From positions 1-27,110 of the IMG/VR virus record IMGVR_UViG_3300005613_003534: 27,110 bases of DNA; one strand, written 5' to 3'. Below, one piece after another: positions 1-27,110 of this stretch. Source of the DNA: a virus. The notes below the pieces were generated by a model, which searched no databases, was not told where the DNA came from, and saw only the letters and a program-made list of their open reading frames with translations. The translations under genes were made by a program, and so were the position numbers. Within the stretch, counting starts at the first letter, position 1, and each line of letters starts with the position of its first letter.

Positions 1-563
1 AAGTGATCCGCGACGTCTGCGTACTGCCTCTGCTTAGTACGGTAGTTGATGACGTCAGCTTCTAACATCGGCTCTGTGTGACTGGCATACTTGGACTCTA
101 AGTTTCTCGCCACGAGCGATGCTGCCAGATAACAGAGGGCTCTATTGTCCTTCTCCGGCACAGTATTCTGCTGCGAACTGATATTGTGCATCCTCGTGTA
201 GGACACACGGGCTGTCTCGCCGCTGGCGGGTGTCGTCTTTAACCTCAGCACCTGACCCGATGGCGTGTCATAGACGAACCATTGATCGGATTCGAGGTAT
301 TCCGGGTCCTGATACCCCTGCGGGTACTCGATACTTCTGACGCGGGAGAACTGTGTATCCCAGTCAGCAGGTAGCGCAAACTCATAAGTGCTACCGTCTC
401 CTGCATAGTCCTTGACGCCGTTCACCCTCGGACATATCCGGGAGTAGAAACGGACAGCGTCTCCCAGTCGCTCTTCAACGGACCCAGCTGGTAACTCGTC
501 CTCTACCTGAGGTACAAGCCTCTTGAGTTCCTCGACATACCCATGCAGATTTATCTGCGACAT
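1..563 (-). CDS. Phage head-tail adaptor-like structural protein (partial, 3' end outside window)
   Basis: The reading frame starts at ATG 563 with a GGAGG ribosome site eight bases upstream and runs open off the left edge, giving about 187 residues. It begins MSQINLHGYVEELKRLVPQV, then has a segment reading RLGDAVRFYSRICPRV, then YEFALPADWD and SIEYPQGYQDPEYLES. This layout (a short helical start, 'R-G-D-A-V..YS...P', then beta-rich 'LP.DW......IEYP') is one I associate with small phage proteins encoded just after capsid and decoration genes, possibly head completion or adaptor proteins. The position downstream of the capsid cassette supports that. No catalytic motif is visible. The family assignment is inference from pattern and gene order; that it is a real gene is well supported by the start, the ribosome site and the operon direction. 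Confidence 0.6.
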   Translation of the reverse strand, partial: MSQINLHGYVEELKRLVPQVEDELPAGSVEERLGDAVRFYSRICPRVNGVKDYAGDGSTYEFALPADWDTQFSRVRSIEYPQGYQDPEYLESDQWFVYDTPSGQVLRLKTTPASGETARVSYTRMHNISSQQNTVPEKDNRALCYLAASLVARNLESKYASHTEPMLEADVINYRTKQRQYADVADH

Positions 564-588
564 CAGCCTCAGCCTCCAGCGTAACTGT

Positions 589-629
589 TTAAGGGGCGGG
601 GCAAGCGCGGTGCTTACCCCACCCCTTAA
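589..629 (-). promoter_or_regulatory. Long intergenic RNA hairpin, no T-tract
   Basis: Two 18-nt arms (589-606 and 612-629) enclose a 5-nt loop between the Ser/Thr-stalk gene and the next gene. Read as minus-strand RNA the stem is fully paired, with two G-U wobbles; read as plus-strand RNA those two positions become C-A mismatches. The asymmetry suggests the structure works in the leftward transcript. No run of T follows, so it is more likely an mRNA-stabilising or processing hairpin, or a weak attenuator, than a classic terminator. Confidence 0.5.
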
Positions 630-637
630 TATTTCTA

Positions 638-1534
638 CTAGTCAGGAGCTGGCTTCATCGTCTGAGTCGTAGATGTCGAGCTACTAGTACTCGTCGAAGT
701 CGTGGTCGATGTCGACGTTGACGTAGTAGTAGTTGATGTACTCGTCGATGTACTCGTGCTAGTCGTAGTTGATGTACTGGTAGACGTTGACGTTGATGTC
801 GTCGTCGAAGTCGATGTCGACGTTGACGTGGACGTCGTCGTACTGGTAGAAGTCGAGATTGACGTCGTAGTCGTCGACGTGGACGTGGACGTGGACGTTG
901 TCGTACTAGTACTGGTCGACGTAGACGTAGACGTAGACGTCGATGTGCTTGTACTGGTCGATGTTGAAGTAGATGTAGACGTTGACGTCGATGTACTCGT
1001 GCTCGTACTTGTCGACGTTGAGGTGCTTGTACTTGTGCTCGTCGACGTAGACGTTGAGGTTGACGTACTCGTACTCGTCGATGTCGAAGTCGATGTCGAT
1101 GAACTCGTCGATGTACTCGTAGAGGTATTATCCCGCCATACACTTTGGTACTCAACGTAGCCGAAGAGAGCTGGCGATCCTGCACCGAGGTCTATCTCCT
1201 CGCGTTCTATAGCGAGCACCTCATCTGTCTCAAGCAGTCGTTGTCCAACCCATAGTGTAAAGTCAACGTGAGCTGTATCTGTGACTCCCGCGCCATAGTC
1301 CTTGTTAGCGAACTCGGTCGGGGTTCCGGTGGCGCCCATATCGAGCAGGTTTAGATTGAAAGTGTCAGCCGCTTGCCCGATGACATCATCGTCCCAGTAT
1401 GCGACGACCCTCTTTACAATACAGTCGAACGGCGCCCGGAAGATGTTAAACGTCTGATCTCCCTCTTCACTGCCTTGCTCTGCGATAAAGAACTCATCCT
1501 GTTGCCAGCCAGTGAGGTCTTCTAATGTAGCCAT
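638..1534 (-). CDS. Decoration-like protein with 154-residue Ser/Thr stalk
   Basis: The start is ATG 1534 behind an AAAGGGGGG ribosome site. Residues 1-136 form a globular domain that resembles the neighbouring 136-aa protein: both have an 'APF...V' strand, a central D/T-rich segment and a terminal 'GYVEY' strand. Residues 137-290 are almost only alternating Ser and Thr, with a single Ile, and the protein ends QTMKPAPD. The tail has no signal or membrane segment. In tailed phages small proteins encoded directly after the major capsid gene often decorate the capsid, so the likely role is a capsid decoration protein or head fibre with a flexible, possibly glycosylated stalk. Function is inference; the domain pairing and stalk are seen directly. 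Confidence 0.6.
   Translation of the reverse strand: MATLEDLTGWQQDEFFIAEQGSEEGDQTFNIFRAPFDCIVKRVVAYWDDDVIGQAADTFNLNLLDMGATGTPTEFANKDYGAGVTDTAHVDFTLWVGQRLLETDEVLAIEREEIDLGAGSPALFGYVEYQSVWRDNTSTSTSTSSSTSTSTSTSTSTSTSTSTSTSTSTSTSTSTSTSTSTSTSTSTSTSTSTSTSTSTSTSTSTSTSTSTTTSTSTSTSTTTTSISTSTSTTTSTSTSTSTSTTTSTSTSTSTSTTTSTSTSTSTSTTTTSTSTSTTTSTSTSSSTSTTQTMKPAPD
665..1126 (-). repeat. Hexanucleotide Thr-Ser coding repeat
   Basis: About 77 tandem six-base units of the form ACN-TCN/AGY encode the Ser/Thr stalk. Synonymous third bases vary freely (TCG, TCT, AGT, ACG, ACT, ACA, ACC), so the unit is conserved at protein level and scrambled at DNA level. Occasional Thr-Thr or Ser-Ser pairs interrupt the alternation. 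Changes of whole units keep the frame, so stalk length could vary between relatives. A shorter tail of the same kind ends the protein at 4903-5274. Confidence 0.85.
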
Positions 1535-1558
1535 AGAGTCCCCCCTTTAGGGCAGATC

Positions 1559-1969
1559 TTAAGCGCCTTCGTATTCAACGTAGCCGTGTATGATCGGCAT
1601 GGCCTCACCAGCACCCTGTGCCACGTACTGTACCGAGAGTACAGTGCCGCTGGCGACATCATCGTATGCCGCAGGCTCGTAGATGAGGAAGCTGTCGAAC
1701 TCCTGTGCCGCAGCGTTGCAGCTCTTGGTCTCCAGGACAGTTGCGCCAGTGCCATCCGTTCCCTTATCGTAGGTCAAGATCTGGGTATAATTGACGGCAT
1801 TACCAGTCAGACCGCCTTCCCCAACGACAACCGCTACGTAGCGAACCTTAGCCTTAAACGGTGCGTGCCAGATAGGATATTCGTCTCCGAAGTTTATCAC
1901 CGCTACAGCGGGAAGATCGAAGAAGTCTCTATGCGCACCAGGCTGATCGTGAATATCGATATAACCCAT
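1559..1969 (-). CDS. Decoration-like small structural protein
   Basis: The 136-residue protein starts at ATG 1969, seven bases after a GGAGG ribosome site. It has no membrane segment or enzyme motif. Its pattern matches the globular half of the downstream stalk protein: an early acidic-aromatic start, 'YPIWHAPFKAKVRYVAVVVG', a central 'TYDKGTDGTGATVLE' and a final 'IIHGYVEYEGA'. Both appear to be paralogues of one beta-rich fold. Placement directly after the capsid gene, with only a hairpin between, suggests a capsid decoration protein made in similar amounts to capsid. The relationship is judged by eye; a structure comparison would test it. Confidence 0.6.
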   Translation of the reverse strand: MGYIDIHDQPGAHRDFFDLPAVAVINFGDEYPIWHAPFKAKVRYVAVVVGEGGLTGNAVNYTQILTYDKGTDGTGATVLETKSCNAAAQEFDSFLIYEPAAYDDVASGTVLSVQYVAQGAGEAMPIIHGYVEYEGA

Positions 1970-1993
1970 AGTGAAACCTCCTTGTGGTTTCTA

Positions 1994-2022
1994 TGCGGGG
2001 GAGAATTGGTCTCTCCCCCGCA
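1994..2022 (-). promoter_or_regulatory. GC-rich intergenic hairpin after capsid gene
   Basis: A perfect 11-bp inverted repeat (1994-2004 and 2012-2022) with a 7-nt loop lies between the capsid stop and the decoration gene's ribosome site. No T-tract follows on the minus strand. It could set the relative stability of capsid and decoration mRNA segments or act as a weak attenuator. Confidence 0.5.
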
Positions 2023-2061
2023 ATGGTATAAACCTTATTGCATCGGTTCTTATCGCTCTTA

Positions 2062-4464
2062 TTATCCGATGCTCGTGTACAGCCCCCTGTGGTCTAGGAC
2101 GCCCGCGCCATACACGTGGCGAATCTTCCACACTACTTTGTCGGCGGTGAACGCGGAGCCAGTGTTCTCAGCTAAGGAGAATAGCTCTGGCTCTTCCTTG
2201 CCGTCCAGGAACCCGACTTCTATAGTTGGGCACAGGTTCGGATCAGCGATCATAAACCATCGATTGGCCGTAGTCCAGTAGTCCACTACAATAGGCTGAT
2301 ACTTACCCTTGTGTGGGTTGTTGACAACGACGTTGTTGGCGCCGTCAATGGTCGCCGGGACGTAGTTGGGGCTGTTGTACAAGTGATCGGCTAGAACCTC
2401 TAGTTCATTAGGAACAGCGATGTACTTCGGGCGAACGGCGAGGAACGTAGCGGTGGAAGAGAGCGCTGTCTGCGACCTCATTGCCAACACTGCGGCGGTG
2501 ACGCCCGCCGTGCCAAGCGCGTCCGCGCCAGAGTTCCCGTGTCCTGCTACGAAGAGGTTTGTCGCGTCATAGGTGGTCGCCGTTGTCGTCCCATCCCGTA
2601 GGAAGTTGAAGATGAACTGGTACAGCGTGATTTTGGCTGCCAGTGCTAGCTTCTTCGGGATTTTCTTCAGAGCGCCGAGGTCGTCGTTGAGTGCGTCCTC
2701 CCAGTTCCAGGACTCCAGCCCACCACGCTTCGCCGGGGTGAAATTAGCTTCCACCTCACCAGGAGAAGTCAGCGGCTGGTAAGTACCCCCTGCAGCCACT
2801 GTCGGCAGTGTCCCGTAGTACCCCGTTCTCTCCCTCAGTTGCTGCTTGGTGTTGCCAAGCTCACTGATCTCGGAGACGATGAGCTTCCACTCGTCGTAGA
2901 GAGGAGTGCGATACTCAGCGACCAATCTCCTGTACATAGAGACGCCGAGAACACTCGTCCATGAGATCGCCTCCCTCAACTCTGCCTCTCGAAGATTAGG
3001 CTTCATCCACGAGGCGAAGTTAGCAGCTTCACCCAAGACACGTGACGTGTACTCAGACTTACCGATGTCATACGGTGTACCCGTGACCTTGTGGAAAGCT
3101 TCCTTGACGCTGTGGAAGCGCGGGACGTCGTTGACGTCTTTGCCGGCGAGCATACCTTCGACAGCGGACAGGAGCTGATCTACATTGTCTGCACCAGCCT
3201 TGATGGTTGGCATCCGTGGCTGCTCTCGCAAGACCTCTGCCCAGACCTTGACATTTTCAGCAATGTCGGCGACGACGGCGGCCTCGTCAAAAGCCTTCCC
3301 CTCGTAGCGGCTCCTGAGCTGCACCTTAACCTGGGGTGGCAACTCTGCCTTGCCGATGTTCTCGTCCAGGAAATGCCTGCGGTTGATAGCAACGAGCTTC
3401 TCCATTTCCTCCCGAAGGGAGGTGACCTCAGAGGTAACCTCAGATGTCATTTCTACTACTTCCTTCAGCGGGGCGGCCTCGGTAGGTGCGATGACAGGCT
3501 CCACGTCAGGAGTAACTTTGACCGGATCTGCCTCAACAAGCGGCGTCTCCGCAGCGGGAGCTTCCTCTTGCTCGAACAGATCGGGCCGGAGCTCCTTCAG
3601 CTCCTCCATTGTTAGATCGTTGATTGTTTTTTCCAATTCCTCTACCTCCTTTTGTGCTGAAGCAACAAGTGACCTCACACGCCCCCCCGCAGCACCCTTG
3701 CCTACTGCGTCGAGGTTGAATAAGTCATTGATCGCCTCTACATGATAATATAATTGACCATTAGTGTCTTTCAACACCCTTTGCTTGCCATCGCCCAGGA
3801 TACTAAACTGGACGAGGTCAGGTTTCTGCCGCTCCCACGCTTCTTTCAAGAGCGCTGCGACAGGGCCACTTTTCAGTGCATGGTAGATGCCAACGACAGC
3901 ACCAGTGTTGCCCTTGCCGCCAGCGGGGTCCCAACGAGCATCTGTCACCCACCCTGCCATCTTCGTGATGTCTCGCTCAAGACCGCTCTGCATCTCAGCT
4001 TGGGAAGGGTGATTAGCGTAGGAAGTTAAGCCCTCGAAAAGGCGAAGGGCTTTCTGTAGTACCTCCGGTGTATAATTCTTGCGATTGGCAGACATTCCCG
4101 CTTCAATGCACTCGATTTCCCACTCCAGGCCCTCAGAGCCCTCGACTGCTTCGATTAACCTCGCAGACTCAATCAGGTTGGGGACACCGCGAGAGACCTC
4201 GCTTTCCCACACCATCTCCTCCGACTTGTATAGCGCCTTCAGCTTTCTGAGCGCCTCCTGCTTGTCTGGCCCAGCGTAAGGCTTGCCGCCGCGATAGTTT
4301 GGATTGGTCAGCGCTCCCCTCGCGGCGCCCATCAAGTTATGATCTGGTGTACCATTTCGCTTCACCTGAAGGTGCCACGTAGAGGGCTTGGACGTATCCT
4401 CTACCACGAGGAAGTCGGAAGCAGGGTAGGGCTTACCGTCAACCATCTTCATTGCTTTCGCCAT
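2062..4464 (-). CDS. Fused prohead protease, scaffold and major capsid protein
   Basis: This 800-residue protein starts at ATG 4464 behind AGGAGG. Residues 1-85 hold a small N-terminal domain. Residues 95-265 look like a phage maturation protease of the Mu I/S78 type: 'ECIEAGMSANRKNYTPEVL', 'LTSYANHPS' with His152, and 'VQFSILGDG' with Ser221 as a likely catalytic serine. Residues 265-400 are charged and rich in Glu, Pro and Ala, with heptad-like helices, as expected of a scaffold. Residues 400-800 resemble Mu gpT/HK97-type major capsid proteins, including 'ATNLFVAGHGNSGADALG' and 'PKYIAVPNELEVLADHLYNS'. Usually these are separate genes or a protease-scaffold nest; here one frame encodes all three, so the capsid must be released by cleavage, probably near residue 400. 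Domain limits are estimates. Confidence 0.85.
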   Translation of the reverse strand: MAKAMKMVDGKPYPASDFLVVEDTSKPSTWHLQVKRNGTPDHNLMGAARGALTNPNYRGGKPYAGPDKQEALRKLKALYKSEEMVWESEVSRGVPNLIESARLIEAVEGSEGLEWEIECIEAGMSANRKNYTPEVLQKALRLFEGLTSYANHPSQAEMQSGLERDITKMAGWVTDARWDPAGGKGNTGAVVGIYHALKSGPVAALLKEAWERQKPDLVQFSILGDGKQRVLKDTNGQLYYHVEAINDLFNLDAVGKGAAGGRVRSLVASAQKEVEELEKTINDLTMEELKELRPDLFEQEEAPAAETPLVEADPVKVTPDVEPVIAPTEAAPLKEVVEMTSEVTSEVTSLREEMEKLVAINRRHFLDENIGKAELPPQVKVQLRSRYEGKAFDEAAVVADIAENVKVWAEVLREQPRMPTIKAGADNVDQLLSAVEGMLAGKDVNDVPRFHSVKEAFHKVTGTPYDIGKSEYTSRVLGEAANFASWMKPNLREAELREAISWTSVLGVSMYRRLVAEYRTPLYDEWKLIVSEISELGNTKQQLRERTGYYGTLPTVAAGGTYQPLTSPGEVEANFTPAKRGGLESWNWEDALNDDLGALKKIPKKLALAAKITLYQFIFNFLRDGTTTATTYDATNLFVAGHGNSGADALGTAGVTAAVLAMRSQTALSSTATFLAVRPKYIAVPNELEVLADHLYNSPNYVPATIDGANNVVVNNPHKGKYQPIVVDYWTTANRWFMIADPNLCPTIEVGFLDGKEEPELFSLAENTGSAFTADKVVWKIRHVYGAGVLDHRGLYTSIG

Positions 4465-4504
4465 AGTCGCCTCCTAGTAGACATAAGTGGTAATGCAAGA
4501 GAAC

Positions 4505-4536
4505 AAAAAAAGGGGACTGCTCTAAAAGCAGTCCCC
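4505..4536 (-). terminator. Strong intrinsic terminator upstream of capsid gene
   Basis: On the minus strand a perfect 10-bp stem GGGGACTGCT / AGCAGTCCCC (4512-4521, 4527-4536) with a 5-nt loop is followed at once by seven T (4511-4505). This is a textbook intrinsic terminator for leftward transcription. It sits only about 40 bases before the capsid start, so capsid mRNA must arise by read-through or antitermination. Confidence 0.85.
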
Positions 4537-4645
4537 CTGTTGGTCAAGTAGAACTTATTGTGTCCCTATTCAGATGTAACTGTGTGAAAATGGTAGCCCA
4601 TCCTTGTTTAAGTTGCACAAAAGTGGAGCAGGCAAACCATCCTCA
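4505..4645 (-). ncRNA. Possible short leader or small RNA
   Basis: A promoter at 4652-4680 and a terminator at 4505-4536 on the same strand would define a transcript of about 140 nt with no convincing open frame. It may be a free small RNA or a leader that attenuates capsid transcription. No known RNA family is recognised. Confidence 0.35.
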
Positions 4646-4651
4646 CTGAAT

Positions 4652-4680
4652 ATTATACCATATTCTGCGCACTATGTCAA
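4652..4680 (-). promoter_or_regulatory. Sigma70 promoter, leftward
   Basis: On the minus strand TTGACA (4675-4680) and TATAAT (4652-4657) are separated by 17 bases, with TGG directly before the -10. Both hexamers are perfect. The -35 overlaps the stop codon of the upstream small gene. The expected start of transcription is near 4645. Confidence 0.8.
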
Positions 4681-4892
4681 GTTCCAGTTTTGACGTCGAA
4701 CCGTATATCACGCCGCTCAATATCAGCCATGACCGGGATACCGTCCTTGATGAGAACACCGGTAAGTTTACCCCAGCCGAGCGCACGGCAGTACTTAAGG
4801 AAATGAATATCTGCACCGCAGAGATTGATTCCTGATTTCACAAGGAGGTTCATTGTCTTCGTCAATTCGCCAGTTTTCAGATCAGGTGACAT
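4677..4892 (-). CDS. Small hypothetical phage protein
   Basis: The 71-residue frame starts at ATG 4892, eleven bases after the stop of the upstream Ig-like gene, with a weak AGGT ribosome site. The sequence includes 'SGINLCGADIHFLKYCRALG' and 'LTGVLIKDGIPVMADIERRD'; no family is recognised. It has no membrane segment. Tight spacing and common direction support it as the last cistron of the group that ends at the terminator near 4505. Its stop codon overlaps the -35 of the capsid-proximal promoter. Confidence 0.5.
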   Translation of the reverse strand: MSPDLKTGELTKTMNLLVKSGINLCGADIHFLKYCRALGWGKLTGVLIKDGIPVMADIERRDIRFDVKTGT

Positions 4893-4902
4893 AGATGGCT
4901 AC

Positions 4903-5274
4903 CTATAATGTAGTAGTGGTGCTGGTACTGCTAGTGGTGCTTGTGCTGGTAGAGGTGGTTGGTGATACCAGCTCCCATAAGTCTTTTGGCTTCACAGTGA
5001 TGACGCACGGGTAGGTCTCTGTTTTGCCACCTACGAACGTCACTGTGATGAACGCATCTGCGTGGTAACATTGCTTTCCCTGCGTGTCAGCGGCGGTGGG
5101 CGCGTATGTTGCTGTATCAGTAGTGCCATCTACCGTCATTGCTGCTGCCGTGATAGAGAGGTAGGGGACGTCAAGGACAGCGGTGGCGTTCGCGAGGTCT
5201 ACAGCAGTGCCGCCGCGCTTAAGTGAAAATGCCCAGTCAGCGGTGTTGCCTTCAAAGGTCTCAATTTCAATCAT
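4903..5274 (-). CDS. BppU-like/Ig-like structural protein with short Ser/Thr tail
   Basis: This 123-residue protein begins at ATG 5274, overlapping the stop of the 39-aa gene upstream. It opens 'MIEIETFEGNTADWAFSLKR' and continues 'GGTAVDLANATAVLDV', a pattern typical of N-terminal beta-sandwich domains in phage baseplate upper (BppU-type) and related fibre proteins: 'GD/GNT....L...G.P.DL..AT'. Residues 106-123 form a Ser/Thr-only tail like a short form of the stalk at 665-1126. A role as a fibre or decoration attachment protein is likely but unproven. Confidence 0.55.
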   Translation of the reverse strand: MIEIETFEGNTADWAFSLKRGGTAVDLANATAVLDVPYLSITAAAMTVDGTTDTATYAPTAADTQGKQCYHADAFITVTFVGGKTETYPCVITVKPKDLWELVSPTTSTSTSTTSSTSTTTTL

Positions 5275-5386
5275 AGTTTATGTCCTTCCAGTGTTCCCAC
5301 CAGCACTCGTAAACCCCCTCTACGGCTTCTGATATATCAAGCATGCCTGTTGCATTTCCGTCTGGTCTACAGTCCTTGTATAGCAT
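5267..5386 (-). CDS. 39-residue small protein
   Basis: A short frame from ATG 5386 to TGA at 5267-5269 encodes a 39-residue acidic, Trp-containing peptide beginning MLYKDCRPDGNATGMLDISE and ending WWEHWKDINYD. Its start lies seven bases after the zinc-ribbon gene's stop and its stop overlaps the next gene's ATG, an arrangement typical of translational coupling. AAGGA lies close before the ATG, closer than ideal. It fills what would otherwise be an unexplained gap in a tightly packed operon. Function unknown. Confidence 0.45.
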   Translation of the reverse strand: MLYKDCRPDGNATGMLDISEAVEGVYECWWEHWKDINYD

Positions 5387-5393
5387 GTCCTTA

Positions 5394-5636
5394 TCAGCTC
5401 TTACTCTGTATGCCTTTCACAATGAACCCCGGCTTGCTCCTGAACGCAATGGCATCCCAACCCGCAGTCACATAATCTCTTGGCTCATGCTTCGCCAGCC
5501 CTTGCTGTCGTAACGGGGAGCCACAGTAGGGGCAGTATATGAGACCAACGGCGATGAACTCAGTAACGCAGTTAAAGCATTTATAATGGTAGATATTTAG
5601 GCCATTCATTAGGCTATATCTCCAATGGCAGTGCAA
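5394..5636 (-). CDS. Small zinc-ribbon protein
   Basis: The 80-residue frame contains one zinc-ribbon: 'YKCFNC' (Cys20, Cys23) followed 13 residues later by 'CPYC'. The rest, 'HEPRDYVTAGWDAIAFRSKP', has no recognisable family. The frame starts at ATG 5636, but that start has no strong ribosome site; the later Met10 (MNGLNIYHYKC) is an alternative. It sits between the double zinc-ribbon gene and the 39-aa gene in the same direction. It may bind nucleic acid or act as a structural adaptor; function is unknown. Confidence 0.5.
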   Translation of the reverse strand: MHCHWRYSLMNGLNIYHYKCFNCVTEFIAVGLIYCPYCGSPLRQQGLAKHEPRDYVTAGWDAIAFRSKPGFIVKGIQSKS

Positions 5637-5658
5637 TTCATCACGAGCAACTCCGACC

Positions 5659-6888
5659 TTACTCTGTAAACTCCTTTACAGCCTCCAGCTCCGGAAGCTC
5701 TCCCTCATCCATCAAAGCCTTATAGCTATAATAGGAATCTATCAACCATGGGGCTAAGAAACCTTCTCTCTGCCCAAGCGTTTTCACCTTCCGCCCAAGA
5801 TTTTCGTAGTAGGACTTCACATCTCGCAGGCGCCGTTCGTACTGCCTATCAGCGTCTGCGAGATACTGTTCCTGCCAACGTTTCCTGTCCAAAAGAAGTT
5901 GCTCCTTCAAGCGATCTAGCCGTTCTCGTTGGTCTGTGTCCATCTGTCCACTCCCATCGAGAACAGCAAGCTCAATACCATCCTTGTCATCGGACACTAG
6001 GACATTTTCTTCGCCCACTTGATACTCGGTACCATCGTTAGCGACTGCTATTTCTCTATCTTCCATATCACTTACCTTTACCCCAAGTGGTGGATTATAC
6101 ACTTCTAGCACCTTCACGTTATAGGAGAAAGTGTTCTCTCCTACGTCCATGGGGGTAGACAACACAGCCTTAGCGTAGGCGACGCCGTCACATATGAGAC
6201 TGACAGGCTCTAGTAAGGGCAACCCCACCTCCCCCACGTGATTGAAATGAGCGATCTTGCCAGCGATGACGCGGAGGATAGTAGGGAGGGAAAGAGTAAG
6301 GGCAAGTAAGGACTGCTCCTCCACACTGTTATCATTGTCATCATTGCTATCACCGTCCCCTGGCTTCCTCGTCATCGCCACTCCACATTGAGGACACTTG
6401 ATCTCACTACACGGTGTCGCTGTGTCATGCTCCATTTTGTACCCACAGTCAGGGCAAACGCATGTACCTCCAGGGCCACCCGCTTCGGGGCCTCCCATGC
6501 GACCTAGCGTCTCTTGCTCCTCCGCGCTCGCCTCCCTCGTCATCTTAGTACCGCACTGAGGACACTTGATCTCGTAACATGGCTGTCCCGTGTTGTGCTC
6601 TAGCTTATAGCCACACTCAGGGCACACACAGGAGCCGCCTGGGCCACCTGCTTCCGGGCCTCCCATGCGACCTAGTGTCTCTGCCTCTGCCTGCCTGCTA
6701 TGGTCAGCAATCCATTTCCTTGCATCCGCCATAGACCACTTATCTGTGTCAAAGAGATAAGTGTGGATTTTCTTCTCCTCTCCGCAATAGAGAGCTCGAA
6801 CGCCCTGCTCCCTTGACAGATCAATCGTCGCTGTGATCTCACACTCTGCTACCGGGATCCTATGTATGCCACCTTTTGTCTCAGGCAT
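5659..6888 (-). CDS. Phage structural protein with two tandem zinc-ribbon modules
   Basis: The 409-residue protein starts at ATG 6888 after an ideal GGAGG site. Residues 10-65 ('ALYCGEEKKIHTYLFDTDKW' then 'SMADARKWIADH') resemble the N-terminal domain of XkdF-type or prohead-protease-type phage proteins. Residues 70-125 and 126-175 are near-copies of one module: 'GRMGGPEAGGPGG', then CxCPxCGYK, then C....CPQCG. The cysteines are 87, 89, 92, 104, 109, 112 and 143, 145, 148, 160, 165, 168. An acidic linker follows, then a beta-rich region (200-310) and a charged coiled coil (315-385). The zinc module is familiar from small bacterial and archaeal metal-cofactor-related proteins, not from phage structural genes. 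A structural or assembly role is inferred from its place between portal and capsid. Confidence 0.6.
   Translation of the reverse strand: MPETKGGIHRIPVAECEITATIDLSREQGVRALYCGEEKKIHTYLFDTDKWSMADARKWIADHSRQAEAETLGRMGGPEAGGPGGSCVCPECGYKLEHNTGQPCYEIKCPQCGTKMTREASAEEQETLGRMGGPEAGGPGGTCVCPDCGYKMEHDTATPCSEIKCPQCGVAMTRKPGDGDSNDDNDNSVEEQSLLALTLSLPTILRVIAGKIAHFNHVGEVGLPLLEPVSLICDGVAYAKAVLSTPMDVGENTFSYNVKVLEVYNPPLGVKVSDMEDREIAVANDGTEYQVGEENVLVSDDKDGIELAVLDGSGQMDTDQRERLDRLKEQLLLDRKRWQEQYLADADRQYERRLRDVKSYYENLGRKVKTLGQREGFLAPWLIDSYYSYKALMDEGELPELEAVKEFTE
6364..6681 (-). repeat. Tandem duplication of a zinc-ribbon module
   Basis: Two 56-codon modules in direct tandem inside the 409-aa gene share most residues and long stretches of DNA, for example the region encoding GRMGGPEAGGPGG. 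They differ by scattered substitutions, so the duplication is older than the perfect one at 10176-10421. All six cysteines are kept in both copies. Confidence 0.75.
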
Positions 6889-7006
6889 CGGTTACCTCCT
6901 GACTCCTCTTTAGATTCCATGCTCCCATTCTCAAATTGCTTCTTCAAACATTTTCCAATAACCACACTACAAAAGACCGAATTTGTCAAATAGAATGGCA
7001 AGGTTT

Positions 7007-7783
7007 TTAAGTAATGAATAGTGGTGGTTGTCTGTCTAATTCCTCAAGGCGCTTTACAGCTATCTCACAATACTTTTCTGAAATCTCTATCCCTACCGCT
7101 TTTCTGCCTAATTTCTTGGCGGCGACAAGGGTTGTTCCGCTTCCCATAAATGGGTCAAAAACGGTATCAGATTTATTCGTATATGTCTTAATAAGATACT
7201 CCATAAGTGCTACTGGTTTTTGAGTGGGATGAAGTCCAACTTCCTTCTTAAATCTTTTTACACTGCCAGGCAACCTAAAAAGTGGGTCTCTATTTGCTTT
7301 TCCAGAAATCATTTTGCTATGTTCTGATTTCCTTTTATTATATTTACAGTTTTTTACAAACGCTTTTCCAGCCTCGCTTCTTTCTTGCATTATTGGATTA
7401 TATGTTGGCTGTTTTGCATAGAATACAACAATGTTCTCATGTTCTTTAAAGGGTTGTTTTCTTGCCACCGCAAAATTACTTCCATAATTTTTCTCCCAAA
7501 CCCATTCATACTTAAACCACTTCAAATTACTCATTACTAACTTACTGGTAAAAGGCTGAGAGGCAGTGAAGACATAAGCACAGCTATCTTTGCCGAGAGG
7601 TTTCAATATTTCCCATAGTTTATCAAGGTCGGGCATTGTGTCCCATTCACAGGCAGTAATACCATACGGCGGATCAGTCAGCACAAGGTCAAATCTCCAA
7701 TCAGCAAACCGAGGCATTATTTCAAGGCAATCTCCATTGTATATCGCTATTCCATCCTCATAATAATAGGGTCCAATCTCCAT
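7007..7783 (-). CDS. DNA (N4-cytosine/N6-adenine) methyltransferase, beta class
   Basis: This is a complete, uninterrupted site-specific DNA methyltransferase of 258 residues. Motif IV 'LVLTDPPYGI' lies near the start, a target-recognition region follows in the middle, then 'HPTQKPVALMEYLI' and the AdoMet-binding motif 'FDPFMGSGTT' near the C-terminus. This is the beta-class order. I chose ATG 7783 (MEIGPYYYED) because AAGGAT lies seven bases before it; a TTG at 7798 would add five residues. The DNA is visibly more AT-rich than its neighbours, which suggests recent acquisition. It probably modifies phage DNA against host restriction. No partner nuclease is nearby. Confidence 0.9.
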   Translation of the reverse strand: MEIGPYYYEDGIAIYNGDCLEIMPRFADWRFDLVLTDPPYGITACEWDTMPDLDKLWEILKPLGKDSCAYVFTASQPFTSKLVMSNLKWFKYEWVWEKNYGSNFAVARKQPFKEHENIVVFYAKQPTYNPIMQERSEAGKAFVKNCKYNKRKSEHSKMISGKANRDPLFRLPGSVKRFKKEVGLHPTQKPVALMEYLIKTYTNKSDTVFDPFMGSGTTLVAAKKLGRKAVGIEISEKYCEIAVKRLEELDRQPPLFIT

Positions 7784-7908
7784 CTTTCGATCCTTCAATT
7801 TCAGCAGTTACACACATTTCGTAATCTCTCACTGTGGCAAATATGCCTCGCTAAGAGCTATCAAGCGGAATCTTAGCCCTTTAATCACTGTTGGTTGAGA
7901 ACATAATT

Positions 7909-8322
7909 TCAGGCATGAACGTACCCGTCCTCTCCAATAACGAACGCCTCCGACTGTTCAAGATCATACACTGGGTATCTAGTGCCATGAGCAATCAGTG
8001 TAGCATCATTGTCGATTCCATCCCTAATGATCCGCCCTAGCACCCGGTCTCGCTCATCACTATCAGACGACAGACGTCTGAGGTCATCGGTGTGGAACTC
8101 AAAGATAATCCCATGCTTCTCTACTCCACGTGTGAACCCAGGGTTCTCCTTCACCTGTCGCGCCTTGATAGAGCAGCCCTCCCAGTCTCGCAAGAAATCT
8201 TGATATGCATCAATTGTGTGCATTAACCACTCCCACTTGGGAAACAACTGTTTGCCGATTTCACAGATATGTTCTGCCCAGTGCTGCAGAACCATATCCC
8301 CTACTAAAACTTGCTCACTCAT
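7909..8322 (-). CDS. Hypothetical phage protein downstream of portal
   Basis: The 137-residue frame starts at ATG 8322, overlapping the portal stop codon (TAATG), so the two genes are probably translationally coupled. The sequence is mixed helical and charged ('DERDRVLGRIIRDGIDNDAT', 'AFVIGEDGYVHA'); no family or catalytic motif is recognised. The position suggests a head-assembly accessory protein. Confidence 0.6.
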   Translation of the reverse strand: MSEQVLVGDMVLQHWAEHICEIGKQLFPKWEWLMHTIDAYQDFLRDWEGCSIKARQVKENPGFTRGVEKHGIIFEFHTDDLRRLSSDSDERDRVLGRIIRDGIDNDATLIAHGTRYPVYDLEQSEAFVIGEDGYVHA

Positions 8323-9713
8323 TACTTCTCCTCTCTATCCTCATCACCATGTGCAGCAGGTGGCTTCTTCCATCCATCAGTCCACTCACCCTCGTCTTTC
8401 GCCTCGTCCTCTCCCCTCATCGCCCTTACCTTCTCTACCATTCCCAGCCGTGTAAGCATGTCCTGGAATATCTCCGTAGAAGCATCCCTTGGCAGCCACC
8501 CTCTATCCTCTGCCTTCTCCATAGCACCGACGAATCTCAGTAGAGCGCCAGCGCTCCTCTGGAAGTCTCTCACGCCTAGACGTGGAGCCTGACATACGAC
8601 ATCGTATGTACCCTTCTTCGGCTTCACAAGGTCGCCCTTCGCCATTGCCTGCTGCAGAACGTAGTAGCCGATGTAGGCATAACACGATCTTACCTCCCAT
8701 TGCCTCGTGGAGAGACCGCGAGAGACAGGGTCTAGCACCTCTCCCACTTCCTGGGCGCGACGGCGCGTGCCTCCCTCTCCTCCAAGCCCGCTCGCCAGCT
8801 TTAAGAAGTCGAGATACCAGGAGCCGTCCGCACCCACCCCGCTAGACCTGAAATCCGGCTGCACCAGATTGTACTCTACAAGCTCATTATGAGCGAACTG
8901 GGAGCCGGCGGCAGGCGGATCTCTGTGATCCTTCAGCCAATCGTCTATCTGCTCCTGTGTATACCCCGCCAGTGTTACCTCCCACCAGATAGCATCCCAG
9001 TTTGCTCTCTTGCCCAAGTAGTTATACGTGAAAGACTCCCAGGCGCGTAAGAAGTCTATGAGTGGCAATAACCGGGAGTATCCTCTGACGTCACTTCCCA
9101 AGTGTTGCATTCTGAAGTAGAAACAGTCACCTTGTAGAGAGCCAGACGTCGGGTCCCAGTCCACGACAGCATATCCTTGCTCTTCCTCTGGCTTGTCCCG
9201 CTCGCTTTTCAGTATGACCTTTGCGGGGCGACCAGGGACGCCATCTTTTTCCTTCACACTGTCGATTTCTCTCGGTGGGATGAACGTCAGTGCCACGAAT
9301 CCGTCAGGGTGATCCTTCTTGAGATAGCAGAGTTCGCCATAGACGAAGTATTCCATGATCTGGTAGTAGAGGTTCATGGAGATAGCATGGACGGGGGAGT
9401 GCCAGAAATTGTACAAGACCTCACGCGCATCACGATTGCTGCTTGTGAGCTCAAATCCCCCCTCTCCTACTACAAAATCTGTGTATTGTTCTATGATATG
9501 GTGAGCAAGGGGGGATGAATAGAACAGCTTCTCTGCAGCACTGATAGCTGTTAGTCGCTGATCCTCTGTGATGATAGCGTCTCCGTCTCCCCACTTGCGC
9601 CAGGGAGACGAGGAGTCAGTGTCCAGAGACTCGGCGCCGATGGTGGTGGCGGCAGCGGTGAGGAGGGCGGGGGATGATTGTCGTGTTAGGAAGGACTCGT
9701 TTAACTCAGGCAT
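8322..9713 (-). CDS. Phage portal protein
   Basis: The 463-residue protein begins at ATG 9713, with AGGAG eight bases upstream. It shows the portal pattern: an N-terminal helix with 'SSPLAHHIIEQYTDFVVGEG', then 'QIMEYFVYGELCYLKKDHPD', 'LTFIPPREIDSV', a wing region 'YFRMQHLGSDVRGYSRLLPL' and 'DFLRAWESFTYN', and a long C-terminal helical and acidic tail. Portals form the dodecameric ring at the capsid vertex where DNA enters and the terminase docks. Length and gene order (terminase upstream, capsid downstream) fit. The highly charged C-terminus (DEAKDEGEWTDGWKKPPAAH) is disordered by appearance. Confidence 0.85.
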   Translation of the reverse strand: MPELNESFLTRQSSPALLTAAATTIGAESLDTDSSSPWRKWGDGDAIITEDQRLTAISAAEKLFYSSPLAHHIIEQYTDFVVGEGGFELTSSNRDAREVLYNFWHSPVHAISMNLYYQIMEYFVYGELCYLKKDHPDGFVALTFIPPREIDSVKEKDGVPGRPAKVILKSERDKPEEEQGYAVVDWDPTSGSLQGDCFYFRMQHLGSDVRGYSRLLPLIDFLRAWESFTYNYLGKRANWDAIWWEVTLAGYTQEQIDDWLKDHRDPPAAGSQFAHNELVEYNLVQPDFRSSGVGADGSWYLDFLKLASGLGGEGGTRRRAQEVGEVLDPVSRGLSTRQWEVRSCYAYIGYYVLQQAMAKGDLVKPKKGTYDVVCQAPRLGVRDFQRSAGALLRFVGAMEKAEDRGWLPRDASTEIFQDMLTRLGMVEKVRAMRGEDEAKDEGEWTDGWKKPPAAHGDEDREEK

Positions 9714-9807
9714 AGATTACTCCTGTTATCAATGCAGTACGGCTAGAGCGTTGACAGCGAACAGAGTGATCGTCATGGAAATATACGTACTGCCCTTTTT
9801 CTTCCAT
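9706..9807 (-). CDS. 33-residue small protein overlapping the portal start
   Basis: A short frame from ATG 9807 to TGA at 9706 encodes MEEKGQYVYFHDDHSVRCQR followed by 13 more residues. GGGGAGA lies about nine bases before the ATG, and its stop overlaps the portal ATG, as in coupled cistrons. It fills the gap between the upstream gene and the portal. No homologue is recognised; it may only serve to couple portal translation. Confidence 0.35.
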   Translation of the reverse strand: MEEKGQYVYFHDDHSVRCQRSSRTALITGVIYA

Positions 9808-9812
9808 TCTCG

Positions 9813-10400
9813 CTATCTCCCCTCACATCTGCCAAACACTTCATATCTGATCTCTTTACTCAGTCCTCTCACCTGCGCTACCACCAGTCGGCAGGCTGGT
9901 GCGAACTGAGAACTCAGTGTTACCATCGGCATCTCTCTCTGATCCTCAAGCTCCCAGTGATCTCGCAGGAGGAAGTCACCGTTACTCTGTCTTACGTAGA
10001 GTTTAATATCAAACTTATCCCCCTCACGGGCATCTGCGAGGTCAAGAAGGAACCACAGTGTCGCCGGGCGTGTACTTTCATAGATAACGTATTCTTCTTT
10101 AGGGCCGACTTTGGGCCTGAGAACATCCATAATGTGAATATCGAAGCCCTTCGTTAGATATGATATGGCTCGTTCGTGGACGAGGGGGACAATTGCGTCC
10201 GTGATGCGCTCTAACGTTGTAGGGCGGAAGAGGTATTCTTGTATGATGTTCCAGATGATATTCCTGATGTGTTGCATGTTTTCTCCTAGAAGGTCATTGT
10301 GGACGAGGGGGACAATTGCGTCCGTGATGCGCTCTAACGTTGTAGGGCGGAAGAGGTATTCTTGTATGATGTTCCAGATGATATTCCTGATGTGTTGCAT
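9813..10400 (-). CDS. Phage protein with perfectly duplicated N-terminal segment
   Basis: Starting at ATG 10400 (AGGAG nine bases before), the frame encodes 195 residues. The first 34 residues, MQHIRNIIWNIIQEYLFRPT onward, recur exactly after a seven-residue linker (NDLLGEN). The linker is the translated intergenic ribosome-site region, because the duplicated unit includes it. A second identical ribosome site and ATG therefore exist at 10277, giving a 154-residue product that probably equals the ancestral protein. A GTG at 10433 would add 11 residues but lies inside the upstream gene. The rest ('ATLWFLLDLADAREGDKFDI', 'QFAPACRLVVAQVRGLSKEI') looks like a beta-rich structural protein; no family is recognised. 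Confidence 0.65.
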   Translation of the reverse strand: MQHIRNIIWNIIQEYLFRPTTLERITDAIVPLVHNDLLGENMQHIRNIIWNIIQEYLFRPTTLERITDAIVPLVHERAISYLTKGFDIHIMDVLRPKVGPKEEYVIYESTRPATLWFLLDLADAREGDKFDIKLYVRQSNGDFLLRDHWELEDQREMPMVTLSSQFAPACRLVVAQVRGLSKEIRYEVFGRCEGR

Positions 10401-10421
10401 GTTTTCTCCTAGAAGGTCATT
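10176..10421 (-). repeat. Perfect 123-bp tandem duplication
   Basis: Bases 10176-10298 and 10299-10421 appear identical over 123 bp (41 codons), with no base difference seen. The unit contains 21 bases of intergenic DNA with the AGGAG site plus the first 34 codons. Perfect identity implies a very recent event or an assembly artefact. Confidence 0.95.
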
Positions 10422-10617
10422 AGATAGCTTCACCTGCGAGTAATACGCCGACGGCGATAACGACCAGTCCCGTTAGATAGTTCAACCAATATGTCAGCAA
10501 TAGACGAGTTATGGTCATATCAGGATTTTGTAGGGCTAAGCTGCCGAACCAAATCAAGGCTAATGCCACCATGCTTATTCCGGCATATCTCTTGATCCTG
10601 CCACACTCACCACCCAT
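10420..10617 (-). CDS. Small two-helix membrane protein
   Basis: The 65-residue protein starts at ATG 10617, about eight bases after GGAAGGGAG. It has two predicted membrane helices: roughly residues 14-31 ('SMVALALIWFGSLAL') and 39-62 ('LLTYWLNYLTGLVVIAVGVL'). The short basic N-terminus and size are compatible with a holin or other phage membrane protein. However, the lysin gene is far upstream (24205-23792), so a holin role is only a guess. It ends one base into the duplicated unit of the next gene. Confidence 0.55.
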   Translation of the reverse strand: MGGECGRIKRYAGISMVALALIWFGSLALQNPDMTITRLLLTYWLNYLTGLVVIAVGVLLAGEAI

Positions 10618-10635
10618 CCCCCATACTCCCTTCCG

Positions 10636-10881
10636 TCATGGTTCGTCAGACGACTTCTCCCTCAAACCTAAAGCGGGCCTTAAGATTAATTCCGTGACGA
10701 TGATTTCCATAAACCGCAGCGTCAATGGTTCAATCAATGCCTCTGCTACTCCCTCGGCGAGTAGCCCCTCATAGAACATCCTTACCGTAGATGCAATTGC
10801 TCTGTAGCCAGCTCCTACTAAGCGCCGTTGCAACGCCGCTTCAAACAGGCCGCTATCATCGTGTTCATTCTTGTTACTCAT
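10636..10881 (-). CDS. Small hypothetical helical protein
   Basis: I choose ATG 10881 (MSNKNEHDDSG, 81 residues). It overlaps the upstream stop by eight bases and has AGAGGATC before it; a longer frame to 10929 lacks a ribosome site. The protein is helical ('AALQRRLVGAGYRAIASTVR', 'ALIEPLTLRFMEIIVTELIL'). It loosely resembles the start of the following duplicated gene (both contain helical segments before 'I..PL'), but no family is recognised. Confidence 0.55.
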   Translation of the reverse strand: MSNKNEHDDSGLFEAALQRRLVGAGYRAIASTVRMFYEGLLAEGVAEALIEPLTLRFMEIIVTELILRPALGLREKSSDEP

Positions 10882-11251
10882 CGTTGATCCTCTCCGTCCG
10901 CCCCGGAAGAGCCGCCAGCATCCTTTCAAACAACTCGTCTGCTATCTCTCTGTGTATCTCGTCCTTTCTGGCAATTCCTTCTACAAAGCCTGCCTGTCTT
11001 GCCTTACGCAGCTCTAGCTCCCACGCGGTCGGACGCACTCTAAAGCTCAAGCCCCATAACTTCCAGGCAGCCCGTGCCAGATAGCATAGGGGGATAGGCA
11101 ATACATCCTTGGTGTCTGTAAGGGGATTGTATCGCCATTGCCGTCCCCACCAGGGATAAGCTTCACCCTCATGGATACTAGTGGCAATTGCCATCTTCCT
11201 GCTCAACAAATATTGCCATGTAGTCCTAATCGCCCCTCTGCTATCACCCAC
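10874..11251 (-). CDS. Hypothetical phage protein
   Basis: The 125-residue frame has a conserved-looking core 'WGRQWRYNPLTDTKDVLPIP' followed by 'LCYLARAAWKLWGL', and a helical C-terminus 'IHREIADELFERMLAALP'. It starts the group of small genes between the methyltransferase island and the portal. The start is not certain: the frame begins at 11251, and Met20 (MAIATSIHEG) at 11194 is an alternative start. Its stop overlaps the next gene's ATG. Function unknown. Confidence 0.5.
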   Translation of the reverse strand: MGDSRGAIRTTWQYLLSRKMAIATSIHEGEAYPWWGRQWRYNPLTDTKDVLPIPLCYLARAAWKLWGLSFRVRPTAWELELRKARQAGFVEGIARKDEIHREIADELFERMLAALPGRTERINDE

Positions 11252-11301
11252 CTATCAAGCTCCTTTCACAATCTTGTCAAATCACAGGTTATGTTACCCT
11301 C

Positions 11302-12009
11302 TTAAATCGGCATCTCCAACTGTGCTTGCTTCTGGCGGTCGGCTTCGATACGTTTCATCGCCATTGCCACGTAATCTGGATTGGTGTCGCAGCCGAACCA
11401 CCTGCGTCCCAGACGGTCAGCGGCTACGGCGGTCGTGCCACTGCCCATGAAGGGGTCGAAGATGAGATCACTCTCATTACTCCATTGACCCACAATATAT
11501 TCCACAGTATCTATAGGACGAGGACATGGATGCCAGCCAGACTCTTTTTCTAATACCCACTTGCACGTTTGGCCGATATGCCAATCCCTGCGCATTCCCA
11601 TTTCACCCTTGCTAGCAAATTGATATTGTGTGTTTCCTTTATGCCAAAACAGAATCGGGTCAAGTGCCCACTGTACATCAACCTTACGTATCTGAACAAA
11701 GTTCTTGCATCCAGCCATCAATCGGGCCTGGGGAAACCTACTCCATGCTGGCAGGCAATGCCGCATTGCCTGCCAAAGAAATAACAGGCGTCCGTCTTTA
11801 CATATTCGCTCTGCCTCAGCCATCCATATTTCCAGCAAGTCAAGATATTGTTTGAGTGGCAGGTTATCATCAAAGCCGTTACCATAATCATAGTTGACAT
11901 TGAACGGCGGGTCAGCTACCACCAAATCCACGCACCCGTCAGGGAGATTTTTCATTATTTCTAAACAATCCCCCACAGCGATGGTGTTTTCCTCAAACGG
12001 TCCTATCAT
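11302..12009 (-). CDS. DNA methyltransferase (DPPF type, beta class)
   Basis: This 235-residue protein is complete: 'MIGPFEENTIAVGDCLEIMK', motif IV 'LVVADPPFNVNYDYG', a middle recognition region with 'WALDPILFWHKGNTQYQF', 'HPCPRPIDTVEYIVGQWS' and AdoMet motif I 'FDPFMGSGTTAVAADRLGRR'. DPPF is an accepted variant of DPPY. Its C-terminus (RIEADRQKQAQLEMPI) is clearly related to that of the upstream gene (RIKADRQGRAQLEMSL), so the two share recent ancestry or have exchanged ends. The start overlaps the previous stop as ATGA, so translation is likely coupled. It is the last member of the methyltransferase island. Confidence 0.9.
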   Translation of the reverse strand: MIGPFEENTIAVGDCLEIMKNLPDGCVDLVVADPPFNVNYDYGNGFDDNLPLKQYLDLLEIWMAEAERICKDGRLLFLWQAMRHCLPAWSRFPQARLMAGCKNFVQIRKVDVQWALDPILFWHKGNTQYQFASKGEMGMRRDWHIGQTCKWVLEKESGWHPCPRPIDTVEYIVGQWSNESDLIFDPFMGSGTTAVAADRLGRRWFGCDTNPDYVAMAMKRIEADRQKQAQLEMPI

Positions 12010-13601
12010 AGGCTCATCTCCAACTGCGCTCTCCCCTGGCGGTCGGCCTTGATGCGCTCCATCGCCATCTCCGCATACTCAGGATTGAGGTCTATCCCCA
12101 GCCAGTTCCTACCCAACCGCTCGGCCACCAAGCCAGTGGTACCCGCTCCGATGAATGGATCAAGAACGAGGCAGGGAACTGGTTCAGGCGAGCAGTTGGT
12201 CACAGAATCGCCATCCAGGTCCCCGTCAGGGCAAATACCACAGCCGCAGGCGGGCCGCCAGCCGAGAGTTTGTATAGAACCATTGATGCGCCCGCCCCCT
12301 GACTTGCCTACTGTGCCCGATAATTCTCCACTCCCCCCTCGTGCTTCGTGTGCTGATTGTGTTTTAGGACATACCTTTGACTTTCCAGGCGTCCTCTTCA
12401 CCACCCTCACCCACGCCTTCCCGCACTTCGGGCAAGCCCCCCGCTCTGATGTCCCCGCCTTGATGCACGGCTCTATCAAGTCAGGCGGAAAGGTGTTGCC
12501 CGTGATAAATACGCTACCGTTGCGCCTTGCCACAAACGTACCGTGTTCGGTTTGTGGACACCATACGACGCCAGTATATTTGACGGTCGCAATGTTAACA
12601 CCCTTGCCACCCGTTCCCCGCAGTGAGCGGTAGGGCCGATGTGTTAGATAGCAGGCGAACACACCATCTTTCCTCTCTGTTGTAACTGCCGTATAACCAA
12701 GGCGAATTGCAACTGCCTGAATATCATCAATGAAGGATTCTGATTTCTGAATGATACTTTGCCTACCATCATCTTTGCGGGTGTGCCCATCACCACCTAT
12801 CACGCCACGCATCAAGCCGCGCAACGCTGGCTCTGACCAACTCAGCACGTCAGCAGGCAATTCCTTGTGTGGTGCTTGATTACGTAACCAGCGACCAATG
12901 GCCCCGCTTAGCGTAAACACACAACTGTTGGCGGGGCGGCCTTGCCATTGCCGCTCACGTTGGGAAGTTTTATAGTCTGCCCCTAACACATCTAATAGGT
13001 ATTGGATGCGTTCCACTTTGTCAGCATTCACGCTCGTTGATTGTTCAATGCGTACTTGCTTGCTATGTTGTATCCAGCCTTCCGTTACATACCATCCAAA
13101 AAGCTCTGCGAGCAACGGGTCAAGCTCTATCGCTTCTCTGTTGTCTTGCCATTCAGCAGCTACAGGGATGTAATGACGCGAGTTCAACAAGTGGGCTTGC
13201 ACCACTTCATACTCCGTGCTGACAGATTGCGTTGACGTTCGCCTGCGTACCACACAACGATGATTAGGCGTAAGAAGTAGAGATAGGTCACGGTTGCCAG
13301 CCTGAATCATTGTTTCATCCCGCACATCATATTGAGACACACCCAATAACGGAGTCCAGGAGAGCTTGCCACTTGCTAAGTCAAATGAGGCGATTAGCTC
13401 TCTCTTTTCCAAGTCAACGTATGACTGCCACCCAGTACGTGTTAGGCACTCTGTCTCTTCGTCAACGCAAGCGAAGTGTGCGCCCTTGAACGGCTTGGTG
13501 CTGATTGTCCAGGTATCAGGCTTTGTATTAAATTCAATAGGCTCAAAAAATTCAGCCAGATCGGCGGGCACGTCCTTAGCCTCGATTATGATTTCGGCCA
13601 T
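12006..13601 (-). CDS. C-terminal half of DNA methyltransferase B, with intein
   Basis: The 531-residue frame starts at ATG 13601, with AGGGAG eight bases before, overlapping the end of the HNH gene. Host residues 1-44 end 'ISTKPFKGAHFA' and resume at 370 as 'TFPPDLIEPCIKAGTS'. The joined motif GAHFATFPPDLI is standard in phage methyltransferases, so an intein occupies 45-369. A zinc-ribbon (CPKCGKAW ... CGCGIC) and AdoMet motif I 'VLDPFIGAGTTGLVAERLGR' follow. Motif IV (SPPY/DPPY) is absent; it lies in the upstream fragments 14191-16192. Either the two halves form one split enzyme or this is the remnant of a second methyltransferase whose first half was replaced by the HNH gene. Confidence 0.85.
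   Translation of the reverse strand: MAEIIIEAKDVPADLAEFFEPIEFNTKPDTWTISTKPFKGAHFACVDEETECLTRTGWQSYVDLEKRELIASFDLASGKLSWTPLLGVSQYDVRDETMIQAGNRDLSLLLTPNHRCVVRRRTSTQSVSTEYEVVQAHLLNSRHYIPVAAEWQDNREAIELDPLLAELFGWYVTEGWIQHSKQVRIEQSTSVNADKVERIQYLLDVLGADYKTSQRERQWQGRPANSCVFTLSGAIGRWLRNQAPHKELPADVLSWSEPALRGLMRGVIGGDGHTRKDDGRQSIIQKSESFIDDIQAVAIRLGYTAVTTERKDGVFACYLTHRPYRSLRGTGGKGVNIATVKYTGVVWCPQTEHGTFVARRNGSVFITGNTFPPDLIEPCIKAGTSERGACPKCGKAWVRVVKRTPGKSKVCPKTQSAHEARGGSGELSGTVGKSGGGRINGSIQTLGWRPACGCGICPDGDLDGDSVTNCSPEPVPCLVLDPFIGAGTTGLVAERLGRNWLGIDLNPEYAEMAMERIKADRQGRAQLEMSL
12495..13469 (-). mobile_element. LAGLIDADG intein in methyltransferase B C-half
   Basis: Residues 45-369 of the host frame (325 aa). 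It begins with Cys1 ('CVDEETECLTRTGWQSY'). A block-B-like 'LLLTPNHRCVV' follows, then two LAGLIDADG-type helices ('LLAELFGWYVTEGWI' and 'LRGLMRGVIGGDGHT'), and it ends 'RRNGSVFITGN' before Thr+1 of the extein. The terminal Gly-Asn in place of His-Asn is an accepted variant. The insertion site is the conserved GAHFA|TFPP motif. Confidence 0.85.
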
Positions 13602-14194
13602 ACGCTTACTCCCTTACTGGAATTACACCGCTTGCAGGCAGGCACAATGTTATCCTTGGTGTGGCTGCCCCCTTTAGCAATCGGCACTACGTGGTCGCGC
13701 GTGGGCGGGTTGTCATTAGTAAATTTCGTCCTACAGTAAAAGCACTGATGCCCATGCTTTTCCAGCAAGGCTGACCAATCATCGGCAGAAAAATCACAGA
13801 TGATATTGTCCATACGGGAGCGTCGCTTGGTGGCCGCTCTGCGCTGTGCTTCAATTCCCCTTGAGGTATGGGCGTATCGCAACCACCGCTCACGCCTTAG
13901 CGCTTGGGCGTGGGGGGTGCGGGCTCGCTCGCGCTCAGCTTTGCGAAATTCAGGGCTTTGGCGTTTGCGCCGCATCCTGTCCCGATTCCATAACCGATGC
14001 TTAGTTCTGCCTTGCTCCGATTGGCTGTATCTTCTTACCTGCTCTAAGGTAGCCTCATGGTGTTCATAGCGATATTCTTGAGACTGGGCCTTGATACATT
14101 CCTTACAAGCTGACCGCAACCCATCCGCCATTGTCTTATCGTGATAGAACTCTGATTCGGGTTTGCTCTCGCCACACTTGCGACAAGTTTTCAC
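13586..14194 (-). CDS. HNH homing endonuclease between methyltransferase B halves
   Basis: The 202-residue protein starts at GTG 14194, overlapping the upstream TGA (TTGTGA), with GAGG upstream. Residues 1-35 form a zinc finger (CRKC ... CKEC). A long basic helical middle follows. The C-terminal HNH domain reads 'CFYCRTKF', then 'RDHVVPIAKGG', then 'DNIVPACKRCNSSKG', with the catalytic His in DHV and the Asn/Cys pairs in place. It has no LAGLIDADG motifs and no visible intron core around it. It separates the first half of methyltransferase B from the second, at a point where both flanks show related Trp-containing motifs (RTCWKV and DTWTI). Confidence 0.85.
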   Translation of the reverse strand: MKTCRKCGESKPESEFYHDKTMADGLRSACKECIKAQSQEYRYEHHEATLEQVRRYSQSEQGRTKHRLWNRDRMRRKRQSPEFRKAERERARTPHAQALRRERWLRYAHTSRGIEAQRRAATKRRSRMDNIICDFSADDWSALLEKHGHQCFYCRTKFTNDNPPTRDHVVPIAKGGSHTKDNIVPACKRCNSSKGVSVWPKS

Positions 14195-16074
14195 AATATA
14201 CCTCGCTTAATCAATTCCATAATTACTGTTTGTTTCTGCTCTGACGATAAGTCCGATCTTAACTTCACATAGTTTGCATCCACTTTCCAACAGGTGCGCT
14301 TGTTGCGGCCTGCGGGGTTCTGTAACTTTCCAGCTTCCCGATGGTCTATCCCACGCATCTCGTCTGGGCTGCGGGTGCGTTGCTTGCTATTCCAAGCATA
14401 CTGATTGTGCTCAATGCTTGATTCCTTTAGCGGCTCCCTCACCGCATCCTGGTCGTAGAAGTAGGACTTACTCTTGCTCAGCAAGAACATGTACTCGTGT
14501 GCCTTCGTTGGCCTGTCCCTCACGCTCTCTGGCATACAGTTGTGGGTCAGCACGCCAGACGCCAGGGCAAACAGGTGTGGCCCATCTTCGACGGTGATGT
14601 CCCAAAACTTGCGTCCCTTGCTCTTGCCAATTCGCACAACCTCTGTGTCAGACTTGGCGTTGGGGTGGGTGCTACGCTGTAATCGTATCTCTCCCCTGAA
14701 GGATGGGTGCCTCTTGCCAGTAGTTGTCTCTGTTGAGAATGCGAGCTTGAGTCTTAGCTGAATGTTCAGGCGGGCACAAATCACCCGAAGGTCTTTGGCC
14801 CACTGGTAGTTTCTGGTGAAGCTGAGCCGCCAACGGTCATTAGCCCCATCGTAATGCCCATCACCTTCAAGATAGCCATCCAGAACCCCACTCAAGAATA
14901 CGTTCCCGCGCTGCCATGCCTTTGTTGTCAGGTGCTTGCCCTTGGCTGTTCTGCCAGCCACGTAATCACTCAGGATGCCTCGTAAAGTAGCTCCATGCAG
15001 GTTGATTGTGGCAGCGTTGCCTCCAGTGGCGTGCATTGCGCAAGTCCCGTCATACAAACGCGCAATCTTACGCAACTTCTCAAAGCGGGATACCTCCATA
15101 ACGTGTGAGGCGATTTGAATACAATCCTCACTCCTGCTACCCTCGGCAAGATACAACCCCACAAACCAACCAGTAAGCTGAGGGGGCAGCCCTCCACGGA
15201 GTTTGTACGGCGGCTCCGGCAAACTCGTTGACTGAATCACATCCCCTACTTTCAGCGCGTCAGTTCTGACATTACCCCGCTGGGTAGGCCACAGATGGTC
15301 GGGGGTACAACCAATCCGCTCCCCGCTCCGCAACTCAATCTCTATTGGCTGCTCAGGGCGTGGGTTTTTGTGCCATGCCAAAACCTGCGTCCACTTCTCT
15401 CCGTTCCACAGCTTAACAGTGGAGGGGTCTAGCCGCGCCGCATCCTTGACCGTCATCGGTATATCGCCCTTTTGAGAACGCACATAAAGCCACGCCCCAC
15501 CGCTGAGGCAATTTGGCTTCTGCCAGATGATGTCCGAGCGCAACCACCAGCCATCGGCTTGAAGCGCAAGGGCTACACGCCAGGGGATACCAACGAGGTC
15601 TTTGGGCTTGAGGCCGATAGGAACATTAGGGCGAGTACCCATAAAGGCCGCCGTGCCAGCATTGCTTCGCTGCTTAACACTGGCAGTATCTATGCCGCCA
15701 CCTCGATAATTCCCCCCCGCATAGCTATCCCCCAGGTTCAGCCACAGCGTTCCGTCGCCCCTCAGCACCCGCCGCACCTCTCGGAATATCGCCACTAGGT
15801 GCTCAACATAAAGCTCAGGCGTTGGTTCTAGGCCCAGACAGCCACGCCATGCACCGCAGCGCTGACAAAAGGCAGAGGGTGCCTTCTCCTGACGCACACC
15901 CGCATTGAAGGCTTCTTCTCCTGAAACATTGCCGCCGCGCAGCGTACTTTTACCAGTACCGTGTTCAGCGGCCACGCTCTTACCGCGCCCTGGGGGGGCA
16001 ACCTCATCACCCCAAACGTGCTCACATTCTGCATCACCGCCCCATACTTGCGGCTCTATGCCATAATCACGCAA
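14191..16074 (-). CDS. Middle portion of DNA methyltransferase B, with intein (frameshifted from its start)
   Basis: The 627-residue open frame begins with a TTG that is really Leu of the conserved motif WGLRDYG, so it has no true start of its own. The preceding SPPY motif lies upstream, separated by seven extra bases. Host parts: residues 1-188 ('YGIEPQVWGGDAECEHVWGD', 'LRGDGTLWLNLGDSYAGGNY', 'LQADGWWLRSDIIWQKPN') and 513-598 ('CMPESVRDRPTKAHEYMFLL', 'RNKRTCWKV'). After RTCWKV the frame runs into 29 unrelated residues and stops at the HNH start. Residues 189-512 are an intein. The natural continuation (STKPFKGAHFATFPP) is in the frame at 12006-13601. An active enzyme would need frameshift recovery, two splicing events and association of two chains. 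Confidence 0.8.
   Translation of the reverse strand: MRDYGIEPQVWGGDAECEHVWGDEVAPPGRGKSVAAEHGTGKSTLRGGNVSGEEAFNAGVRQEKAPSAFCQRCGAWRGCLGLEPTPELYVEHLVAIFREVRRVLRGDGTLWLNLGDSYAGGNYRGGGIDTASVKQRSNAGTAAFMGTRPNVPIGLKPKDLVGIPWRVALALQADGWWLRSDIIWQKPNCLSGGAWLYVRSQKGDIPMTVKDAARLDPSTVKLWNGEKWTQVLAWHKNPRPEQPIEIELRSGERIGCTPDHLWPTQRGNVRTDALKVGDVIQSTSLPEPPYKLRGGLPPQLTGWFVGLYLAEGSRSEDCIQIASHVMEVSRFEKLRKIARLYDGTCAMHATGGNAATINLHGATLRGILSDYVAGRTAKGKHLTTKAWQRGNVFLSGVLDGYLEGDGHYDGANDRWRLSFTRNYQWAKDLRVICARLNIQLRLKLAFSTETTTGKRHPSFRGEIRLQRSTHPNAKSDTEVVRIGKSKGRKFWDITVEDGPHLFALASGVLTHNCMPESVRDRPTKAHEYMFLLSKSKSYFYDQDAVREPLKESSIEHNQYAWNSKQRTRSPDEMRGIDHREAGKLQNPAGRNKRTCWKVDANYVKLRSDLSSEQKQTVIMELIKRGIL
14539..15510 (-). 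mobile_element. LAGLIDADG intein in methyltransferase B
   Basis: Residues 189-512 of the host frame (324 aa). It starts 'CLSGGAWLYVRSQKGDIPMT'. Block B is 'IGCTPDHLWPTQRGN'. The two endonuclease helices are 'LTGWFVGLYLAEGSRS' and 'FLSGVLDGYLEGDGHYDG'. Block F/G is 'FWDITVEDGPHLFALASGV' ending LTHN, with Cys+1 in the extein. All class 1 splicing residues (Cys1, penultimate His, Asn, Cys+1) are present, so splicing should work. The site QKPN|CMPES is a known intein position in phage methyltransferases. Confidence 0.92.
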
Positions 16075-16084
16075 GCCCCACTAA

Positions 16085-16192
16085 TCAATAGGGTGGACTT
16101 GTGACACAGGTTTGAAATACCTCGTTAGGAATATCGTGTAAAATCTCTAGTGCATCGCCACAAACAATCCTGTTCACATCCACCCTACTCAT
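16085..16192 (-). CDS. N-terminal fragment of DNA methyltransferase B ending at SPPY
   Basis: A 35-residue frame from ATG 16192 (GGGAGG just upstream) reads MSRVDVNRIVCGDALEILHD and ends VTSPPY followed by TGA. This is the start of a beta-class methyltransferase, with the catalytic motif as the last four residues. The rest of the enzyme continues in another frame from TGG 16080 (WGLRDYG). The seven bases TGATTAG (16081-16087) between TAT and TGG are the only thing breaking the gene; removing them gives SPPYWGLRDYG, the standard motif. Confidence 0.7.
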   Translation of the reverse strand: MSRVDVNRIVCGDALEILHDIPNEVFQTCVTSPPY

Positions 16193-16217
16193 CACCTCCC
16201 TATTTGACTAATACTAA

Positions 16218-16652
16218 TATTGTACCCAAAATAACATCCTCTACTTCCTGAACAAGCACTCCATCCCCACCCGCTCTGTATCTGAGGCACGGTCAATTAA
16301 GCACTGGGGGGCTAGTGGGCCTGACAACCCCATGTATGGCCGCAATGGCGCTGATAACCCAAACTGGAAGCGGCAAGCGCAAAAAGCACGTAAACGAGAC
16401 AATCACACCTGCCAAGTCTGTGGCATTACAGAAGCCGTCCTTGGGCGCAAGCTACACGTTCATCACAAGATTCCCCTTCGCGAGTTTGACAGGGACTTTC
16501 GGAAGGCAAACGCTCTGGCAAATCTTGTCTCTCTTTGCCCCTCTTGCCATATTGCTTTAGAATGGCAGCAGGGTCAGAGAGGCCACTCGAATCAGCCGCC
16601 CACCTCCACCAGTCAAAGCGAGCCTGTCCTATCTCCGCATACTCCTCACTGA
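16218..16652 (+). pseudogene. 5'-truncated HNH homing endonuclease, opposite strand
   Basis: The only plus-strand gene in the island. The frame is open from 16218. Its first part, 'CTQNNILYFLNKHSIPTRSV' then 'SEARSIKHWG', matches the tail of a helix-turn-helix usually placed before such endonucleases. The earlier part of that domain is cut off by TAA codons and no start has a ribosome site; the first ATG is at 16332. Then 'NPMYGRNGADNPNWK' (NUMOD3-like) and an HNH domain 'CQVCGITE...LHVHHKIPLREF...NALANLVSLCPSCH' follow. The last 30 or so residues are antisense to methyltransferase A. It is probably a decayed element; alternatively a short product from ATG 16332 is still made. Confidence 0.65.
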
Positions 16653-18918
16653 TTTCAATCGCCAAGATATTTCTCCATCCTGCAAGATAAGCCCCAATTG
16701 CTTCGCTCATTGTCCCCGCAAACGGGACAAGAATCACCGCGTCGTCCAGGTAGGCTTCGGGGGGTCTGATAAGGCGAGCTAGATATTCACAGAGGGATAG
16801 TGGTTTTATGCAAGGGTGATGATTGCGACTTATAATTGGCTTATTGGGCTTACCTGTCTGATTGTGTACTCCCCCGTCTAGCCAAGATGGTTGTCCCGAA
16901 ATACGTTGCTCCTCAAAGCCCTCCAACCCCGCCTCCCTCTCCCGCCCACTCGCCTTCGCTGTATATAGGAAGCGTGTTGCCGCTCCCTGGGCGTTGCCTG
17001 CCGCCCCCCTTACCCTTCTTGCCTGTCTGATGGAGTTTGCGATGGCATCCCGAACAGAGCCACACAATATCGAAAGGCTTGCCGTAGTCGGGATGGTGTC
17101 GATGTTCTCCCATAGCTCCGCAAATGACACAAGGTTCTGGATCAGGATACATCTCTTGGAGCTTGGCATAGAGCCCAGAATAGCTTGTAATTCCTCTTGG
17201 CTGGAATCCGAGGTCTTTATTGCGACAAGCGTAACTGCAATACGTGTTGCGCATGAGTCGCACAGGCTTTCCACAAACGGGACATTTAGGGCGAGTCTTT
17301 CGGCGAGCTTCGTCTGCACATTCCCTGGAGCAATACTTTCGATGGTTTGACGGATAATCCTCAAAGACCTTCCCGCACTGTTGGCATGTGTATTCTTGCA
17401 TTTTGAGCCTCCCTTTTCAGCTTGGCTCATTATACCATGCTTTGGCGTTAAAGGCAAGTTGCAAAAAATACAGAAGCGGGATTCACCCTGGATGTTCTTA
17501 AAATAGCGAGATGCACCGCCCTTGTCATTGTGGCCCCTTGCTGTAGTATCCAGTGTTGTGCTGGCCTTCATTGCATTGCTGTCTTTTAAGCTACCCGTGT
17601 ACTTTGGCTTTCCCGTTGGTGGCCTGATACTGCTCTTACTCTCCCCACTCATCTCATCCAACTGCCGCGCCGCCTCCTCGTCAAGGATCACATTGGCAGG
17701 CCAGCGGCCTTGCTTAGCATAGGGACGCAAATCTATAGTATCAAGCCCCCCTCGCATAGCGACACGGCCTTCCTTCGCTGCTTGTGATTGATTGCGATTC
17801 CATTCCGCTCGATGCCGTTCTGCATCCTTGCCGCTTGTCTCAATTCGACATTCGTCAATGTTCAGCGCCGCTGTCCCGTCCTCCACCGCACACTCTCGGT
17901 ACGTCTTACCCCGTGGCTTGCGTGCTAGGATGATTGGAGTAAAGTCAGGGTGTAGTTCCTGCTCGACGAGCGGCGATATAACACTCTCTTGTGCAAAAAG
18001 TGTTAGGATGCCTTGCCACTTCAAGCTTGCGGCGCTCAAATTCTCGCCCACAGTAGCCGCAACTGACGACCATCCATTTATCTGGTTGTTTTTGGCTTGG
18101 GTGGTATTTTCGGATATGGCTTGAGATAGTAACAAGTTCAAGATTCTCAGGTCGGTTATCATCTCTAATGCCATTTCGGTGGTGACATTGCTCATCTGGG
18201 CGCAAAGGCCGACCAAGCAACTCCTCCAAGATGACATCGTGTTCAAGTCTATACCGACCATCGGCAACTCTGACGGCAACGTATCCATCAGATCGCGTAA
18301 AGCGCCCACCCTTCCAGTTTGGATTATTCTCACCACTTCGCCCACGTGCAGGGTCTCCACATTTGTGGCTGCAATACGTTGCCTCTCCCCGCTTGATTCG
18401 GCTTCGCTGGGCATAGAACCGCTTCCCGCAGGTGGGACAGATTCGCCATTCGCCTCTTCGTTGTGACAACCCAACGCATCGCTTGCTACAATATTTTCCT
18501 CCACCTCGCTTGACATCGGCTTGCGAGGCTTCAAACTCTCGCCCGCACTGTTGACACTTTCGCTTGACCATTGTGCTGCCCTCCTTAGCTGATTAATATG
18601 CTCAGCTAGGATTGTAGCACAAAGATCAAATCCTGTCAAGTTTGGGCTAGGCTTCCGCGCTAATATCACATTTTCAACAGCGGGTTTCAAAGCTGTCCCA
18701 TAGCCGTCCCAGGCCTGGGCTAGGTCGGTGGCGGGTGCGGTAAGGTTCATTGTTGCTTCACCTTCTCCAAGTTTGTCAAATCCTGCGCCGCCGTGTGTCT
18801 TGGCTGGACGCCAGTTAGGAGATTGGCCCACAACCTCCCGCTCCGCCCCAGCCGCCTTGTCGATGCTCTTGCTAATTGATAAACTCTTTGGAAAGCTCAG
18901 CCAGAGCCATAAAGCCAC
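16426..18918 (-). CDS. Second part of DNA methyltransferase A, containing two nested HNH genes
   Basis: The 830-residue open frame carries methyltransferase blocks separated by insertions. Residues 9-90: 'FPKSLSISKSIDKAAGAERE' to 'ENVILARKP'. Residues 326-473: 'FTPIILARKPRGKTYRECAV' to 'GGASRYF'. Residues 645 to about 785: 'GAATRFLYTAKASGREREAG', 'NHHPCIKPLSLCEYLARLIR' and 'VPFAGTMSEAIGAYLAGWRN'. Residues 91-325 and 474-644 coincide with HNH genes in another frame, yet the host frame has no stop there. The first part of the enzyme, with DPPY, is at 18897-19277 in a different frame. The ATG 18918 is an internal codon of that first part, not a good start. The C-terminal 45 residues are antisense to the truncated HNH gene. 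Whether any full-length enzyme is made is unknown. Confidence 0.75.
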   Translation of the reverse strand: MALWLWLSFPKSLSISKSIDKAAGAEREVVGQSPNWRPAKTHGGAGFDKLGEGEATMNLTAPATDLAQAWDGYGTALKPAVENVILARKPSPNLTGFDLCATILAEHINQLRRAAQWSSESVNSAGESLKPRKPMSSEVEENIVASDALGCHNEEANGESVPPAGSGSMPSEAESSGERQRIAATNVETLHVGEVVRIIQTGRVGALRDLMDTLPSELPMVGIDLNTMSSWRSCLVGLCAQMSNVTTEMALEMITDLRILNLLLSQAISENTTQAKNNQINGWSSVAATVGENLSAASLKWQGILTLFAQESVISPLVEQELHPDFTPIILARKPRGKTYRECAVEDGTAALNIDECRIETSGKDAERHRAEWNRNQSQAAKEGRVAMRGGLDTIDLRPYAKQGRWPANVILDEEAARQLDEMSGESKSSIRPPTGKPKYTGSLKDSNAMKASTTLDTTARGHNDKGGASRYFKNIQGESRFCIFCNLPLTPKHGIMSQAEKGGSKCKNTHANSAGRSLRIIRQTIESIAPGNVQTKLAERLALNVPFVESLCDSCATRIAVTLVAIKTSDSSQEELQAILGSMPSSKRCILIQNLVSFAELWENIDTIPTTASLSILCGSVRDAIANSIRQARRVRGAAGNAQGAATRFLYTAKASGREREAGLEGFEEQRISGQPSWLDGGVHNQTGKPNKPIISRNHHPCIKPLSLCEYLARLIRPPEAYLDDAVILVPFAGTMSEAIGAYLAGWRNILAIEISEEYAEIGQARFDWWRWAADSSGLSDPAAILKQYGKRGKERQDLPERLPSESPCQTREGESCDERVACAQGRLL
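16913..17401 (-). CDS. HNH homing endonuclease nested in methyltransferase A (second insertion)
   Basis: The 162-residue frame starts at ATG 17401, seven bases after GGGAGG, and has its own promoter at 17429-17457. Two CxxC...CxxxC fingers (Cys6/9/24/28 and 40/43/55/59) precede an HNH domain, 'CVICGAMGEHRHHPDYGKPF' then 'DIVWLCSGCHRKLHQTGKK'. True homology probably ends near residue 130 (about 17012); the remaining Gly-rich tail is the host gene read in another frame. The element spans about 16987-17499, 171 codons of the host frame. Start region and fingers resemble the other nested HNH protein (KRKCQQCGREFE versus EYTCQQCGKVFE), so the two are relatives. Confidence 0.85.
   Translation of the reverse strand: MQEYTCQQCGKVFEDYPSNHRKYCSRECADEARRKTRPKCPVCGKPVRLMRNTYCSYACRNKDLGFQPRGITSYSGLYAKLQEMYPDPEPCVICGAMGEHRHHPDYGKPFDIVWLCSGCHRKLHQTGKKGKGGGRQRPGSGNTLPIYSEGEWAGEGGGVGGL
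17429..17457 (-). promoter_or_regulatory. Sigma70 promoter for nested HNH gene 2
   Basis: Minus strand: TTGCCT (17452-17457), 17-base spacer ending TGG, TATAAT (17429-17434). The -10 context ATGGTATAAT matches the phage's other leftward promoters. The expected transcript starts near 17422, about 20 bases before the HNH ATG. Confidence 0.7.
17945..18571 (-). CDS. HNH homing endonuclease nested in methyltransferase A (first insertion)
   Basis: The 208-residue protein starts at ATG 18571 after AAGGAGGG, with its own promoter at 18611-18639. Three zinc fingers are visible: Cys6/9/28/32, Cys45/48/67/71 and Cys171/174/193/197. Between them are a NUMOD3-like 'SGENNPNWKGG' (79-89) and an HNH_3-type domain 'EHDVILEELLGRPLRPDEQC' with 'HHRNGIRDDNRPENLELVTI' (His130, His131, Asn133, Asn143). 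Its TGA lies one base before the host sequence resumes, so there is no room for a group I intron core on the 3' side and only about 80 bases, mostly promoter, on the 5' side. It is a free-standing endonuclease gene inside a host gene, not an intron or intein ORF. Confidence 0.88.
   Translation of the reverse strand: MVKRKCQQCGREFEASQADVKRGGGKYCSKRCVGLSQRRGEWRICPTCGKRFYAQRSRIKRGEATYCSHKCGDPARGRSGENNPNWKGGRFTRSDGYVAVRVADGRYRLEHDVILEELLGRPLRPDEQCHHRNGIRDDNRPENLELVTISSHIRKYHPSQKQPDKWMVVSCGYCGREFERRKLEVARHPNTFCTRECYIAARRAGTTP
18611..18639 (-). promoter_or_regulatory. Sigma70 promoter for nested HNH gene 1
   Basis: Minus strand: TTGACA (18634-18639), 17-base spacer, TACAAT (18611-18616). This is near-consensus and lies entirely within the inserted segment between the host codons for ARKP and the HNH ribosome site. 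The predicted start near 18604 gives a leader of about 33 bases. Confidence 0.8.
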
Positions 18919-19277
18919 ATGACGGTGTCGTATATCTCAAACCCCGCCAGCCGAAGTGCTAATCCTAGCAAGTCGGCGGTGCGTGTGCCCCCAAACGCCA
19001 GCAACACGCCCCCAGGCTTCATAGCTCTGTATATCTCCTTCCAAATGGCAGGGCCAGGGACAAACGAATCCCACTCTTTGCCCATGAACCCACCCGTCGC
19101 CCCGCGATACTCCTCATCATTCATCCAGCACCGCAATACCTCTGCCATATCTGGATTCTTGGATAGGCCATAAGGCGGATCACACAACACCGCTGTCACG
19201 CTCTCGTCTGGCAACTCATGTAGGTGATTCCCGCAATCCCCCACCACTATTGAGTTCTTAGGATACGCCCCTATCAT
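18897..19277 (-). CDS. N-terminal part of DNA methyltransferase A (frameshifted)
   Basis: From ATG 19277 (MIGAYPKNSIVVGDC, the same MIG start as the methyltransferase at 12009) the frame encodes motif IV 'VLCDPPYGL' and 'MKPGGVLLAFGGTRTADLLG', then ends 'DTVMWLYGSG' with TGA. In intact relatives this motif continues directly as FPKSL, which is found five bases further on in another frame. The five bases TGAGC (18895-18899) therefore break the gene. GAGAG lies about nine bases before the ATG; a TTG at 19283 would add two residues. Without the second part the fragment lacks the AdoMet-binding motif I. Confidence 0.8.
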   Translation of the reverse strand: MIGAYPKNSIVVGDCGNHLHELPDESVTAVLCDPPYGLSKNPDMAEVLRCWMNDEEYRGATGGFMGKEWDSFVPGPAIWKEIYRAMKPGGVLLAFGGTRTADLLGLALRLAGFEIYDTVMWLYGSG

Positions 19278-19295
19278 ATCCAATCTCTCTTCCCA

Positions 19296-21884
19296 TTATC
19301 TCTGAAATATCGGCGCCAGCTCCCTACTTCTCTGAAACAGTGCATGATGGGCGCCAAGGGACAGCGGCTCTTTCTTAGCCACAACTGACCCCGTAGCGGG
19401 AACACCTCCGATGCGGAATATAGCCCTCAAATTCAATTCCACTGTGTCAAGACAGTGATCACTTGCTTTCGGGGAGCCGAACCCCCGCCACTCCTCAACG
19501 AACTTATTCATGGACTGATGTGGCGTCATGCGACCATCCATGCCGAGCACTCCCTTGAGAAAGACTTTCTTGTTCCTAAAGTGAACTGCCATCCCTGCGA
19601 ATCTCAGTGCCTTCGGTATCCCCTCCGTTGTCTTCCCCTGTATCGGCAGATTCGTCTCCTCTGTCATTTCCTGAACAAAGAGGTCTTGCGCTGCGTCGGA
19701 CTCGATAGTGATCACTGCAGGATTCCACTTCGCAGCTTGTATCTTGATGATCTCTTTCATCTGGGCATTAGAGGCGTCAGACACGATGAAGTCGAGAACG
19801 TACACACATTTATTCAGCGGGTCATATCCTGACACGTTGAGTGCAAAAGGGTCAGATGCGCCAGGCCGTCGTGTGCGATGACGGGGACGGTGCGATAGGT
19901 CACATGCGATGAATATACGTAGGTGAGGAGGCTCCTCTATGTAATAATGGAGGTCAGACTCCCGAAGGAAGCCACTCTCTAGGTCGATGGGCTTCTGCTC
20001 GTACTGAGCACTGAACTGGATATAGCTGGCACGCTGTTCCTTCTCAAGCATCTCCGTTGGGAACTGCTTTGACCAGAGCGGTTTCTCTGGCGTTGCGGAG
20101 AATACCTTACTCTCGTACAAGTCAAGAAGCTTCCCATACAAATCCTGTGTGTAGAAACGTGCCCCTATGATAAAGATGCGGCTGCCAGGCAGGAACCTAT
20201 CAAGCCTCTTAGATAGAGAACCAAAGTACCAATTTGCCAAGTGACTGCGCTGTGTCACGGTCATGGAATTTTGCTGCGTTACGAGATCGTCGCCTATTAT
20301 TTTACTAGCTCGATAGCCCACGGTGGCGCTGCCGACACCGAGGGCAAGGAGAGAGGGGTGAGGCGACTTCCACTCGCTTCTCCTTATGAACTTCTGCGTG
20401 TTCGTCCACCTCGTGGCTTCGCTGCGAGGGGGGATGAGATCGCCGTATATCTCCTTGTAAGCAGGCGTTGACATAATCTCCTCAATGAACTGGAGCAACT
20501 GAGCAGAGTAGGTCTCCGTGTGAGTTGCGACGAAGATGCGTTCGTTGGGATTGCGGCCTAGCATATCCGCTGCGAGGAAGCCTATGAGGGTGCTGTTGTG
20601 AACGACGAAGTCATTGGCAATAAATGTCTTGTCTTCCTCAACTGATAAGCAGCGGCATGGCCGCTTGCCACCCTTGCTGATGTTCACGATGCTGTCTGGG
20701 AGATACTCCCCATCGAAGGTTCGTCTATACCAGCCTGCTTCTTTCCACTCCCTAGCACGCTGGACTTTCTTAGTATGCCTAAACGGGATAGTATTGAGGA
20801 ACTTTGAAACCTCATCAATGCAAGTAATGTCAAGGGCATAATAAGTTTTAACTCCACGATCAACTCCCTTGTAGCGATACCTCATACTGCGCTTCCGTAC
20901 CCTTCCAGAGATGCCAAGCCGTGTGAGCAAGTGAAGAACTCCAAACAGCAATGTTCGGCTGACACTTGAGAAGGAGACACAGACATCCGTGCGAGCATTT
21001 CCCCGTTTGTTTATCGTTCCATCACAGTCAAAGTATGCAGCTATGAAATTGCGTACCGCTTCCACGTCGGCGCGAAGGACGGCATCTGGCACTTGCTTTG
21101 CAGAAGAAGCGCAGCCCCACAAGGCAATATCGGGACGACGCATCAGATCGCGAGCACCACTGAGGGCTCGGATATTAAAAGTTTTTGTTGGTCTATCACC
21201 ATGCCCAGCCTTAGACTGCGAGTAGTTATAGCCCAGAGAGACAAGGCAGTGTTTTACATCTTCAAGAATGTTATTGTCTGAATTCGTAACGTGGCAATTT
21301 CCGCTGGTAAGCGAGCCATCTCCCACAAAATATCCCAAGAGCCTAGCTTCCTCTAGCCTCATCGACGTTGATTTGAAGAGCTGTTTCTGGCTTACGGCAA
21401 GAGACATCCCAGCCTTTAGGTCGCTTGCATTCATCCAGCCCTCAGTTGTGAGAAATGGATGATCGTATGCAGAGAAAATCTCACGACCACTAAAGGTTTC
21501 AATATGTAAAACGGGAAGGTCACCTTGTTCATAGACAGCTTGTACCCGCCTGGGCTGCCCGGTATGAGATATCACAGTGTCGCCAACTTTAATGCTCCCT
21601 AACCGCTTATGCGTTCCATCTCCCATTAAAACAAGAGATTCTTCCCATAGTGGTTTTGCGTGTCCTGGGGGGGCCAAGAGGAGAAATTCCTCCAGATCGT
21701 CATCCTCCAAGTATGGTATGATCTCATCTTGATACGCAGGCATCTTCCAGCCGAAGACCTTCTCGTATCGCTCTTTGAAGGTGAGATCACGCCCCACTGT
21801 GGCGTGTTCCTGTGGGAACATGGATGCTCTGAGCTTACGGGAAAGAGCGAGGGCTTCTTCGTTAGAGTCGAGAAAGGTACTCAT
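19296..21884 (-). CDS. terL: Large terminase subunit with intein in the P-loop
   Basis: The 862-residue frame starts at ATG 21884 (AAGG upstream). Host residues 1-77 end 'FLLLAPPGHAK' and resume at 431 with 'STLIGFLAADMLGRNPNERI'; together these give the Walker A loop APPGHAKST. Walker B is 'SKIIGDDLVTQQNS'. The C-terminal nuclease has 'IFIACDLSH', 'AVITIESDAAQDLFVQEM' and 'SDHCLDTVELNLRAI', with acidic residues at the expected places. Spliced length would be about 509 residues, normal for phage TerL. The protein packages DNA into the prohead through the portal. Because the intein splits the ATP-binding loop, packaging depends on splicing. Confidence 0.92.
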   Translation of the reverse strand: MSTFLDSNEEALALSRKLRASMFPQEHATVGRDLTFKERYEKVFGWKMPAYQDEIIPYLEDDDLEEFLLLAPPGHAKPLWEESLVLMGDGTHKRLGSIKVGDTVISHTGQPRRVQAVYEQGDLPVLHIETFSGREIFSAYDHPFLTTEGWMNASDLKAGMSLAVSQKQLFKSTSMRLEEARLLGYFVGDGSLTSGNCHVTNSDNNILEDVKHCLVSLGYNYSQSKAGHGDRPTKTFNIRALSGARDLMRRPDIALWGCASSAKQVPDAVLRADVEAVRNFIAAYFDCDGTINKRGNARTDVCVSFSSVSRTLLFGVLHLLTRLGISGRVRKRSMRYRYKGVDRGVKTYYALDITCIDEVSKFLNTIPFRHTKKVQRAREWKEAGWYRRTFDGEYLPDSIVNISKGGKRPCRCLSVEEDKTFIANDFVVHNSTLIGFLAADMLGRNPNERIFVATHTETYSAQLLQFIEEIMSTPAYKEIYGDLIPPRSEATRWTNTQKFIRRSEWKSPHPSLLALGVGSATVGYRASKIIGDDLVTQQNSMTVTQRSHLANWYFGSLSKRLDRFLPGSRIFIIGARFYTQDLYGKLLDLYESKVFSATPEKPLWSKQFPTEMLEKEQRASYIQFSAQYEQKPIDLESGFLRESDLHYYIEEPPHLRIFIACDLSHRPRHRTRRPGASDPFALNVSGYDPLNKCVYVLDFIVSDASNAQMKEIIKIQAAKWNPAVITIESDAAQDLFVQEMTEETNLPIQGKTTEGIPKALRFAGMAVHFRNKKVFLKGVLGMDGRMTPHQSMNKFVEEWRGFGSPKASDHCLDTVELNLRAIFRIGGVPATGSVVAKKEPLSLGAHHALFQRSRELAPIFQR
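20595..21653 (-). mobile_element. LAGLIDADG intein in terminase Walker A, with Pro at position 1
   Basis: Residues 78-430 (353 aa). Block A starts 'PLWEESLVLMGDG', with Pro where class 1 inteins have Cys or Ser. Block B is 'FSAYDHPFLTTEGW'. The endonuclease helices are 'LLGYFVGDGSLT' and 'FIAAYFDCDGTIN'. Block F is 'RPCRCLSVEEDKTFIAN' and block G ends 'DFVVHN' before Ser+1. The Cys in RCLSV sits where class 1 inteins have Asp in YDLxV; a block F Cys nucleophile with a non-nucleophilic first residue is the hallmark of class 3 inteins. The expected Trp and Thr of the class 3 WCT signature appear to be Phe and Val here. Confidence 0.88.
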
Positions 21885-21893
21885 GTCAGTGCC

Positions 21894-22136
21894 TTAGTAT
21901 ACTAGATGAAAGAAGGCGAATTCGTCTGGCAATAGTGAAAGGTCGCCTGACTTCCAGAACACAATGAAATCGCCTGCGTGCCACACTACATTGATGTTGG
22001 TCCCAAGCTGAACGGCGATGCCGGTCTCGACGACCGCCTCGTCGTCGTCTAGTATGCCAATGACGGCAGCGAGGGGCTCGTACTCATTAAACGCTTCCAG
22101 CAACTCTTCCTTAGTCATATCTGTAGGTGTCCCCAT
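21894..22136 (-). CDS. Small acidic hypothetical protein
   Basis: The 80-residue protein begins MGTPTDMTKEELLEAFNEYE at ATG 22136, two bases after the previous stop. It is acidic throughout ('GILDDDEAVVETGIAV', 'GDLSLLPDEFAFFHLVY') with no membrane segment. It is the last of three short coupled genes between the small and large terminase genes. No family is recognised. Confidence 0.55.
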   Translation of the reverse strand: MGTPTDMTKEELLEAFNEYEPLAAVIGILDDDEAVVETGIAVQLGTNINVVWHAGDFIVFWKSGDLSLLPDEFAFFHLVY

Positions 22137-22138
22137 GT

Positions 22139-22405
22139 CTAGAATGGAATCTCCTCATTGTCACTCTCTCTGAGCATCACGCGCTCTGCTTCCACAACTG
22201 GCCCCAGTTCTAACTCTGTGATCTTGCCCCAGGGCCAGACGAATGTGGGTTTTGTCTCATCCACTGTGATGAGAAGTGCGCCGTTTGTAAGTTCCAGGGT
22301 AGCGTCGTCTGGGAGAGGGCGACCAGTGCCAATGGGAGAGGCGCCGGAGGCAATGGCGTAGGAGTGATAAGTGACCTCGCCTGAAGGGTGCTTTACTGTG
22401 ATCAT
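22139..22405 (-). CDS. Small hypothetical protein
   Basis: The 88-residue protein starts at ATG 22405, overlapping the upstream stop as ATGA, with AAGGAGG in place. It is beta-rich by pattern ('MITVKHPSGEVTYHSYAIAS', 'DATLELTNGALLITVDETKP'). The clean overlap and ribosome site support a real gene; function unknown. Confidence 0.6.
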   Translation of the reverse strand: MITVKHPSGEVTYHSYAIASGASPIGTGRPLPDDATLELTNGALLITVDETKPTFVWPWGKITELELGPVVEAERVMLRESDNEEIPF

Positions 22406-22617
22406 TCTGCCTCCTTGACTCTCATATCATACACATAGTTTACTGACAAGACATTGAAAGCGTCAATGATCAGTACCTCGTTGCCGTCCTCGCCTATCTC
22501 AGTGTGGGACTTTAGGATTTCGCCATCACACCGTAAGCCCATTGGTGTACCCAATTCTGGGTTCATAGGGGGTAAATCCTGCGGCGCCAGGAACATACAG
22601 CCATCCTTTGTGATCAT
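22402..22617 (-). CDS. Small hypothetical protein
   Basis: The 71-residue protein starts at ATG 22617, overlapping the stop of the probable small terminase gene (TGAATGA), with GGAGATAC upstream. The sequence includes 'MFLAPQDLPPMNPELGTPMG' and 'GNEVLIIDAFNVLSVNYVYD'. The coupled arrangement supports it; no family is recognised. Confidence 0.55.
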   Translation of the reverse strand: MITKDGCMFLAPQDLPPMNPELGTPMGLRCDGEILKSHTEIGEDGNEVLIIDAFNVLSVNYVYDMRVKEAE

Positions 22618-23267
22618 TCAGTATCTCCTTCATCTATCACTTCGTAGTTATCGACATCTACGACAGCATTCTGTGCGTCGCTCACCATCAACCTCGCGGC
22701 GATTCCCCTGGCATTGGACTTCGGGATTGTGTCTTTGATACTCGCTTCCAACGCGTCGAGGAACTGTACGCGAATATCCTCGTCCGGAAAGAACCTCTGA
22801 CCGATACGGGAGAAATCGGCAGTAAAGCGAGTAAGGACATCGATGTGAATATAGTGCTTACGAGCGATCTCAATGTCCTGTATTCTCCTCGTCATGAGGG
22901 ATATTGTATTCGCTAGCTGGCAGAGCTTGGGGACGTCTGCGTCCTCTTCGTGATCCAGGTGCAGCGTCTCGAATCGCGCCTTGAGAACAGCGAGCTCCCT
23001 TCTGGCATTGAGAATCTCCCTGTTAGAGTTGAGGTAGACCTGAGCTCGATCTCTGAGTTCAGGATTACGGGCAACTATCTCCAGTATCTTCGCGTCGCCC
23101 ATACCAGACTCTCTTATGTCATGCCTGTAGCAGCGACCATAGCCTCGGTGCTCAGTACCAATACCTGCAGGCATAGTGCACATCTTACCGTTAGCGCAAC
23201 GGGCGCCGCAGATATTAGTGCCCTTGGTCTCCCCACTGTCTCTGGCGGCAACTGCTTTGTCAGTCAC
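22614..23267 (-). CDS. Probable small terminase subunit with Cys/His N-terminus
   Basis: The 217-residue protein starts at GTG 23267, eight bases after AGGAGC. The N-terminal motif 'ICGARCANGKMCTMPAGIGT' followed by 'EHRGYGRCYRH' (Cys20, Cys24, Cys30, His40, Cys46, His49) is a zinc-binding-like start common in small terminase or DNA-packaging proteins of phages, where it reads 'C.A..R.G..C...AG.GT.H.G.GRC..H'. Residues 55-165 are helical with a coiled coil ('NARRELAVLKARFETLHLDH', 'TRRIQDIEIARKHYIHIDVL'). Position upstream of the large terminase fits a DNA-recognising packaging role. The assignment is moderately secure. Confidence 0.65.
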   Translation of the reverse strand: MTDKAVAARDSGETKGTNICGARCANGKMCTMPAGIGTEHRGYGRCYRHDIRESGMGDAKILEIVARNPELRDRAQVYLNSNREILNARRELAVLKARFETLHLDHEEDADVPKLCQLANTISLMTRRIQDIEIARKHYIHIDVLTRFTADFSRIGQRFFPDEDIRVQFLDALEASIKDTIPKSNARGIAARLMVSDAQNAVVDVDNYEVIDEGDTE

Positions 23268-23332
23268 AACTATAGCTCCTCATATCATAGGTAAAGCGAT
23301 GGGCTTGTGAAGGTACATTATGGTTGCTTCCC

Positions 23333-23776
23333 CTACTCACACTCGGACCTTCCGAACTTCAGTGTGAACTCCATGCTGCCGACAGATGCCTCTGCCCCGA
23401 TGTCAATTTCCAGTGTGAACTCCTCATGCTTACCTCCGCCAAGGCATAGGCTGTAAGGTATCCATGATACGACGATGTCTTCTAGATATGCTGGGGTAGA
23501 GACCGATGCCGTTACCTGGAGATCGCCGTCACTTACGTTCGTGGCATTGAAAGTGATCGATTTAGATTCTCCTGGATAGGAGTGGACAGTCCACGTCTTT
23601 GTTGGTTCATCCCAGACGCCGTTGGAGGAAGAATCATATTCGATGATGATTGCTTCATCCACTGTAAGGTAGGCAGTGCCAGTCCATACATAGTAGACGG
23701 CATAGGCAACGGTTGAAAGGACAAGTGTTGCTATCAGGGCTATTACTAAAGAACGTGCTTTGAGTGAGAGAGTCAT
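23333..23776 (-). CDS. Membrane-anchored or exported beta-rich protein
   Basis: The 147-residue protein starts at ATG 23776 after AAGGAGTAACAGCA. Residues 6-31 ('ARSLVIALIATLVLSTVAYA' then VYYVW) form a signal peptide or anchor. The rest is a beta-sandwich-like domain: 'GTAYLTVDEAIIIEYDSSSN', 'ESKSITFNATNVSDGDLQVT' and 'EFTLEIDIGAEASVGSMEFT'. The style is like small exported or pseudopilus-like proteins of Chloroflexota and archaea. It follows the endolysin gene, so a role in lysis, superinfection exclusion or host-surface change is conceivable. No family is firmly recognised. Confidence 0.55.
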   Translation of the reverse strand: MTLSLKARSLVIALIATLVLSTVAYAVYYVWTGTAYLTVDEAIIIEYDSSSNGVWDEPTKTWTVHSYPGESKSITFNATNVSDGDLQVTASVSTPAYLEDIVVSWIPYSLCLGGGKHEEFTLEIDIGAEASVGSMEFTLKFGRSECE

Positions 23777-23791
23777 TGCTGTTACTCCTTA

Positions 23792-24205
23792 TTAGGTATT
23801 ATCATTGTTATAGAGCGATCCATCTTTGAGGATGGCCTTGAGGGATTTGCCTGGGCACAGTGTGGCGCCAGTGTCACAGTGAGGCACAACCTTCGCCTCT
23901 GGATAACGCTTGATCAAGTCTTGTAACAGTCGTTTTAGAGAAGATAGCTGTTTAGCGGTTGGCTGCTCATACTCGAAGTTTCCTGTTACGCATACGCCCA
24001 GGCTGACGCGGTTGACACCGTAAGCATGTGCGCCTATCTCTGATTCTGGCCTTCCGAGATAGATGGCGCCGTCTGGGACGATGACGTAGTGGTAGCCACA
24101 GCCGCCCCAGCCTAGCATACGGTGGTAGCGGTCAATGGCGCGGTATTGGTCTGAGTTCCGCGCGTTAGGGAAGCCGCTGTGATGAATGACGATGTAAGAG
24201 ATCAT
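23792..24205 (-). CDS. N-acetylmuramoyl-L-alanine amidase endolysin
   Basis: The 137-residue protein is a compact amidase_2/PGRP domain close to T7 lysozyme in size. It starts at ATG 24205 (GGAG upstream). 'MISYIVIHHSGFPNARN' gives the first zinc His (8 or 9), 'GCGYHYVIVPDGAIYLGRPE' the central strand, 'GAHAYGVNRVSLGVCVTGNF' the substrate groove, and 'VVPHCDTGATLCPG' the remaining ligands His109 and Cys117. It has no signal peptide, so it needs a holin. It cleaves the bond between the glycan and stem peptide of peptidoglycan to release virions, and its own promoter lies just upstream. Confidence 0.92.
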   Translation of the reverse strand: MISYIVIHHSGFPNARNSDQYRAIDRYHRMLGWGGCGYHYVIVPDGAIYLGRPESEIGAHAYGVNRVSLGVCVTGNFEYEQPTAKQLSSLKRLLQDLIKRYPEAKVVPHCDTGATLCPGKSLKAILKDGSLYNNDNT

Positions 24206-24255
24206 AGGGAGACTCCAGGGTAATAATGACAGGTGGCGATAGGGATACTGTACTT

Positions 24256-24285
24256 ATTATACCATACAAGTAGGGTATATGTCAA
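24256..24285 (-). promoter_or_regulatory. Sigma70 promoter for lysis/packaging genes
   Basis: Minus strand: TTGACA (24280-24285), 18-base spacer ending TGG, TATAAT (24256-24261). Both hexamers are perfect. It lies between the regulator gene and the endolysin and probably drives the long leftward operon. Confidence 0.8.
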
Positions 24286-24322
24286 GTTTGGATAGGGCGG
24301 TTACTCTTACCTTGTAGGCCAT

Positions 24323-24775
24323 CTACTCTATCCTCATCCTGGATTGTTCGTCTCGCAATCCTGCAATGACCTTATCTAGCATGGTTGTCAGGATTTCTTC
24401 CTGGGGATTACCCTCGATCACTCGCTTTTCCTTCTCGACGAATGCGACGAGGCTGTCATACAGCTCCGCGACGAGAAACCCGTCTCTCTCCCAGCCATCT
24501 CTGATCTCATACACATACTTCTTCACACGGGATGGAAATTGAAAAAGGTCAAACTCATCCTTTGGTATCTCTAACTTCATAGCCTCAAACCTCCTCCTCT
24601 TGATTGTCTCTGCTACTTCTAACTCCTCTGTAGACTCCGCGTGATTAGATAGATACTCCGTTATGGCCCGCCTGAGTACCTCAGATACAGACACCCTTCT
24701 CTCTAAAGCGAACTCTGCTAACCAATCCTTCACCGCTGGCTGTACTTTAGCACCGACAAGGACCCAGTCACTCAT
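24323..24775 (-). CDS. Ribbon-helix-helix transcription regulator
   Basis: The 150-residue protein starts at ATG 24775 behind AAGGAG. Residues 4-45 fit a ribbon-helix-helix (CopG/Arc-type) DNA-binding domain: a short strand 'WVLVGAKVQPAVKDWLAEFA' followed by 'RRVSVSEVLRRAITEYL'. The remaining 100 residues are helical and charged with coiled-coil potential ('ETIKRRRFEAMKLEIPKDEF', 'GFLVAELYDSLVAFVEKEKR') and may multimerise or bind an effector. It is the first leftward gene, next to the intergenic region, with repeated AACGGTTTAA-like sites in its leader, so autoregulation is likely. It could instead control replication or the rightward genes. Confidence 0.7.
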   Translation of the reverse strand: MSDWVLVGAKVQPAVKDWLAEFALERRVSVSEVLRRAITEYLSNHAESTEELEVAETIKRRRFEAMKLEIPKDEFDLFQFPSRVKKYVYEIRDGWERDGFLVAELYDSLVAFVEKEKRVIEGNPQEEILTTMLDKVIAGLRDEQSRMRIE

Positions 24776-24826
24776 CGTTCTCCTTAAGTAAGAACATTGT
24801 TATTATTAGTAGTGTTATTATAGATA

Positions 24827-24897
24827 AACGGTTTAACCTTTTTGAACGGTATAACGGTTTAATCGATATGTCTTAGGGGAGTGTTAACTGTTAAACC
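24827..24897. promoter_or_regulatory. AACGGTTTAA-like operator cluster
   Basis: Direct copies AACGGTTTAA (24827-24836 and 24853-24862) and AACGGTATAA (24845-24854), plus an inverted TTAAACC (24891-24897), lie in the leader between the regulator promoter and its ATG. Ribbon-helix-helix proteins commonly bind such short repeated sites. A repressor footprint here would block elongation or initiation of its own gene. Confidence 0.45.
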
Positions 24898-24912
24898 TTT
24901 GAACCTGATTAT

Positions 24913-24941
24913 ATTATACCACAAACGGCGCTCAATGTCAA
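24913..24941 (-). promoter_or_regulatory. Sigma70 promoter for the regulator gene
   Basis: Minus strand: TTGACA (24936-24941), 17-base spacer ending TGG, TATAAT (24913-24918). The transcript would start near 24906 and carry a leader of about 130 bases containing the AACGGTTTAA sites. Confidence 0.8.
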
Positions 24942-25443
24942 GAAATGATAACTGGTGATCAATCGCATCTCAAGAATGATCAGAAACGATGATATGGTGA
25001 GCGGCGACTAGTCTATGTCAAGCTGATCAGTCTTGACTAAAACGGACTTATGGGTAACTATCAGGCAACGATAGCACCACTATTCAGACTTCCACAGCCT
25101 AATTTCCGCAATCCATTTTTTGCAGAAAATTTTGCAACATGGATCACGCTTCTCAGCACCTGACCCGTGTGAACCTTACTATATCAAGCGCATCCTGAAT
25201 TTTCCAGTTTTGGCGTCAAAACAAGCGTGGAATCCACCAAAAAGTGGGAATTTCAGCGTGCGGTTAGTATATCAACACGCTCACGGACACTAGAGCCCCG
25301 TGAACCCCAGGAGTCACACGATTCCCATAACCTGAATTCTGGAGAGATTTGAATGGGTGGGGTCTTCCCTACACTTGACATAATGTTTCATCATGAACCT
25401 TGTACCAGCGATGTAGTACAGTGATACGGTAAACTGACTAGGT
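24942..25443. other. Non-coding region between divergent gene sets
   Basis: About 500 bases with no supported gene. It holds three TGATCA sites (24956-24961, 24977-24982, 25024-25029). The last two sit in the related contexts TCAAGAATGATCAG and TCAAGCTGATCAG, and the third is part of a near-palindrome TCAAG-CTGATCAG-T-CTTGA. A small inverted repeat GTTTTG/CAAAAC lies at 25207-25222. These are possible repressor sites. No tRNA or known RNA was seen. Confidence 0.5.
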
Positions 25444-25606
25444 GGTCAGTTTGTGACTAGCGGTCAATTTATGACCGTCGGTCAGAATGTGACTAGCGTT
25501 CAGTTTCTGACCATCGGTCAGTTTATGACCATCGGTCAGAATGTGACTAGCGTTCAATATATGACCACGAGTTCAGTTTATGACCGACGGTCAACTTCTG
25601 ACCATG
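25444..25606. repeat. Nine-copy 18-bp tandem repeat array (iteron- or operator-like)
   Basis: Nine near-identical 18-bp units follow one another (25444, 25462, 25480, 25498, 25516, 25534, 25552, 25571, 25589), with one extra base before the eighth and a partial tenth after 25606. Consensus: GGTCAGTTTATGACCATC. Each unit contains the inverted pair GGTCA-N5-TGACC, and adjacent units form TGACC-N3-GGTCA, so the array is also a ladder of overlapping palindromes. This is the expected look of replication iterons or a cooperative operator. It lies between divergent gene sets. Confidence 0.8.
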
Positions 25607-25650
25607 TGTTCAAAAAGCCTTTGTTATTGTCAACTCTTACGCCAATTTCC

Positions 25651-25685
25651 CCCTCTTATGTCACGTGACATAAGAAGAGGGTTTT
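25651..25685 (+). terminator. Palindromic hairpin with T-run, possible terminator
   Basis: A perfect 20-bp palindrome (25655-25674, centre CACGTG) is extended by CCCTCTT / AAGAGGG arms with a 3-nt bulge and followed by TTTT at 25682-25685. It could end rightward transcription through the repeat array or serve as a protein-binding palindrome at an origin. Confidence 0.5.
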
Positions 25686-25697
25686 ACGGTGCTGAGT

Positions 25698-25731
25698 AGA
25701 CATAATGTGGGCGAGAGACTATGTCTTTTTT
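25698..25731 (+). terminator. Weak stem with T-run
   Basis: AGACATA (25698-25704) pairs with TATGTCT (25720-25726) over a 15-nt loop, and the T-run reaches 25731. The stem is short and AT-rich, so termination would be weak. Confidence 0.3.
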
Positions 25732-25821
25732 AGTCCATTTCAATACAATTCATGTCAGTCTTAAGCATATCTACACGTTTCTAGTGATTCCTATATTGAC
25801 AATTCACAAGTCGTTATTTTA

Positions 25822-25855
25822 TTTACATAATGCTATTATTTTAGCATTATGTAAA
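25822..25855. promoter_or_regulatory. 14-bp inverted repeat, probable operator of rightward genes
   Basis: Perfect arms TTTACATAATGCTA (25822-25835) and TAGCATTATGTAAA (25842-25855) with a 6-base loop. A further half-site TTTACATAAT lies at 25915-25924, so the two flank the rightward -10 at 25890. TTGACA at 25796-25801 with TATTTA 18 bases later would place a second, weak promoter directly under the repeat. A dimeric repressor or activator site is likely. Confidence 0.55.
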
Positions 25856-25866
25856 AGTATTGCCTA

Positions 25867-25895
25867 TATACAAGATGGCCGAAAAGAGGTATAAT
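25867..25895 (+). promoter_or_regulatory. Rightward promoter with good -10, weak -35
   Basis: TATAAT at 25890-25895 in the context GAGGTATAATATAAG; 17 bases upstream is only TATACA (25867-25872). The weak -35 beside the inverted repeat suggests an activator-dependent promoter for the genes from 25999. Confidence 0.45.
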
Positions 25896-25998
25896 ATAAG
25901 TAATGGTTAGACTATTTACATAATCAAAACGGAAGGGAGGTGAGACGTTAGCATCATCACATAAGGCAAAATATAGAATGACAGGGAGGTGATAAACA

Positions 25999-26151
25999 AT
26001 GATGGACGCGTATCAATTGGAGCAACTATATTGGATGTGGAGAGCATATCCGAGCCTTGATTTGCTATCACGACTCAACACAGACGCAAGAGAAGAGCTA
26101 GTCAATTACATGATATTCCTAGCAGATTATCCAACGGAGGCGGAGACATAG
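25999..26151 (+). CDS. 50-residue early protein
   Basis: ATG 25999 follows AGGGAGG at good spacing. The product begins MMDAYQLEQLYWMWRAYPSL and ends LADYPTEAET (50 residues). It is acidic and helical, rich in Leu, Tyr and Trp, with no membrane segment. It ends one base before the next ATG. The size, strong ribosome site and position as first rightward gene fit a small phage early protein, perhaps an inhibitor of a host or anti-phage factor. Function unknown. Confidence 0.65.
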   Translation: MMDAYQLEQLYWMWRAYPSLDLLSRLNTDAREELVNYMIFLADYPTEAET

Positions 26152-26152
26152 C

Positions 26153-26356
26153 ATGTATAAGCCTAAATATCGAGTAGAAGCAGGAGGTTACAGAGGGGAA
26201 TTTGATCTGCCGCTTGAAGGGCTTAAGGGATTCCTGCAAAAGGTCAGACCAGATCCATTTTGGGGAGCAACGAGCTACAAGATAATCTCTCTCGCAACAG
26301 GAGAAGTCATTGAAGAGATCCCTGTGCCGCAAAGCGGAATTTCGGCTTATGAGTAG
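26153..26356 (+). CDS. 67-residue early protein
   Basis: ATG 26153 lies directly after the previous gene's TAG, with GGAGGCGGAG upstream. The product is compact and beta-alpha by pattern: 'MYKPKYRVEAGGYRGEFDLP', 'LEGLKGFLQKVRPDPFW', 'SYKIISLATGEVIEEIPVPQ'. It has no recognised family. Good ribosome site and tight coupling support it as a real gene. Confidence 0.65.
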   Translation: MYKPKYRVEAGGYRGEFDLPLEGLKGFLQKVRPDPFWGATSYKIISLATGEVIEEIPVPQSGISAYE

Positions 26357-26493
26357 CGCGCTGTAAAAGGCCAATAGCACATTACAAGTGGAAGGGGGGG
26401 ATAAACGACATCAGAGATGACACAGGTCACATTGGGGCGAAATATAGCACAACATCGCCCTGATAATGTGAAATACACTAGGGAGGCATTACA

Positions 26494-27015
26494 ATGGCAA
26501 ACAAGGCGACTACACAAGACAAAGTGGCTACACAAGACAAATTGAGCATGGAAGATCTGCTTGCTCAATTGGCCGAGCTATCCGCTGACGACCTGAAAAA
26601 AGTCAACTCTCAAGCAAGTGCCCTTAAGCGGGACAAAAGGGCGAAAGCAGAAAAAGCCGCCCTTGCTACGACTTTCGGCCCACTCTTTGACGCAATGGAC
26701 GCGGCTATCAAGGCTAACCCAAGGTTGCGTGAAATCCTTGAAAAGAAGGACTCGATGCGGGTTCACTTCGATGAGGGGATTGTCAACCGTGACAATTATT
26801 ATAACTACGGTTCACGCAGTGGAAACGCCGGCGGCAATGGTACAAAGGTCTGGTATAGAAAAGATGAGAAGGCATATCAATTCTCATCCGGGCGTGCTAT
26901 GTGTGATTGGTTAGAGATCCCGAACACGGGCGCAAGTTTTCGGGCGGATTGCAAAAAGCACAAGATCACGTTTCTTGAAGTAAAGCCAGAGGGCGATGTG
27001 GTGATAATAGAATAG
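26494..27015 (+). CDS. 173-residue hypothetical early protein
   Basis: ATG 26494 follows AGGGAGG by seven bases. Residues 18-55 form a charged coiled coil ('MEDLLAQLAELSADDLKKVN'), residues 60-90 continue helical ('GPLFDAMDAAIKANPRLREI'), and the C-terminal half contains 'NRDNYYNYGSRSGNAGGNG' and 'KVWYRKDEKAYQFSSGRAMC'. The architecture of a helical N-terminus and small basic C-terminal domain is compatible with a DNA-binding or nucleoid-associated phage protein, but no family is recognised. A strong terminator follows 21 bases after its stop. Confidence 0.7.
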   Translation: MANKATTQDKVATQDKLSMEDLLAQLAELSADDLKKVNSQASALKRDKRAKAEKAALATTFGPLFDAMDAAIKANPRLREILEKKDSMRVHFDEGIVNRDNYYNYGSRSGNAGGNGTKVWYRKDEKAYQFSSGRAMCDWLEIPNTGASFRADCKKHKITFLEVKPEGDVVIIE

Positions 27016-27036
27016 CATCGCAAGCATACCCCAACT

Positions 27037-27068
27037 AAAAGAGGTCCCGGATCATCGGGGCCTCTTTT
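27037..27068 (+). terminator. Intrinsic terminator after the early genes
   Basis: AAAAGAGGTCCCG (27037-27049) pairs with CGGGGCCTCTTTT (27056-27068) over a 6-nt loop, with one G-T pair. The stem ends in a T-run, so it should end rightward transcription; its A-run at the left allows bidirectional function. Confidence 0.8.
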
Positions 27069-27098
27069 CATTTCCCCTTGTGATAAGGTGTGCTTATC

Positions 27099-27110
27099 AT
27101 GGCCAGGCAA
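27099..27110 (+). CDS. Start of a further rightward gene (truncated)
   Basis: ATG 27099 encodes MARQ to the window edge, with AAGGTG about eight bases upstream. The inverted repeat TGATAAG-GTGTG-CTTATCA spans the ribosome site. Too short to identify. Confidence 0.3.

Follow-up and report, generated by a model that had tools for sequence, protein, structure and literature searches.

Homing endonucleases that sit in coding genes are expected to come with an intron or an intein as protection for the host gene. In phage Aeh1, mobE, an intervening free-standing homing endonuclease gene, splits its host gene nrdA into two ORFs. The locus described here resembles mobE/nrdA in placing a selfish nuclease gene within a phage enzyme gene, but here the host frame runs through. 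HNH homing endonucleases of the I-HmuI type share the nuclease type with our locus, but I-HmuI sits in a group I intron, and there is none here. The closest described arrangement is the "ShiLan domain", an out-of-frame HNH gene in a mycobacteriophage methylase, first published in 2025 (PMC11855218, Genes). The published case is confined to mycobacteriophages, and the open frame was not tested against chance. The same paper describes a hidden HNH-like insertion in Pacc40 gp60, which likewise is an out-of-frame endonuclease-like ORF in a phage methylase with the host frame open. It differs in having a helicase-fused methylase and another position, a distinction drawn from its description rather than from a sequence comparison.

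We analysed a 27,110-nt stretch of viral DNA (hereafter, the window) in which two HNH genes, HNH1 and HNH2, lie within one methyltransferase gene, MTase A. HNH1 shares with the ShiLan domain the methylase family, the TALKP / ARKP site, the phase, the open host frame, and the lack of an intron or intein. In each, an HNH domain between zinc fingers is encoded in the host's third frame, and the two proteins are homologous (approximately 52% identity over residues 44-208). HNH1 differs in its extra N-terminal zinc finger, promoter-like site, and clear Shine-Dalgarno sequence. The arrangement is already known, and HNH1 is a member of the ShiLan kind by its site, a homologous HNH in the third frame, a stop-free host frame, and, among its relatives, a disjunct mobile distribution. 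HNH2, in contrast, belongs to another HNH family and another insertion site (SRFF); it works alike but is not a ShiLan domain. The window further differs from the published case in holding both HNH1 and HNH2 within one gene. A preliminary description of this DNA had proposed a different invasion strategy, with the host protein translated straight through and the endonuclease made from its own signals. The relatives fit this sequence-based prediction (sites, zero stops, signals, no intron or intein), but the strategy is not new, having appeared in PMC11855218. Judged against the open-access full text only, what is new here is the HNH2 family and its site, two cassettes in one gene, and the spread beyond mycobacteriophages, along with a stop-avoidance test with free-standing controls, a variant-code case, and the promoter and Shine-Dalgarno signals.

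Two HNH genes within one methyltransferase gene

The host gene and its inserts comprise the following features.

16426..18918, minus strand: open frame of MTase A spanning both inserts, 830 codons (ORF list and comparison with relatives)
18897..19283, minus strand: N-terminal part of MTase A, with the DPPY motif and PF01555, ending at the TGA of the 5-nt insertion
18895..18899, minus strand: 5-nt insertion TGAGC between GSG and FPKS, which breaks MTase A (sequence compared with relatives)
17944..18648, minus strand: insert 1 (705 nt or 235 codons), with a copy of a host strand motif on each flank (VENVILARKP / FTPIILARKP)
17945..18571, minus strand: HNH1 endonuclease gene, 208 aa, zinc fingers, HNH_3, and zinc finger, ATG start
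16987..17499, minus strand: insert 2 (513 nt or 171 codons), located at the SR(Y/F)F site of MTase A
16913..17401, minus strand: HNH2 endonuclease gene, 162-aa ORF, zinc ribbons and HNH

The coordinates and lengths of the two HNH ORFs inside the methylase agree with the preliminary description, as does its account of inserts of whole codons that bring no stop into the host frame while the HNH genes are read out of frame. The codon grids of HNH1 and HNH2 are each two bases off the host grid, with an identical offset for both. The C-terminus of HNH2 extends into host sequence, and its true end is uncertain. The HNH catalytic motif and zinc-binding residues are present (PF13392, 2.5e-8; invariant H/N and C residues), and both proteins match PHROG HNH families. 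From the catalytic motif and zinc-binding residues, HNH1 and HNH2 are predicted to be HNH homing endonucleases with putative cleavage activity. In a PDB comparison of the HNH1 model, the top match was the homing endonuclease I-HmuI, albeit weak (E = 0.11). The two genes had been called related, and they do share a broad match to phrog_1271, but the relationship is remote and they form separate nested families at separate sites.

The 830-codon frame contains the motifs FPKS, TALKP, ARKP, NID, GRWPAN, SRYF, and HPCIKP, as well as the C-terminal AdoMet half, and constitutes the downstream part of an N6/N4 DNA methyltransferase. TGAGC creates a stop after MWLYGSG and leaves the N-terminal DPPY part and the remainder of the gene in different frames, upstream of both HNH cassettes. 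The earlier statement that the host frame is left open holds for 16426-18918, but this is only the downstream part of a frame-shifted gene, and the 5-nt break had been overlooked. As the sequence stands, full-length read-through of MTase A in this contig is predicted to be impossible unless there is frameshifting or re-initiation. The exact scar junction had no match among other viral contigs, a DNA similarity search of the locus against phages gave no match, and a single-sequence scan with the full host ORF gave no confirmed match.

There is an appreciable possibility, though short of an even chance, that the cassettes lie in a dying methylase pseudogene whose open frame is left over from a recently functional state. 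This would apply to this copy only and is compatible with a ShiLan-kind explanation for the families. Such decay would account for the stop-bearing insertion at GSG|FPKS and for another, of 7 nt, after SPPY in the adjoining MTase B. However, more than 800 downstream codons are open with conserved motifs, and the insertion in MTase A may have arisen recently, reflect an assembly error, or mark a split enzyme made via re-initiation.

The insertion in MTase B is TGATTAG (16081-16087, between SPPY and W); like the one in MTase A, it is short, contains a stop, and falls inside a conserved motif. Because some relatives have inteins at or adjoining the GSGFPKS site, these insertions could be repair scars of endonuclease cuts; they may also reflect assembly error. 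A third HNH gene (16332-16652, plus strand; PF01844, 3.5e-10) overlaps the 3' end of MTase A in antisense orientation, and the MTase A ORF runs on through it. MTase B and the large terminase subunit both match inteins, and the terminase also matches LAGLIDADG, as does a third methyltransferase (window 14191-16074, 19296-21884, and 12006-13601). The window is unusually rich in homing elements.

Nested relatives and stop avoidance in the host frame

Queried with the host frame, tblastn pointed to Cylindrospermopsis phage Cr-LKS3, a cyanophage, and to Mycobacterium phages, in which genes annotated "DNA methylase" have an insert of about 200 codons at the same site as insert 1. Frame +2 of these inserts encodes a homologous zinc finger-HNH-zinc finger protein in the same phase, and the host frame stays open. 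Scanning viral contigs with a profile yielded 80 HNH1 relatives. Loci with at least 40% identity are essentially all nested in a methylase with zero host-frame stops, and this persists at 32% G+C, a composition at which the other phase has 23. The preliminary description had regarded relatives with host-frame stops as grounds for abandoning its reading; in the HNH1 scan, none was found above 40% identity apart from the closest free-standing relative (L035), which has 11 stops and is not inside an open methylase frame. At the ARKP site, the host strand motif (E...A.KP) stands on either side of the insert, a repeat already noted in PMC11855218. In three loci (L036, L037, and L040), an HNH1-family cassette occupies another site, between the FPKS motif and LKPA, and the host frame is again open. 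For HNH2, a two-sequence profile search gave 32 relatives. In 26 loci, including the window, the HNH2-type gene lies within this methylase family at the SRFF site, with the phase unchanged. Among mycobacteriophages, HNH2 had no match.

We permuted synonymous codons within each HNH gene, keeping the protein and codon usage. For the window alone, the host frame was open with P = 0.37 for HNH1 and P = 0.43 for HNH2. The preliminary description had noted that chance, though possible, would need both the length and a stop-free frame twice; by these values, an open frame is not improbable. Window-only statistics are weak, and the window alone is unremarkable. The codon shuffling that it had itself proposed shows an open frame to be common here but is decisive across relatives. 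In the HNH1 family, 0 host-frame stops were observed in 53 nested loci, while 86.7 were expected; the product of P(open) over 28 representatives below 70% identity is about 10^-34, a significance overstated by relatedness. Among 18 representatives of the HNH2 family, chosen below 75% identity, 0 stops were present with 21.5 expected, and the product probability of about 10^-13 is likewise overstated, as the sequences are not independent. Free-standing HNH relatives, which served as controls and among which L003 was retained, had 254 stops versus 227 expected, that is, no avoidance. Excluded from these statistics were L107/L121, L108, L112, and L119, which have an open +1 frame but not the same methylase.

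A host frame that merely happens to be open in both inserts would be allowed by the shuffles of the window, even after a factor of about 1/3 for each length. With zero stops in 53 and 26 nested loci and no avoidance in free-standing relatives, however, chance is barely credible, and we reject it for the HNH1 and HNH2 families, but not for the window alone. Comparison of about 80 related sequences, whose inserts keep the methylase frame stop-free, is decisive that the open frame across both families is not chance. Stops in the phase between HNH gene and host arise only where an NTA or NTG codon precedes A or G, and such codon pairs are few in these zinc-finger proteins, whereas approximately 9 stops per gene are expected in the other phase. 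This difference explains why a single phase is seen throughout.

In pairs at 45-55% identity, third bases of fourfold codons agree 1.35 times as often as expected in nested genes and 0.95 times in free-standing ones, which suggests some constraint beyond stop avoidance, although shared ancestry can contribute. Such a constraint hints that the frame may be kept open for a reason other than an active enlarged methylase, for example, ribosome-transcription coupling that spares downstream genes from silencing, or a functional inserted peptide. The MTase A of the window, frame-broken yet open downstream, would also fit. We consider this unlikely. Carriers keep conserved methylase motifs both before and after the inserts, which suggests that the enzyme itself is retained, and the extra constraint could equally be shared ancestry.

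Expression signals, mobility, and a proposed mechanism

Upstream of each HNH gene in the window are candidate signals for its expression.

18611..18639, minus strand: promoter-like TTGACA-17-TACAAT 5' of HNH1 (sequence and family-wide test)
18580..18586, minus strand: Shine-Dalgarno AAGGAGG of HNH1
17429..17457, minus strand: promoter-like TTGCCT-17-TATAAT 5' of HNH2 (sequence)
17408..17415, minus strand: Shine-Dalgarno AAGGGAGG of HNH2

A -10 box with at least 5/6 matches occurs in 58% of HNH1 cassettes versus 10.5% of control windows (P 5e-9), and in many cases lies exactly 33 nt upstream of the start. Exact Shine-Dalgarno 5-mers are present in 46% versus a background of 3.3% (P 1e-11). Roughly half of the relatives lack the two signals or have only weak versions of them, and coding in the host frame could account for some of the upstream conservation. 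The cassettes appear to carry their own expression signals, many with both a -10 box and a Shine-Dalgarno sequence. Mycobacteriophage cassettes have GGAGG immediately 5' of a GTG. For the ShiLan domain, no ribosome-binding site was reported; a GTG 18 bp into the insert was proposed, and leaderless initiation was suggested (PMC11855218). That long start appears excluded in Mycobacterium phage MISSy (L022) because an in-frame TGA precedes the HNH domain, and the GGAGG-preceded GTG at 1839 fits. Some HNH2 relatives have a TACAAT-like box only about 6 nt before the ATG, which would be compatible with a leaderless mRNA.

Comparison of relatives indicates that the HNH cassettes are mobile and disjunct in distribution, since the inserts are far more alike than the methylase flanks. 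Across the compared methylases, inserts are up to 91-100% identical versus 57-88% for flanks; the values are up to 91-95% versus about 60-82% for Cr-LKS3 and several metagenomic phages, and 82-100% versus 60-88% for mycobacteriophages. For the latter, the same conclusion was reached from phylogeny (PMC9957025). In unrelated phages, these cassettes occupy the same methylase sites. Upstream, MISSy and Teaspoon are near-identical; the insert of MISSy and a diverged tract 3' of it then interrupt the match, which is restored further on, as would be expected of repair-driven import.

Excision of the insert by an unrecognised self-splicing intron or intein might be suspected from the host motif repeated on both flanks of insert 1, and from inteins in other window genes and in some carrier methylases. 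However, no group I or II intron core matched Rfam at the gathering score in the window and 12 loci. No Pfam intein matched in the 830-aa frame, and the same search detected intein domains in MTase B and the terminase. The preliminary description, which had found no fitting intron core and no intein motifs, is borne out. Further, an intron would need no open host frame, and both possibilities were tested for the ShiLan arrangement, with neither found (PMC11855218). We regard splicing as very unlikely. Ribosomal bypass over the insert was also rejected, as a bypassed segment need not be stop-free. In an AlphaFold model of the methylase of a relative (L044), the core is partly confident (blocks of 70-90) and most of the insert is below 50; the mean pLDDT of the full model is only 49.9, and we used it solely for this contrast between core and insert. 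It is consistent with the insert of L044 being a tolerated flexible excursion.

Our preferred reading, which we hold to be quite likely, places HNH1 and HNH2 among out-of-frame homing-endonuclease cassettes of the same kind as the ShiLan domain. Such a cassette would comprise an HNH gene preceded by a promoter-like site and a Shine-Dalgarno sequence, inserted into one of the conserved motifs of a phage N6/N4 DNA methyltransferase. Its length would be a whole number of codons, and it would occupy the sole phase whose host frame can stay stop-free. From the internal signals seen in the sequence, the endonuclease would be made and would cut the insert-free methylase gene at the conserved motif. 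Repair would then copy the cassette in, in keeping with the mobility seen among relatives. The methylase would be translated straight through to an enlarged protein with a flexible insert, as the open frame and stop avoidance suggest, and selection on read-through would remove stops from the host frame as the endonuclease sequence drifts. Through dual coding that spans 130-200 codons, HNH cassettes seem to dispense with an intron or intein, and selfish HNH genes appear to spread without breaking the host gene.

Variant code, double occupancy, and wider occurrence

One nested HNH2-type gene, in IMGVR_UViG_3300001487_000056 (L137:7-1893), contains TGA codons in both frames, 7 in that of the HNH gene and 2 in that of the host. 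The methylase motifs of L137 show TGA read as glycine (FMGKGWDNSGIAF, DPFNGSGSTGK). Both ORFs are open only under code 25, and TAA and TAG are absent from both frames of the insert. We rejected L137 as an exception to the open frame, as TGA = Gly opens both ORFs. Another candidate, L125/L147 (LR745208), has only the C-terminal half of the methylase and a stop in the HNH gene; we set it aside as a relic that lends no support. Double occupancy is also seen outside the window: inserts of both the HNH1 and HNH2 types occur together in L139 and L146, and probably in L080. In L130:1250-3733, one methylase gene has an intein at YG|SGFPKS plus a nested HNH2.

We lean, with less assurance than for the cassettes themselves, towards a general class of mobile elements, nuclease cassettes permissive for the host frame. 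At least two HNH families at three methylase sites would have settled independently in the only phase that leaves the host open. Two can share a gene, the rule holds under TGA = Gly, and the cassettes would persist unspliced via straight-through translation. The nested-HNH arrangement emerges here as widespread in phage methylases, with measurable stop avoidance and a natural experiment in a variant code. It also carries a warning for annotation: nested genes are recorded as a single "DNA methylase", and the endonuclease is missed.

Five further candidates for nesting (L107/L121, L108, L112, L119, and L003) were rejected, as their open +1 frame is other than an MTase A-type methylase. In L107:2-769 and L121:2-769, the HNH gene is out of frame with an apparent intein C-terminus (CLTVPACGFFRLANGILVSN|C), that is, a nuclease nested in an intein frame.

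Follow-up and report, generated by a model that had tools for sequence, protein, structure and literature searches.

Inteins of the large terminase subunit (TerL) are known from the cultured, viable phage phiCbK, for which the first residue, a Pro (Pro1), and the insertion site were published in 2012, in a paper without discussion of block F or of the Trp and Thr positions (PMC3556154). The inteins of phiCbK and its relatives (JX100813, JX163858 and others) share with the terminase intein described here the insertion site K/S of the Walker A motif (the slash marks the point of insertion), Pro1, a Cys at F:4, a Phe at B:12 and a Val at G:5. However, they are overall about 28-30% identical to it and their endonuclease motifs are degenerate, whereas both LAGLIDADG motifs are intact and contain the acidic residue in our intein.

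In class 3 inteins, the Cys at F:4 is the proven nucleophile, which attacks the N-terminal junction and hands the acyl group to the +1 residue (PMC4031507); it occupies the place of the block F Asp of class 1 (PMC6195587; PMC7891396). A review regards class 3 as monophyletic and states that all its members share two more conserved positions (PMC4031507), and a survey from 2020 defined it by the lack of Cys at N1:1 together with a Cys at C2:4 (PMC7891396). The class 3 inteins MP-Be DnaB, Msm DnaBi1 (6bs8) and MchDnaB1 (6rix) resemble our intein in a non-nucleophilic first residue and the F:4 Cys, but differ in having Trp at B:12 and Thr at G:5 (hence WCT), a longer spacing between blocks F and G and weak profile similarity to it. 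The AceL NrdHF intein, whose class 3 chemistry was shown experimentally, likewise has another hydrophobic residue in place of the B:12 Trp, but it is split, the residue is a Met and the Thr at G:5 is kept (PMC7891396). As for class 1, gp41-1 (6qaz, 6riz; PMC7664689) shares with our intein the Phe at B:12 and an F-G offset of 16 and superposes on its predicted model with an rmsd of 1.2-1.5 Å over about 126 residues, but differs by Cys1 and Asp107. The gp41-1 variant C1A/F65W/D107C (Thr123 was already there) mostly underwent cleavage rather than splicing, and Beyer and colleagues regarded a direct evolution of class 3 from class 1 as unlikely (PMC7664689).

The terminase intein and its boundaries

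The DNA under study (the window) is a single IMG/VR virus record of 27,110 bases, IMGVR_UViG_3300005613_003534. Its terL gene carries an intein that splits the Walker A loop, APPGHAK/STLIG in translation (Table 1), and that matches two Pfam entries, the splicing domain PF14890 and the endonuclease LAGLIDADG_3 (PF14528), the latter with two stretches; a Rfam search (E up to 0.1) gave no match anywhere in the window. The translated intein begins with Pro1 (PLWEESLVLMGDG), block B reads SAYDHPFLT, which places His65 at B:10 and Phe67 at B:12, block F reads CRCLSV with Cys335 at F:4, and the C-terminal junction is VVHN/S, comprising Val351, His352, Asn353 and Ser+1. In the alignment, Cys335 falls on the same position as the class 1 Asp. 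A reading made from the sequence alone had claimed a Cys at the place of this Asp in RCLSV as well as Phe (after DHP) and Val (before HN) instead of Trp and Thr, and these assignments hold.

Table 1. Position of the terL gene, its intein and the intein residues discussed in the text, in window coordinates
Feature	Position	Strand	Basis
terL, terminase large subunit precursor, 862 aa including the intein	19296..21884	(-)	single open frame; PHROG 38 terminase large subunit 3e-61
intein, 353 aa, PLWE...VVHN, inserted after K77 and before the Ser of Walker A, PPGHAK/ST	20595..21653	(-)	translation; intein-less homologue L013
Pro1 (A:1), without side-chain nucleophile	21651..21653	(-)	translation
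His65 (B:10), predicted to activate the N-terminal junction	21459..21461	(-)	His in 39/39
Phe67 (B:12), Trp position of WCT class 3	21453..21455	(-)	alignment of 39
LAGLIDADG motif 1, LLGYFVGDG, intein 105-113	21315..21341	(-)	Pfam and sequence
LAGLIDADG motif 2, FIAAYFDCDG, intein 203-212	21018..21047	(-)	Pfam and sequence
Cys333 (F:2), first Cys of CRC	20655..20657	(-)	Cys 36, Thr 3 of 39
Cys335 (F:4), predicted first nucleophile	20649..20651	(-)	Cys 39/39; aligns with class 1 Asp
Val351 (G:5), Thr position of WCT class 3	20601..20603	(-)	Val 39/39
His352-Asn353, C-terminal Asn cyclization pair	20595..20600	(-)	Asn 39/39, His 36/39
Ser+1, part of Walker A and predicted to act as second nucleophile	20592..20594	(-)	+1 Ser 29, Thr 9, Cys 1 of 39

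The boundaries can be read from a metagenomic relative (L013, IMGVR_UViG_3300005613_005315), whose TerL lacks the intein, shares 87% amino acid identity over extein residues 1-509 and runs across the site without an insert (APPGHAKSTLIGFLAADMLGR), reading APPGHAK/STLIGF with zero residues between Lys and Ser. Since this homologue has an empty site, the insert is exactly PLWE...VVHN, from Pro to Asn; the earlier placement of the intein in the Walker A loop with Pro first is thereby confirmed to the residue, and a misplaced boundary, with a standard nucleophile shifted by at least one residue, the objection which the sequence-only reading had itself raised, is ruled out. At the empty site of L013, 8 of 12 bases (-3 to +9, in the window 20586-20594 and 21654-21656) differ from the window, all silently (A-K-S-T-L), and the next 47 bases beyond these 12 are identical in both; the silent differences could represent a homing-resistant recoded site or the edge of a conversion tract.

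A family of inteins with Cys at F:4 and Val at G:5

Judged by sequence comparison, the window intein is a member of a widespread family and not a single oddity. We use the name FCV for inteins with Cys at F:4, Val at G:5 and mostly Phe at B:12, and aligned and delimited 39 of them, 35 in terminases and four representing the RuvB of Micromonosporaceae, obtained by tblastn on phage genomes, by scanning viral contigs with alignments or patterns and by a single scan of bacterial genomes; outside annotated phages, the TerL identity of the hosts was judged by eye from the extein sequence. The tblastn search revealed inteins at the same TerL site in phiCbK-like phages of Caulobacter and Brevundimonas as well as in a Mesorhizobium phage. 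Scanning the viral contigs with the single sequence of the window intein returned zero close relatives, which were found only via alignments or P-loop patterns, and a plasmid search gave only distant LAGLIDADG/helicase matches.

His at B:10, Cys at F:4 and the terminal Asn (G:7) are invariant among the 39 members, while A1 (Pro in 35, Asp in three, Arg in one), F:2 and the +1 residue vary (Table 1). Val at G:5 is likewise found in all, a CxC motif is formed in 36 of the 39, the same number have His at G:6, and position B:12 is occupied by Phe (32), Tyr (three), Leu (two), Val (one) or His (one), never by Trp. Because 39 diverse inteins share the combination of a non-nucleophilic A1 and F:4 Cys, this pattern is not a matter of chance. 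The window intein has the features that define the family, namely a non-nucleophilic A1, Cys at F:4, Val at G:5, the offset of 16 and the position within one clade. The three FCV inteins starting with Asp (L006, L022, L024) are the only ones with Thr at F:2 and form one subclade. In some terminases (L022, L178) there are two inteins, with FCV at Walker A and class 1 further along, ahead of TRWH; the intein at the Walker A site of L188 is instead a WCT mini-intein. Among the papers covered by our literature search, we found none describing an F-C-V group or treating its members as a separate clade, nor one linking FCV to RuvB inteins or pointing out the class 1-like scaffold.

In the RuvB of about 20 Micromonosporaceae (Micromonospora/Actinoplanes-type; L193-L217), an FCV intein splits the Walker A motif at GK/T, the identity of the host genes being confirmed with NCBIfam. 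It shares with the window intein the FCV signature, the Walker A site and about 38-40% identity, but resides in a chromosomal helicase, not in a terminase. The 20 RuvB inteins have one common length and one signature, and their endonuclease looks intact. Within Micromonospora the intein is patchy, with a full-length match (83-100% identity) in 10 of 121 sampled genomes. The median dN/dS is 0.13 for the splicing domain, 0.15 for the endonuclease and 0.11 for RuvB itself, and the purifying selection on the splicing domain argues that the intein is maintained as a working element. With values of 0.9-1.0, the dS of the intein is roughly double the 0.46 of the extein, in keeping with horizontal movement. 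An intein in the RuvB of Micromonospora was not described in any paper found in the literature search.

Relation to class 1 and class 3 inteins

The Walker A site of TerL elsewhere hosts class 1 inteins (L120, L118, L190 and L192, with Cys1 and Asp at F:4) as well as canonical class 3 inteins (L063 with Gln1, HEW, Cys and Thr; L182 and L188a with Leu1). Pro1 alone is not unusual, for the WCT inteins L012, L184 and L185 begin with Pro too; what is unusual in FCV is a Cys at F:4 and no nucleophile at A1, yet without the Trp and the Thr. At F:4, the class 1 inteins compared carry Asp, Asn, His or another residue but never Cys; the part of this comparison tallied with a fixed-spacing pattern excludes WCT class 3 by design.

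When compared with the defined classes, the window intein lacks the Cys or Ser at position 1 required for class 1, and with Pro1, Ser+1, His at G:6, Ala at B:7 and Cys at F:4 it departs from class 2 (KlbA type). It agrees with WCT class 3 in the absence of Cys or Ser at position 1 and in the Cys at F:4, but has Phe67 instead of Trp at B:12 and Val351 instead of Thr at G:5, and it falls within the broad class 3 definition (no Cys at N1:1, Cys at C2:4) of PMC7891396. By its residues it is thus class-3-like at A1 and F:4, without belonging to WCT class 3 at B:12 and G:5.

The splicing domain as a whole points in another direction. Each of the 31 FCV splicing domains that were scored fits the class 1 profile better than the class 3 profile (95 versus 56 bits for the window domain), a preference that persists with the four signature columns masked and the profile sizes equalised and after removal of the nearest class 1 group (76.6 versus 46.7 bits), whereas held-out class 3 sequences favour the class 3 profile by about 58 to 123 bits. 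The offset between F:4 and G:5 is 16 in all 39 FCV members and in most of the class 1 inteins examined, compared with 17-19 in WCT, although this spacing is a soft character, an offset of 17 being found in some class 1 inteins and in one WCT mini-intein. In a PDB sequence search with the window intein, class 1 gp41-1 was the best match (2e-6), while the class 3 structure 6bs8 reached only 0.064; the same search with L063 gave class 3 structures as best matches (4e-11) and no class 1 intein. It should be noted, however, that similarity to class 1 profiles is not descent and that class 3 may simply have diverged faster.

In signature-masked trees, FCV forms one clade (92/99 and 92/95) and WCT class 3 a separate one (100/100), and in the unmasked tree the FCV clade has an SH-aLRT of 98. 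Topology constraint tests rejected neither a joint clade of FCV and class 3 (p 0.33) nor a clade of FCV and the TerL class 1 group (p 0.21), and the tree therefore fails as proof of a descent of FCV from class 1. Structure comparison is no better as a discriminator: with the AlphaFold2 model of the window intein (pLDDT 78, pTM 0.57), gp41-1 gave Z values of 20.9-22.0 and class 3 DnaB 19.1-19.4, too close to decide. The sequence-only reading had considered an intermediate between class 1 and class 3. As a description of the residues this stands, A1 and the F:4 Cys being shared with class 3, while B:12, G:5, the F-G spacing and the profile are nearer to class 1 and Trp and Thr are absent; as a statement on descent it is not borne out by the trees.

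Proposed splicing route and its alternatives

The LAGLIDADG intein of the window most probably removes itself from the terminase Walker A loop by a class-3-like route that uses Cys335. Aided by His65, Cys335 would attack the peptide bond between Lys and Pro1 directly and hold the N-extein as a thioester, the block F branched intermediate; the acyl group would pass to Ser+1, Asn353 would cyclise and an O-N shift would yield the intact GHAKST loop. In this route, Phe at B:12 and Val at G:5 would take the places of Trp and Thr, on a splicing domain with a class 1-like profile and F-G spacing. We infer this chemistry, its order and the inactivity of the unspliced precursor; from Walker A biology, an ATPase loop interrupted at this motif should be nonfunctional until it is spliced.

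The FCV family apparently does splice, since its members lie as intact frames in an ATPase loop, viable phages carry them and the RuvB copies are under purifying selection. That this happens as a variant splicing class probably using the block F Cys, as the sequence-only reading had proposed, is well supported by the conservation of this residue throughout the aligned family. Loss of the Trp or the Thr is tolerable, judging by AceL NrdHF, which works with Met at B:12 and whose T144A mutant still splices, about tenfold more slowly (PMC7891396). There are points to the contrary: in FCV, W and T are missing together, a combination beyond the published AceL NrdHF precedents, and the class 1 intein given A1, W, C and T was mostly cleaved (PMC7664689). 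The association of A1 with F:4 moreover belongs to one clade and so amounts to a single evolutionary event in addition to WCT class 3, Cys333 might be the nucleophile instead, and Pro1 makes the scissile bond a tertiary amide, although WCT inteins with Pro1 exist.

The same invariance of F:4 speaks against a class 2-like mechanism, in which Ser+1 would attack the Lys-Pro1 bond directly and Cys335 would merely replace the activating Asp, as direct attack would not require a Cys there. The non-nucleophilic A1 and the Ser, Thr or Cys at +1 in all FCV members would suit it, but known class 2 inteins have Ala1, Cys+1 and Ser at G:6 and need Thr at B:7 and Asp at F:4 (PMC4031507), in place of which the window intein has Pro1, Ser+1, His at G:6, Cys at F:4 and, as in most members, Ala at B:7; we consider this mechanism improbable. 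Still more improbable is a degenerate intein that has lost splicing and leaves TerL interrupted. In its favour are the absence of the class 1 nucleophile and of the class 3 W and T, and the degraded endonuclease motifs of the phiCbK-like relatives, but the frame is open, the active-site set is conserved in 39 of 39 members, the RuvB copies are under purifying selection and the carrier phages are viable. The CxC pair formed by Cys333 and Cys335 might in addition double as a redox switch, delaying splicing and hence packaging, given that CxC occurs in 36 of 39 FCV inteins, that oxidation of the catalytic Cys reversibly blocks the class 3 Msm DnaBi1 intein (PMC6195587) and that the insertion should keep the Walker A loop inactive until it is removed. 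We regard such a switch as unlikely, as the first Cys is missing in the three Asp1 members and constitutive splicing is the usual assumption for inteins that carry a homing endonuclease (PMC7891396); that splicing times packaging, as put forward in the sequence-only reading, is only a possibility.

The history of the proposed Cys335 route is a separate question. FCV could represent a second, independent origin of splicing by a block F Cys as first nucleophile, derived from a class 1 scaffold through replacement of the F:4 Asp by Cys and the loss of Cys1, and working without the supposedly necessary Trp and Thr; we give this slightly less than an even chance. That the family is instead ordinary class 3 of WCT descent, minus Trp and Thr and with the same chemistry, is a serious though not a favoured possibility. 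The window intein fits the broad definition behind the 1701 class 3 inteins of PMC7891396, for which deviations of 6.1% at W and 4.6% at T were reported, and FCV members may already be among these deviants; the joint clade with class 3 was not rejected either. WCT descent is harder to reconcile with the class 1 preference of 31 of 31 domains under masking and size equalisation, with the class 1-like offset and with gp41-1 as best PDB sequence match.

If a second origin were true, it would contradict the published single origin of class 3 and the view that class 1 is unlikely to give rise to class 3. The FCV family may be a counterexample to those views, though trees do not settle it, and a natural, conserved family that combines an F:4 Cys with class 1-like surroundings and lacks a nucleophile at position 1 opens the question to a direct test. 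It may show a workable set of residues on a class 1-like scaffold, namely Phe at B:12, Pro1 and Val at G:5 as opposed to Trp and Thr, and would supply protein engineers with cis-splicing inteins with an internal first nucleophile, members of which are at hand in cultured phages (phiCbK) and in cultured Micromonospora.

Other interrupted genes in the window

A methylase-like ORF of 830 aa at 16426-18918 (-) contains a duplicated ILARKP motif and two long in-frame stretches that were not identified as an intein. The DNA methylase (N6_N4_Mtase) at 14191-16074 (-) is split by a second intein (KPN/CLSGGAWLYV ... WDITVEDGPHLFALASGVLTHN/CMPESV), whose Cys1, B:12 Trp and block F Asp assign it to class 1 by residues. 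A third intein (GAHFA/CVDEETECLTRTGW ... SVFITGN/TFPPDLIEP), with Cys1 and Gly before the Asn, lies in the ORF at 12006-13601 (-), apparently the rest of this methylase. The Rfam search gave no group I intron at the split methylase. The region 12006-14194 (-) also holds an HNH endonuclease ORF (13586-14194), which separates the two parts of the methylase, and from this arrangement the methylase gene seems to be split by a further insertion.
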